From Tridacna crocea (Eukaryota > Mollusca > Bivalvia > Cardiida > Cardiidae), in contig OX031059.1 of NCBI GenBank assembly GCA_943736015.1, forward strand, positions 19,530,001 through 19,594,000: a DNA stretch of 64,000 nucleotides, in the 5' to 3' direction. This document shows, piece by piece, positions 1-64,000 of the stretch. The translations under genes were made by a program, and so were the position numbers. The notes beneath the pieces are model-generated. The model worked only from the letters and a program-made list of their open reading frames with translations, was not told the DNA's origin and searched no databases. Within the stretch, counting starts at the first letter, position 1; every line of letters starts with the position of its first letter.

Positions 1-544
1 AAGAAATCACCATGATGATTCCACATTTTTTATTAACTTGTTTTTAAAGACCTACTGTTTTAAGAAGCCGAATCTCTCTTCTCTTAGGTCGTCTAGTGTG
101 ATTGCTGCTGTTTCCATATAGGATCATTGAACAGAATTTGATTAAAAACTGACGGGTAACCATTCTAAAAGAATAAAACAAAAGCATAGCTTTATTATCT
201 TTTTCTAAAATTAGGATGTTAAATTTCATTACCAATGCAATTTCTGATAATTTCTGACAAAAAATTATATCTTGCTTTCATAATACAAACATAAAAAAAG
301 CACTGAAAATGTACTAATGCTTTTAAAAATTATGAACTATTTTGAATTCACTTCATTCAGCTTACCTCAAGCACAACATGCTTGGGTGAAGTTATAAAAT
401 GTTACAAGCGCAAAGGGGATTTCAAATAAACCACATGCAATTGTTTAATTCAGACAAAAAATTGTATCCATAAAAGTACTCCAACAACTATGACTGAATT
501 GAATTCTTGTCGTTCTGATTGGCACTGATGTCAATTTTGTTCCT
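1..544 (-). other. GIPC 3' UTR and downstream flank
   Basis: This stretch follows the GIPC stop codon on the minus strand and has no recognised gene. An AATAAA hexamer on the minus strand lies at 191-196 and another at 29-34, so the transcript probably ends at about 165-180 or beyond the window edge. The small reading frame at 44-235 is not supported by anything else. Confidence 0.5.
191..196 (-). promoter_or_regulatory. candidate GIPC polyadenylation signal
   Basis: AATAAA on the minus strand about 350 bases past the GIPC stop codon. A second AATAAA at 29-34 is an alternative. The choice cannot be made without cDNA. Confidence 0.4.
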
Positions 545-735
545 TTAAAAATGTTCACTAAATTCTGTTACTGCTGGCTTTGTTAGTCTGCCTGATTTTG
601 CATCTGATATAGCACCCCACAGGTCAAAGACGAAGTCGTCAGTAAAACCAAAGTCTGCCAGGTCCGAGTTGTCAATAGCTTCAGCAAACTCATGTGGATT
701 ATTCTTCTCATTACCAGCTTCCCATATCTGTTGGG
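545..735 (-). CDS. GIPC: GIPC exon 5 (residues 277-339), terminal exon
   Basis: The acceptor is TTTTTTAG|CCCAAC. The exon encodes [20 protein letters not shown] and the signature [17 protein letters not shown], and ends in a stop after FSEHF. This is the GH2 end that, in the family, contacts myosin VI. The apparent ATG further upstream (799) is intron sequence. Confidence 0.95.
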
Positions 736-3700
736 CTAAAAAAGAAAAAAAACTTTTCTTGTCAATAAAAAATGTCTGCATTATCACACAACATGGCAAT
801 ACAAATACTTTGCCTTGCCAGAAGATTTTTTCAAGTTTTATTAGTGTATGTTTTTAACCCTTAACCAAACAAGCCATAGTTTTTACGACCCTGAGATAGA
901 AGCCTTTTGAAAACGTGGTGGGAAAAGGAGAAAATGCTGGTAACCAGCATTTTCTCCTTTTCTCACAATGTTTTCTACTCTTCAAAAGTCAAATTTCATT
1001 TTTTGAGCCACACTTATTTTGATCTTTGCAAATGCGCTCAATTTGGACAAGTTTAAAATTTTGTCATTTGATAAAGAGTTAACACTTATGTTCCCATTGC
1101 AAAAGATTTCATGAAACTTTAACAGTTTATAGGGAAGAAAAGAAAAAAACCTCCATTTCAAAAACCGTGGCACATAAGCACAGGATACAACTGCATGAAT
1201 CTTTACCAAAACTCCTGTGTTAACCCTTTGCCAAACAATCCCTCGTTTTCATGACCCTGATAAAGAAGCCTTCTGAAAACACTGTGGGAAAAGGAGAAAA
1301 TGCTGGCAACCAGCATTTTCTCCTTTTTCCACAATGTTTTCTACCCTGCTGGAAACAAATTTTACTTTTCCAGTTGCAGTTATTTTGTCGTCTGCAAGTT
1401 CAATTTAAACCAGTCTAAAATTTTGTTGTTTGGTTCAAGGTTAAGCAACTTTGAGGAAAAAGGACTTTGAACACATTGTGGGAAATACATCTTATTGGTT
1501 GAAAAGGAAAATTTGACATTGGTTATAGGGAAAAAGAAATACATGCTGGCAAAAAGTGTTTTTTTTCTTTTCTTCACAATCCTTTAAACCTTAACTATAC
1601 AGACAAATCAACTTAAGGGTGAATCAACTTAAAGGCAAATCAACTAAGTCTGAGTCCATTAATTCCCAAAACTTTTTGGGCATAGCTGAATGTGCTGACT
1701 TTAGATTTATTTTTTGGTACTGATAAAAAGTAAAAAATAAAAAATGTGGACATAATAATTTTATGGACCCCTGTCTTTAATTTTGTGGGCAAATTTACGG
1801 CGTCTTTTTAATTTAAACAAGCAATTTCGTTGAAATGATATCCCCGGCCGAAAAAGACTTTTTTTGATACAAACGTATAGGAGGTATTCTGTTTTGCATG
1901 TACATGTGGCCTTTTTGTTATTGGTCCATGAAGAAATTATACATTAAGCTCCCTTGTTCCATGGCACAGGATTTCATTAGATAAAACAAGAGCCGTCAGA
2001 GACGGGTTATGCTCCCCAAACGAGTGCTTGTCATAAAATATATGAAATTGATAAAAATTCACTTCGTTTATCCTAAAAGAACCTGTTCATGCCCCCCAAA
2101 ATTTGAAGTGAAAAGGCAATTACTATCTTAGAGATAGCCAACACAAACTTGTAGAGGACAATAAGCCCCCTTTAAGCCCCCTTTTCCCATAATATTGGAT
2201 CATTGAAATAAAAACAATGGGTGTGTGATTTGTGGCATTTTTAAATAATAATTCAAAATTCGAAATTTGATAAAATTTTGAGCAGTCATGTAGTAAATAT
2301 TACATAAAACAATTTTTTACATGAAGCCCCCTTTTCCCGAGACGCAGCCTGAAATTGAGAAACAGGAAGAGCGGTACCTGGGCAACGTTCCAACAAGTTC
2401 AGATTTGAAATTTAACAAAGTTTTGAGCAAACAATTTTTTCCATGAAGTCGCCTTTTTCCGTGATGCAGCCTCAATTTGAGAAAGCAGGAAAGACATATT
2501 TGCACATTAATAATTAATAGATTGAAAAAAACAAAGGGCACATGTTGAAACTTGTAAAAAAAGATGGAACCATGAAATTTCATGAAATTTTGACAAAAAC
2601 TGAACAAGGTATAAGTAAAAATTGCAATTTTGCATTAGGGCCCCTTTTTCCTTGTCATTATACAAGAAACCCCCTTTTTCCATGACAGAGGGTCAAATTG
2701 AAAAACACATAGATAAAGAAACAAGAGCACATGGTGAAACTTTGAAAAAACAAAATAACCATGAAGTTTAATGAAATTTTGACCAAAACTGAATGAAATA
2801 TTAGTAAAAATTGGAATTTTGCAAGAAACCCCCTTTTTCCATGACAGAACGTCAACTTAAAAAACGCCCAGATTAAAAATAGCAAGGGCACATGCTAAAA
2901 TTTTCCATAAACAATATAACCATGAAGTTTCATGATATTCTGACAAAAACTGAATGAGATATTGGTAAAAATTGCAATTTTGCATTAAGCCCCTTTTTTC
3001 CATGACACGGGGTCAAATTGAAAATCCGGGAAAGATACGTCGGCGCCTTACCCCAAGGAGTTCATATATGAAATTTTATCCAATTTGGTCCAGGGGTTGT
3101 GGAGAAATCGAGTTTTGAAGAGAAGACTCCAAACATTAAAAGTGTACTTAAGTGTAACTATAGTGAAACTTAAAATCGCTCTCAGTCGGCCATTTTGCAT
3201 CGAATCAAAAAACCAAAAAAAGTGTCTCGGGAGAATGGGTCATTGTATATGTATATAAAGTTTCACGAAATTCCATCCAATGGTATTGGAGATATTTGCC
3301 GGGACGGACACACGGACGGACGGATGGACGGACGGACAGACGGAAGGACGGACGGACGGACAATGCTAAAACTATATCCCTCCGCCTACGGCGGGGGATA
3401 AAAAATGTTTCTCATTTAGGCTTTTTCTACGTAGACATTTTTAATCAGAGTATTTCATTTCATTAACACCTGAATGGTCTAAATGGATGTCATATATTTC
3501 CATAAAACACTAAACTTAACCTGTTTTATTCCCATAAATGATGAAACTGACCTAAATCTGTGCCATTTATTCTTAGAAACCACGACACCCACCTAAATCT
3601 TTGTCACATATTCCTGTACATAATGGCAATTACCTGAATCAGCATCATTTATCCCTATAAATGATGAGATTTGCCTAAATCTGAGTTATTGCTTGGTCAT

Positions 3701-6700
3701 TTGACTCATTACCAAACAACAATATTTTAGTTTTGTCCAAATCAAAAGCATTTGCAGACAACAAAAAAAAAGTGACTGAAAATTTGAAATTTGTTTAGTG
3801 AAGGGTAGAAAGCATTAAGGGAAAGGAGAAAATGCTGGTTACCAGCATTTTCTCCTTTTCCCACAATGTTTTCTGTTGGCTTCTTTCTCAGGGGCTTCAA
3901 AAGTAGGGATTGTGTGGTAATGGGATAATCCCAAAATGATGACATCTAAATCTGTGTTAATGATTCCTATAAATAAGGACACTTGCATGTACCTAAATCT
4001 TGATCATCTTTTGCCATGAACAATGAGACTCACCTAGTTCTGTGTCATTTATCCCCATAAATGATGACACCTAAACCTGTGTCATTTATTCCTATACATG
4101 ATGACACTAACTTAAACCTGTGTCATTTATTCCTATAATTAATGACACTTACCTAAACCTGTGTCATTTATTCCTATACCAGGATTCAAAATTCCCACAT
4201 ATTTACTCGCAAAATGCAAGCCAGAATTGGAAAATGCGATTTGAAATTTCAAGCACTTGCAAACAAAATGCGAGAGCAAATTATTGAAGAACAGTTACTG
4301 AATGTAAATTTCATATGTGAATACAAAAAAGGTTTTGTTCTGGATTAACATCGGCCATATCGCACTGAGAATACCCTTCGACGGTTGTTGGTAATTTTAC
4401 GTGTCGCCATTGAAGCCTCCGAGTTGTAGTTCTTTCTCCGACTTTTGTGAGACAAGTGCGTCCGTCTGCACTCACAGCCGATACTGAGGTTTTGCGTTTT
4501 TTATACGGAAAAAACGGTAGGCGGATTCAATCTTTGATTTAAAACAAAAACATATGTCAATCTTTCATGAAAAGATAAATCATTATCCACAAATAGCTAC
4601 GAGAAGCAAGTCGGACTTGGTGGACTCCCTAAAACAGTTAACGGACAGGCAGATATTTGGATGTGACACGTCCGTATTTCATTTACAAAATTGTCCACCA
4701 CTGTAAGTTTGATAGAAATTTAACTTGGCATTAGAAAAGAAATTCAACTGGAATTGAATCGATTGTTAAATGAGGGTTTTAATGTCAATTAACGTTCCTT
4801 CTGTTTGGTTGTTGTCTCGGTTGACAGGTTTCGTAGTAGAATAGAATTGAACATTCGTTCTTTACAATTGATAGGCAAGCTGAGCTTAAAAAAGATGCGA
4901 GTCCAGTTTAAATTTTGCAAGTGGAAATAAAAGGTACTTGCTAAAATTTGCAAGTGAATAAAAAAACGAAATTCGAACTCTGTATACATGATGACACTTA
5001 CCTAGACCTGTGTCATTTATACCTATACCTGATGACACTTACCTATATCTGTGTCATTTATTCCAATACCTGATGACACTTACCTAAATCTGTGTCATTT
5101 ATTCCCATAAAGGACTCCAGGAGACCATTTATCTTGTCAACAGCCACGGTAGCATTTTCCCCAGCCTGTTAAAGTCAATAAAAATCCTTGTTAATACAAT
5201 TTATTACACAAAATCAAGTAATTATATTTATAGTTTTTATTAACCCATTACCACACACAATTCGCCTTTTCATGCCCCTGAGAAAGAAGCCTTTAGAAAA
5301 TGTTGTGGGAAAAGGGGAAAATGCTGGTAACCAGCATTTTCTCCTTTTACCCCCATGTTTTCTACCCTTCACAAAACAAATTTTAAAATTTCAGTCACTT
5401 TTATTTTGTCGTCTGCAAATGCTTTTGATTTGGACAAACCTAAATTTGTCATTTGGTTATGATTTTTAAACCTTCCACTGAACAACCGTATGTTTGTTTT
5501 CCTGTTTAATTGTTTGTTTGATTGAATGGTGTTTCACACTGTTTCAACAATAATTTCAGTCATAACACAGTGACAGCTGCAGGGGCTCTTACTTTTTTCT
5601 TACTCATTGTGCCATACTTTTAAAAAATAATGTATTAAAGCATAGGTGCTATAAATTATAAAGACTTATAAGCACTTTTATTCCACAATAGTATATTACA
5701 GCCTTGCATTTCAAAAGAAATATGTATCAGAATTATGAGCAATGTATTTTGTTCTAAAAAAATTTACCAAACCTTAGGCTGATTACACTATGCACTTTTG
5801 CAGAATGTAAATGCAAGTTTTTGCAGCTACATACATGTAGCTTGTCATAGAGAACTCCAAGGCTCCAAAGAATCCACTTATACGAGTATGGATGAGGACA
5901 TGTGAAATATCAGACATGGTGGTCCAAAAGGACAAGTGGTAAATAGGAAATTGTAAACAAGTAAATTTTTCAGATTAACATTTAATACAGGAGACAAAAA
6001 AGGCCATTCCATTATAGAGTAAGCAAATTAAGGGTATTCAGGAGATTAAATATTGAAACATGACATAAAAGTGCTGGTACTCGCTCCAAATGAGATGGCT
6101 TTCATGTCAACCTAATGACATAACTTGGGACCGTTCATTGCAAACAAGAATGATTTAATATGCTTCAGGCAGATCTAATGCAAAACAAGCCACTTTGCTT
6201 CTATGAAAATGACGACATTAATATTAAGCACATACTTTCTGGAAACTTGTTTTGGCTATATTAATTTCTATAACATGACTTGATAAATGATACAAGTTAC
6301 TGAAACCCGATATTTAAGGTTTGTTGCTACGGCAGACAATTTAATTAGTGCTTCCGTTTCATCTGAAAAAAAAAAAAGGAAATGTCAAGGTCCAGTATCA
6401 GAAAGATATTTCCTTGTCGGACTAGTGCGGATCAAGACAGGGCAAGTATTTTTTTCAAAGGCACTTGTCCTGCAGGACAACTGCCTTTCCTGGAAATTTT
6501 TGGACCCTGGAAACTTACAAAGAAATTTTCAAATTCTTTTATTGAACAGTTTAACCCTTTCCCAAACGACAAATTTTAAACTCTTCCAGACTTAAAGAGT
6601 TTGCAGACAACAATTCTAACTTTCATAACAATGACAGAAAATTACCTGATTGGGCAGAAAACACTTTGGGAAAGGGAGAAATTGCTCATTACAAGCAATT

Positions 6701-9700
6701 TCTCCTTTTCAAACAGTGTTTCAAAAGACTTGAACTGCAGACACGTAAAAACAAGGCCTTGTTTGGGAAACGCTTAAGAGTAAAACTTACTTGCTGAATT
6801 ATTCTAAAATCATAAATTGGATCACACAAACCTCTTCAACTTTTGCCTGTCCTTTTGAACTTATGCGCAAGGTTTGTTTTCCTGTTCCCAAACTACTACT
6901 TCCCTTTTTGCCACTGGGTGTGCTCATAAATGCTGCAAAGAAAATTGCAAAACAATAATTTTATGTATACAAATTTGTATTTGAGCTGATAGGTTAAAAC
7001 CTAATATGCTTGGCACATAAAATGTGTAAATTTTTCATTGCTTTGGCCAAGACACCTAAAAGTTTTGTTGCTAAACTACAGGTTTTGTTTATCTGTTGTA
7101 CGCAAAACAAAGGCATGCTACATTTGTTTTGAAATAAGCAATATAATTATGCTGTAGAGTTCTGAATAACCCTCAACCACACATGCTAACTATTAAGACC
7201 CTGTAAAAGGAGCCTTTTCGAAAGATTGTGGAAAAGGGAGAAATGCTGGTAACCAGCATTTCTCCTTCTTCTACAATGTTTTCTACTCTATCACAGAAAA
7301 AGTTACAAAATTTGACCCACATTGAAATTGATTTCTGCAAATGCTTTCACCTTGGACAAGGCTAAATTTTTGTCATCTGGTAAAGGGTTAAACTCAACCT
7401 CCACTTTAATCCTATAAATACAAGCCACACAATTTCAAGGTTGCTTTTGTCAAAAATGTAACAACAAAGCCAACAGTACAGATCAAAGATCAGACTGCCA
7501 ATTTTGTGAAGTCTGAGCTTAACCTACACTATGCTCAGAGGAAACAATATTGTTTGTGAGAGGCTCTTTTTGAATCAGTTGAAAGCCATAATTATTGATT
7601 GAAACCATAGCAATCAGAGAATATGTGAACTAGTGCATTGTCCTTATCAGGAACCATACATGATTGTATCTTATTTTTCACTGCTCTTCATCTTTTGAAA
7701 ACGTTTTTTTTACCCTCCTCCAAGCAATCTAATCTCTATTTCACCTTGAGGTAATGGGTTTTTAAAAACATATCTGTTTACTCACAATGTTTTTTCCCTT
7801 TCAGAGACAAACCCAATCGTTTGAGGGAATTCTGCCTGGGGTTGTTTGCCTTCTACCAGTAACTGATGCTTTCAAAGTGGGCAAGTTTAAAAATTAGTGC
7901 TTGCAAGTTTAAAAATTAGTGCTTTCAATATTGGTAAGTCTAAAAGTCTGTTGCCTGGTACATTTTCAACTCTCTACCAAATGACAAAACTTTCGATTGG
8001 CCCAAATGAAAAGTGTTTGCAGACAGTGATTTTAATGAAGCTCATATGATACTTTTTGCTTTTGACAGGGAAGAAAATATTACAGGAATAGGAGAAAGTG
8101 CTGCTCACCAGCATTTTTTCCTTTTACCACAATGTTTTCTAAAGACTTCTCCCTCAAGGTTGTAAAGAGTTAGGATTTTGTTGTAAAGGGTTAATTTCCA
8201 AAGAGATGATGATTAACGATAACGTTCATTGATGGAGGTTACCTGCTGTTATATAACCGTTATGTAAAACAAATGAGGCCATGAACTTGTGGAATAATTT
8301 TTTGCATTCTTTTGGGGAAAAGAACTATGAAACAAAGTAAAACTAAACACCCTTACATACTATACCATTCTTATGCAAATATTGAGTCAATGTAGATTGA
8401 CAAAAACTTTGCCCATTTTACGAAAGTCACTTGACCTGTTTACTTAACCCTTTACCAAACAATTCCTGGTTTTACGACCCCGAGATAGAAGCCTTTTGAA
8501 AACATAGTGGAAAAAGAGAAAATGCTGGAAACAAACTTCAATTTTAGAGTTATCTTTAATTTGTCGTCTGCAAGTGCTTTCAATTTGGACCAATCTAAAA
8601 TTTTATTGTTTGGGAAAGAGTTAAGATTGTATCAACTTTAACATAAAAACAAACCATGTGAATGATAGACTAGGCTTTTCAGCAACGTATAAGAAAGAAA
8701 TGACACGACTGAAACAATCTCTAGTTGTCTGCAAAGTTGCAACTAGGGTAGGGATTCCAGGACACGGTCCCACTAGCTAGGGCAGGAAAAAAAAAACCCA
8801 ATCATACTGCAGACATGTTGCATAGGAATGGGATTTTGCCCCTTCCAAATTTGTGGGAGTTAGTCTTTAACCCATTACCACACAATCCCTACTTTTGACG
8901 CCCCTGAGAAAGAAGCCTTTGGAAAACATTGTGGGAAAAGGAGAAAATGCTGGTAACCCACATTTTTCTCCTTTTCCCACAATGTTTTCTACCCTTCACA
9001 AAACAAATTTCAAATTTTCAGTCACCATTATTTTGTCGTCTGCAAATGCTTTCAATTTGGACCAGTCTAAAATATTGTCGTTTGGTAATGGGTTAAGGCA
9101 TTAATCTTATTTTGAAAAATTATATTGTAGACTACATGTGTAATGGCCCTCCTCAAAATGAACCAAAGAATAAGGTTTAACCCTCAGGCTGCCAGGCGCG
9201 ACTCACCAACCTTTTGCAGACAGGGTAGATCAAGATCAGACAGTACAGAGCCTGCAGTCTGACCTTGTATCTACGCTGTCTGATAAGATTACACTTTTCT
9301 CCAGCAAAAAATTTTAAAATGGCTAAACTTAGGTTGTTACCATAGGCTTGAAAGTTTCATGCTAGTTATTGAGCAGGATAAGGGATAAGGCTGAATCAAT
9401 CCTTTAACCCATTACCACAAAATCCCTACTTTTGACGACCCAGAGAAAGAAGCCTTAAGAAACAATCTCTGGTTTATAAGACCCAGAGCAAGAAGCCTTC
9501 TGAAAACATTGTGGGAAAAGGAGAAAATGCTGGTAACCAGCATTTTCTCCTTTTCCCACAACATATTCTATTCTTCACAAAACTAATTTCAAATTTTCAG
9601 TCACTCTTATTTTGTCGTCTGTAAATGCTTTCTATTTGGACAAGCCTAAAATATTGATGTTTTGTAATGAGTTAAAGAAGCTCACAATTTACCAATAATT

Positions 9701-12700
9701 ATTCAAAGTACTGTACATGCATCATACAAGTGACACAACTATCGACTATCTCAATACAATCCTTTTCTTGATAATCATTTCAGCAACTGAAAGCTTGTTT
9801 GGTCATTCACCCATCTTATGCAAAACCATGGCCCAGCATCTTCTCCACAGGAGCGCTTAAATAGGGAAGCTATTTCAAAAATCATAACAAATCCAACTCT
9901 TTGCCATAGATCTACAACATAATTTTAGACTTATCCAAATTCAAGGCAATGGTACATATAATGTTAATATTAAATTGGGTCAAACCATGAGACTTATCTC
10001 TGAAAGGTTGGAACATGGAAAAAGAAGAAAATTCTGTTTGCCTGCTTTTTCTTCTTTTTCGAGAATATTTTCAAAAGCTTTGTTCCTGAAAGATCACTAA
10101 AACATAACTTGTATTGGAAAGGGGTATGCTCAGATAATTTAAACAATATGAACCAGAAACTATAGTTTTTTGACATGACAATCATTTTCAGCATCCAAGT
10201 TGAGTGGTACAACATACTCAAGTTACAGGAAGATTATGTAAAAGTTTCACATACTGGTTTCATTCCACTATAAAAGCAATGTTTCATGTCCTGTATCTAC
10301 AGAAATGAGATCCCCAGTATGATACCCGAGTCTTTGAACTGGACTATACAAGTAATTTGAATCCAAGTATAACAACTATAGAAGATCTAATCTATAGCCG
10401 TTATAGTGCTATAAATAAATGACATGGAAATTCTGTTGGTATTACAAGGAATGGCATTTTCGCTAGCCAAAGATGCCGACCACTACGTGGATCTTATCAG
10501 ATCCATGTAGTGATCGTCACCGTGACTAGCAGTTTTGAAGAAATGGTGATATAAGCTTGTTTTTGTTATAGTATCTGGTCAAATAGCAGACCATTATGAT
10601 CAGATAGAAGACAGCATATTCTGTACACTAAACATTACAGAACTTAGTGATAACTCAAAAATGCAGTCTCCAGCCACCACCCCAACCCTTCAAAAAGACC
10701 CTTGATACTGCAACATTCTCCCAACAAAAGCTTCCCAAAGCAGCGCTTATAGCCCAAAAGGAGCTTGTCAGTGACATGGCTTAAAATCTAAATCACATGC
10801 AGAAATCTAAATTTTATAAGTCACATGCACGACTACATATCATAGAGATTAATTGTGGTAGGTTTGACATTCTTCCAATGAAAACTGTAGGAGAAGGTTA
10901 TGCATACTAGAAATTGCTTATGGATGGACAGACGGACAGACAACCAAGACCTTAACATATTTCGACCCTTTGAGCATATGATAAAAAGAAGTAAATGTTG
11001 GCCACAGCATTCTCCCTTTTGACCACAGTCTTTCTTCCTATCCAAAGACTTCAAACAGTCATTAGAGCTGCATGCATTCAGTTCGTAATCTGCAAATGTT
11101 TCAACAAAATTTTGTTTTATACAAGAAATTTACATGCACATCTTTTTAACCCTTAACGATAAGAATCCAGAGTTTTAACAACCCTGATGTTTTAGGTAAA
11201 AGAGGAAGCAATGGCAACAGGCATTTTCTCTTTCTCCAACACTGTTTTCTATTCTGTTCACTAACACATCTCATAATTTGAGCTAACTTAAATTTGTCAT
11301 CTGCAAGTGCTTTCAGTATAGATAAATAAAAATTTCTGTTATCTGAAAATCAGGTAAAACATATCTAATTAAAAAAATCTGCAAGGGCAAAGGGTCCATA
11401 TTAATAAATTACATGGATCAATATTCAGCCTTTAATCTCCAAGAATATACATACCTGTTCATCATCATAGGTGAAAAAGAAATGAAATGTTGCTATAGTT
11501 ACCACAGTAATTCTGCAACTGAGAAGGGTCTAATATTGATTGTGATGGATAATCATATTTCTTGTGCAAATTTTTCTGATATAGACAAACAATGGGGCTG
11601 CTCTTTGAAAACCATATTAACTATACTGCATTCATGGTCAAATTGTTAATTCAGTTTAGTCTATCCCTACAACAAACAATCCCTGGTTTTTACAACCCTG
11701 AGACAGAAGCCTTTTGAAAACACTGTGGGAAAAAGCGAAAAATGCTGGAAACCAGCATTTTCTCCTTTTCCCACAATGTTTTCTACCCTTCACAAAACTA
11801 ACTTCAATTTTTCAGTCAGTGTTATTAGTCATCTGCAAATGCTTTCAAATTAGACAAACCTTATTTTTTGTTGTTTGCTAATGAGTTAAACATCTAAGCT
11901 ATGCTCTTTGAAAATGGGGTTTGATCTGTGAAAATGTGCAGACTGACCTGGATCAAATCTTTTTGATTTTGATTAATTTTCTGCAAAATCATTATGAAAA
12001 TGTGGGAAGTGGAGAAAGTGTTGCCAACACAATGTGTATAAAAAAATTCCTCTATTTTAAGCCATACTGGATTCCTCATTTGAAAATGCTTTAAATTTGG
12101 ACCAATCTAATTTTTTTGCATTAGGTGAGAAGTCTGTAACTCTTGATGATTACTTCCTGGAAACCAGGAAATTTGGAGAATAACATATTCATGTAAACAA
12201 ACAGAAATAGTTTTGCTTTGAAATTTAGAAAAAAAAATCATGAAATCATGAAAACTTTAAAAACAATGCTATGTAGATCGAGTGAAAGGTGAGTACAGCC
12301 TCAGACTTTCAAATGTATTTGTTGGTTATCACTCATCTTCACAAAGCCAAAGGTTACCATCCACTACGCTACTCTACCCTTGGTGGATTGAGCTTGATTT
12401 CAAAAATCACCAGATACGCATTCTCATTGGTTGCAGCTAGCTCCAACTGCATCAAATCAAATCGCTCGTAGCATTTCATGATCTTTGATAAAAATAGAAC
12501 ATGTTCGCGATAAAAATGGAGGGTAAACATGAATACCTCCCTGGATGTGTGCAGGATCTGTATAATGATTTATTACCAAAGAAAACATAGACAAACAATA
12601 TTTACGTAAAGTTTCAATTGTGGCCAATCAATTATCAGATATTTTAGGCTATATCCCAGGACCTGACCATGGAATGTCAAGGGATGTTTATGGTTATTGC

Positions 12701-15700
12701 TTCATGTTGAATTATTGTATTCGTAAGCGTTTGTGAAACAACATTTCATTGGTTATAAGAAATATTATTTAACCCATTACCACTCGAGAAAAATTTAGAC
12801 TGGTTCAAATTGAAAGCATTTGCAGACAACGAAATAAATGTGACTGCAAAATTGAAATTTGTTCCAGAAAGGGTAGAAAACACTGTGGGAAAAGGAGAAA
12901 ATGCTGGTTACCAGCATTTTCTCCTTTTCCCACAGGGTTTTCAAAAGGCTTCTTTCTAAGGGGCGTCAAAAGTAGGGATTGTGTGGTAATGGGTTACAGG
13001 GAGATAATAAGCAGCATCCAATAGGGGGTGTGTCACGGGTATCTCGAAATCGGGCACAATCCGCCAAGGTAAGATCCACATAGTGATCGTAACCTTGGCT
13101 CATGAAGATGGTTATCACTTGCAAGTGATTTAGCTCTATACCATGGCACCAGGTAAGACTAGTCAATTTATATGAAAAATGTTTGTCAAGGACGAATGTA
13201 GCTCAACTGCACGATTGGCTTTTCCATGCAAGGGGTAAAAATTGTAGAATTGTAGAAAATGGAAAAAAAAAAGTTAAATCCCCTTTCTACGGGCAACATA
13301 ATGACCTTGACCTTCAATATAGAACACAATCATCCACACTTTAGTGTTAACAAACATCATCGGTGAGAGAGATATGAATCTTCTAGTTCAAAGAAACCGA
13401 TTGAGCTTGCAAGTATTGTAACCAGTGATCCCTGGGTTCAGGTCCTATACACTACAGATTACACTACCTTACTCTGCCTATGATTCAGGGATACCTAAAG
13501 CTCTCAGGAGCAATATTTATACTTAACTCTTTACCACACGAGAAAATTTTAGACTGGTCCAAATTGAAAGCATTTGCAGACAACAAAACAAAGGTGACTC
13601 AAAAAAAGAAATTTGCTCTGGTAAGGGTAGAAAACACTGTGGGAAAAGGAGAAAATGCTGATTCCCAGCATTTTCTCCTTTTCCTACAGTGTTTTCAAAA
13701 AGCTTCATTCTCAAGAGCATCAAAAGTAGGGATTGTGTGGTAATGGGTTAAGGTGTTTTTTTCTTTTTCTGGTTTTGTAATTAATTTTGCCCATATGAGA
13801 ATCAACAGATTTGTCCAGACATGTAACACAACAAGAGTTAATTAATAAAAAGTATGAATAACAAATTTAAAGACAATTGCCACAGCCAAAACAACACTGA
13901 TAAGGGATAGGTCAAACTTCACACATCACAAAAAGTACATAATTTGTTACATAACAATGAAATTCTAGACTGGTTCAGATAAAAAAAAAGTGTTTGCAGA
14001 TGATAAATATTTCTTTATCAATGGGTGGAAAACATCATGTAAAAGGACAAATTGTTCGTTGACAATGCTCTTCTCTTTTCCCACAATGTTGTCAAACCCT
14101 TTTTCTTCAAGGTCATCAAAACATATAATTGTTTTGCAAAGGATTGAAGCACCAGAAAACCACTGGACAAATGCACATGGGTGGGGGGTAGAGAAAATGT
14201 TACCAAATATCTGCAGCCACAGGGGAAAAAAAAGTTATATTGATTCATCATTTCAATTCACTACTGCCAATGTTTATGACAGGAAATAATTCTGTTATCA
14301 TTTAAATTGTAAATTAGTGGGGACATTTTTTACCTGGTTTAATTTGTAATTCCGAACATTATCCATTTTCAGCTATATCAGCGCAGCCAGCCATTGCATC
14401 TATCATTGGTTTCCTAGAGTTTTTTTTTTTATAACCCAGTAGTACTTTAAATAGTCCTCTTTCTAAGTCACTGGCTCCCTTCCCACAAAAACATCCTAAA
14501 AACAATGTTTGCAGTGTTCACAAATGACTATCGCCAGTTATAAAGACAAATCTGGCTATGACTGATATCCAATCTACAATTTCGAGATTTAAAGCTTGTA
14601 CATGTCACCAACTTGGTATGGTAGAACAGATTCTACAATATGAAATAATTATACAACTGCCTGGACAAATTTGCTTCATCACAATGTAAAAAGACTTCAA
14701 AATGCGCCATCATAACAGCTTGCAACATGCAAAAAGGGACATCTGGGCATTTGCGTAAAGTGTCACCTTGGATCAGCCCGCATAGATTGTACAGGCTAAT
14801 AAAAGACAGTGCTTAATGACTACAACCGATTTTGTCCTTCAGTAGACATACCCAATACTGAATATTATTTAAAAACGGAAAGTGTCCTTTCTGACTGGCC
14901 TGTGCAGGCTGATCCGAGATGACACTGTACGCAAATGTTCAAATGCCTCTTTTCGTGTGTTGCATGATCATATGTAAAGGACATACTTTCTGTTTCCACA
15001 TCAATAATACCTTAATGTAACAGCCTTGAGGAAGACAGATCTCTAAAGATCTGTTGGAAGGAGTAGGAATAGCAACTTACAAGCAATAATTACTGTTCCT
15101 ACCAATGTTATCAATGCTTTCAAAAGTAAGTCCAATCATCAAACCTCAGAAGAAATTAGCCAAGCTGGGGATCAAACCAGCAACCCTCTGTTCTCAAGGC
15201 CTGCATGCTCACAACCCAGCCACTGGGGCTCAGCACATTTTGACCAAAACAATTAGACTCTTCCAATAAAAAGTACAGGTGATAGATTAAATGAACTAGT
15301 TAGATTAAATGAACTAGTTTGTCTTTCAAAGAAGTGCTAAACTTTGTGGAACATTCAGCTCTGCAAAGTGGACCAATATACACCAAGAGGAAACTGTCCA
15401 GAGCTTTGAACCCCATGCTGTGACCTTGACCTTGGAGCCTATGCTAGCTATGCTAGCATCTGAAACCTCCGCTGTACAAGATTTTTCACCAGGGTGCACA
15501 TGTGTGAAATATTTTCAAAATCAGACGAGGGACTGCAGAAGTAGGGAGCGCACACAATTTTAGAGCAAGTGACATCTGATCATCCCCTAGTTTGATCTTA
15601 ACTTCAGAGCCTGGTATCTGAAACTTCAGTCCTGCAAGTCCTTTTAATAAGTTACACATTTAAATGAAATACATACACTTCCAAAGAAAGGGAAAACAAA

Positions 15701-18700
15701 ATTGCTGACAGACAGTTAGAAAACCTGCGCCACAACATAATAAATTCCTTTAGGCATATCAAATGAAAAAGAAAAACAATGCTGCATACTAGCATTTCCC
15801 CTGTTCCATAATGTTTTCAAAAGTTGTCTTGCTAAAGGCTGTTAAAACATGATTGTTTTGTAAACAAGTCAAGGATTAAAACCCTCCGCATCCTACAAGA
15901 AGAGCTGCATATTAAAAGAAGAGCTGATCTTCATCTGTCATGGGTTTCAACAAACTAGAAATTGTCTTGCCAAAAGACAGTCCAAAAAAAAAATATCCAA
16001 TGCCTTGGGTAGGGATCAAACCTAAGTCTAACAGACTGTAAGTCCTACACTTTAATTCAATACCAAATGACAAAATTTTAGGTTTGTCCAAATCAAAAGC
16101 ATTTGCAGATGACAGGATAAAAGAGAGAGAAAATTTGAAATTTGTTTTGTAAAGGTTAGAAAACATTGTGGGAAAAGGAGAAAATGCTGGTTACCAGCAT
16201 TTTTTTTCATTTTCCACAATGTTTTCTGAAGGCTTCTTTCTCAGGGTTGTCAAAAGTAGGGATCGTGTGGGTTAACAAATAAGCTGCTCTGCTCTCATTT
16301 CCAATCTTTGGCTAACATAATTACCCAATACCAGGGCCCGTATTCACCAACCGTTCTTGAGAATATTCTTAGTCTTATTCTCCAAGATTTTCTACATTTG
16401 TAAGTAACACAACTTCTGATTGGCTAAACCATTCGGTTTAGCCAATCAGAAGTTGTGTTACTTACAAATGTAGAAAATTCTGGAGAATAAGACAAAGAAC
16501 GTTCCTAAGAATGGTTGGTGAATACAGGCCCAGAATTTGATTTGGCAATCAACCAAAAAAGATTATGTCCAAATATTGCTTAACCCTTTAACAGATATCC
16601 CCTGTTTAACTCTTTACCAAACAACAAAATAAAATCGAAGACTTGCCAAATAGAAAGCATTTGCAAACAACAAAATAAATGTGACTGAAATAATTTAACT
16701 TGGTAAATGGGAAGGGTAGTAAAAATTTGTGGGAAAATGAGAAAATGCTGGTTACCAGCATTTTCTCCTTTTTCCACAATGTTTTTAAAAGGCTTCTTTC
16801 TCAGGTGGTAAAGAGTTAAATATCCCCGAAAAAGACATGATAAAACAAACAGGTAACCACCTTTTTCTCCTTTTGCCACAATGTTTTATAAGCTTTCAAA
16901 GACAAATCTCATTATCTGGGTTGCATGTGCACTGAATGTGTCATCTACAAATGTTTTCAATTTCGGACAAGTCTAGAACTTGGTAGAATTAGAATTTTTA
17001 TTAGAACTCTATTAAAAATTTATTTATTTCTTCCACTGAGGAATTATCTCCCCTTGTACTTGATATCTTTTTCTGTTAAAGCGCTGACATGGGTATTAAC
17101 TCTTTACCAAACAACAAATTAATAGACTGTCCAAATTCAAAGCATTTGCAGACGACAAAATAAATGTGATTGAAAAAACAGAAATCTGATAAGGGAAGGG
17201 TAGAAAATATTGTGGGAAAAGGAGAAAATGCTGGTTACCAGCATTTTCTCCTTTTCACACAATGTTTTCACATGGTTTTTACCTCAGGGTCGTCAAAAGT
17301 CTTTATTGTGTGGTAAAGGGTTAAGTCACATTCAGTGACGGCTATCGTTTAAATCAAAATTGTTGTTGTTTCTTAATACAGCTGAAGAGGAAAAAAAAAT
17401 TTTCATAACTTTGGACATTATTTGTTATCTGATAAGAAATACCACAGTTTGAAGGTAAGCATAGGCGTAACTTCTATTACGCACACCACACACCTGCATA
17501 ATTTAAAAAAATCAAGAAAAGGTCGTAGGTTGCCTCTTTTCACGTATTTTTCATTTTGGACGTTTTCTAAAACAGCCAAGATCAGTAATGTCTTGATTTT
17601 ACGGCTCCGATTCCATTCGGCAGATTCCGAATTGCTCTCGTCACCTGCCTCAAAAATGGCCAACTTCGGCGTGCGTATAATTTACTTTTTCCTGGTAACG
17701 CCTATGGTAAGTGTGACTGGCTATCATGGGGTCAAAAATTACAAGGCAATCATTAAACCCATATAGCCAGATAATGTTACTTTGAGTCTACGACTCGATA
17801 AGAATCCTTTCTGATTCTTTCTTTGATATGCAATTCATATCCAAAGTTATAGTTAGAATTTATTTTGAAAAAAATTCAAGACACATTTTTGCCTTTCTCT
17901 GATGGTAGCAGTCATTCAACAAGACACTGTTCCTCCCTGCCCCTTTTTGTGCCTCCCTGCCCTTTTACCTCGCCTAGAATAATCACTACAAACATCAACA
18001 AGGTCAGTCATATCAAGTATGTTGTGAGCAAAGCGCTCTCAATATTGACAAGTCTAGGCCATTGTGGTCTGGTGAAAAGGTAAGATTACATAAGCTCTTT
18101 ACCTAATGACAAAATTTAAGACTGGTCTAAATTGAAAGCACTTGCAGACAATTAAATATATCTAGCTCAAAAATTGGAATTGGTTACCAGCATTTTCTCC
18201 TTCACCCACAATGTTTTTAAATGGCTTCTATCTTTTGGTTGTAAAAAAACAAGGATTAATTGGTAAAAGGTTAATCAATGTCGATGAGCTATACTTACAA
18301 AAACCTGATTTCATTGGTTCAACAGTACGCAGCAAAAAGGTTTTCCCTTTTGGTATTTCTTTCAACATTTTAGCAACTTCAAAATGACGACTACCCACTA
18401 AACTCTGCCCATCAATTTTCTCTATATGATCACCGACAGCAATTAGCGGTGTTTTGTCCATAATACTGCCTTCCTTTATCCGTTTTATAAAGGCATATCC
18501 CGCCCCATTGTCAGTTATTGTGAGTCCTAAGGCATCTTCACTTTTTGTAACTTCAACCTCCTTTGGTTGACCTTTAACATGCGCAAATATGAAATCTTCT
18601 AGACCAATCTGTCCACCAAGTAGCCGTGTCATGTCCACCTTGTGTGTGTTGAGTGTACAAAACAGAATCTGAAAAGTAATTCAATATTCTTACATAGACA

Positions 18701-21277
18701 CAATGGGCTTCATAAACACAGTGTGAAATCTACGTAATTCTATATTATAGAGTGACATTCGTAATTCAGATTCTGTATAAAGTAAGTTATTCAATGGAAT
18801 GTAATCTGCATCCGCTTCCTTTCAATACAAGTTGGTCATGTTACAATCAAAAAAGTCTCCTTTCTATCGTGGTATATCCATCAATAAACCACCTGGTAAG
18901 TTATGGGGCACATTGAATAAACCACTTCGGCTATTGCCTGCGTGGATAATTTAGTGTCTCTCATAATTCATGACTGTGGTTTATTTAAGAAATAATCTTC
19001 TTTCTATCGTAGTATATCATTCAATAAACCACAGTTGTGAGTTATAAGGTGCAATAAATAATCTATGAGGGCGAAAGCCCGAGTGGTTTATTCATTGCGC
19101 CTCGTAATTCACAACATGGTTTATTGAACGATAAACCACAATAGAAAGAAGATTATTTCGATTTAACATGGACAATTCTTAATGAAAGGAAAACAAGTTC
19201 AAACTTAGAGTAAAAACGCAGATGAAGATTACATTCCATTGGATAACTCCCTCATTGAATGGCGTCACTCCATACTGAATGACGTCACTCTATATAGATT
19301 GTTGCAGATTTTACCATGCTTTCCTTGCACTGTGTTTATGGAGCAGAATTCGCATGTCATATTAGAATAAACAATAAACCATGATAGAAGATTATTTCTT
19401 AACTGACTCTTTTAGAATTGTTTGACTCTTTGCCAAATGACAAATTTACAGACTGGTCCTAATTGAAAGCATTTGCAGACAACAAAGACCGAAAAATCGA
19501 AATTTGATTTGGGAAGGGTAGAAAACATTGTTGGTAATGGAGAAAATGCTGGTTACCAGCATTTTCTCCTTTTCCCACAAGGTTTTCAAAAGGCTTCTAC
19601 CGCAGGGTCTTCAAAGTGTAGAAAAAGGTTTATTTGGCAAAAGTTTAATTTGCGAAGTATTTCTTTGTCTTGAAATGCATCCTATATATAATGGAGGTCG
19701 TTATGGGGTAAGATATGGTAGATATAATCTGGAGACCCAAGATTTGGTCTTTACCCAAAGTGGTAGGTTTAGTATGTTAGTGATCTTGGGCAAGACATTT
19801 CAAAGCCCAGTACAGATAAAACCCAGGATGTGGGTGAAAAAGCAAGCTGTCACCATGGTATGCCTGAAAAAAAATGCTGAAAGCAGGATAAAACACCATG
19901 AAACAAATTTCAAACAGGTTTAACAAAACAACAAAATTTTGGACTGGACCAAATTTAATGCACTTGCAGACGACAAAATGAAAGTAATCAAAAAATTGAA
20001 ATTTGTTTCCAGCAAGGTTGAAAACATTGTGGTAAAATGAGAAAAATGCAGGTTATTAGCATTTCCTCCTTTTCCTACAATGTTTTCAAAAGTCTTCTTT
20101 CTCTGGGTCATTAAAAGTCAGGTTTGTGGGGTAAAGGGTTAAAATTTTATACAGGTACATGGGACTTAATACCACAGAGTAGCTGGTTCGAACCCCGAGT
20201 TCAGCTTATTTCTTTCCAAGGTGTGTCAGTGCAATGGGATTCATTCCTCTTTCACCACTTATCACTGTTTCAATAATGATTATGTAACTTTAGTGAGAAA
20301 GCTGCCAGTGGCTTAACCCTTTCCCAAACAACACATTTTGGACTCTTCCAAACCGAAAGAGTTTGCAGACCACAAATCTAGATTTGGACAAAATTACAAA
20401 AGTTCTTAAAAAGGGTAGAAAACACTGTGGGAAAAGGAAAAATTGCTCGTTACAAGTAATTTCTCCTTTTCCCACAGTGTTTTCTAAAGACTTGTACTGA
20501 GACACATAAAAACCAGGGCTTGTTTGGGAAAGAGTTAAAAGGACTATTATGCATGGTTCTCATTGACTCCAGGAAAGGTGCACTGGGCACTACTATATAA
20601 CTAAGATATGGATAGGTATACTGGAAGCCACAATCTTATATGCAATAATGTTGAAAATGGTATTAACCTTCATCCAAAGAAACAAACAAGCCATGTTCTG
20701 TGGAAAGGAGGTTTAATGCTTCTGAGAAAACTATTGATTCAGGTCAGACTGCAGTGAGTGCAGTCCACATGGACTAACCTGGGCTGAAACTTTTTCATAC
20801 CAGTCTATTTTCTGAATGTACAAGGACCAGTCTACCTCATGATTAAGTCAGTTGAAAAAAGAAGTGGCTTTTAAGCAACCATGAATAACTGATGTCTTGT
20901 TTGGTACAATGGATTACTGCAGTGAATCATGCCCCATTTTTCCAGAGCAAGCTAAAGTATAAAAGGTTAAACATACTTCCGTAAATCTAGAACACACTTA
21001 CCTCATTTACATCCATGTCGTAACAATCCGCTATCTTCTGGTAGAGTTCCTTCACGTTTGTAAACCCGGATATGATTCCAGTCGGACTGCCATGAGCTTG
21101 TTGGCAGTGAAACACAAGCTTTGGTCGAGGTTGTGCCGGTGGTTCTGTTCGAGACACGGTCTCTGGTTTGGCAGTTCCATTTGAAGAAGCGAAATCGTCA
21201 ACTGGGCGTGTCGTGCTTGTTTGATTGTCAGCTAAATTGTCTTTACTTCCTTTTTTCTTTCCGCCAAAAAAGGGCAT
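545..21277 (-). CDS. GIPC: GIPC-family PDZ adaptor protein, complete, five coding exons
   Basis: Coding exons on the minus strand are 21277-21002, 18668-18299, 6932-6832, 5165-5084 and 735-545. Their lengths (276, 370, 101, 82, 191) sum to 1020 bases, or 339 codons plus stop, and every junction keeps frame (phases 0, 1, 0, 1). I recognise GIPC by the stretches [30 protein letters not shown] and [20 protein letters not shown], and by the C-terminal [15 protein letters not shown]. Layout: a low-complexity start (1-50), a GH1 region (about 50-125), a PDZ domain (about 128-209, carboxylate loop ALGLTI at 138-143) and a GH2 region (about 240-339). From the family, GIPC is a cytosolic adaptor whose PDZ domain binds receptor tails and whose GH2 domain binds myosin VI during endocytic trafficking. 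Human GIPC1 is 333 residues, so the length fits. The introns (2333, 11366, 1666 and 4348 bases) are packed with transposons. Confidence 0.96.
854..1082 (+). mobile_element. family A TTAA MITE
   Basis: Type copy, forward orientation. It has TTAA at both ends and inverted ends CCCTTAACCAAAC / ATTTGATAAAGAG. A central palindrome around TGCTGGTAACCAGCA has arms of roughly 30 bases. It carries no coding capacity. TTAA plus CCC-starting ends is the signature of piggyBac-type elements, so a piggyBac transposase probably moved it. Confidence 0.85.
1220..1444 (+). mobile_element. family A TTAA MITE
   Basis: Forward, TTAA at both ends. The loop reads TGCTGGCAACCAGCA, one change from the usual centre, with the arms preserved. 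Confidence 0.85.
1445..1595. repeat. decayed family A fragment
   Basis: Keeps weak traces (CACATTGTGGGAAA, ATGCTGGC, TTCACAAT) of an A hairpin directly after the previous copy. Confidence 0.4.
1596..1984. other. GIPC intron 4, nothing recognised
   Basis: AT-rich intron sequence. A short direct repeat (AATCAACTTAA, AATCAACTAAG) lies at 1605-1650. Confidence 0.6.
1985..3402 (+). repeat. interspersed repeat with internal ~160-bp repeats, (GGAC)n and a terminal hairpin
   Basis: The left part (ACAAGAGCCGTCAGAGACGG) leads into modules starting near 2323, 2447, 2670, 2829 and 2990. Each carries CCCCCTTTTTCCATGACA-like sequence, and the last three repeat every 160 bases or so. A GGAC/GGAT tandem lies at 3300-3362, followed by the hairpin CCTCCGCC-TA-CGGCGGGG near 3380-3398. 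The reading frames here are by-products of the repeats. The class is unknown. Confidence 0.6.
3300..3362 (+). repeat. (GGAC)n microsatellite
   Basis: About 15 GGAC units with GGAT, AGAC and AGGAC variants, near the right end of the preceding repeat. Confidence 0.9.
3705..3928 (-). mobile_element. family A TTAA MITE inside the minisatellite
   Basis: Reverse orientation, ends slightly decayed (CATTACCAAAC ... GGTAATGGGATAA). The arms have lost the outer GTGGG pairing on one side. Confidence 0.75.
4180..4982. mobile_element. 803-bp DNA transposon with 5-bp target duplication
   Basis: The ends are CAGGATTCAAAATTCC and, inverted, CAGAGTTCGAATTTCG, with further matching TTGCAAAAT/TGCAAG-like sequence inside. 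The flanks TATAC at 4175-4179 and 4983-4987 are identical, and joining them restores a normal 41-bp unit, which confirms the borders. The reading frame at 4789-4989 resembles nothing I know. The superfamily is undecided. Confidence 0.75.
5084..5165 (-). CDS. GIPC: GIPC exon 4 (residues 250-276)
   Basis: The acceptor is TTTAACAG|GCTGGG and the donor is TTAG|GTAAGT, phase 1. It encodes [20 protein letters not shown] and then GINDTDL, the first GH2 helix (human LLESYMGIRDTEL). The last 28 bases of the exon and the donor are the founder unit of the 41-bp minisatellite that fills the start of intron 4. Confidence 0.94.
5240..5469 (+). mobile_element. family A TTAA MITE
   Basis: Forward, TTAA at both ends, hairpin intact except in the outer right arm (TTTACCCCCATG). 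It lies 74 bases above exon 4. Confidence 0.8.
5470..6550. other. GIPC intron 3, nothing recognised
   Basis: AT-rich sequence. The two overlapping frames at 6287-6595 run into a transposon and have no recognised product. Confidence 0.6.
6551..6777 (-). mobile_element. family A, variant hairpin (A2)
   Basis: TTAA at both ends, reverse. The loop region is ATTGCTCATTACAAGCAAT instead of ATGCTGGTTACCAGCAT, with both arms changed so that pairing is kept. Confidence 0.82.
6832..6932 (-). CDS. GIPC: GIPC exon 3 (residues 216-249)
   Basis: This 101-base exon has a TTTGCAG acceptor and a GAG|GTTTGT donor, which is weaker than the others. It encodes [17 protein letters not shown] followed by [16 protein letters not shown], matching the linker and the 'LRxxSRGPATVED' strand of vertebrate GIPC. 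Family A copies in opposite orientations lie 54 bases below and 233 bases above it. Confidence 0.93.
7166..7391 (+). mobile_element. family A TTAA MITE
   Basis: Forward. Left target site is ATAA, right is TTAA. The arms are shortened to GGAGAAATGCTGGT / ACCAGCATTTCTCC, again changed on both sides. Confidence 0.8.
7392..7966. other. GIPC intron 2, nothing recognised
   Basis: No gene seen. A short direct duplication of GTTTAAAAATTAGTGCTT lies at about 7888-7926. Confidence 0.6.
7967..8194 (-). mobile_element. family A TTAA MITE, diverged
   Basis: Reverse. Right TTAA at 8191-8194. The hairpin is imperfect (GTGCTGCTCACCAGCAT). Confidence 0.7.
8195..8443. other. intron sequence, nothing recognised
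   Basis: No feature seen. Confidence 0.5.
8444..8634 (+). mobile_element. family A, hairpin half deleted
   Basis: Both TTAA ends are present, but the right hairpin arm is missing after AAATGCTGGAAAC. The deletion of one arm is typical of palindrome instability. Confidence 0.78.
8635..8866. other. intron sequence, nothing recognised
   Basis: No feature seen. Confidence 0.5.
8867..9096 (+). mobile_element. family A TTAA MITE
   Basis: Forward, TTAA at both ends. Ends read CCCATTACCACAC, the subtype shared with copies at 43635 and 12769. Confidence 0.85.
9177..9388 (+). mobile_element. family B TTAA MITE
   Basis: Type copy of family B. The left end is TTAACCCTCAGGCTGCC and the right end GAGCAGGATAAGGGATAA. 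A hairpin of the GTAGATCAAGATCAGAC / GTCTGACCTTGTATCTAC kind lies at about 9226-9290. Confidence 0.72.
9404..9675 (+). mobile_element. family A with internally duplicated left end
   Basis: TTAA at both ends. The left part appears twice (AATCCCTACTTTTGACGACC, then AATCTCTGGTTTATAAGACC) before a full hairpin. It may be a fusion of two subtypes. Confidence 0.75.
9676..9894. other. intron sequence, nothing recognised
   Basis: No feature seen. Confidence 0.5.
9895..10130 (-). mobile_element. decayed family A
   Basis: Reverse. Recognisable by AACTCTTTGCC, TTTTAGACTTATCCAAATTC and a weakened hairpin (GAAAATTCTGTTTGCCTGC). Confidence 0.5.
10455..10545. mobile_element. short family G palindrome
   Basis: Starts CATTTTCGCTAGCCAAAGAT and folds through CACTACGTGGATCTTATCAG / GATCCATGTAGTGATCG. 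It is related to the Mutator-like elements at 12334 and 22548. No clear target duplication. Confidence 0.6.
10546..10944. other. intron sequence, nothing recognised
   Basis: No gene. GGACAGACGGACAGAC at about 10926 is a trace of a (GGAC)n repeat. Confidence 0.5.
10945..11120 (+). mobile_element. decayed family A
   Basis: Keeps TTTCGACCCTTTGAG, GGCCACAGCATTCTCCC and CGTAATCTGCAAATGTTTC in the forward order. Confidence 0.45.
11146..11345 (+). mobile_element. decayed family A
   Basis: Forward, left TTAACCCTTAACGAT kept. The hairpin is reduced to AGCAATGGCAACAGGCAT, and the right end is lost. Confidence 0.55.
11346..11655. other. intron sequence, nothing recognised
   Basis: A 78-codon frame at 11413-11649 has no recognised product. 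Confidence 0.5.
11656..11889 (+). mobile_element. family A TTAA MITE
   Basis: Forward, right TTAA intact, left end decayed (CTATCCCTACAACAAAC). Hairpin present with AGCGAAAAATGCTGG mismatches. Confidence 0.75.
11890..12130 (+). mobile_element. decayed family A
   Basis: Head-to-tail after the previous copy. Traces are GAAAATGTGGGAAGTGGAGA, GTTGCCAACAC and TGCTTTAAATTTGGACC. Confidence 0.4.
12334..13110 (-). mobile_element. family G Mutator-like element with perfect 9-bp target duplication
   Basis: The ends are CATCTTCACAAAGCC and GGCTCATGAAGATG. The flanks GTTATCACT at 12325-12333 and 13111-13119 are identical. The interior matches, in inverse orientation, the element at 22548-22984 (GCTACTCTACCCTTGG, GCTCGTAGCATTTCAT, CATCCAATAGGG). 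A family A copy (12769-12996) is nested inside. There is no transposase. Confidence 0.8.
12769..12996 (-). mobile_element. family A nested in a family G element
   Basis: Reverse. TTAA on the left, TTAC on the right, hairpin arms near-perfect. Confidence 0.83.
13120..13522. other. intron sequence, nothing recognised
   Basis: No gene. GTGATCCCTGGGTTCAGGTC at about 13423 is a weak tRNA-like B-box trace. Confidence 0.45.
13523..13751 (-). mobile_element. family A TTAA MITE
   Basis: Reverse, TTAA at both ends. The loop reads TGCTGATTCCCAGCA, one of the few copies with an altered centre. Confidence 0.85.
13946..14150 (-). mobile_element. decayed family A
   Basis: Reverse order kept (ATTCTAGACTGGTTCAGAT, hairpin remnant AAATTGTTCGTTGACAATG, CCCACAATGTTGTC). 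Confidence 0.55.
14151..14720. other. intron sequence, nothing recognised
   Basis: AT-rich, no feature seen. Confidence 0.5.
14721..14964. mobile_element. family F MITE
   Basis: Inverted ends TGCAACATGCAAAAAGG and TGCAACACACGAAAAGAGG (right end read inverted), then CATTTGCGTAAAGTGTC / CATTTGCGTACAGTGTC. The interior carries a decayed GGATCAGCCCGCATAG ... CAGGCTAAT hairpin. Confidence 0.75.
15150..15235 (-). repeat. tRNA-derived SINE-like head
   Basis: On the minus strand a box A-like CAGTGGCTGGGTTGTGAGC is followed by box B-like GGTTGCTGGTTTGATCCCC at tRNA spacing. The acceptor stem does not pair, so it is not a tRNA gene. Confidence 0.55.
15236..15774. other. intron sequence, nothing recognised
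   Basis: A direct duplication AGATTAAATGAACTAGTT lies at 15283-15318. No gene seen. Confidence 0.5.
15775..15872 (-). mobile_element. decayed family A
   Basis: Reverse fragment with ATGCTGCATACTAGCAT and CATAATGTTTTCAAAAG. Confidence 0.45.
16000..16320 (-). repeat. SINE-like repeat split by family A
   Basis: On the minus strand box A-like GAGCAGAGCAGCTTATTTG lies at about 16276-16296, and box B-like AGGTTTGATCCCTACCC at about 16007-16025. The family A copy at 16052-16275 sits between them. Removing it restores normal box spacing. Confidence 0.5.
16052..16275 (-). mobile_element. family A inserted at TTAA of a SINE
   Basis: Reverse, TTAA at both ends, hairpin arm decayed to CATTTTTTTTCATTTTCC on the right. 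Confidence 0.83.
16334..16531. mobile_element. family D long palindrome
   Basis: Arms of about 98 bases start GGGCCCGTATTCACCAACC and meet at CTAAACCATTCGGTTTAG. The arms differ at a few sites (GAATATTCTTAG versus GAACGTTCTTTG). There is no coding capacity. Confidence 0.85.
16580..16995 (+). mobile_element. older family A split by a younger A copy
   Basis: The left end TTAACCCTTTAACAGATATC is separated from the hairpin remnant (GGTAACCACCTTTTTCTCC) and the right part (TCATCTACAAATGTTTTC) by the copy at 16606-16818. Confidence 0.65.
16606..16818 (-). mobile_element. family A nested in family A
   Basis: Reverse, TTAA at both ends, hairpin intact. It lacks the GTCAAAAGTAGGGATTGTG segment near the right end. 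Confidence 0.8.
17096..17324 (-). mobile_element. family A TTAA MITE
   Basis: Reverse, TTAA at both ends, hairpin near-perfect. Confidence 0.85.
17325..18089. other. GIPC intron 2, unrecognised reading frames
   Basis: Overlapping frames run on both strands at 17418-17766 (81 codons minus, 114 plus). The plus frame contains an ATG in good context ([26 protein letters not shown]). I recognise neither and see no splice structure that supports them. Confidence 0.4.
18090..18274 (-). mobile_element. family A, left hairpin arm deleted
   Basis: Reverse. Right TTAA at 18271-18274. Only the right arm (GGTTACCAGCATTTTCTCC) survives. It ends 24 bases from the exon 2 donor. Confidence 0.75.
18299..18668 (-). 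CDS. GIPC: GIPC exon 2 (residues 93-215), PDZ exon
   Basis: The acceptor is ACTTTTCAG|ATTCTG and the exon carries the rest of GH1 and the whole PDZ domain. I place the donor at the strong GTAAGT (18298-18293), after residues MKSGF. An upstream GTTTTT donor would keep the same phase but drop two residues and is much weaker. A family A transposon ends only 24 bases past the donor. Confidence 0.93.
18707..19350. mobile_element. ~640-bp palindromic element in GIPC intron 1
   Basis: Inverted ends CTTCATAAACACAGTG / CACTGTGTTTATGGAG. Inner inverted pairs are TTCAATGGAATGTAATCTGC with GATTACATTCCATTGGA, and a core (about 18992-19156) with ATAATCTTCTTTCTATCG on both arms, folding at GGGCGAAAGCCC. 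Confidence 0.65.
19422..19648 (-). mobile_element. family A TTAA MITE
   Basis: Reverse. Left target site TTGA, right TTAA, hairpin near-perfect (CATTGTTGGTAATGG mismatch). Confidence 0.8.
19649..19919. other. intron 1 sequence with possible SINE tail
   Basis: Contains GTGATCTTGGGCAAGACATT, which resembles conserved SINE body sequence. A 131-codon frame starting in the previous transposon is not believable as a gene. Confidence 0.35.
19920..20142 (-). mobile_element. family A TTAA MITE
   Basis: Reverse, TTAA at both ends. The loop is GCAGGTTATTAGCAT, arms mildly decayed. Confidence 0.82.
20150..20312 (+). repeat. SINE-like fragment
   Basis: Box B-like GGTTCGAACCCCGAG at about 20184-20198, followed by TTTCTTTCCAAGGTGTGTC. 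Box A is not clear. Confidence 0.4.
20313..20538 (-). mobile_element. family A, variant hairpin (A2)
   Basis: Reverse, TTAA at both ends. The loop ATTGCTCGTTACAAGTAAT matches the variant copy at 6551. Confidence 0.83.
20672..20950. mobile_element. decayed family E
   Basis: Contains GCAGTGAGTGCAGTCC, TAACCTGGGCTGAAACTTTT and, at the end, GAATCATGCCCCATTTTTCC, in the order seen in the clearer copies at 24257 and 60747. Confidence 0.5.
21002..21277 (-). CDS. GIPC: GIPC exon 1 (residues 1-92)
   Basis: Starts at the ATG of [12 protein letters not shown], preceded by AAG, and ends at a GAG|GTAAGT donor in phase 0. It encodes the basic start, a Ser/Thr/Pro-rich linker and the first part of GH1 ([17 protein letters not shown], then [15 protein letters not shown]). 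Reading on past the donor would give only SVF and a stop. Confidence 0.95.
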
Positions 21278-21480
21278 CTTGATTATTTATTTGGTGAACT
21301 ACTCTAAGAATTTTTACTTCAAACAAAACCGTTTTTCTTCAATAAATTGTATTAAATCCTTTGATTACCTGGCGGTAACACACCTGATACTCCTGTCATC
21401 AAACAATTTTCTTAATGGCTGTCGAGGCGGAAGTGACACAGTTTGAATTAGAATGGGCATGTAAAATCGGAAACCAAAAT
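21278..21480 (-). promoter_or_regulatory. probable GIPC 5' UTR and promoter
   Basis: No coding sequence is seen here. A CGGAAGTGA ETS-type site lies at 21428-21436, about 150 bases above the start codon. Such sites are common in broadly expressed animal promoters. No TATA box is evident. The promoter call is inference from position and motif. Confidence 0.4.
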
Positions 21481-22090
21481 TAGTGAAAGAAATATGTTTA
21501 TATAGCTTTTAATAGCTGTAAATACTTAAAATCTAAACATTTATCAAAATCTCTTTTCAGCAGATTTATATGTTATAGCTGAATGAAGCAAGATAAAATA
21601 ATGGAGACACTATCGGAAATGACAATTATTGACCAGACAGAACAAGTCTTCAGTATTTCTCAGGTAAATTGTAAAACGACGTCTGATTGGCTGTATTCGA
21701 TATGATGCTTCAACACCGTGACAAATTCACATGGGGATAGTGTGGGCGTAAAGGGTTAGAATTGTATATCGCGTTTGATTAATCGGATCATTGGTTTTGA
21801 ATAAATAATCACTGGACCAGTCGGTTATAGATAGCTTTATGTCATATCTGATTTTTGATAAAATATACCCGATATCGATCATAGAATTACAATGGTTATA
21901 AGTTAAGGGGAATGAAAAAAAAAAGTACAAAACTATTCGTGAATTGTATTTCCGAAAAAAAAAAGAAGGATGGCGGATAGGAGATGGGAAAGGCAGGGGA
22001 TACAGAAATACATATAACATCCATCCTATGAAGAATTAGTCATTTAGTCGAAATCCAAAATGCACATGCTACGAGAATTTTGAAATTTCT
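21481..22090. other. upstream of GIPC, nothing recognised
   Basis: AT-rich flank. The frame at 21727-22020 (minus) is low-complexity and not recognised. Confidence 0.5.
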
Positions 22091-22301
22091 TTACGCGTGT
22101 TTGTCGGCAAATTTTAAGGGAAATGAAGAGAGAATAAATATCGCAATGCGATGAAAGGTGGAAGAAAGATAATCCAGGCAGTTTTTGTCTGTTACCTTGG
22201 TAAGTGGAGTTACCTTTCTTAACTCACGAGTTTGTGACTGTTGGACATTGACACAAGTACATGTTATGAATATAATAGCGGCTGACAATGTATCAAATTT
22301 C

Positions 22302-22526
22302 TTAACCAATCGACAAATCTGTAGACTGGTCCAAATAGAAAGCATTTGCAGACGGCAAAATAAATGTGACTGAAAAGTCGGAATATATGATTTGGGAAGG
22401 GTAAAAAACGTTCTGGGAAAAGGAGAAAATGCTGATTACCAGCATTTTCTCCTTTTCCCACTATGTTTTTAAAGGGCTTCTACCTCAGGGTCGTCAAAAG
22501 TCGTCATTGTGTGGTAAACGGTTTAA
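22302..22526 (-). mobile_element. family A TTAA MITE
   Basis: Reverse, TTAA at both ends, hairpin strong (loop TGCTGATTACCAGCA). Confidence 0.85.
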
Positions 22527-22568
22527 CACCTTTTCAAACAATCCCGACTTATAAGTGACCTTTCATCT

Positions 22569-22975
22569 TCGCGAGCCAAGGTTACGATCACTACGTGGAT
22601 CTTACCTTGGCTGATTGAGCCTGATTTAGAGATTTCTGCGATGCGCCCTCTATTGGATGCTGGTTATTATCACCCTTTACATCATATTTCTAAAAGCCAA
22701 TGAAATATCGTTTTACAAACCGCTTACGAATACACATAAAGCGATAAGCAGACATCCACGTGGGTTTCTATGTTTACCTTCTATTCGAAAGGTAGCGACC
22801 TTAATCTATTTTTTATCAAAGATGAAATGCTACGAGCGATTTCATTCGTTGCAGTTAGAGCTGGCTGCATCCAATGAAAAAGCGTATCGGGGGAATGTGA
22901 AAATCAAGCTCGATCCGCCAAGGGTAGAGTAGCGTAGTAAATCGTCAGCCTTGGCTAGCGAAGATGCTGACCTCT
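22569..22975 (+). mobile_element. family G Mutator-like element
   Basis: The ends are CATCTTCGCGAGCCAAGG and CCTTGGCTAGCGAAGATG (inverted). Flanks GTGACCTTT and CTGACCTCT match at 7 of 9 positions, as expected for an old 9-bp duplication. The interior frame at 22657-22932 is not recognised. Confidence 0.72.
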
Positions 22976-23055
22976 ATGTGCAGCAGTACCTGCACAACAC
23001 CTGTCAGGCATACTGAAGAAAAAATAACATATCTTTGCTCTGAAATGTTAAGAGA

Positions 23056-23284
23056 ATAACTCATCACCACACAATCCCGACATTTAGCAACCCTAGGGGA
23101 GAAACCTTCTTAAAACATTGTGGGAAAAGGAGAAAATGCTGGTAACCTGCATTTTCTCCTTTTCCCACAATGTTGTCTACTCTATGTACGACAAATTTTA
23201 TTTTTTCATTTAGATTTCATTTGTCGTCTGCAAATGCTTTCAATTGGGCAAGTCTAAATTTTGTCGTTTGATACGAAGAGTTAT
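23056..23284 (+). mobile_element. family A TTAA MITE
   Basis: Forward, target site ATAA/TTAT, hairpin near-perfect (loop GGTAACCTGC). Confidence 0.82.
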
Positions 23285-23749
23285 GCCACCTGGTCATAAT
23301 TATCATTTCAGAATAAGCAAGTAACTGGGCTTCCTTATTTTGGGGACTACTCTATATGCCGATATGCAAAGGCCAGTTCCATCTTGGATGGTTTTAGTTT
23401 CGTATGAAGTTTAGTCAACAATAAATTGATAACCCCAATATAATGAGACTGTCCACTGAAAGAAGCACCACTATAAGCACGGGCTCGGAAGAGTAATTAC
23501 AGGTTATATAGACCATCATTAGGGACCGAACCCTTCTCAAATACCGGCCAAAATACCACAAACAATGTAGTCGATTGCAGGAAAGCTGACATATTTAAGG
23601 AACGAGCGATGATTATCGCGATATTGTGATAAAATCGCAAGATTATTCTCTTTTAACAAAATTACTGAATTGTAACACGACTTTTTTATATATATTCTAC
23701 AAGTATATGAGTTTTTTTGTATTTTTTTTAAGTTGCGGTACTCCATTGG
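23285..23749. other. nothing recognised
   Basis: AT-rich. The frame at 23537-23746 is low-complexity. Confidence 0.5.
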
Positions 23750-23948
23750 TCAAACACCATAAAATTCTCTAATTTTAACGATCCGGGAAAGAAAGCTTTC
23801 GAAACATCGCCTTGAGGAACTTGCGGCTGGTAAACATCGATTTCTTTTTATTTCTTAGGTTTCAGAGCTAAATTAACCATGTGAACCAAATGCTTTGAAT
23901 TTGGACAAGTATAAGTTGGTTTTTTTTTTGTCGTGTAGCACAGAGTTA
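23750..23948 (+). mobile_element. decayed family A
   Basis: Forward fragment with TTTTAACGATCCGGGAAAG, CGGCTGGTAAACATCG and CAAATGCTTTGAATTTGGAC. Confidence 0.5.
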
Positions 23949-24256
23949 GCGACTGTTCAAGAGGGATGAGACAGAATTAAACCATGCCCCCGACAAGTCA
24001 CTTATCATCCACTGATACAATACAAATTGTCGGTAATTTTCAATAATTACTTGCTTTTCGGATTCCATTAATGGTAAATGTAACCAAACAATGGCCCTCA
24101 ATTTCCTCTTGATAAATTGTGGCCTGATCTCTCTCGATTTTCTATAGAGCCCCTTCATTTTGTACTTAAGCCTAAAATGTTGCCTTACATTCTTCTGAAG
24201 CTCCACTCTTTAAATCCTACCCCTCTGAAGGTTTGAGCCGTACCCCTATGAAAAGG

Positions 24257-24498
24257 GGGCATAAAACATCTGCGAAAAGTGTTTATCCGGGTCAGCTTGC
24301 ACAGTCAGCCCAGGCTGACCTGGGTCAATTTTTTTTCCTTTTCGTACATTTCTACTTCTCAATGGACTATTCTAAACCATGATTAAGCCAGTTGTTAAGT
24401 AAGAATGGCAATTTTGGATCGACAATTGTGAAATGGCTTGATTGGTATAGTGAATCACAGAGATGCATCAAGACCCCTTTTGCTGGAGCGTGGCTCAT
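24257..24498. mobile_element. family E MITE
   Basis: Contains CTGCGAAAAGTGTTTATCC, a hairpin GTCAGCTTGCACAGTCAGCC ... GGCTGACCTGGG, then GAATCACAGAGATGCATCAA and GAGCGTGGCTCA. Confidence 0.65.
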
Positions 24499-24518
24499 TT
24501 GTAAGATAGCAATACTCT

Positions 24519-24747
24519 TGTAACCCTTTCCCAAACGACAAACTTTTGAACTAGACCAAATTGAAAGCATTTGTAGATGGCAATTCAACTCTTGCTGAAA
24601 AGATGATTTCTGTGTATGATAGGATAGAAAACATTGTGGGAAAAGGAAAAAATGATGGTTACCAGCATTTTCTCCTTTTCCCACAATGTTTTCAAAAGGC
24701 TACTATTCCAGACCGTAAAAACCAGGGATTGTTTGGGAAAGGGTTAA
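24519..24747 (-). mobile_element. family A, A3 subtype
   Basis: Reverse. Shares ACTCTTGCTGAAAAGAT and GGCTACTATTC with copies at 26237 and 55798, a recent-looking subgroup. Right TTAA intact. Confidence 0.85.
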
Positions 24748-25016
24748 TATAATATGGACAGTCGTGTTGGCAGGCAGTGTTTCAGAATGCCAGGGACTAC
24801 AAGACGAGAGCTAGCGTTTAATCCAATGGAGCCACAGGCGAAGACAGCGGCTTTTTGTAGTACGGCATAGATTGAGATCAGGTTGCACAACACCTTCAGT
24901 CTTGTTTTTTTTTTTCGATATACACCATCCACATGTTTAGTAAAACCCCTAAGATCAACAAAAATGTTAAAGTCAGTAGATTATTATTTCAGTCGTCGAT
25001 CAAATACACTGCTCTT

Positions 25017-25196
25017 AAAGCTATGGTCACACCTTACGTATTTGACCGTAGTGGGGAATGACCGTAGATGGCCGTAGTTAAACTTATCGAACGTAAGTTG
25101 ACGGTAGTAGCAGTAAGGCAGGCTACGTTTGAAAGTAACTACGGACAACTGCGTACGTTCATGACCGTAAATGTGACCGTAGCTTTGGGATGTCTT
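25017..25196. mobile_element. ~180-bp palindromic MITE
   Basis: Inverted ends AAAGCTATGGTCACA / TGTGACCGTAGCTTT with several internal GACCGTAG and CTACGG repeats in both directions. Confidence 0.65.
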
Positions 25197-26236
25197 TGCA
25201 ATTTCAAATACGACCTTAAGTCTTCTTGTTGACCCCTGCCGAAGGAGTTTTTGCATTGTCCGTCCGCCTGTCGGTTCGTTCACTCACCCGTCTGTCCGTG
25301 CGTTGGTCTGCTCATCTGGACAGATATCTTCTACAATCCTTGACGAAAATACAAGTGTTCCTTATACTAGTATACGATATATTTATTGTTTGATTTAATG
25401 TTGTTTCATGGAAAAAATTGGCTTTATTGGTCGCCCGGCAGAAGCCGGCGACCTTATATTTAATATAGTTCGGAAGAGATGTTCATGGAGAGTGTAGGTA
25501 CTTCCGGTTAAAATCTTTCATCATATTCGCCAGGTTTAATTTGGTAAAATAGGTGTGAATGTATGTGAAATTGTTGTGTGGGGTTTTCTTCACCTTTTTT
25601 GAGGTTGTTTACTTGTTTTTAAACCGATAAAGAATCGTGAAAGAATTATTAACGGTCTGCTGCGCAACATTTTGTGAAACAATTAATGTTCTTGTGCAGA
25701 ATCCATCTATTTTTAACGCAAATGAACTCGTCCAGTCACATGATCTTAGGAACCAATGGAAATGCAGAACTACTCCTACTCTCTACCGTTGTTTGTGCAT
25801 GTCATATTCTTCGATGATTCGAGTATTTATAGAATGCCATCTAGCGGGAGATAATGACTCTTTACCAGCAGGCCTAAAGAGCGGAATGGAAATATTTTAG
25901 AGCAATGGACGGAATGGAAAAGAAAATACGCATGGAAATATATCATGCCTGTTTATTAAATAGATTAACAATAATGATTTGATTTTTTCTACCCATTAAA
26001 GGTAATTTACAAGTAAAAACCAAAAATTATGTTTTTTGTACCGCTGAAAAAATGTACTTGTAGTGATATTTTTCCTTTATGCACGTATTCCTAGATGGCG
26101 AAATGAAAAATTTACCAACAGTATATTGTACCTAAAGTGTTACAGGTCTTTAATGTACATGTATTTTCTTATGGGTAGTAAATTGAAGAAAATGATTAGA
26201 ATTTCTTTATGCTTATAAGTACTGATGTTAAAACCT
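25197..26236. other. nothing recognised
   Basis: A 25637-25900 frame (87 codons, plus) is not recognised. No splice or promoter context supports it. Confidence 0.5.
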
Positions 26237-26465
26237 TTGAACCCTTTCCAAACGACAAACGTTTGGACTAGACCAAATTGAAAGCATTAGAAGACGAAAT
26301 TTAAACTCTTGCTGAAAAGATTATTTCTGTCTATGGTAGGGTAGAAAACATTGTGGGAAAAGCAGAAAATGCTGGTTACCAGCATTTTCTTCTTTTCCCA
26401 CAATGTTTTCAAAAGGCTACTATTCTTGATCCGTAAAAACCAGGGATTGTTTGGGAAAGGGTTAA
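26237..26465 (-). mobile_element. family A, A3 subtype
   Basis: Reverse. Left TTGA, right TTAA. Arms near-perfect apart from GCAGAAAATGC/TTCTTCTTTTCC. Confidence 0.85.
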
Positions 26466-26814
26466 ATTTCCTTTGTGCGGGACTGGCGCAATGGAAAAGA
26501 AAACTTGTACGCAATAGACATTATACATTTGTTACTATATAAAGTAAATATGTATGATTTCAAACGTGTGTATTTGTACTCGTATATCTTTCCTAGGGTA
26601 TATCTGCAGGAATATTGAAATATAAAGTTTTTACTGTTAAAAAAATATATTTGTAGCAATATTTCCTTCTTTAAGCAGGTAATCTCAGAAGGGGAAATGG
26701 AAAAATTACCAAGTTCGAACAAGTACAATATAATGCACCCAACACAGGTCTTAAAGTTCAGATTGAATTTTAAAATGGATAATAACTTGATTTTTATATC
26801 AGCTAACATGCATT
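26466..26814. other. nothing recognised
   Basis: AT-rich with a 115-codon low-complexity frame on the minus strand. Confidence 0.5.
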
Positions 26815-27015
26815 AGACTGCGTGAATCTAGGATCAGACTTCAGTTTTGGTAAGTCTGATCTTGATCTACACCCTCTTCAGATATTTCACTGATCGGCTT
26901 TGGTTACATGTATCATTTTATATACCGGTACATTACATTGCGTGAATCTAGGATCAGATTGTAATTTTGGTAAGTCTGATCTTGATCTACACCGTCCTCA
27001 GATATTTCGGATTGT
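26815..27015 (+). repeat. tandem pair of family B-like hairpins, 120-bp period
   Basis: TGCGTGAATCTAGGATCAGA occurs at 26819 and 26939. Each is followed by TAAGTCTGATCTTGATCTAC and CAGATATTTC. Each unit is one hairpin. Confidence 0.7.
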
Positions 27016-27800
27016 TCTAAAAATTTTGTCATTTGGTGGGCAAAATAAAGATTATGTGTTAAGTTATAAGTTATAAATTAAATAAACTGAAACTTTTTTT
27101 CCAATACCTATTGAGTACCCAGATAATAAAACTTCATTTCAAATTTCCATTGCGCGGGATAGTTGCAATGGAAAAACAAAATTCGCATCGGAAATATAAT
27201 TTACTATAATATGAGTTGTAAAGTAAAGTATTTGGTAACCACGTATGGTTTCAAATGCGTTTATTTTATTTGTAGTCATTGACCAATTATATCTCCAGTT
27301 ATAAACGAAATACAATATTTTTGTAATCATGGCTGAAAAAATATATTTGTCGCATTTTTTTTTTTTTTTTCATTATGCAGTTATTCTCAGATGGCGAAAT
27401 TGAAAATAGACATAAAAGTAGCATAAAATGTAAATGGGGCATTTGAGCGTTTTCCAGCTCGAAAACCCATACTTTATCTTGACAGTTTGTTATATGACAA
27501 TATAGGTCACTATTGTCATGTCAGTTTATTAGAAAACAATATCTACTTTTTTCTCAAATGAAGAATAACTGAAAAAATTGAAGTCGGATATATTCTCTTG
27601 ACTGCATATTTGTTTAATAATGGAAAGAAAAAAAATCATTTTCGGGCGACCTTTGACGCTCTTGCGTCTTCTTTTTCTCTTGTGTTTGATATACCAAAAA
27701 GGCCATATCTACATGCAAAAGACAACGCCTCTTAAATCTTTCACCACGAAAAGTCGCTTTTTACGAAGGATATCATTGTAACGAAGGCCTAGCGTAGCCA
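27016..27800. other. nothing recognised
   Basis: AT-rich. A T-tract lies at 27356-27370. The minus frame at 27139-27330 is low-complexity. Confidence 0.5.
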
Positions 27801-28000
27801 AGGTCCATATTCACCAGTCATTCCTGAGAATATTCTTAGTCTTATTCTCTGAAGTTTTCTGAATTTGTAAGTAACACAATTTCTGATTGGCTAAACCATT
27901 CGGTTTAGCCAATCAGAAGTTGTGTTACTTACAAATGTACAAAATTCTTGAGAATAAGACAAAGAACGTTCGTAAGAATGGTTGGTGAATAGGAGCCCTG
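27801..28000. mobile_element. family D long palindrome
   Basis: Arms meet at CTAAACCATTCGGTTTAG. Ends AGGTCCATATTCACC / GGTGAATAGGAGCCCT. Confidence 0.83.
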
Positions 28001-28319
28001 GTGAACCATATGAAAATGTCAGCTATCGCTGAACTATGACCATAATGGTTTTGAAATGGGCGTAAAACACCGTTTGATCTGTCAACCAGATTTAGTTTTT
28101 GTTCGATGTCAAGGCAAAAGAGCCGAATCAAACATTAAATTTTAAGCTAGCGACACCCCCCACCCCTTCTGTCTCTCTCTCTTTTAATGTTGTTGTACGT
28201 TATTACGAATGTCGTGGGATGAGTGGCGAGTAAATCTGTCGGGTTTTGTTCTGGTTATCCGAATAGAAAAGAATAGAATAGCGTTTTAAGGCCCGTCGAC
28301 AACTTAGGTCATACTGGGC
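28001..28319. other. nothing recognised
   Basis: No feature beyond a short CCCCCCACCCC tract near 28155. Confidence 0.5.
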
Positions 28320-28770
28320 TCACTTACTTAGTTAACAATAATACGAGGTGAAAATAACATACATGTGCAACAACATAAGACAAACTTGATAAATGAGGAA
28401 TGGACGAAACACAAAATGATGCCCCTTTTGTCGCCTTATACGACATGCATGCTGTCACTTTTGTTCCGCCAGATGAAATGGCAGATGTGACGATCGCGGG
28501 ACTGTAGTGGTTTATTCTTATACCCCCGATTAAACCACACGGGGTCCCACAGACCAAGTGATTCCCATTCCAAACCATATTTACATCGAGAAAGAAACAT
28601 AGGATTAGGAATAAGAACTACCCAGCCTACTGCAATCCTACGAATTACGAGGAAAGCAGCCGTTTGTCTCTAATTCTAGTCGCCTTCTACGACATGCCAT
28701 AGAGAAAGGTCGAGGTCCTATTCTATTCAGTAAAAAAAGCTCGTGACCCCGCGGGGATCTGGCTATCCGA
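28320..28770 (+). repeat. two copies of an unclassified dispersed repeat
   Basis: TTTGTCGCCTTATACGACAT with CACACGGGGTCCC (28420-28550) is repeated as CTAGTCGCCTTCTACGACAT with CCCGCGGGGATC (28676-28760). The 84-codon minus frame over the first copy is repeat-derived. Confidence 0.5.
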
Positions 28771-28981
28771 ATTAACATTTTAGTACCAATGTCAAAGACA
28801 GTTTAATTTCATCTATTTGTGTAATTCTTTATTATTCGCTTAAACAATATCAAGCAAAGAGATGCAAATCAAGCGTATCTACTGCAAATAATCTTGTTTA
28901 TTCAAATCACGTTCCTAGTTTGCAACTCACCATTAAATTAGCAATGTCAGTGTCAGTCTGTATATGTCTATTAATCAAGTT

Positions 28982-29202
28982 TTAACTCTTTACTAGACGC
29001 AAAAATATCAGACAAATTGAAACAGAAGCCATTTGTGTGCGACAAGTAAAATAATGCTCTAATTTATGCTTAAAGGGATAGAAAACATTGTCGGAAAAGA
29101 GGAAATGCTGGTTACCAGCATTTCTCCTTTTCCAACAATTTTTCAAAAGGCCTCCCGTTCATCAGACTCATTTTAAGACAAGATCGTTCGGCAAAGGGTT
29201 AA
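28982..29202 (-). mobile_element. family A TTAA MITE
   Basis: Reverse, TTAA at both ends. Short-arm hairpin GAGGAAATGCTGG / CCAGCATTTCTCC, matched on both sides. Confidence 0.82.
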
Positions 29203-30956
29203 AGATTAGGCTATTGAATTTGTATGGAAACGTGGTTATTGTGTCAGACTCGTTGTTCTGATGGAGTGGCTCCGAGCCTGACGCAGTATTTTGTGTTCCA
29301 AATGCTTATGCTCTGATTTATCCATTGACAGTTGTGGAATCCAGGTTGGCTATCAGGAGCATATCTAGCCTAAGATAAAATAAACGCAAAAGTAATATGG
29401 AACGTATTACTTATCCGCAGCATAAATGTGCCGGGGGGGCGGTATTTCCCAGGAGTTCCTTCTTAAAGGGCCTTTCTAGAAAGACATATGGATGGTAGAA
29501 AGTATTAGGTTGCTTCTTGTGACTGTTTTTTCTGGAAGACAAAAATGATTGTTTAATATTGAATTTTGAATTCCATGTATCGTATTTTGTGCAAAACCGC
29601 AAGAAATAAACCCAATTAAACTCAGTTTTTTCTCCGATAAATGAGTTTTTCAATAGTACTCGGATATATAATTGGAAATGGCGTCATTGGTAAAACTGCA
29701 TCAGGTCATCGGTCGCGGAAATACTTCTCTCTGATAGAAAATAGCTTCACCCATCATTGCCTTCTATTGGTGCAATGATAGGCCTATACACAAAATTTGT
29801 CCACTGACCGCTTTGGTTCCAGGCTTTTTAATTCCAAAACCAGTTTTTTCTCTTGGCTTGTTCGGCTCATGGTTGCACACAACTCCATTTTATTGTACAT
29901 AAATATATTGTAATGTTTGTAATGAAAAATTAGATCCTGATACAAATCTTGGCACCAGTACACCCCCTTTAACCAAAAAAAGATGTACATGTTTGCTTAG
30001 GAGGTTGACTTTCAAGTTAACATTTGAACGATATTTCTCTCTTTTTTTTTTCAAAATATTAATTCAATACAACGGCTTTCTTGCCAAATGCTACATCAGC
30101 GTTTTCAACGCTTTGATTTTTTTTCAAAAAAAAAAACATCTTTCTTTTGTTTTTATTAAGTAAGTCATACGCAACTGCGTTTTTGTATACAGGCAGCTAC
30201 GTCCCTGGCTATCTTGTTGGCTTCATTTTTTGAAAAAGAATGGGCTTATTATTCATTTAGTGTACTTGGTATACCGGGATGAAAGGTAATTATTGATTGT
30301 ATGGTGTCTGACACCGTTTTAAACATTATTTCAGTTTTATCACGGTGGCCAGCACACCTATCCATGCTTTCCTGGAGTTTCTGTTATCATTACTTCCCAC
30401 AATATTCTTCCCAAGCCACATAGCTTCTTCCCAAGACAACCATAGTCGAAAAAATGTCAGGTGAAAGGTAAATGTTACGTTTTGTTCTGTAAAACCCAAA
30501 TGACCGTTTTGTTACTCTTTTTCTCCTATATTTAGCACCGATTTCAACATCCTTTTAGACATGTCACGACGATTGTTTACTTTTTTAAGCGTTTCACCAG
30601 AACTAGCCTTGGGTTTTGATATGCCTAACAGAAAGTTGCCCCCTCCCGAGAAAAAAATCAAAAGCTTCATTTGAGAATTGAACCAAGGAACCAAAGAGTT
30701 TTAGATGACCAAACCCACGGCTTGAACATTGACCCACACAGGTCCACAACCATCAGTTTAAACTTTGATCAAGCGATAAAATGTCTTTGTAATATAGACA
30801 CCCTGACAACCATGTAAACGCAAGTGTAAAGAAGGATATACAAAGTTTAGTTCTCTTACTGTAAACAAATACTTTGTTTTTCTATACAGCTACATGTAAA
30901 TATACAGTTCAATTCAACATGGAGTGGCATTTTGTCATCGAGTTTAAAATGAAATA
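29203..30956. other. nothing recognised
   Basis: About 1.75 kb of AT-rich sequence. Minus frames at 29411-29653, 29784-29990 and 30512-30694 have no recognised product. GTGTCAGACTCGTTGTTCTG near 29239 is a possible tRNA-like trace. Confidence 0.45.
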
Positions 30957-31024
30957 GCGGACACTGTAGATCAAGATCAGACTGCACAGAACGTGCAGAC
31001 TGACCTTGTCTGCAGCATCTGCAA
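30957..31024 (+). repeat. family B hairpin
   Basis: GGACACTGTAGATCAAGATC ... GACCTTGTCTGCAGC. Flanking ends not found. Confidence 0.6.
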
Positions 31025-31263
31025 AAGCTATCTATGTTTTTTCTTGGTAGTGCAAGGAAATGGAAAATTTACAGGAAGCCTCGGTTGATGTATTAATTCT
31101 CTGATAGTCAAATATCGTAGACAGTTTTGTCATCGAGAAAAATAGCCGGAAAATGGACATCTTGACCCATGGCTTTTATTTTACCTTGACACCGACACAC
31201 ACATCAAAGTCGCTTGTCACAAGCTTTAGGCAAACAAGGCGTGGACTGTGCAGGCTGACCTGG

Positions 31264-31281
31264 GGCGACAGTGTTGGGGGG
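31264..31281 (+). repeat. poly-G tract
   Basis: About 14 consecutive G after GTGTT. Confidence 0.85.
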
Positions 31282-31422
31282 GGGGGGGTTTGCATAATCT
31301 ATCAAACCCCTGTCTCAAAGAGCAAGGCTCTGATTTTATTGAAAATGTCGGATGCCCCTGTCTGTTGGCCTTACGTTCGTTTTGTTACAATATACATAGG
31401 GCATGCCCTGGCAAAAGGGAAC

Positions 31423-31652
31423 TTAACTCTTTACCAAACGACAAAATTTTAGACTGGTTCAAATTGAAAGCATTTGCAGACGACAAAATAAAGGTGACTG
31501 AAAAATTAAAATTTGATCTGGGAAGGGTAGAAAACACTGTGGGAAAAGGAGAAAATGCTGGTTACCAGCATTTTCTCCTTTTCCTACAGTGTTTTCAAAA
31601 GGCTTCTTTCTCAGGGGGCGTCAAAAGTAGGGATTGTGTGGTAATGGGTTAA
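31423..31652 (-). mobile_element. family A TTAA MITE, well preserved
   Basis: Reverse, TTAA at both ends, hairpin arms almost perfect. It is very close to the copy at 13523. Confidence 0.87.
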
Positions 31653-31774
31653 TCTCTGTGACGTATGATACCAAGCAAGTCATCAGCTCATTACAGATCT
31701 ATAACACCCATTTTGTTAAACAACAGATTGAATCACGAGCTAGAACGTGTCCTTTGACACGCAAAAATTCTGAA

Positions 31775-31862
31775 GATAGCGAAAAGTTACGGCCCATGTC
31801 AGCCTTTGCGAACTGCGCAGGCTGAAATGGATCGATACTTTTCGCAAATGAATTAAGACCAA
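31775..31862. mobile_element. family E core
   Basis: GCGAAAAGTTACGGCCCATG, hairpin GTCAGCCTTTGCGAACTGCG / CAGGCTG, then GATCGATACTTTTCGC. Confidence 0.65.
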
Positions 31863-31934
31863 TTGTCAAAAAGCATAGTTTATATCTTGCGGACAGACTC
31901 TGTGGTTTGTCTGCGTTGAGGATAGGGCAACCTA

Positions 31935-32117
31935 ATGGGATTCGTGTAACATCGTCTTTCATCGCCAACAAACGTATACGGATTCGGCTAGGACTCGGGT
32001 AATCCGTAATCGATCGGCCGACAGACGCCGCTTCCCCGAGTCGATTACGGATTACCCTGAATCCTAACCGAACCCGTACGAGTTTGACGATGAAAGGCAA
32101 TGTTACAAAAATCCCAT
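31935..32117. mobile_element. family S palindromic MITE
   Basis: Ends ATGGGATTCGTGTAACATCG / ATGGGATTTTTGTAACATTG (right end inverted). The arms meet near CGATCGGCC and share GGGTAATCCGTAATCGA. The 144-codon minus frame over it is palindrome-derived. Confidence 0.78.
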
Positions 32118-32429
32118 GGGGGTGACCTATCATTTAATGTCCCAGCTAGATTCAGTCGCTGGCTTGTCTATAGGTTGTCTCATTTGCACTTTGTTTCTAC
32201 TTCCATGTCGTCGACACAAGATGGATCCCATAATGCGACAGTATACATTATTCATGGAACCAGTAAAACCTAGTCTCAATTATGAGACGTTAATGATGCT
32301 TCTTTTCATATTTGGACATTTATTGTGCATCGTAACGTCTCGACTTAACGGTTGTTTTTTTTTTAATTCTAGAAAACCTACGGCTAGGTACGGTGGCACA
32401 AAAGTGACATGGAAGATATATTTTATACT

Positions 32430-32668
32430 ACGTGCGCACGCAGTAGCTAATACGTGAGCACGTAATAAGTAATACGTGCGCACGCAGTAGTATTACGTGC
32501 GCACGTAGTAGCTAATACGTGCGCACGTAATAACTAATACGTGCGCACGTAATACTATTGCGTGCGCACGTAATAGCTAATACGTGCCCACGTATTAACT
32601 AATACGTGCGCACGCAGTAGCTAATACGTGCCCACGTATTAACTAATACGTGCGCACGTAATAAACTA
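32430..32668. repeat. left ACGTGCGCACGT array
   Basis: About 11 palindromes ACGTGCGCACGT (variants CGTGCCCACG, CGTGAGCACG), spaced by about 22 bases with TAATAGCTAAT-type linkers. Confidence 0.88.
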
Positions 32669-32709
32669 TAACTATAGTTCAAAAGACGTAGTTTGAATGC
32701 CTAACACCT

Positions 32710-33915
32710 TGGACCCCAATCAGACTGTTACTTTAGTGGCAGTCTGATGATCTGGCTGAACAATGTTTGCATATATCTAACTTCCCTAAAACTTATATAA
32801 ACTACGGTATCTGTTGCCATTCTGACTACATATAGTTTGGAGGTATGAACGAACTTTTTCAGACAGTTAGACATGACCAAAATTATGGACCCAGATCAGA
32901 CTGCTCCTTCAAGGGGCAGTCGGATCTGGGTCCACAAAGTTTGCCATTCTGACAGCATGACTACATATAGTTTGGAGGCATGAACGAACTTTTTCAGACA
33001 GTCAGACATGACCAAACATAATGCTTCCAGATTAGACTGCTCCTTCAAACGGGAGTCGGATCTGGGTCCACCATGTTTGCCATTCTGACTACATATAGTT
33101 TGGAGGCATGAACGAACTTTTTCAGACAGTCAGACATGACCAAACATAATGTACCCAGATTAGACTGCTCCTTCAAGGGGCAGTCGGATCTGGGTCCTCA
33201 ATGTTTGCCATTCTGACTACATATAGGTTGGAGGCATGAACGAACTTTTTCAGACAATCAGACATGACCAAACATAATGTACCCAGATTAGACTGCTCCT
33301 TCAAGGATCAGTCGGATCTGGGTCCTCAATGTTTGCCATTCTGACTACATATAGTTTGGAGGCATGAACGAACTTTTTCAGACAGTCAGACATGACCAAA
33401 CATAATGTACCCAGATTAGACTGCTCCTTCAAGGGGGAGTCGGATCTGGGTCGACAATGCTTGCCATTCTGACTACATATAGGTTGGAGGCATGAACGAA
33501 CTTTTTCAGACAATCAGACATGACCAAACATAATGTATTCAGATTAGACTGCTCCTTCAAGGGTCAGTCGGATCTGAGTCCACAATGTTTGCCATTCTGA
33601 CTACATATAGTTTGGAGGCATGAACGAACTTTTTCAGACAGTCAGACATGACCAAATATAATGGATCCGGATCAGACTGCTCTTTCAAGGGGCAGTCGGA
33701 TCCGGGTCCACTATGTTTGCCATTCTGACTACATAATTATAGTTTGGAGGCATGAACGAACTTTTTCAGACTGTCAGATATGACCAAACATAATGTACCC
33801 AGATTAGACTGCTCCTTCAAGGGGCAGTCGGATCTGGGTCCACAATATTTGCCATTCTGACTACATATAGCTTGGAGGCATGAACGAACTTTTTCAGACA
33901 GTCAGACATTATGGT
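32710..33915 (+). repeat. nine 128-bp tandem repeats
   Basis: GGAGGCATGAACGAACTTTT starts at 32839, 32974, 33102, 33230, 33358, 33486, 33614, 33746 and 33874. Six of the eight steps are exactly 128 bases. Each unit contains a hairpin ACCCAGATTAGACTGCTCC / GGCAGTCGGATCTGGGT. Confidence 0.92.
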
Positions 33916-34086
33916 CCCAGGTCTCAGTGGGGCCAAAAAGTCTTTCTGACGCATCTAATGCATGTAGTCCTTTTATCCTTAGGCTAACGTGACGGAACGT
34001 AATATAGATATTTTTTGTTGAAAGTGATCCTTACCTAACAATTCAACCAACCCTCACTGTATTAATAATTTTATATCATATAAAAG

Positions 34087-34148
34087 GTGGTTTGGGTTGG
34101 TTTGGGATGTTTTGGGGTGGTTTGGGGTGTTTTGGGGTGGATTGGGGT
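34087..34148 (+). repeat. GGTTTGGGG-rich tract, possible G-quadruplex
   Basis: At least seven runs of three or four G separated by short TTT- or TGG-containing spacers. Confidence 0.8.
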
Positions 34149-34211
34149 AATTCTATCTTCCACTTCCATCTTGAAACAATGGCTTCCGTACATGATTCTG
34201 ATTGGTGGATT

Positions 34212-34506
34212 ATTACGTGCGCACGTAATATGTAATACGTGCGCACGTAGTAGCTATGACGTGCGCACGTGTTAGTTATTACGTGCGCACGTAATACTAC
34301 TGCGTGCGCACGTATTACTTATTACCGTACGTAATAGCTACTGCGTGCCCACGTATTAGTTATTACGTGCGCACGTATTAGCTACTGCGTGCGCACGTAA
34401 TACTACTGCGTGCGCACGCATTACTTTTTACGTGCGCACGTATTAGCTACTGCGTGCGCACGTTATAACTAATACGTGCCCACGTATTAGCTACTGCGTG
34501 CGCACA
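34212..34506. repeat. right ACGTGCGCACGT array
   Basis: About 13 palindromes of the same 22-base period as the left array, in inverted register. Confidence 0.88.
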
Positions 34507-34548
34507 TTGTATAAAATATATCTTCCATGTCACTTTTGTGCCACCGTA

Positions 34549-35323
34549 GCTATGTGCTGAATTTCTGTTTCGCGGATTTCATTTGTATTACAGCGAAATG
34601 CAGTTGTTGTTTTTTTCATGGCATACCTGACCAAGGACAAATTATTAAACGTTTCATTACGTACAGTGTGTTTAGAAGTCGTTAATAACTTGTAAATCTT
34701 GAAGAATAAAAAATCACAATAACAACATTTATTGTCTTTGGCATCCATTCTGTGTCTTTCTAAGCGGAGACGTAAACATCTCGAGTAAATTAAAGATAAA
34801 TTTGTTTACTTTTTTGCGTGTGCTAAGCGTTAAATTCAAAATACTTGTTTTTGAAATGAATAACTTTTGGATAAGTAAGCAAGAGATATGATCAAATTCT
34901 AGTTTTGTCGCCATTTTGAGAAATGAATGAAAGTTTAAACGTGCACACAAAATCTGTACAAAGACTTTCTCCCATTTTTGTGGCGATCGGCTCTGGATAC
35001 TACCCGTCAAGGACTTATCGCATTTGGGAACAGTTACACTCATATCTATACTACAGTGACATATGTAATTAAGCAATTAAGTCATTAAGAAAGTCTTGAA
35101 TTTTGGAGGAGAAGAAAAAACGGAGAGATATTTTTTGTTCAAACTGGCGAAATATATCTTTCACTAGGACAGACATTTTAAAGGTCGAACACGGTGATTT
35201 CAAAGCGTCCTTCAAGGACTTTCGCAGCTTAATATCTTAAATTGCCATCGTTGAAAACAAACAGGCGAGGAAAGCTGTACTAGGTTATTCCTTATTTAAA
35301 CGACTTTTGCGATGATGGCACTG
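34549..35323. other. nothing recognised
   Basis: Minus frames at 34530-34748 and 34729-35076 are unrecognised. The first contains the end of the preceding element. Confidence 0.5.
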
Positions 35324-35497
35324 AAAAACATTGTAGGGCAAGGATATAATGCCTGTAACCAGCAGTTTCTCCTTTTCCAATAACGTTTTCTACCCTTTCA
35401 CAGCTATATCGTGTCGTTTGAGTCACATTTTGAGTGTCATCAGCAAATGTTTTGAATTTGGACAAGTCTAAAATTTTGTCGTCTCTTGAAGACTTAA
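35324..35497 (+). mobile_element. decayed family A
   Basis: Forward fragment with AACATTGTAGGGCAAGGAT, CTGTAACCAGCAG and GTCATCAGCAAATGTTTTG. Confidence 0.6.
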
Positions 35498-35857
35498 TGG
35501 CAAAGCGATGTCGCTACGAAAGATATCGTATTGAGCGCCCTAATACCTTCCTAATTGACATGCAAATAACCGGGAGAACGAAACTAATGATTCATTTGTC
35601 TGTCTATTTTCGATTCAATCCCTCAGCCGCCGTTGTACCCATTATGCAAGGCGTCACACTGTCCCGGCATTGGGAAAGGATGGACACGCCATAGCTGAAA
35701 TAAATGTTCATATTCGGCCATGATCGTACAAAAATCATATCACTTGTACGGGCATGATAAATCAACGTATGTCATTCTATTGGTATCGAAATTGCTCCGG
35801 GTTTTTAGCAGCTGTTGACCAATATTTGGAGCTAACTGCGAAACTGATAATTCCATG
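35498..35857. other. nothing recognised
   Basis: A plus frame from 35434 has no recognised product. Confidence 0.5.
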
Positions 35858-36089
35858 TTAACTCTTTACCAAACGCTAAATTTTTAGACTTGTCCAAATT
35901 GAAAGCATTTGCAAACAACAAAAATAAATGTGACTGAAAAATTGAAATTTGTTCTGGGAAAGGAAGAAAACGTTGTGGGAAAAGGAGAAAATGCTGGTTA
36001 CCAGCATTTTCTCCTTTTTCCACAATGTTTTCAAAAGGCTTTTTTTTTTCGAGGTCGTTAAAAGTCGGGATTATGTTGCAAAGATTTAA
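35858..36089 (-). mobile_element. family A TTAA MITE
   Basis: Reverse, TTAA at both ends, hairpin near-perfect. Confidence 0.85.
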
Positions 36090-36241
36090 TATTGCCATTG
36101 GGTGTCGGTCTAGGCACAGTGTGACGGCATTCAGCATAAACTTTTTCATTGCTATATACATAAATTGTATTCTCTCAAAGGCTACAAATACAGTTTCAGT
36201 GCACTATCAAGAGGACGCTCAGTCATAATCCATTAAAGAGC

Positions 36242-36302
36242 AGTGCGCAGTGTAGGTTAAGATCAGACTGCATGTTCTGTACAGTCTGATCTTAACCTAC
36301 AG
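36242..36302 (+). repeat. family B hairpin
   Basis: GTGTAGGTTAAGATCAGACT ... AGTCTGATCTTAACCTAC. Both arms carry the same GGTTAAG change from the usual GATCAAG. Confidence 0.75.
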
Positions 36303-36977
36303 AGTCTATAAATGCTTCTGTTGTTGTGTATGATATGGAAAGAGTAAAAAATGTCTGTTAATAGAATTACTTGATGGAACAAGTAGGACCAGGAAAAGTT
36401 ATAGTCGGTTAGCCCAGCAGGCTAACAGTGATTTTTAGATACACAGAATACCAACGAGCGGTTTTGGGGGAAGGTGTCATTGGAGACCACTCCTTCATAC
36501 CAGACTTCATCCAGGTTTAATATACAATACACAAGAACATGTTGATGCAGAACATCATTGGCGCCGCCAATTTGTTGTTTCTGAAATAAGGCACTTGACA
36601 GCATTTCAAATTGATCAAAGTAAATTTGTGCAGAACTAGGTGAGAAATGAAATGAGAAGTCCTAAACAATCCTTAAAATGCAACTTAAAACTTCAAAAAA
36701 CATCATATCATAGCTATTGTTCGGCGAAATTTAACATGATTTTAATTTGGAGCTATGTACAAAAGCAGTTGTCATTCAAGAAACAACAGAAGAAAATAGT
36801 ATTAAAAACTAGGTTTCAACTTACCAAATTGATATTAAAAACTGGGTATGAAAATGACCAAAAAAGAGATGGGCGCGAAATAACCAAAATTGTACGAAAT
36901 GGCGTAGGTACGAAATGACCTAGTTGCGAAATGACTTGAAGCCGAGTTGACAATATGGCTGCTACTAGATTGGAAGA
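36303..36977. other. nothing recognised
   Basis: The plus frame 36640-36918 (lysine-rich, 92 codons) is not recognised. Confidence 0.5.
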
Positions 36978-37055
36978 ACCCTCTTTAGCTCAGTGGTAAT
37001 GGTGTTGGCATTTCGTCCGGGCGTTCCAGTTTCGAATCCTACCCGACCCCAGTAT
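36978..37055 (+). repeat. tRNA-like SINE head or tRNA pseudogene
   Basis: Box A TAGCTCAGTGGTA at 36986-36998 and box B GTTTCGAATCC at 37029-37039, at tRNA spacing. The acceptor and anticodon stems do not pair, so a working tRNA is unlikely. Confidence 0.6.
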
Positions 37056-37774
37056 TTCTGCAATGCATTTTTTCTTTTGTTTCTTTGTTACGGACTTTGT
37101 TCGTAAGAGAAGGAGGCTCTGAATTTTTTTTTCAGTGCTGTTGCCATGGCAATCGGATGCCAAGATGGAATCGAAATCTTCGAGAGAGGACCATGTTTTG
37201 TGAATTGCACTGAAAACTGCAATACTAGTTTCAAAGGAGATGTTTGAAATGAAAAGGATGCATGGAAACACGATAGACACGACACAAGCTAATTTTGGCT
37301 AGGTAAGCTGAGGAGACTCTATTATCATAGTTTACCACAGTCTCAGATACAGACTGTTTTTGTGGCCTATTTTGTCACAATCGTTAGATATGTACTGTAA
37401 GGCTATTAATCGTCTTAATGGGTTTTATAGTTTATTGGATCACTATTAACACATTTTCTAGTACAGTCAGGGGAAATATTTAATTCTCTGTATACGACAT
37501 TGCATGGGGTAACCGCAAGGCTGATTTAATGATTTCTAATGATTCAGATACTTCATTAGGGAATCAATTACTCTGTGTTATACGACTTGGCTTTAGTTCC
37601 AGTTCAAAGCCAACTAAAACCGCTGGAGAGATTTTTCCTTCCTTTGTTATTGTACATGTAGAAAGTAATGCATTTGGCTAAATTGATTGGCTAAACTAAT
37701 TTAGAAACTATTGTGAATTCTGATGGCATAACCATTTGATCCATGCTTTTGCAGAAGCGGGCTTACAGCATAAC
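37056..37774. other. nothing recognised
   Basis: Two overlapping minus frames (36990-37285) extend the SINE region. No known product. Confidence 0.5.
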
Positions 37775-38038
37775 TATGGAACGCCCTAACTGTCTTATAT
37801 GATGAAATGTTTTTATATATGGACAATATCACTAAACATAAATGCATATCAGTGTTATATAATTGATTAATCTCTCTATATAAAGACGATAAATATTATT
37901 ACGTGGATAAAACATTATAGTCTTTATATAAAGAGGTTATGCAATTATGTAACATTGATATACATTTATGATTAGTGATACTGTCCAAATACTCGTATAA
38001 AAACATTTCATCGTGTAAGATGGTTAGGGCGTTCCATA
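37775..38038. mobile_element. 264-bp palindromic MITE, probable TA target
   Basis: Ends TATGGAACGCCCTAAC and its inverse GGTTAGGGCGTTCCATA, with arms of about 110 bases meeting near 37905. TA at both borders suggests a Tc1/mariner-type origin. Confidence 0.75.
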
Positions 38039-38341
38039 CAATTATCGTACGTCAATCTATGGTTTCGGGAAAATGCGACGCCTGTGCATAGCTGGTATCA
38101 AAATGTCCTAAACTGAATCACGTTGGCAATGGCAATATGAAACATTTTTTTAGCTCATGCCAAGTAAGCTTCGAGCATCATTGGCCAACAGCATCTGAAT
38201 AGTCAAAGCAACAGTGATGACTACAGACGGTCATGCCAAGGCTTTAGTTGCCTACATGGATAGCCCGATCTTTTTACAATAAGGGGCGAATTTAAGAAAT
38301 ATCTTTTTTCGGGTGTCTGTCTTTAAGTTCATTTAGGAACA
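38039..38341. other. nothing recognised
   Basis: No feature seen. Confidence 0.5.
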
Positions 38342-38881
38342 GTTTAAAGGTAGGTATTTAGATTGTTCATATCTCACCAAATTAAAAAATATATATTTAC
38401 CACTGAAATTTAAATGAAGAAAACAATACAAATCATTAATAACTAAGAATCATAAAATTACAGGAAAATGATGGTATTCTTTTAAAAGGCTACGTAGCCT
38501 CTTAAGTTATCCTTAGATTTCGCGCCAAAAATCCAAAGAGCATTGTGGGAATGTTAAGCGACTGGCACGTGACTAATGACGCTTAAATTCCACAACATAA
38601 CAAACATTAATTATTTTCCATAATGTCTTCTTCGGACGCTATGTTTTAAGCTTTCTATGTGTATTTCCGGTATAGAAATGCTCATGTAAAAATAGATCGT
38701 GTTTCCCATCGGTGTCAACCTGGGCTGCAGTGAATCTCTAATTTCTCTTGTTGTCGGATGGTTTTCGACTACTGGGGTTATATGAAAGAAAATTACAAGG
38801 CTTTGGGAGTATAAGGATGATTTCTTTTTTTTGTGTGTGCTTTTATAAAATTTTCGTGCCAGAATCTGAAGGGCCACCTTG
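38342..38881 (+). mobile_element. family H element
   Basis: From TTTAAAGGTAGGTATTTAGA to TCTGAAGGGCCACCTT. Contains AAAGGCTACGTAGCC, CATTGTGGGAATGTTAAG and GTCGGATGGTTTTCGACTAC. The minus frame inside is a by-product. Confidence 0.8.
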
Positions 38882-39462
38882 AATTACTGCGTTTATTAGT
38901 TCAATCGTAGACAGAGTAAAGCGTTTGAATTGCGAGAAATCCACAGAACTCCTCAAGTATAATTAAATGATGAAAGGTACCATTAGATTTTGTTTGGAAC
39001 TCTGACAGTTTGATAAACACTGTAAAAGCGAGGTATTACGCAAAACCTTCCAGATTCTATAATTAATCGTCATTGATGACAACTATATATAAACTAATCG
39101 AAATTTGCTTTGCACGAAATACTTCACACGGTATTGTAAAGGTTGCAGGTGACAATCTTTAATATGAGCCATACTCCAACAAAATGGGGCTTAATGCATC
39201 ATCGTGATGGATGATACTAGGCAAGCCGTTCCAGTGCTACTGATCCATAAAAAAAACATTTTGTGTACCAACTGGCTGAATCATAAGGTAAAGTGGTCCT
39301 TTGAGCTGCAGAAAATTGCCCAATGGCTAAACGTATCGACTCTGGTCAGCCATAACGATGTAATGACTTGCTTGGTATCAAAGAGATGCGATAAAAAACT
39401 TTTTGTAATATAATATGAAATTTTTTTCTCAATCTGTGAAAACGATTAATCCTTCGATTGTA
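38882..39462. other. spacer between inverted family H copies
   Basis: Includes half of a family E element at about 39163-39353 (GAGCCATACTCCAACAAAAT, GCTTAATGCATCATCGTGAT). Confidence 0.55.
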
Positions 39463-40013
39463 AAGGTGGCCCTTCAGATTTTGGGACGAAAATTTTACAT
39501 AAATACAAAAAAATCATCCCTCTACTCCCAAAGCCTTATAATTTTCACTCATTAAACTCCAGTAGTCGAAAACCATCCGCCAACTAGATAAATTAGATAT
39601 TTACTACAGCCCAGGTCGACACTGAATGGAAACGCAGTCTATCTTTACATGAGCAACTCGCTCATTTACATACCGGAAATATACAGACGAAGCTTCAAAC
39701 ATAGCATCCGAAATTCTAGAGATCATGGAAAATAATTACGCGTTTGTTATGTTATGGAATTTAATAGTCATTTGTCACGTGCAAGTCACTTAACATTCCC
39801 ACGATGCTTTTTTTTATTTTGGCGGGAAATCTAAAAATAGCTTAAGAGGCTACGTAGCCTTTTAAGGGAATACCACCAAAAAGAAGATTTTTTTTCGTAT
39901 TTTTATGATCCTTAATTACTAATGATTTGTATTGTTTTTTACATAAATTTCAGTGACATATATATTTTTTGATTTGGTGTGATGTGAAAATTCTAAATAC
40001 CCACCTTTAAGAG
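39463..40013 (-). mobile_element. family H element, inverted
   Basis: Inverse of the copy at 38342, beginning AAGGTGGCCCTTCAG and ending AAATACCCACCTTTAA. It carries a different set of small changes. Confidence 0.82.
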
Positions 40014-40244
40014 CGTTTTGTGCATTTCATATATGTACCCGATAAGTAATGAGTATTCAAACTTTATCTCAAGTCAAAGGCCTAATTTTTTAGAATGAAA
40101 GGAAGCGACCAGGGGAAATGTAAAGTTTATATTAGGAACAGAAAAGTGGCGGAACATTTGGAATGATAGCGAATGGGCTACCGTCGTGATTTATGGAACA
40201 GATTTTGAACAGCGGAATGACACACCTGGCAGGCGAAGGGGAAC

Positions 40245-40573
40245 GGATAAAAGCCCACTGGGACAAAAGCCCAGTAGGACAAAAGCCCACTGGACAAAAG
40301 CCCACTGCTAATTTTGGCAGGGAGTACAAAAGCCCACTGCTTATAAGAAATTGTTAGATTGTTAGACAATCTTTTTTTTTTTTATCATTTTTGTAAGAAA
40401 GCATTTTTTACTTTTCACATATCGTTTTCTACTCTTCTAAAACCAAGTCACATCATTCACGGATTTTTCACGGATACATTATTATAACTAAAAGTGGGAT
40501 TTTGTCCAAGTGGGTTTTTGTCCTACTGGGCTTTTGTCCAGTGGGCTTTTATCCCGGTGGGCTTTTGTCCTAC
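40245..40573. repeat. element with tandem GTGGGCTTTTGTCC ends
   Basis: The left end (40245-40340) has five AAAAGCCCAC/AAAAGCCCAG units and the right end (40494-40573) five inverse GGGCTTTTGTCC units. The spacer is AT-rich. Confidence 0.72.
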
Positions 40574-40789
40574 ACTCGCTGGCGACATGGTGGTGGTACA
40601 TAAAGTGCAATCTAAGCAGAAGAAGACTTGTTGTTGTACATTCGGTCTCTGCCATACTTACCCAGCCTTTCTCCGAATTTCAGACATCTGATGTCAGTGT
40701 ATCCATAGTTACAAAGTTTTTACAAAACATTGCGCGAATGTGGCCATTGGTCAGGAAGACCATACACATTAGACTCTCTCTGAGTCGTG

Positions 40790-41066
40790 GCCGGTGTAAT
40801 GCGGAGAAATGACCATACCCTACAAAATGACCCATGGGTCATTTCTCTACGTATTGGAATGACCCATTGGTCATTTCTCTATGTAGAGGAATGACCCTGG
40901 TCATTATTCTGCGTATTGGAATGACCTATTGGTCATTTCTCAACGTAGAATAATGACCTGGATCATTCCTCTACGTAGTGAAATGACTTCTGGGGTCATT
41001 TCTCTACGTAGAATATTGACCGGGGTCATTTTGTAGGGAAGGGTCATTTCTCTGCATTACACCGGC
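40790..41066. mobile_element. 277-bp multi-hairpin MITE
   Basis: Ends GCCGGTGTAATGCGGAGAAA and GCCGGTGTAATGCAGAGAAA (right inverted). Between them lie about six small palindromes of AATGACC ... GGTCATT, separated by CTACGTA-like links. Confidence 0.83.
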
Positions 41067-41757
41067 TGTAGTATGAGTAGGCCGTGGACCATGTCAGCAG
41101 AACTGCGATGGACTGGCAACCTGACCTCTTTTCAGATCGTAGTCTGCGCATGTCATATTCTCTGAAGATTTGACCTGTCTGCTATGGCACATCCCTGTCC
41201 TGTGCATGATAAAATTTCTGTCCAAATTTCCTAAACATTGAATTATTTCAAACGGGGAAAATAGTTTTTACAAATACTAATGTTTTACTGCACATCTTTC
41301 AATACAGGGTCTAAATATAGACGCTAAAGAAACCATGATTTGTGCAGAATTTTTCCACATGCTTATCAAAAAGAAATGTCTTATACCGAAGCCATTTCCC
41401 AAGTCTATACGAGCTGGTTTTATAAATTACTGTAGTGTTTTATTTAAAAGTAAATGTTTATTTTATTTTGAAATTCAAAGTAACAGTTGTCGTTTTGAAA
41501 AGTAGGCCGCTTGTGCACCCACAATGCCAAAATCAGATAGGTAATTATTTGAATGTGCCACTTAGCGGAAAATAATGTTACACAAAAGAGTGTGGTTATG
41601 GTTACTAGCTACACCGCACCTACATGTGTACGTGTCTGTGCAGTCTAGCTAGTAGCCTTACTCATCAGTAAAGAGGCAAAGGAGAGAGTCCATACAGCAA
41701 CCATTGCTCAACACGACCGCTTAGCAAATCTTGAGTATTATATGGAGTGCAACACAC
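41067..41757. other. nothing recognised
   Basis: No feature seen. Confidence 0.5.
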
Positions 41758-41997
41758 GAAAAGGTGCATTCGGACATTTGCGTAAAGTGTCGTCTCGCAT
41801 TAGCCTGCTCTGTCCGCGCAGGCTAATCCGAGAAGGCACTTTACGACTATATTGGATTTTGTGCTAGAGTAAACTTGCGTTAAACAGAAAATCGCATAAA
41901 ACCGGAAAGTGTCGTTTCGGATTAGCCTGTGCGGACGGCACAGACTGATCCGAGACGACACTACGCAAATGTCCGAATGACCCTTTTCGCGTGTTGC
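41758..41997. mobile_element. family F MITE, best copy
   Basis: Ends TGCAACACACGAAAAGG / TGCAACACGCGAAAAGG (right end inverted). Two internal hairpins of GATTAGCCTG ... CAGGCTAATCCGAG type. Confidence 0.85.
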
Positions 41998-42235
41998 AAG
42001 CCATTTATATCACTTCAAATTTCTGATCTATTGTTAGGTTTTCCGAATGAATTGTAGCTCTCTGCCTCTTGTAATTATGGCTTGTGAAGTATACTTGATG
42101 TTACAAAAATTATAAACTACTACAAAATCCTCATAATGCATTACGTTTTATAAATGCACTACAAATAAACTGATGTGGTTTCTTGTTTTACATTTTCTTT
42201 TCCCTTTGTAAGTTAATCTTGTAATTACAAGATTT

Positions 42236-42545
42236 ACTCACTTTCTGCTCTAGTTGTATTGTGTATAGACCGGTAGGGAGGATGATAGAGGAAAACCCAG
42301 TTACAAGGATTTGGGTCCAAGACCTTAGATCTTCTTCGAAAGGACAAACCTCTGTGAGCTTTTATGTGCCTAGCGTGGAACTCACGCAAAACCACCCTAG
42401 ATTTACTTACAAATTCAGTCCGATTTGGTCGGAAAACACTAAAAGTTATAGTCTCTGGCAAATCCGAGTCCAGAAAAAGGGATTCGAGCCCTACACCTTC
42501 GAACTGATAGTCTTGTGCTTACTACTATACCAAGTGCTGTTCCAT
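42236..42545 (-). repeat. tRNA-derived SINE
   Basis: On the minus strand box A-like TTGGTATAGTAGTAAGC (about 42517-42533) is followed by box B-like GGGCTCGAATCCC (about 42479-42491), then a body of about 240 bases. The frames on both strands here are by-products. Confidence 0.6.
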
Positions 42546-42659
42546 CAAACAGTGTAAGGAACTACCGGAAACAATGTTTAGTACTTCCGTTCGGTCATAA
42601 AACACCACATGTTACAAACTTATGACGATATTAACACCATTAGTAATAACTGGGTTTTT

Positions 42660-42843
42660 TTAACCTTAACGGAACAATCCCAAAGGTATAACCGAGGTGG
42701 AAAAGGATTTAGAAAACATCGTGGGAAAAGTTTTCTTTCCGTTTGGAGACACATTGCTTAATATGGAGAAAATCTATATTTGTCCTCTGCAAATGGTTTG
42801 AATTTGTATGAACCAAAAGTTTTGTCGTTTAGTAAAGAGTTAA
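42660..42843 (+). mobile_element. family A, hairpin right arm deleted
   Basis: Forward, TTAA at both ends. Only the outer left arm (CATCGTGGGAAAAG) remains. Confidence 0.75.
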
Positions 42844-43258
42844 TTCAGTGAGGCTGGATTTATTAGGGCTATAAACCCCAATGAAGCATTCGAAATATTT
42901 GTGTATGCGTTGCGAAGATGGGCAATAAAGCTCGAATATGCGCTCGATCTATTCTAGTATTTTACATGATTTTACATTAAAAATACTGCTGTGAGGTTAG
43001 ATACATTACTAAAATCTTATGAATAAATTGAACTTATACGGTAGATTCAAGCGATGTGTTTTAAATCGCTTTCAACATTATTTCAACCATTTGGAGCTCA
43101 ATAATTTACGTGCTTTCGTTGAGATATTCACTAATTATTCTAAATTGTTCTAGAGATACTTTCATTCTTAAGGACATTCTAAATAATCTTCAAAGGAACA
43201 TAGTTTCTAAATTTAGAAAGTATTCAGTTTTTGACTCGGCTGAACCATTTGGTTATAG
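42844..43258. other. nothing recognised
   Basis: AT-rich, no feature seen. Confidence 0.5.
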
Positions 43259-43350
43259 TTAACCCACTGAGTGCTAAGCATAGCTTATGTTGTCATTTTT
43301 TAACTGTATAGACCAAGATCAGACTTTATAATTGTGAGGTACTTGTTCTG
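43259..43350 (+). repeat. decayed family B
   Basis: TTAACCCACTGAGTGCTAAG and a one-armed hairpin TAGACCAAGATCAGACTTT. Confidence 0.5.
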
Positions 43351-43634
43351 TACAGGCGAAAACAAAGACTCCGACAACTTTGTGATGTATAAGCAATAGT
43401 GCGTTGTGTCAATACTTCAAAAATTACACACAGTATTGAATCATTAATCCAAGTAACACATAAATAGAGGATAATCAACTAGTCGCGTGTCGAAATTAGA
43501 AAAATGTCACCCGAATGGGTTCGATACGTTTGAAAAACTCGCTCGAATCAACTGGTTGTGTGCTACAATAATAAATCTGTCACTACAGTGGGTTGCTATG
43601 CGGTTGACAAAACCGAGTGCGAAGGATGAAGTTT

Positions 43635-43847
43635 TTAACCCATTACCGCACAATCCCATCTTTTGACGACCCTGAGAAAGAAGCCGTTAGAAAACATGTG
43701 GGAAAAGGAGAAAATGCTGGTAACCAGCATTTTCTCCTTTTCCCACAATGTTTTTTAATTTCAAATTTTCAGTCACTTTTATTTTGTCGTCTGCAAATGC
43801 TTTCGATTTGAACAAGCCAAAAAGTTTGTGGCTTGGTAATAAGTTAA
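43635..43847 (+). mobile_element. family A TTAA MITE
   Basis: Forward, TTAA at both ends, hairpin perfect over the inner 24 bases. A short deletion follows the right arm (CAATGTTTTTTAATTTC). Confidence 0.85.
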
Positions 43848-44214
43848 CTGCATCAGTCCCCATTCAAGTGACAGATTTTTAATTTTACACACCAGAAGTT
43901 GATCATAGTATTTATTATGTTCCTAATTCACCTTTTTTTATTGTAACAATTACCAAGAATGGTACAAGATGAGCAATATATGAAAAAACTAGTTCCGGTA
44001 AACATTCTATATCATCACCAGTGACGATACCATAAATAACATCACTGCTGGTGTTTTTATGGTAAAATCCAAGTAATTCACTGATAGGAATATGATAAAA
44101 ATCACATCATCGCAGAAAAAAAGATGGATTGTGGGACCAGGCTTTTATTGCCGTTTCACGGAAATGCTGTAAAAATTGTTCTCGAACAATATGCAAATTT
44201 GACCTCATGTAACT
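43848..44214 (-). other. possible 3' UTR
   Basis: Lies after the candidate terminal exon. AATAAA on the minus strand occurs at 43937-43942 and 43911-43916. An open frame here lacks a start and an acceptor that would link it to the exon. Confidence 0.3.
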
Positions 44215-44372
44215 TCAGCACAATGCATGGTTGTGTTGCGGAACTGTAACCGATCTACCAGCTATGCCCTGAAACGAGTGCTCCAAACCTGTAGCCGATA
44301 TATCGTCTAAGCCAAGAAAATTTACAGAACCATCAACTATACTTTCATCAATGGTCTGCGCAAAGATGGTGT
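44215..44372 (-). CDS. candidate terminal exon of an unrecognised gene
   Basis: The minus strand shows a strong polypyrimidine tract and acceptor (TTTCTTGTTTTAG) followed by 52 open codons and a stop. The predicted end contains AQTIDESIVDGSVNFLGL and then GLEHSFQGIAG, ending HNHALC. The composition is more protein-like and less AT-driven than neighbouring frames, and poly(A) signals follow at a sensible distance. No upstream exon was identified and the family is unknown. Chance cannot be excluded. Confidence 0.3.
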
Positions 44373-47229
44373 CTAAAACAAGAAAAAAAATCAAAACATG
44401 TCTAAATCAAGTTGCCTTCTCTGTTCTTTTACGTAGACTGTGCATAGCAGAAAACACAGAGTTGTTTGGTAAAGTGTAAAACATGTCTATTGCGGGAAAC
44501 TTTTATATAAATATTGGGAAATACAATGAAATAACAATTACTACAAGAATCATTCATGACTGCGAGACGGAGAAACCACGTGAAATATAAATCTTGTCTA
44601 CTGCTATTGTTTGAGACATTATGGTTTGTTGAATCAGTATTCTGTCTTGTACATGTCACAATAAAAATAACTAACATGATGTCGTGACGTAATAAGAAAG
44701 AAAGCAAACAGATGGTAGTTCTTGCAATTAGAATTGTCTTTAATGATTGAAATGACTTCATATAGGCGCCAAGTGTTAAAACCTATGTTCTATAACGCGA
44801 TCGAATCTCAATGCAGGTAGTGCAATGAAAAAGTTTATTTCATCAGCTTGTGAAACAAATTATATATTATATTTCCTGTGATTATTTTGTCAACGAATGC
44901 CACTTTTAAAACTAGTGATCTTAAGTAGAACAAAAGAAGCAGTTCCAGATTTTCGGCTGGAGGAAAATATTCACTGTGACGGGAAAATAATTCCCCAGCT
45001 TAAATTAAGACATTTCTTTACCCATTTCTACAAATAGAAACTTGAAATATAAAATAAATCTACACTTTACATCATCACTTCACAGCGAACACAGCCATGG
45101 CAAAACTTGGCACTAAGATAACACACAAAAACCGACAGGAACCAAACAACTTAAACAAGTGTACAAAAAGCTGAGAAAATCAAATTTTATAGTCGGGAGA
45201 CTGACAAATAGACAGGCAGATAAACACCAAGAATCGGAGCTCTTCCGCTGTAAGTTGCGACAAAGATCTTTATAACAAAGAAAGCCTTTATAGATCGTGA
45301 TTAGGAACTGTATCATCTTGCTCTGACCATATTTCCGGTGTATAATTGGCACAAAAGTTGTGCCTGTCTATACTAGTGTTTATTTATTTATTTATTCAAT
45401 CCAATAACAAGATCCATTAACTCGGCACGAAAAAAGGACTCTGTTCGCCTGTCTAAAACTACTTTTGTTGTGTAATGAAAGAAATAGACGGGCACTTTAT
45501 TCTTTCAGCGCGAAATTTATCAACTCTGCCTCTTTTGACAGCTAGAGATACAACGCTGAAACTTAAAGGAACTATATACGTTATAAACTTGACGTAACAA
45601 GCGGACCAAAAAGATCTAAGAGCAAACTGCACTTTCTGTGCGGTTTGCCCTTAATCTATGCTGTACGAAAAAAACCTCTGTTTCCACCTATGACGTTGAA
45701 AGGGTACCGTTAAATGAAGTCTACACTTTCTTGATTGGCCGTCTTATCACGTCAGTTTTCGTGACTTCTTTCCCCCACAATTATCGGTTTGTAAGATGAA
45801 GCAGGACTGCTGCACGATATGTCTGTCGCGAATCATTAACTGCCAGAACTTTGAGGTATGCTAGCACCTGCAGTGTGTTCTACAACGCCTTTAAGTGCAT
45901 AGTGACTTATGTTTATTTCTTCGATCGCCAGATGTATAGGCATGACTTCATTCGACGGCTGTAATGCAATCCACTGTACACAGAATACTTTTAAGAAATC
46001 TTTTAGAGACTTGACTAAACAAGCGGCTGGAGCACATCTTGGACATTCTTGCAAAGTCTGATCTTGATTATACTATACGTAAATTCCCTTTCGATTACTT
46101 TATGGAGCTTTTTTAAAGCTGTTATACATATGAGTGCATCGTTACAGGGTGTCGCTTGCAGAGGTCATAGCACAAAGGTGTACGGGTAGATAAATGTTGC
46201 GCCATCGATGTAAGGCCAACAAACCTTGTTGAATTTGATCGATTATACTGTTTAGTTGTTCATATTGATTTGAATAAATTACCGATATTTATGGCCCCAG
46301 AGAATAAAAAAAAGAACACAGATATTTGTCTTAGGAACCGAATTTTAGGAAGACACAAACATCGTCATGGACAAAAATGTCCCCAATGACGGGAAGTCAC
46401 GAATCATTGTGGCTGACCTACTTCAAGAATAATAACAACATCCCATTTAAAACAGAATTTTAAATGTACCCGTGCGGTAAAGACAATGGCGTCAAGGTTT
46501 TTGTTTTCTAACGTTTTCTCAGCGATCTTTTTACATTCAAAAATGGATTGTTGATGCATAATGCAGGCTTACTACATGTATTTCAAAGAGGATCGGTGCT
46601 TGTTTTAGTTTTCAATCAGAAAAAAAAAGTATATCCAGTCAACCCAATTCGATCACTCAGATTTGTAAGCATCAACAATTACTGTCTAACAGCGCCTTAC
46701 GAAAAACAGCTGAAGATATCTACTTTTGCTCAAACAAAAGCTTCATGAAAACGCTTAGTTTAACAAGTGTTTATTTCAGACAAAACCCGCTTCCGGTTTT
46801 CCTCATAGATAGTATGCGCCAATGCAACAATAAATTGAACTGCAACAAGGTGTCTGCGAGATTTCTTCCGGATAGTAGCATCAAAAGTATAGTCCCATGA
46901 GAAATTTTACAAGAGCATTTCTGTCGCAATGTTTCCTGGAGCTGAGAGGTACTGGTGGTGTGTAACGTAGATTTGCTTCAAATTTGAGCAGTAGGGGACC
47001 ACTTAAATGTTTTTTGTTGCATGTTGACGGGACTATATCACTGGAAAAAATACTTAGGGTCATGGCTGTGAACAGTCGTCATGAGAAGACCAAATTCTAG
47101 GGTGCCTTTCTTGATTGAGATTTAAAGAAAAACTTAATCCATTGTCGAATGACATTTTTTTTTTCATTCATTGAAAGATTTCGGATATTCTTTTGAGAAT
47201 AGTAGACAAAGAATCAATATGTTTGCCAT
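44373..47229. other. mostly unique sequence, no gene recognised
   Basis: About 2.9 kb low in repeats. A family B hairpin lies at 45601-45665 (AAACTGCACTTTCTGTGCGG), with a fragment at about 46053-46075. Frames at 44429-44761, 45113-45352, 45836-46054, 46548-46748 and 46881-47063 have no recognised product. Exons of unknown genes could hide here. Confidence 0.4.
45601..45665 (+). repeat. decayed family B hairpin
   Basis: GATCTAAGAGCAAACTGCAC ... GTGCGGTTTGCCCTTAATC. Confidence 0.55.
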
Positions 47230-47445
47230 TCACCCTTATCCTGCTAAACAAAAAAAATGAAATTTTCAAGCCATTAGCAAAAATCCGAATGTTGGCTATT
47301 CCAAAGCTGTTTTCGAGGGAAAGGTAGCTCCTTATTGGAAAGTGTATATCGAAGTTCAGACTGCACGTTCTGTGCAGTCTGATCTTGATCTACACGTTCC
47401 GCAAAAGGTCCTTTATTCCCGCGATTTGTTAAGCTGCGAAGATGG
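47230..47445 (-). mobile_element. family B
   Basis: Starts CACCCTTATCCTGCTAAAC. Hairpin at about 47340-47398 (GTTCAGACTGCACGTTCTGT). Confidence 0.7.
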
Positions 47446-47740
47446 TCAACTCTTCTCTACATGTACTTTCAAAGTGTCAAAAACCGATCACGTGACACCA
47501 TAATAAGCTAGTTTCTTTATATTTCGACTCAAATATACAACAACCTCGTAGAAGAAGTGTGATATCATTGGCTGCTTTCTATCTTATCATCATTTAATCA
47601 ATGGAAGACGTAGTTCCAAACATCCTCAGATAAAGATGTCATAAATCAGATTATGCTGCTTATCTAAATTGAATTAGCGGAAAATCTGACCGTTATCACG
47701 AAGCTTTGAGGTCATTCCCTGTTTAACCGTCGTTTAACTC

Positions 47741-47943
47741 TGTAACTCTTATCCTGCTAAATAACTGAAAGGAAAGTTTCAATTCAATTGTAAAACCTCA
47801 AACATTGCTTGGTAATTAAGTTTTGGGGAATGATATCTCCTTATCGGACAGTGTAGATCCAAGATCAGACTGCACATTCTGTGCAGTCTGATCTTGATCT
47901 ACTCTGTCCGCAGAAGGTCGATGAGTCACGTTAGGCAGCTTAA
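47741..47943 (-). mobile_element. family B
   Basis: Starts TGTAACTCTTATCCTGCTAA, right TTAA at 47940-47943. Hairpin GTGTAGATCCAAGATCAGAC / GTCTGATCTTGATCTAC. Confidence 0.78.
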
Positions 47944-48337
47944 CGTTGTTAAAAGAATGCTTAATTTACTTTTGAATTTAGAAAGCAACACAACTCCTCT
48001 CTGATTGAACCACGCGGTTAAGTAAAGTCACGTGTCCTATATTGTACTATTGAGTCACATAAGGCCCCAAGCATTTTGTAAGTAAAAATATTTAATGATA
48101 AAAATTGTGCACCAATAGGGCGTCGTACGAAACTGCAACTTTTTTTTACTCACAAAGTGTCGAAATTTTCACGGCTTAGTACAAAAGTTCTCAAGCTAAG
48201 CCGCTTTTAAATCTCTAGGGTTCTACATTTCAAAGTACATGTAAGGCATTATCTGATTGGCTTATTCAAGTGGTTTAATCAAATTCGAGTTGTGTTGCTT
48301 TCTAAATTCAAAAGTAGACTAAGGATACTTTTAGTTC

Positions 48338-48542
48338 TTAAGCTGCAAAGTGTCGACTCAACGATCTTCTGCAGATAGTGTAGATCAAGATCAGAATGCA
48401 CAGCATGTGCAGTCTGATCCTGGATCTACGCTGTCCCGATACGAAGGTATTTTCCCCCAAAATATACCTTAGGGGTAACACCATTTCGGTTATTACTATC
48501 ACCCTTAATGTTTCATTTCATTTAATGAGCATGTCAAGGGCT
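48338..48542 (+). mobile_element. family B
   Basis: Left TTAAGCTGCAAAGTGTCG. Hairpin at 48373-48435. It abuts the next copy. Confidence 0.72.
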
Positions 48543-48743
48543 CACCCATAGGCGACTCACTGACCTTTTGCGGACAGTGTAGATCAAGATCAGACTGCAC
48601 AGAACGTTCAGTCTGATCTCTGATCTACACTGTCCGATTAGGACATAGTTTCGCACAAACAATTACCGTCGGAATAGCAAAATTGCGAGTTTTCCTATCG
48701 GTTTGAATGTTCATTTCATTTATCTTAGCAGGTTTTGGCTTAA
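48543..48743 (+). mobile_element. family B, head-to-tail with the previous copy
   Basis: GCGACTCACTGACCTTTTGC, then the hairpin GGACAGTGTAGATCAAGATC. Right TTAA at 48740-48743. Confidence 0.75.
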
Positions 48744-48927
48744 GAACAATTGGTGAACACGGTCCTCTTGGATGCGTCTTACCAACAACTTCAGGATACT
48801 GACATACTTGTTGTAGAGTCTAATCTTGATTTTTCGACAAAAATCAACAAGGAAATGTTCTGGAATGTTTATTGTCAACACCATTTCTTAATTACATCAT
48901 TTTTTTTTTTTCAAACAGTTACATATG

Positions 48928-49155
48928 TTAAGTTACGACCCTGAGGAAAAAGGTTTTTCAAAAGATTTAAAAGGAGAGAAAACAAACAACAATTTTTCAA
49001 GGAGAGAAAACAAACAACAATTTTTCTTTTTCCCCCAATGTTTTTTCAACCTTTCAAGGACAAATACCATCACTTTCGCCAAACCGAAGCTGTCGTCAGC
49101 AAAAGCTTTCAATATGGACGAGACTATATTAATTTCGTCCTCTGGTAAGGAGACA
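48928..49155 (+). mobile_element. decayed family A with internal duplication
   Basis: Forward (TTACGACCCTGAGGAAAAAG). The left hairpin arm is replaced by two copies of AGGAGAGAAAACAAACAACA. Confidence 0.6.
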
Positions 49156-49679
49156 ATATGTCCGTGTCCTCCATCGCTTTCCCAGACCTTAGCCCATTCC
49201 ATTGTTTACCTGTTACCTCATTGTGGTCATGTGATATCGGTCTGTATGTCTGCTTCGGCGATCTTTTCCCCTCTTAAAAACTGACCACAAGAATGACTTC
49301 TAAAAACACTTTGTCGATTGAAGGCTTTGTAAAAAGTCCATTGGCACAAATGATTTGTAACGTGCAAATTCATTGTTAAAGTTTCCGCAAAATATTGTTA
49401 CGGAACAAGTGAAAGCCAAATATTTCGCAGTATACAGATGGAATTATATTGTAAAAGAAGTTTGTGTCCAGCCTAAGGTGCATTTGGACAGTAGTGTGGG
49501 AAAAAGAACTAATCTCTATGGCCAGAAAGTTACCTAATCCCCTCACAGTTTCTCAAGGCTATCTACTGCCTTGGTCATACGTGTTTGGCAATGGGTGGAG
49601 TCTTTATGATTCTTCTGAATCATCTGATATGCTATAGTCAATACTGTCTTATGCAATTAACAAGGAACAAATGAACATT
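49156..49679. other. nothing recognised
   Basis: No feature seen. Confidence 0.5.
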
Positions 49680-50105
49680 TCACCTTTACCAACGAATCCC
49701 GTGATTTAACCCTTAACCTGCCAAACAAGTGAAATAAAATTTTCAAAGCCGACTGTGCAGTCTGATCTTGATCTACACTGCCTGCGAAGGGTCGGTGAGT
49801 CGCGCTTGGCAGTCTAAGGGTGAACAACCCTGGAAAAATGAAAATTCGAAAACAAGGAGGGAAAAGAATAATGCTGGTAACTACCATATTTTCCTATCTT
49901 TACAATGTTTTCTACCCTCTCTATAGACAACTCACAATTCAAGCAATGCTTTCCGCCCTTTTCACGACCAATTCAGCCCTATGAGCGATCTTGCCAACCC
50001 TTTCAAAGACACATCTTATCATTTCAGCTACATCTTATTTTTTCGTCTGCAAATGCTTTCGATTCAGACAGCCTGAAGAAGTTTTGTCGTCTGCTACAGA
50101 GTTAA
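49680..50105 (+). mobile_element. family A split by family B
   Basis: Forward. Left part CACCTTTACCAACGAATCCC, then the nested copy, then ACAACCCTGGAAAAATG and a decayed hairpin (ATAATGCTGGTAACTACC). Right TTAA lies 29 bases below the stop codon of the membrane protein gene. Confidence 0.65.
49706..49824 (+). mobile_element. truncated family B nested in family A
   Basis: TTAACCCTTAACCTGCCAAA to CGCGCTTGGCAGTCTAAGGG. One hairpin arm is deleted (GACTGTGCAGTCTGATC). Confidence 0.72.
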
Positions 50106-50134
50106 GTACAGTGGATAAATGATGCAGTCCTCAA

Positions 50135-50851
50135 TCACAAAATAAAAGTGGAATGTCTCCTTGGTGCTGAAATATTTATGATTTCCTGATCCGCTATGGC
50201 GCTCCAGGACGATCCCCTCTTATGATGTAAATTTCCGGGAATACCTAAACTTGGAACCGATAACGTGCTTTTGCGTCTTTGCGCCAGCGGTGGAATGGTG
50301 GAAGCTGGCATCAGCTGTGGAGCGAGTGTACCACGTGGTGACCGAGACACATGTGCGTTCATTGGTTGCTTTATACTGTCATTACTGTCAGAACTGTCAT
50401 CCGGGCTGACATACAGAGATATCGACAACTGTCTGGCTTTGCTATCTAGCTGGCGAGTATGCCAATAGTATAGTATGCACAAAAACAGAGCTATTCCAAC
50501 TGCGGCAGCTGGACCAGCTATTATCATAGCCATAGGTAGTTCTCTCTCGCGTTGATTGTGAGAGTTTTTATTTTTATCACTTTGCTTATTTGTTCCATTT
50601 ACACCGTTGCTGGCTTTGTCACTTTCATATGAATTATCACTCAGGAATTCAGAAGTGTTTCCTTTGCGCATGCCCGACTCCGCCCCACCCACAGATCCAT
50701 TTATCACAAGAAGTTTTTTAACACATGTCACATTTCCATCATTGTACTCTACAGTGTCGTTAATCCGCTTTAACTTGAATCCACAAATCAAATTCATGTC
50801 TATGACTGAAAGAAATATAACTAATGAGTAAACAGAGTAATACCTGTCCAT
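50135..50851 (-). CDS. unrecognised type I single-pass membrane protein
   Basis: An intact 238-codon frame, the longest in the window. Residues 1-23 have a hydrophobic core (LVIFLSVI) like a signal peptide. Residues 24-106 are polar, with two cysteines (23, 43) and five N-glycosylation sequons (N31, N40, N51, N65, N85). Residues 107-130 form a clear membrane segment (IIAGPAAAVGIALFLCILYY), followed by a 108-residue basic, serine-rich tail with RRKS (192-195) and RRHS (231-234) kinase-type sites. It ends in FIL, which fits a class II PDZ ligand pattern. The start has purine at -3 and G at +4. Alternatively TTTCTTTCAG at 50806-50815 is an acceptor and the frame from 50805 is the last exon of a larger receptor. 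I do not recognise the family. Confidence 0.6.
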   Translation of the reverse strand: MDRYYSVYSLVIFLSVIDMNLICGFKLKRINDTVEYNDGNVTCVKKLLVINGSVGGAESGMRKGNTSEFLSDNSYESDKASNGVNGTNKQSDKNKNSHNQRERELPMAMIIAGPAAAVGIALFLCILYYWHTRQLDSKARQLSISLYVSPDDSSDSNDSIKQPMNAHVSRSPRGTLAPQLMPASTIPPLAQRRKSTLSVPSLGIPGNLHHKRGSSWSAIADQEIINISAPRRHSTFIL

Positions 50852-51427
50852 TCTTTGTATAAATACATGGGAAACATACGTGAAGTCTTTGTGCGAGGAA
50901 ATCTAAAAGATTATGAAGGTTTAATTGGTTTTCTTAATTGGAGATATCCATCATTTAATGTAACTTCAGCGTTACATTCGGTTTATGAGTCTCTTTATCC
51001 CCGATAGAGCCAATAAACAACAAACTTACACAGCAACTGACAACACTTAGGGCCTGCATGACCACCTAACTCAAAAGATTCCCATATTTACAGATGGTAG
51101 TTTGATGACATCTTGTCTTTTTCTTCCATGTGTGCAGTTGTTAATTATTTGGCGGTTTTTAAGCTGTATGGATTCTGTCCGAAATAAGGTTGTCTCTACA
51201 CACTTTACGGACGGTGTGCATTATGGGCGTTACGCCCTTTCATATGTCAAATGTCCTCAGAGTATATCAAAAAGTTATTTTCTCCACTCAAAAAGCCATT
51301 ACGTCACTAGGAAAGCGAACTTCTGTATCCAAGGCTGCATTCAATTTGTGGTGTCCCTGAAACATAAGATGAAAGTCATAATGATACGATCAGTGCCTAT
51401 GGGAAAAAATAGAATATTGCATCAGAC
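50852..51427. other. flank of the membrane protein gene, nothing recognised
   Basis: A TATAAATA on the minus strand is only 7 bases above the start codon and too close to act as its TATA box. The 139-codon plus frame from 51102 runs into a family E element. Confidence 0.45.
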
Positions 51428-51595
51428 TGAGCCATGTACTGGCAATAGCGAGCTCTGTGTATTTGCAAAAAGTATCAACCCATGTCAGCCTGCGCAGTCC
51501 GCGCAGGCTGACATGAGTTGAAACTTTTTGCTAATTATAAAATTTCCATGGGAGCTTAATGCATCTCCGTGATGGATTGTGCCAATTAAGCCATC
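51428..51595. mobile_element. family E MITE
   Basis: GAGCCATGTACTGGCAATAG, hairpin GTCAGCCTGCGCAGTCC / GCGCAGGCTGAC, then CTTAATGCATCTCCGTGATG. Confidence 0.72.
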
Positions 51596-51627
51596 ATAGT
51601 ATTATTCAAGCGCCGATCCAAATATCT

Positions 51628-51642
51628 TTCGGGGGGGGGGGG
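51628..51642 (+). repeat. poly-G tract
   Basis: About 13 G before TCCTACC. Confidence 0.8.
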
Positions 51643-51986
51643 TCCTACCGAAAACGCACTCGTCTTATTACACGATACTTTGGTTTCCGGATTTCAGTGG
51701 ATGTAAGCCGTTTACAAGCAAAGTCAACGTTTCCAGTTCTAACCATGAGGAAGTCTCCACATTTAGAACCTTTTTTTTTTTAAATTATGACTGTATTTTA
51801 CATAAATGCTGTGCAATATCAAACCAGTACCATTTCACGAATCCGGCAACCGCATTTTTGCCAAAATTCCAGGGGGATCCGGACCCCCGGTCCCCCCTCT
51901 GGATCCGCCCGTGTTATTAGTCTATAAATTCTATTTTGCGTAACAACTGACTGAATGGGTTTCCCTTGTAAGGATTGGAAACCCAA

Positions 51987-52380
51987 ATGGGATTCGTGTA
52001 ACATCGCTTTTAGTTATCGAAAAAAATGCACAGCTTCGGCTACAGCTCGGATAATCTTTTAATTCATTACCAAAAGACAATATTTTAGGTTTGTCCAAAT
52101 TAAAAGCATTTGCAGACCACAAAGTAAAAGTGACTGAAAATCTGGAATTTGTTTTGTGAAGGGTAGAAAACATTGTGGAAAAGGGGGAAAATGCTGGTAC
52201 CAGCATTTTCTCCTTTTCCCACAATGTTTTCTAAAGGCTTCTCTCCTGGGGTCATCAAAAGTAGGGATTGTGTGGTAATGGATTAACTGATGCGGAGATT
52301 ACGACTAACCCGAGTCCTAGCGGAATCCGTGCATTTCTTCTTTTTTTCGGCGACGAAATGCGATGTAACACGAATCCCAT
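51987..52380. mobile_element. family S MITE with nested family A
   Basis: Ends ATGGGATTCGTGTAACATCG in both directions. The centre holds the family A copy at 52059-52286. Confidence 0.8.
52059..52286 (-). mobile_element. family A nested in family S
   Basis: Reverse, TTAA at both ends. The loop is a shortened TGCTGGTACCAGCA, giving a perfect even palindrome. Confidence 0.85.
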
Positions 52381-52925
52381 TAGGATGTCATATTCTCAAT
52401 AGTGTATATTTGGTCAAAGTTCGAAATAAATAACGATAGAGCTATGTGAAAATGTCCGTTTCCGCGCGACGCAGAAGCGTACAGACGCAAACATAGACAT
52501 GGCTGTGACCGACACTACCTCCAGTTTTCATGAAAAATGTGATTCAGGATTCTGAAATACACTCTGTGCAGTTCGCAAATTCAAAACTGATGGCTCGAAT
52601 GGGATTCCGTAGTACAATAAAAGATGTTTGCACTTTACTTATCTCTCAAACGCTTTATAGGAATAGCATCCGCGAGTCCATGTCAAATAATATCCGGCGT
52701 AGGTCTGCAGTATCTGGAAGTGATCTACGATATATTTTTATAAGTCACGTGACTATGATTGAACTCCGGGTGAACTTTAAATTACAGATCTATGTACCGG
52801 GTATATCGCAGCCTGTCTGCCTGCCAAATGCTTCAGCGTTTATGATGGTATCCCTCTTTATTCTACAGCATTCAAATCAGAAAAGAAATCAATCATGGTT
52901 TAGAACCTGCCTTTTCTATTTTAGC
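52381..52925. other. nothing recognised
   Basis: The plus frame 52530-52931 (133 codons) has no recognised domain, signal or splice context. Confidence 0.45.
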
Positions 52926-53140
52926 CTTTAACCTGCTATGTAAGTCAAATGAAATTTTTCAGGCAATAGGTAACGAGGAGTTATTATCTTCCTTCCCCAC
53001 CCCCCACTCCTCCAAAAAGAAGAAGAAGAAAAAAAACTTTGAAGTAGCTGTGTAGATCAAAGATCAGACTGTACGTCTGTGCAGTCTGATCTTTAATCAA
53101 CTTCGTCCGGAAAAGATCCACATGTCTTGCTTAGCAACCA
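52926..53140 (-). mobile_element. family B
   Basis: TTTAACCTGCTATGTAAGTC at the left, hairpin TAGATCAAAGATCAGACTGT / GTGCAGTCTGATCTTTAATC. Confidence 0.68.
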
Positions 53141-53439
53141 CCGGGCAACATAGGACCCTGCGGTCAGTAAAAAGGGAGAGGTTGCGAGCAGAATGAATTT
53201 CATGTATAACCTCGACAAGAAATATGGCCTTCGCCAAAATGTTATTTAACTCCTGCACATACAGTTTCCATTGACCTTCCTACTATAAGGTCTTTTGACT
53301 CCAAAACTCTTGAAGTTTATTAATTGATTTAATGTTGTTCTATGCAGCTTTAAAATTCAGTGATATCATGATAAAAGCTCAATTTCTTTTATCCGTACTT
53401 GGCTAGTAGTGCTTTATCCAAAAGGACACTCAAACGAAA

Positions 53440-53520
53440 AGCCCATGACCAAGGAAATGGATCGAACCAAAGACTATTAGATCGGTACTTACCCTTACCG
53501 CTGAGCAATGAAATGCCACA
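53440..53520 (-). repeat. tRNA-like SINE head
   Basis: On the minus strand TTGCTCAGCGGTAAGGGTAA (box A-like) and TTTGGTTCGATCC (box B-like). Confidence 0.5.
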
Positions 53521-53567
53521 TTACGATTAAGAGCAGCAAGGAAGACAGACTACTTAGAACATAATTA

Positions 53568-53738
53568 TTAACTCTAATCAAACTACAAAATGATATTAAA
53601 CATGTCGAAATCGAAAACATTTGGAGGCCATAAAATAAATGTGACTCAATATGTGACATTTGTGTCAGAAAGCATTGTGGAAAAGGGAGATGGTACTAGT
53701 TACCAGTATTCTCTCCTTTTCAATAATATTTTCAAACC
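53568..53738 (-). mobile_element. family A truncated by a microsatellite
   Basis: Reverse. Left TTAA and hairpin GGTACTAGTTACCAGTAT are present. The right third is replaced by (CT)n. Confidence 0.7.
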
Positions 53739-53739
53739 C

Positions 53740-53823
<84 letters not shown>

Positions 53824-53868
53824 CCTGCCTCTCTCTTTCTCTATTTCTCCTTTTCCATTTTTTTTTTT

Positions 53869-53930
<62 letters not shown>

Positions 53931-53932
53931 AG
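53738..53932 (+). repeat. (CT)n microsatellite
   Basis: Two long CT runs (about 53741-53820 and 53876-53930) with a T-rich interruption. All frames over it are artefacts. Confidence 0.95.
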
Positions 53933-54026
53933 AGTCGTTTAAACTCGAATTGAATTGAGTGGTACTGTGTTAGAGTGTTAGAGCTTAGGATATAATCAAT
54001 TAATCTCTCAGGAACACTTTCCGTGC

Positions 54027-54105
54027 AATGGGTGTATTCACTATCCTTTTGAGGGTAGTGTAGATCAAGATTAGACCATTCTTGGATCTACATCTTCCGC
54101 CCATA
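54027..54105 (+). repeat. family B fragment
   Basis: TAGTGTAGATCAAGATTAGA and CTTGGATCTACATCTTCC. Confidence 0.55.
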
Positions 54106-54220
54106 TAATTATACTGTATTCTAATTTACTATCTTAAAAGCCTTATCCGGTTTTTACGATAGAATCGTACTTCAGCCTCTTACAAACAAAAATCAAATTC
54201 ATTTATTTCGAAACGAAAAG

Positions 54221-54445
54221 TTAACCCTTAAAACTGCTTACTAAATAGAACGAAGATTTCCATCCAATAATATATACAGTATTATATATAAAATTATATA
54301 GAAACAGTGCAATTAAAAAGTTCTTGTTGCTAAAAAACCCCGTAGCGGACAGTGAAGATCCAAGACCAAACTCCAGCTTTTGTGCAGTCTTATCTTGATC
54401 TACTTTGTCCGTAAAATCGCCTCGAGTCGAGCTCACCAGAGTTAA
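54221..54445 (-). mobile_element. family B, full length with TTAA ends
   Basis: TTAACCCTTAAAACTGCTTA to CCAGAGTTAA. Hairpin at about 54345-54410. Confidence 0.75.
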
Positions 54446-54455
54446 ATGGAATCCT

Positions 54456-54690
54456 GGTCCTTTACAAAACAACCCCGTGTTTTGATGACCCCGAGAGAAA
54501 AAGGTTTCAAAGACGTTGTGGGAAAAGGAGAAAGTGCATTTCATCCTCTCCCATAGTGTTTTCTCTCCCCTTCTCTCTCTTTTATCAATGGCAAATTTCT
54601 ATGTATATAAACTTTGTGACCGGTTTTCTATTTGGTCAAGTCTGAAATTTTGTCCAAAGGAGATAAAGGAGAGAGTCTGTTTTAAGTTTG
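54456..54690 (+). mobile_element. decayed family A
   Basis: Forward (CCTTTACAAAACAACCCCGT). The hairpin centre is deleted (GGAGAAAGTGCATTTCATCC). Confidence 0.6.
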
Positions 54691-54762
54691 CGTTAATGAG
54701 AGACGCTGTTTACAGGACTTATGCATTATAACTGCGGCCGATCTTAACCTTTCGAAGATTGT

Positions 54763-54995
54763 TTAACTTTTTCACAAACGACAAAATTTAGACTTTCAAT
54801 TTATAAAAAAAATCTGTTGACGACAAATTCAAAATTGGTACAACTGACAATGATATCTCTGATAGGGAAGAAAACATTGTGGGAAAAGGAGAAAATGCTG
54901 GTTACCAGCATTTTCTCCTTTTCAAACAATGTTTTCAAAAGCCTTCTTTCCAAGGGTCGTCCATGAAAACCAGGGATTGTTTGGTAAAGTATTAA
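54763..54995 (-). mobile_element. family A TTAA MITE
   Basis: Reverse, TTAA at both ends, hairpin near-perfect except the outer right arm (TTTTCAAACAATG). Confidence 0.83.
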
Positions 54996-55204
54996 TCCTA
55001 TTCAAAACAGTTCTGTACTTTTATGATCTTAACAAAGACGTTTTTCAAAAACAGCGTTGGAAAAGGAGAAACTGCTGGTAGCTAGGATTTTTTACTTTTC
55101 CCACGATATTTTCTAACCTTTTAGTAGACAAATTACACCATTAATCACGTGTTTTTGTCGTCTGCAAATACAGTCTACGAATATGATTGTGTGGGAAAGC
55201 AGTT
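54996..55204 (+). mobile_element. decayed family A, tail-to-tail with the previous copy
   Basis: Forward. GCTGGTAGCTAGGATTTTTT hairpin remnant and TTTTTGTCGTCTGCAAATAC. Confidence 0.55.
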
Positions 55205-55344
55205 AGTTGCCTTTGAACATTTTTGTGCGAATGATTGTTAAAAGAAACTCCAGGAAAGCGTGGACAGGTGCACTGACCACCGCCATATAACTTAGAACAT
55301 GTGGAAAAACGGCGTTAAACAACCCTACAACAATTAAGTCAAGA

Positions 55345-55407
55345 TGTCGTCTGCAAATGCTTTCAATACGGGAGAGTCTTAATTTTTGTCGTCTGGTAAA
55401 GAATTAA
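55345..55407 (+). mobile_element. family A right-end fragment
   Basis: GTCGTCTGCAAATGCTTTC to CTGGTAAAGAATTAA. Confidence 0.65.
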
Positions 55408-55496
55408 AATTTCCATGTGATGCGATAAATCTGGATTAAACATACGGTTTATTCATTGATCGTTTCCATGATTTTTTACTTTCTTTGAAGTGAAGC

Positions 55497-55612
55497 ATTT
55501 TTACGACATTCATTAAAAATGAAAAGCAATCTCAGCATTTTTACGACAACCATTAAAATGCAAAGCAACAAGTATTTTTACGACAACCATTAAATTGTAA
55601 AGCAACACATGA
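55497..55612 (+). repeat. three-copy tandem repeat, ~40 bp
   Basis: TTTTTACGACAACCATTAAA with GCAAAGCAACA-like sequence, repeated three times with changes. Confidence 0.7.
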
Positions 55613-55797
55613 CAGAAAATATCGTTTTTTGCGAATTTTGATTTATCGATGCAAGAAAACGTAGAAACATTATGCAAAATGCCAAAAGTCATCCTCCTAC
55701 GCTACATCAACTCTTTACCAGAGCTCCAGATAGAAAGAGGGGGGGGGGGATTTTGATTTCTAAATTGAAAATTTTGATTGTTCTCCATTAACCCTTT

Positions 55798-56013
55798 CCC
55801 AAAGGACAAGCTTTTGGACTAGACCAAATTGAAAGCATTTGCAGACGACAATTCAACTCTTGCCGAAAAAATTATTTCTGTCTATGATAGGGTAGAAAAC
55901 ATTGTGGGAAAAGGAGAAAATGCTGGTTACCAGCATTTTCTCCTTTTCCTACAATGTTTTCAAAAGGCTATTCTAGACCCGTAAAAAACAGGGATTGTTT
56001 GGGAAAGGGTTAA
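55798..56013 (-). mobile_element. family A, A3 subtype
   Basis: Reverse, TTAA at both ends, near-perfect hairpin. Shares ATTTCTGTCTATGATAGGG with the copies at 24519 and 26237. Confidence 0.87.
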
Positions 56014-56125
56014 ACCCTATGTTGTGGGTACATTAGAATCGTCTCATCGTTGTGCGATAAGGAGACATTTTTCTCCAGAAATAACAATACCTTTTTTTTT
56101 TTTATAGCAAGTAACATTATGAAGA

Positions 56126-56275
56126 TGGGCATTCGGGCATTTGCGTAAGTTTCGTATCAGCCTGCACAAGCCGCCTACGCCAATCCGAAACGACCCTTAC
56201 CGTTTTTCTGTAACTCTTTGTTTTGTGCAAGTCTACCGTAGCACAAAGTCTATTATTATACTGCAAAGAAAATTC
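56126..56275. mobile_element. family F fragment
   Basis: CATTCGGGCATTTGCGTAAG and CAGCCTGCACAAGCCGCC, left half only. Confidence 0.6.
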
Positions 56276-56556
56276 TTGTGATCTGATTGTTTAACATGCC
56301 GGGAACATACATATCATGTATCCTGGCAAAAACTCGAAAAGCCAGTTTTCCTTTTGAGTGCCCCGTAAACATCACTACACTTGCAACACAACGTCCAAAA
56401 TGGCGGCGTCGATCGACCACCAGACTGCATGGTTTAGTGACGTCGGTTTCCAGTGACGTCAGTTTTCATTGAAATGGGGCACTCAGGAATTCGTATCTCG
56501 TCAGCATACTCAATTGGTGAGATTATAAAACAGGTAAATTTCGTTTCACGTGCTTT

Positions 56557-57107
56557 AAAGGTGGCCCTTCAGATTTTGGGACGAAAATTTTACAAAAGTG
56601 CAAAAAAAATCATCCTTATACTCCCAAAGCCTTTTAATTTTCATTTATAAAACCCCAGTAGTCGAAAACCGTCCGACAACACGAGAAATTAGAGATTTAC
56701 TACGGTCCAGGTTGACACCAACGGGAGACACATTCTATTTTTAGATGATCAATTCGCTCATTTACTTACAAGAATACACAGAAGAAGCTTCAAACATAAC
56801 GTCCGAAGAAGACAGTATGGAAAATAATTATTACATGTTTCTTATGATAGGGAATTTAAGGGTTATGAGTCACGTGCCAGTCACTTGACTTTCCCACAAT
56901 GGTTTATTGATTTTTGGCGCGAAATCTAAAAATAGCTTGAGAAGGCTACGTAGCCTTTTAAGGGAATACCACCAAACAAAAATTTTTTTTGTAATTTTAT
57001 GAATCTTAATTATTGATGATTTGTATTATTTTTTCATATGATTTTCGGTGATATAAATAATTTTTAATATGGTGAGATTTGAAAATTCTAAATACCCTCC
57101 TTTAAAA
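56557..57107 (-). mobile_element. family H element
   Basis: AAAGGTGGCCCTTCAGA to TCTAAATACCCTCCTTT. Collinear with the copy at 39463, so both ends of the family are defined by three copies. Confidence 0.83.
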
Positions 57108-57124
57108 ACAAGCCAATTACAATA

Positions 57125-57160
57125 GCTCGAATGTAAGTATTTCAGCAGGATAAGGGTTAA
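57125..57160. repeat. family B right-end fragment
   Basis: TTTCAGCAGGATAAGGGTTAA beside the family H copy. Confidence 0.55.
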
Positions 57161-57280
57161 GAAAACGTGTAAATGCATCTCACTGTTGTTGTTAGAGACT
57201 TCAGTTAGGATCGTACACACCCTGATGTTTTATTTAGATTCTCTTATCAATGTTATTCATATCATAAATAATAGGTTACA

Positions 57281-57332
57281 AATCTCTCTCTCTCTCTCTC
57301 TCTCTCTTGTCTCTGTCTATGTCTCTTGTCTG

Positions 57333-57372
<40 letters not shown>
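57281..57372 (+). repeat. (CT)n microsatellite
   Basis: CT runs with a TGTCTATGTCTCTTG interruption. Confidence 0.93.
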
Positions 57373-57377
<5 letters not shown>

Positions 57378-57454
57378 TAAATCCATTTCTTTGCAAACAA
57401 ATGAAAGAAATACAAAGCTTAAATCAAACTCATTTCTTTTCTCTCGACATAAAC

Positions 57455-57570
57455 GAGAGGGGAAAATATCTCCTGATCAGACGGTGTTGATCTAAGATCA
57501 AACTGCTCGCCCTGTGCAGTATGATATTGTCCGCAAAAAGTCAATGATTCATACTGAGAACCCTAAGAGG
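57455..57570 (+). repeat. family B fragment with hairpin
   Basis: GACGGTGTTGATCTAAGATC and GTGCAGTATGATATTGTCCG. Confidence 0.6.
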
Positions 57571-57594
57571 CAAAAATTCAACCAAAATGAGAAC

Positions 57595-57796
57595 CAGGGT
57601 CCGTATCTATCAACCATTCTTAAGAATATAATTAGTCTTATCCTTCAGAACTTCGTCAGTGTGAAAGTAACAGAACTTCTGATTGGCTAAACCGTATGGT
57701 TTAGCTAATCAGAAGTTTTGTTACTTTCGCTGTCAGAAAATCTTGAAGAATAAGACAAAGAACGTTCTGAAGAATTGTTGGTGAATACGGGCCCTG
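57595..57796. mobile_element. family D long palindrome
   Basis: Ends CAGGGTCCGTATCTATC / CAGGGCCCGTATTCACC (right inverted). The centre CTAAACCGTATGGTTTAG differs from the other copies but stays palindromic. Confidence 0.85.
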
Positions 57797-57993
57797 ATGC
57801 CATTTACGAAGGACAAACAGACAAACGTACAACCTGATATCAAAATAGCACAAATAACGTTACATTGATTAATTATAAGCATGTCAACGCACTAGTGTAC
57901 TTCATGATTCATTCGGTTTACAACGCGATGCTGACTTTCAAAAACTTGGGAAGGAAAGTTTTTCGAAAAAAATGCATGAAAGGAAAAAAAAAT

Positions 57994-58212
57994 ACTAACC
58001 CTTCACGAAACAATCCCTGGTTTTACGCATCTGGAAAGGAAGGCTTTTAAAAACATTGTGGGAAAAGGAGAAAATGCTGGTAACCAGCATTTTCTTCTTT
58101 TCCCACAATGTTTTCTATCGTATCCAAGACAGATATCATCATTTGAGCTTCATTTAAATTGTTGACTTCAAGTGCTTTCAATTTGGTCCGGTCCAAAATT
58201 TCATCGCATAGT
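57994..58212 (+). mobile_element. family A TTAA MITE
   Basis: Forward, left CTAACCCTTCACGAAAC. Hairpin near-perfect, right end decayed. Confidence 0.8.
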
Positions 58213-58390
58213 TATGGAACCATCCTAGCAATTTCCTCTGATAACCGACTGGTCCTCGGACAAACAGAAAATTGACCAAAAGCGAAAGGTTTCGGCCTAA
58301 GTCAGCCTGCGCGGACTGCGCAGGCTGACCTGGGTGTATACTTTTCGCAGATGCATTAAACTCCCTTTTCAGAGGGTATTGCTCATATGT
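58213..58390. mobile_element. family E MITE
   Basis: Hairpin GTCAGCCTGCGCGGACTGCG / CAGGCTGAC flanked by AAAAGCGAAAGG and ACTTTTCGCAGATGCATTAA. Confidence 0.72.
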
Positions 58391-58545
58391 ACTTCTCCCT
58401 GTACTGTTCATGTTTTTGCCACTACTTCTTGTAAGTGCCATGTCTCAATATGTTGCACAGAAATAAAAAAGGAAAAAAAAACGCTTTTTCATGCCTAAAA
58501 GTGCAGTTTTATTATATAAGTTAAGACCTCTTCTCCGCAACATAC

Positions 58546-58615
58546 GGCAGACGGTGTAGATTCAGACCAGACTGCACGTTTCGTGCAGTCTGATCTTGAA
58601 TCTACTCCGTCCACC
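58546..58615 (+). repeat. family B hairpin
   Basis: GACGGTGTAGATTCAGACCA ... TGATCTTGAATCTACTCCG. TTCA in the left arm is matched by TGAA in the right. Confidence 0.72.
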
Positions 58616-59170
58616 AAAGCTGTGGATACGGATTTATAAAGGTAATATACTTTTGCACATTTTTAATAGACCAGAAATTTCTTTATGCCTATCTTGAAAT
58701 TATTTGTAGATACTTTTGTTAGTTTCCAGAAAAGGGGGGGGGTAATTATTATCTCTCTTTGTAATGAAAATATAGTGATTTTAGATATATAAATGATAAT
58801 TCTAGAAACGACAAAAAGGGAAAAGTGGTTTGGTTAAAGCCTTACAACAATACTCTTTTTAATCATAGCAAATTTTGGTTAATGTTATTGTGGAAATAGC
58901 TGTTTTCTATTAGGGGTCTACTACGTTACGTTTTAGGTAGCGAAGGGTAAAAATCTCTGTAATCCTATTTCATCACAGATGAATGACTCTTCCCGGTTCT
59001 TGCCAGTTGTAAGTAACATGTTGTATAAATTTTCTACGTTTCAGTGCTTCGTTTGATGTTAACTTCATGACTTTAGACTATCAATCTACTTTGGTTGGGA
59101 AAAAAAATCGCCATTTTCTACGGTCTAACAGTAGGCAACAGCATCGGTCTTTTGTTCTCACTTTTAGATT
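58616..59170. other. nothing recognised
   Basis: A poly-G run lies at about 58734-58742. No gene seen. Confidence 0.5.
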
Positions 59171-59171
59171 G

Positions 59172-59290
59172 ATGTTATATTTAGAGACACATGAAATAAG
59201 ATGGTTATATTTAGAGGCACATAAACTGCGATTGTTATATTTAGAGACACGAGGTTAGAATGTTATGTTTAGAGGCACATGAACTTGGAT
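59172..59290 (+). repeat. four-copy tandem repeat, ~30 bp
   Basis: Units of GTTATATTTAGAGACACATG type. The plus frame across it gives a repeated LYLETH/LYLEAH peptide, which I read as a repeat artefact. Confidence 0.8.
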
Positions 59291-59610
59291 TTCCACTATT
59301 TTTTTTAGTCCTTTCCTGAAGAAAGTTTATATTTAGTTAAGAAAAATAAATAAAAATGAAAACACCGACACGTGAGGAGTTAGAATGGAGAAGTGCACTT
59401 GACACAAGGTAACGCAAGCTTCCAAATGACAGCTCTGAGTGGGAGAAAGCCTCTTCTGGAGCAAAAAGACAAAATATGTGCACACTCTATCTCGTTTTTA
59501 CAAGGGTGCTTTACAAGTTGTCTTTTGTCAATTTGGTAACTGACATATAAACGTACAAATGAGGAATCGATACATTATCTACATCGACGCCAAGAGCTGT
59601 AAATCGATTC

Positions 59611-59811
59611 CTGGGTCTGTATTCACCAACCATTCTTGAGAATATTCTTAGTCTTATTCTCCAAGGTTTTCTAAATTTGTAAGTAACACAAGTTCTGATT
59701 GGCTAAACCGAATGGTTTAGCCAATCAGAAGTTGTGTTACTTACAAATGTATAAAATTTTGCAGAATAAGACTAAGAATATTCTCAAGAATGGTTGGTGA
59801 ATACGAGCCAA
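59611..59811. mobile_element. family D long palindrome with homogenised arms
   Basis: Both arms carry the AGAATATTCTTAGTCTTATT version, unlike the other three copies whose arms differ. The centre is CTAAACCGAATGGTTTAG. Confidence 0.85.
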
Positions 59812-61092
59812 GGATCCCTTGATCACAATGTCCTGTACTGGCTTAGCTAATGAGCTGAGTTAAGGACGCAATACAAGTACATGGGTTTCGAATAGAGTTA
59901 CGTGTATATTATCAGTTATGACGTCATCATTATTATGAGCCAATTAATGCTGATATTTGAGGTTGAAAACTTTTGATCGTAAGCCCAGCACTTGATCAAC
60001 CTGACAATCGGAATGAGTAAATTAATGAGGTGATAAAGTACATATCTGATAAGTACAGATGCATATCCTATAATGACGTCATCTAGTACATGTGTGAGGC
60101 GAATGGAGTCGGAATTGAGCCATCGACTCTAGATTTGAAGCCATGCATCACTCGTCACAACTCGGCCGATTCCTTACCTACATCTATCCTCGTTTTCATT
60201 TGAACTGCCAATTACGTGATCTTATACATGGCGGTGCAACGACGTAAACAACCTCGATGAAGTTATTCACACCTATAATCCACGTTCAAAAATGTCAGCT
60301 GAAATATGTTTAGAAAGATTTTGATGGCAAATTGAAACTCGGGTTTTCATTTCTACGAGAAGCCGTACTTTTTTTAGAGCGGTGAACTGGCGTATTTCCG
60401 GAGATGAAATGTAGAGTGTAGGTGCATATCAAGCTATCAGATACGGCCGATGGATTTGATGGCTACTCATCTCAAGGTATGCCGAATGGTGCTGCATGTT
60501 ACCGACTGAGCTTACGGACAAGGTTGTTTCAGAGAGATAGTGAAGAATATCAGCGGAGAGATACACAATTAGTTATGACGTCAGCATTATATGTCAAGTG
60601 AGACTGGGTCTAGAATCCGCGACCGTGCACCACAAGCCCTGCACGGTACCGATTAAGCCGCAGATCTTGAGTCCGTTTTCTGAACTTCGTATGTACAAAA
60701 TTTGCGTGCGCAGTTTTTGTAAGTAATCACCGAGTCTGAAAACAAGTGAGCCATACTCTGGCAAATGGGGGTTTAATGCATCTCCGTAATCCATCACACC
60801 GTGCAAACCATGGCATACTTATGGATCCATAACAGCAACTTTTTTTGAAAAATCGACTAAATCCTGAGGTAGACCGGTCCTTAGACATGAAGAAAATTGA
60901 TAAATAGCGAAAAAAGTGTCGGCCTAGGTCAGCCTGCGCGTACTGCGCAGGCTGACCTGGGTCGATACTTTTCGCAAATGCACTAATCCTCCTTTTCAAG
61001 GAGCATGGCTCAAGTTTAAATGAACTGCATAATCGAATAATAATTGAATAAATATTTGCATAACTTCATGTCAGCTTTAACCTTTGGGTAAA
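59812..61092. repeat. cluster of SINE-like fragments and one family E
   Basis: A TGACGTCAtcatta-type module occurs at about 59921, 60072 and 60574, each followed by a GAGCC/AATTGAG-like B-box region on the minus strand (for example GGCTCAATTCCGAC at about 60112). A complete family E lies at 60747-61016. The cluster resumes past the element at 61106. Confidence 0.5.
60747..61016. mobile_element. family E MITE, full length
   Basis: From GAGCCATACTCTGGCAAATG to CAAGGAGCATGGCTCAA. Hairpin GTCAGCCTGCGCGTACTGCG / CAGGCTGAC. The borders of the family are clearest here. Confidence 0.78.
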
Positions 61093-61105
61093 GCAAGGAT
61101 TGTAT

Positions 61106-61188
61106 CATCTTCGCAAGCCAAGGATACTAAGGTATACTATAGTACATAACGAACAAAGTGGAGTTAGTATCCTTGACTTGCAAAGATG
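61106..61188. mobile_element. 83-bp family G palindrome with perfect 9-bp target duplication
   Basis: CATCTTCGCAAGCCAAGGAT to CCTTGACTTGCAAAGATG. GGATTGTAT flanks it at 61097-61105 and 61189-61197. Confidence 0.82.
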
Positions 61189-61319
61189 GGATTGTATGTG
61201 TATATATTCAATCCCCCAAAAATTGGCGTAAATATACGCAGTTTAGTGAAAAGTACCCCTGGACAGAGGAGATAATGTAGTACATATAATGTACGCATGA
61301 CAGAGTAGCGGTACATTCG

Positions 61320-61680
61320 GGATGCCTCGGGTCATGGGAGCCATCAATTTAGATGTAGGCACGGAATCCGCCGAGTTGTGACGAGTGAGTAAAGCTGCAT
61401 TTTCCGTAATACATTTTCTGTAATAGCGTTATCCATTATGAGCGGAATGAGCTCGGAATTAAACACTTGACCCTGGCTTTTAAACCCTACATATTACTGA
61501 GCCACCGTGCTAGACATATTGGGAGACGTAACAAATTTATACTTGTTAAAGCAAAGATACTGAGCATCATCTGTTCGGAGGTCAACCATTATTACCCAAA
61601 TGGGACCCGCGTTCGAACCCACAACTGCTGAAGTTACAGACCTGTACATTACCGACAAAGCTACCAGGCTGGGCTAAGGA
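61320..61680. repeat. SINE-like fragments
   Basis: GCCGAGTTGTGACGAGTGAG (61373) is the inverse of sequence at about 60150-60168. A box B-like GTGGGTTCGAACGCGGG lies on the minus strand at about 61607-61623 with box A-like CTGGTAGCTTTGTCGG. Confidence 0.5.
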
Positions 61681-61687
61681 AGCAATT

Positions 61688-61892
61688 CTAACCATAAATC
61701 TGCTAAATAAGCAGAAATGAAACTTTCAAGAACACGGTAAAACCCCGAATATTGCCATTTCAAAGGGATGAAAATAACTTTTTATTGAACAGTGTATATC
61801 CAAGATCAGACTTCACATTCTACACAGTCTGATTTTAATCTACACTGTCAACAAAAGGGTCGTTGTGTCGCGCTTTGCAGCCTAAAGGTTAA
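61688..61892 (-). mobile_element. family B, full length
   Basis: CTAACCATAAATCTGCTAAA to GCAGCCTAAAGGTTAA. Hairpin at about 61793-61850. Confidence 0.75.
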
Positions 61893-62030
61893 TGTACATA
61901 CATGTCAAAGAAGAGATACATTATCTGCTATGACGTCATCGATTATGGGCCTAATGAGGCTGGGATTAAGTGCAGTGTAAACATGGGATTGATGGGCTTT
62001 GTTTAATGTTCAAGTTCATTCCGCAGACAA

Positions 62031-62280
62031 TTAACTCTTTTCCAAACAAGCTCGTGTATTTACAACCCAGAGTCCTTCGAAGGATTGTTGAAAACATTGT
62101 GGGAAAAGCTTTTTCCTACAAATATTAGGGTTAGAGTTAGATACCCTTATCCCTTTTCCCGCGATGTTTTCTAACATGTTCAAAAATATATCTTATTACT
62201 GTGCCATATCTAAATTTTCTTCAACAAATGCTTTGAATTTGGACAGGTCAATAATTTATTATTTGCTAAACAATAATTAA
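62031..62280 (+). mobile_element. family A with replaced hairpin core
   Basis: Forward, TTAA at both ends. The loop is replaced by TTAGGGTTAGAGTTAGATAC, the outer GTGGGAAAAG arm kept. Confidence 0.72.
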
Positions 62281-62593
62281 GCTGTAACTGGTCGTCTCCT
62301 CAAAGCTTATCTCGGCAGACCACTTTGGAAGAACCGTCGTATTTTAAGACGGATCCTTGAAATGGATTCAGAAACAGTCTATAAATATAGATTAAAATTT
62401 CAATGAATTAAAAAAATTATATTAAAAGGAGGATTTGCTCATGAAGATTTTAAAACATGTTCGTATAGGCCTACATGGTTTTACACCGTGCTTCTTCAGG
62501 AATGGAACAATATTCCACAAAAGATAATCATGCAGGAACCTGATACGGATTATGAGGACATGATGTCAAGCTGTCATTAAAAGTGCATTAAGT
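62281..62593. other. nothing recognised
   Basis: No long frame or repeat identified. Confidence 0.45.
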
Positions 62594-62806
62594 ATACCCT
62601 TTGACAGCTAAGCGCGATTCAGTTACCTTTTGCAGACAGTGTTAATCAAGATCAGATTGCACAGAACGTACAGTCTAATCTTAGGTCTACACTGTCCGAG
62701 AGGGAGGTATTTTGTCCGAAAACAATAACTTTTAAATAGCGTAGTTTTGCTCTTTACTATCGGCTTGAAGGTTGCATAGACAACTAATTTTACAGGTGAA
62801 GGTTAA
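62594..62806 (+). mobile_element. family B
   Basis: ACCCTTTGACAGCTAAGCGC at the left, right TTAA at 62803-62806. Hairpin at about 62637-62700. Confidence 0.75.
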
Positions 62807-63597
62807 AATTTTTTCCCCAAGACTTTTTTTTTTCCGAAAGGTGCCGATTCTATAGTTTTGAAATCGTTGAATCGGATCCCATCAAAGACATTCGTTTCAT
62901 ACCCTTTCCGCCCTAAAAATAAAGGGTAAACCGTAACGATCTTTTGTTGTTTTTTTTTCAGCGTTTTCAAAAGTATTTCAGTTATATAGCGGCGGCTACT
63001 CCTCCTATCTATGGAATGTGGTCTTTTCCTTGGGTTTCTTTTACCAGTGCTTTGCACAATATTCGCCCAAAGCCACTGACTGCTTTCCCACATAATCGTT
63101 ATCGAAACAAAGATCAGCCGGAAGAGAAGAATGAATCCTGTCACAACTATTATCATCAATCCTCGGAAAGAAATCCGCCATGTTAGGCACGTGTATTCGA
63201 TATAGTGACCACCTGATCAAGCGCTGCACCTTAACGACAACGCAACTGGTAAATATGTGAATATTTTTGCCGCTTATACACAAAAGAAATTATTCATCCA
63301 TATGTATTAAAGAGCATAATAATATTGTTAAGTACAACATCATCAACTGTGCACTTTTAATATTCTTGGTGCTTAGTAAACTTTTATCAATATAGACAAT
63401 GATTACATCCACAAACGATGAACGATTACGGTGCCCTTCAAAAATAGACCATCTGGTCATGAAGTAAGCAATGAAATAAAACTGTTATGTCATAAAATGC
63501 TGCAGAAAAACAATAGATCGTTAGATATGAGCAAGAAAACAATTGTACTGACTGCTGAGTTACCCTTCGAATTCTCCAACTACCAAGAAATTACACG
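62807..63597. other. unresolved, possible short exon
   Basis: A minus-strand ATG at 63181 sits in a strong context (AACATGGCG) and is followed by about 42 codons to a possible GT at 63054. Two other frames overlap. No family is recognised. Confidence 0.3.
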
Positions 63598-63790
63598 TTA
63601 ACCTTTACGCTGCTTTGCACGAATAACTTGGCATTTGCGGACAGTGTAGATCCAAGATCAGACTGCACAGAATGTGCAGTCTGATCTCGAATCTACACTG
63701 TCCGACGAGGAGATATTTTTATCCAAAAATGTAATACCGAAATAGCCAAATTTCGGCTTTTCCATTGAAGTTATTTAGTAGGTTGAGTTG
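63598..63790 (+). mobile_element. family B, well preserved
   Basis: Left TTAACCTTTACGCTGCTTTG. Hairpin GGACAGTGTAGATCCAAGAT ... CGAATCTACACTGTCC is almost perfect over about 31 bases per arm. Confidence 0.78.
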
Positions 63791-64000
63791 ACCCCTTAAC
63801 AAACCACGGCGCTTTAGACTGGTCTACTTCCAACGTATTTGCAGACGACATTCTAAAATAATGTAGTTCAATGGTTCATATTAAACAATGAAAGAAAGAA
63901 AAGGCAGTGTGGACAACGAAGAAAATGCTTGTTACCCACAACTTTTGCAAAAATCTCTTTTCCTAACGGTTGTTAAAATTGGAATAGTATGGTAAAAGAT
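63787..64000 (-). mobile_element. decayed family A at the window edge
   Basis: Reverse. GACCCCTTAACAAACC, AGACTGGTCTACTTCC, GCAGACGAC and a hairpin remnant (ATGCTTGTTACCCAC). The right end GTATGGTAAAAGAT is cut by the window. Confidence 0.62.

Follow-up and report, generated by a model that had tools for sequence, protein, structure and literature searches.

How the splicing machinery chooses among several identical consecutive 5' splice sites is an old question, and a 2007 study (PMID 17210920), to judge by its title, reportedly treated tandem arrays as an origin of splice variation. For the array described here, in intron 4 of the GIPC gene of Tridacna crocea, human IFI6 is the nearest precedent. 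In IFI6, several mRNA species are reported to arise from different repeat donors (a 1995 study, PMID 7596809, as cited in PMC4526556). As there, a tandem repeat sits at an exon end and its units carry 5' splice sites (predicted in GIPC), the first unit being the exon end itself; unlike the arrangement described for IFI6, the GIPC unit is 41 nt long, splicing from the next donor would shift the reading frame, and the spare donors are predicted from sequence. Human segmental-duplication genes are described, in passages of a second report, as carrying internal tandem repeats at exon-intron boundaries (PMC2812944). Those repeats resemble the GIPC array in being minisatellite-sized, in lying across an exon-intron boundary and in their possible alternative splicing, whereas they are recent, variable among paralogs and backed by transcripts, and the GIPC array is old, decayed, in a conserved gene and read from the genome only.

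An intron of a potato RdRp gene is reported to have been gained through tandem duplication across a splice boundary (PMC4974935). The GIPC array likewise involves tandem duplication of a segment with a splice boundary and inherited splice signals, but here a pre-existing intron gains donors and no new intron is implied. In a mollusc, intron 3 of an abalone gene holds a 27-bp length-variable minisatellite, for which the passages of the report at hand mention no splice donors (PMC6905558).

Anatomy of the array in GIPC intron 4

The window (the whole stretch of DNA that was analysed, 64,000 nucleotides) carries GIPC on its minus strand. Exon 4 (5084..5165, ending in phase 1) was delimited by its frame, its acceptor TTTAACAG and homology to GIPC1 chains, and intron 4 (736..5083) is a GT...AG, phase 1 intron. 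The coding part of exon 5 up to the stop TAA (545..735) was placed by its acceptor (TTTTTTAG followed by CC), frame and homology. The 3' end of exon 4 reads ...TTT ATG GGA ATA AAT GAC ACA GAT TTA G (peptide FMGINDTDL), followed by GTAAGT, and exon 5 opens at 735, after TTTTTTAG, with CC CAA CAG ATA TGG. Since exon 4 ends in phase 1 and exon 5 starts with CC, splicing from the donor at 5083 restores the GIPC frame; for the same reason a single intron accounts for the frame, and no new intron between duplicated copies was found at the locus. The joined exons 4 and 5 match the GIPC GH2 domain (Pfam PF25082, 3.8e-33, with one residue of the query peptide wrong). The exon 4 peptide aligns to GIPC1 chains in the Protein Data Bank (LLESYMGIRDTELAA), which we take to be vertebrate, and the coding sequence therefore predates the repeat.

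When both strands of the window were fitted with the 41-nt unit, a chain of 14 units emerged on the minus strand, running from 5105 to 3497; in chain order their scores are 37, 37, 35, 33, 35, 23, 21, 12, 16, 21, 23, 21, 29 and 10. In control Markov sequences (4 x 64 kb, one strand) the maximum never exceeded 15, so that 12 of the 14 units exceed the control by score alone; those at 3968-4014 and 3497-3532 were placed by position, their scores not being above the control. A unit-like stretch in the same intron (1624-1666, score 13) was dropped because control scores go up to 15. The array thus has 13-14 head-to-tail units with a period of 41, within the range of a minisatellite (about 10-100 bp, several copies), and TRF reports two period-41 sub-arrays, at 4040-4178 and 4983-5109. 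A sequence-only reading had counted about fifteen units; the array is as it described, the number is slightly lower, and the unit fit to the window gave no support for a separate fifteenth unit near 3465.

Unit 1 (5072..5112) straddles the exon end: its similarity begins at 5111 and takes in 28 nt of exon and 13 nt of intron, with the true donor GT at 5083-5082, as that reading had proposed when it identified the unit beside the exon as the coding end of exon 4 (FMGINDTDL) plus GTAAGT. Unit 2 (5031..5071, donor GT at 5042), unit 3 (4990..5030, donor GT at 5001) and unit 4 (donor GT at 4152) share with unit 1 the identical 11-mer TAGGTAAGTGT, and all four donors have an equal predicted U1 duplex energy (-12.4 kcal/mol, using the U1 5' end as seen in the genome). 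The three intronic 11-mer donors lie downstream, at distances of 41, 82 and 931 nt from the true donor. The equal predicted energies agree with the earlier proposal that the intron starts with several 5' splice sites. Units 4-9 span 3937..4181, unit 7 carrying TAGGTGAGTCT with its GT at 4033. Units 10-13 (3540..3703) are decayed, with AG/GT present in units 11, 12 and 13 (GT at 3633, 3592 and 3551), and a probable relic, unit 14, lies at 3497..3532 (score 10, by itself not above the control). All units are on the minus strand.

The array is not continuous, being interrupted by two mobile elements. An 803-bp transposon (4180..4982) has an imperfect terminal inverted repeat (CAGAGTTCGAATTT/AATTTTGAATCCTG) and a 5-bp target duplication, GTATA, at 4983-4987 and 4175-4179; deleting one copy restores the empty site. 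Among 880 candidates 40 copies were scored, 17 of which match exactly query positions 6-808. The second, a palindrome-bearing element of about 230 bp (~3700..3928), separates units 9 and 10; its core palindrome occurs 22 times in the window at ≤3 mismatches, and blastn finds copies throughout the window.

Donor-bearing arrays at other exon ends

Genome-wide, 7 of the 18 complex arrays with at least three copies of the donor word AGGTAAGT begin at an exon end. Homology backs four of these (GIPC, DHX16, cystinosin and APP), and three more are probable. One rival explanation is that exon ends are a hot spot of minisatellite birth in this genome, for example with spare donors protecting splicing. 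The seven anchored arrays fit that idea, and there are more arrays per word occurrence for AGGTAAGT (18/29,128) than for two permuted control words of the same dinucleotide make-up (AGTAAGGT, 8/21,624; AAGTAGGT, 16/37,516). The ratio is, however, no higher than about 1.5-1.7, and against a null of 26% (the share of AGGTAAGT occurrences that are true donors) 7 of 18 is above expectation at P = 0.16. Before these counts short-period places of the GGTA/GTAA type were removed by eye (16 for AGGTAAGT, 1 for AGTAAGGT and 9 for AAGTAGGT), and some control-word places resemble copies of one family. The second permuted word outnumbers the donor word and therefore cannot serve as a null, and word counts in U1-bearing sequence are uninformative because U1 loci contain the donor complement. 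Raw matches to the triple pattern numbered 97 for AGGTAAGT, but its reversed pattern gave 84; the corresponding figures were 32 and 100 for AGTAAGGT and 56 and 74 for AAGTAGGT, and for a second donor word, AGGTGAGT, there were 19 matches against 15 for its reversed control. There is thus no clear enrichment of donor-bearing minisatellites over control words, and we consider a hot spot unlikely.

Decay and predicted use of the spare donors

The other rival of comparable standing, which had been raised from the sequence alongside mere noise, is that the downstream donors form a regulated poison extension: the resulting GIPC mRNA, shifted in frame, would either be degraded or yield a truncated protein, and the GIPC level would be tuned in this way. 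The equal predicted U1 pairing of the four donors fits such a role. Choosing the donor at 5042 adds 41 nt, and translation of this extension bears out the predicted early in-frame stop, which falls at +23 nt past exon 4; all 7 of the exon-anchored arrays place a stop ahead of the next donor with a U1 energy of -8 or better. The stop in the 5042 isoform, however, lies upstream of the new junction by only 15 nt, and exon 5 carries the gene's own stop codon. Junction-dependent decay would thus be expected only if the 3' UTR contained a further intron; with exon 5 as the last exon the distance is too short.

The pattern of decay also speaks against regulation. GGTAAGT survives whole in units 1-4 but in no unit from 5 to 13, in line with the earlier observation that near units keep it and distant ones lose it. 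Among the 12 intronic units 3 retain it, and 16 of 35 seven-base windows are better kept; a nine-column donor window does not surpass random columns in conservation (P = 0.40 over units 2-13, P = 0.66 over units 5-13). Differences from the exon copy are spread over the three codon positions (20/120, 22/108 and 21/108), so that the decay appears indifferent to codon position, and selection on the spare donors is not apparent for the full donor. The AG/GT core is present in 9 of the 12 intronic units and is the joint best of 38 four-base windows (45/48 cells); four random columns equal it at P = 0.018, a value that comes from a post hoc choice and from rows whose alignment was in part set by eye on this motif. 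This retention is a hint that a bare splice site may be favoured and is the one feature of the decay on the side of a poison extension, which on the whole we regard as improbable, slightly more so than a hot spot.

It is less probable still that the hairpin formed by 7-bp arms (ATGACAC...GTGTCAT) flanking the donor is maintained by selection as an RNA element for masking or exposing the splice site. The arms pair fully in units 1-5, and when 11 stretches were folded against 200 shuffles each, units 2, 3, 4 and 6 were equalled by 13, 15, 5 and 14 shuffles, respectively. The exon copy, however, folds at -7.3 kcal/mol, a stability reached by 28 of 200 shuffles, and at least one arm pair is broken in every one of units 7, 8 and 10-13, with few G-T replacements. 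Folding against shuffles and pair decay thus leave a selected hairpin unsupported; it may instead have aided slippage.

Origin of the array from the exon end

At 39 of 41 columns the majority letter across intronic units 2-13 is that of the exon copy. Units 7-13 have a mean identity of 74% to unit 1 and 60% among themselves; unit 1 was closer to them than they are to each other in 2000 of 2000 column bootstraps, but its preference over units 2-5 as the sequence closest to them has a bootstrap support of only 83%. A 26-nt unit core searched with ≤3 mismatches gave 6 matches in the 1.05-Gb genome, all inside the GIPC array (reversed control, 0), and a 201-bp query, in a search whose counts are lower bounds, matched the GIPC locus alone. 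The proposed derivation of the array from the end of exon 4 is therefore well supported by sequence likeness, the absence of the core elsewhere and the conservation of the exon peptide with GIPC1 chains. That the array came from elsewhere as a mobile minisatellite or repeat, with a secondary likeness to the exon, is highly improbable: palindromic minisatellites and mobile elements are frequent in the window, but a foreign origin is largely refuted by the whole-genome searches, which place the unit core at no other locus, and by the conserved peptide that the exon portion of the unit encodes.

Growth outward from the exon, also suggested from the sequence, is partly supported: the freshest units lie near the exon, but the oldest, distal units are star-like around the exon copy. 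A slowly changing exon copy with later exon-proximal turnover fits this pattern as well as stepwise outward growth does.

We consider it probable that the array is a neutral minisatellite born at an exon/5' splice-site junction, with occasional mis-splicing. A short segment covering the 3' end of GIPC exon 4 together with the adjoining 5' splice site would have been tandemly duplicated, with slippage or unequal exchange as the likeliest mechanism, and expanded to a minisatellite within intron 4. As splicing from the first copy remains correct, extra copies would be cheap and tolerated. Selection on coding and splicing would preserve the exon copy; the copies in the intron decay, turn over near the exon and were split by the two mobile elements. 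The survivors supply the three intronic donors that match the true donor over 11 bases, plus weaker ones. The spliceosome would mostly pick the donor nearest the exon and occasionally one further downstream, giving a little transcript that is shifted in frame and lacks the GIPC C-terminus; the effect of the spare sites is probably mostly neutral. The pattern recurs at other exon ends in the same genome. A more far-reaching proposal, that exon/5' splice-site minisatellites are a recurrent class (GIPC, DHX16, cystinosin, APP and probably three more) with ladders of strong spare donors that are used measurably, array length being a heritable, variable dial of mis-splicing, is tentative and on balance doubtful.

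GIPC intron 4 offers a natural test of donor choice, with three further donors of equal 11-mer and equal predicted energy, and six further likely cases, at other exon ends and with other unit lengths, are present in this genome. Should the spare donors hardly ever be used, the choice must be governed chiefly by where a donor lies relative to the exon; should they be used, repeat length would be a source of heritable splicing noise.

GIPC gene and the array in its fourth intron

The minus-strand exons of the window, which were called from open frames, encode a GIPC protein. The best match was to GIPC1 (phmmer against the Protein Data Bank; 1e-98; chains that we take to be vertebrate), with the window peptide aligning to LLESYMGIRDTELA; the phmmer query was approximate (AAQ for AQQ, and some residues missing at the exon 1/2 join), and the identification as GIPC should stand. 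Exon 4 occupies positions 5165-5084 (82 nt, phase 1 end) and exon 5 begins at 735 with the frame CC CAA CAG, so that the GIPC frame is kept by the donor at 5083 and broken by a 41-nt shift.

When both strands of the window were scanned with the 41-nt unit, 14 minus-strand units formed a chain from 5105 to 3497, 12 of them scoring above the best Markov control (4 x 64 kb). The sequence-only reading had counted about fifteen units; the array stands and that count does not. It had also described the unit next to the exon as the coding end of exon 4 plus its donor, and unit 1 is just that. Repeat similarity begins at TTTATGG (5111), so that the unit consists of the last 28 coding nt of the exon followed by the first 13 nt of the intron. 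Units 3 and 4 are separated by an 803-bp element whose inverted ends are imperfect and whose target duplication is GTATA; the continuous repeat is regained once this element is removed in silico (40 of its 880 candidate copies in the genome were scored). A second insert (~230 bp, palindromic) separates units 9 and 10, and the window contains 22 copies of its core palindrome (≤3 mismatches).

The density of this mobile element with its palindromic core (GGAGAAAATGCTGGT.ACCAGCATTTTCTCC) is very high in the window, with 22 cores in 64 kb at places from 927 to 58097, and elsewhere in the genome its copies seem, by eye, to border tandem arrays or to sit within them (survey loci L057, L069 and L071). 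The window also holds three more minisatellites with self-complementary units, at 32429-32664 and 34210-34505 (TACGTGCGCACGTA) and at 40826-41030 (AATGACCCATGGGTCATT).

Origin of the repeat

Comparison of the units shows that the repeat is derived from the end of GIPC exon 4, as had been proposed from the sequence. At 39 of the 41 columns the exon copy carries the majority base of units 2-13; a 26-nt unit core searched against the genome (1.05 Gb, 31 contigs; ≤3 mismatches) gave 6 matches, all in the GIPC array (reversed control: 0); and the peptide of exon 4 is conserved, which makes the exon the source. Units 7-13 have a mean identity of 74% to unit 1 and of 60% to one another; in 2000 of 2000 column bootstraps unit 1 was closer to them than they are to each other. 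Unit 1 was also nearer to units 7-13 than any of units 2-5, with bootstrap support of only 83%. The consensus of units 2-6 departs from the exon at 5 columns, and at 3 of these the departure is not shared by the consensus of units 7-13, a sign that units close to the exon were turned over later. By codon position, differences of the intronic copies from the exon copy numbered 20/120, 22/108 and 21/108, an even spread as would be expected for freely decaying copies.

Spare donors, early stop and selection

U1 gave 17 matches among 42 scored candidates in the genome, and its 5' end ATACTTACCTG was found at 7 of the 8 listed loci, all 7 that were read; the eighth is on the other strand. Two clusters of U1 snRNA genes were seen (G000, the same assembly, C8:53736492-53772753 and C3:41878523-41885143). 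Predicted pairing with this U1 end was -12.4 kcal/mol for all donors of units 1-4 (5083, 5042, 5001 and 4152), followed by units 12 (-11.7) and 7 (-10.6); the exon 1 donor gave -12.6 kcal/mol, and the candidate donors at exons 2 and 3 about -7.3 and -8.0 kcal/mol. Reading past exon 4 adds GKCHQVLE before a stop at +23, ahead of any downstream donor with a U1 energy of -8 or better, and the early in-frame stop read from the sequence is thereby confirmed. The distance from stop to junction is 15 nt for donor 5042 and 56 nt for donor 5001. Stops are marked for junction-dependent decay by the common 50-nt rule, which would not mark the stop lying 15 nt before the junction of donor 5042, if exon 5 is last.

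Of the 12 intronic units, 3 retain the whole donor GGTAAGT, and units 5-13 have all lost it, matching the earlier observation that near units keep it while distant ones decay. The nine-column donor window was no better preserved than random columns (P = 0.40 for units 2-13 and 0.66 for units 5-13). The AG/GT core alone is retained in 9 of 12 intronic units, tied for best among 38 four-base windows, and gave P = 0.018 against random columns for a window picked after the fact and rows partly aligned on AG/GT; we regard this as a hint of selection on the bare splice site, not a finding. A small hairpin around the donor did not stand out in the exon copy, where 28 of 200 shuffles matched its stability, and stood out more in units 2, 3, 4 and 6 (13, 15, 5 and 14 of 200, respectively), and at least one of its pairs is broken in each of units 7, 8 and 10-13. 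As to a functional role of the spare donors, neutrality is more likely.

Donor-bearing arrays across the genome

The genome was surveyed for sets of three AGGTAAGT words spaced by 20-50 nt, and 97 matches were obtained at 34 places (reversed control: 84). Discarding by eye 16 places with short GGTA/GTAA-type repeats left 18 complex arrays, GIPC included, and flanks were read for the 17 non-GIPC arrays and one place of the discarded kind. In 7 of the 18, the array starts with a unit that forms the end of an open frame preceded by an acceptor-like site. Besides GIPC, these anchored arrays lie at DHX16 (exon end exactly at KLGNE; PDB 1.1e-11, no Pfam match), cystinosin (PDB 1.7e-8, no Pfam match), APP (Pfam APP_N 1.9e-4, 22.2 bits where the cut-off is 22.1; in PDB the sole match was amyloid-beta A4 protein, with a non-significant 0.8), an MA3-like exon (0.0095, short of the cut-off; no PDB match), an exon with a weak likeness to the three-finger Toxin_TOLIP family (0.083 and 0.05, both short of the cut-off; presumably Ly6-like) and an open frame without a match. 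At APP the last 30 exon bases are nearly unchanged in four further copies, and in the DHX16 and Ly6-like arrays the clear exon part of the unit is only about 8-9 bases. In all 7 anchored arrays the frame runs into a stop ahead of the next donor whose U1 energy is -8 or better.

At DHX16, itself a splicing helicase (locus L060, G000 C2:67253000-67259000), the predicted pairing of the true exon donor is equalled or exceeded by 9 of 9 downstream donors with a U1 energy of -8 or better.

An exon was not seen at the start of the remaining 11 of 18 arrays, at least 3 of which (L057, L061 and L069) seem, by eye, to have a copy of the palindromic element there. The donor-bearing array of L057 ends, at about 3332-3400 in minus-strand reading, beside what may be an exon with its 3' splice site (TTCTATTACAG/GTGGTTTAGATGATGCC), and so would fill the acceptor end of an intron.

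Two permutations of AGGTAAGT with the same dinucleotides, used as control words, gave 8 and 16 complex places against 18 for AGGTAAGT, with 21,624 and 37,516 genome occurrences against 29,128. With the first permuted word as null, the true-donor share of AGGTAAGT would be about 26%, and 4.6 of 18 arrays would be expected to be anchored, against 7 of 18 seen (P = 0.16); the second yields no usable null. Neutral birth of arrays at random places, some exon ends among them, is therefore enough.

The GIPC array appears to be of the same kind as the minisatellite of alternative 5' splice sites in human IFI6, as a sentence of PMC4526556 presents it with a citation of PMID 7596809 (also cited in PMC2572611), and as the repeats at human exon-intron boundaries, to judge from what PMC2812944 says of internal tandem repeats in genes in segmental duplications. 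The GIPC array adds an example that is old and decayed and lies in a conserved gene, and the survey adds evidence for the recurrence of exon-end arrays within one genome.
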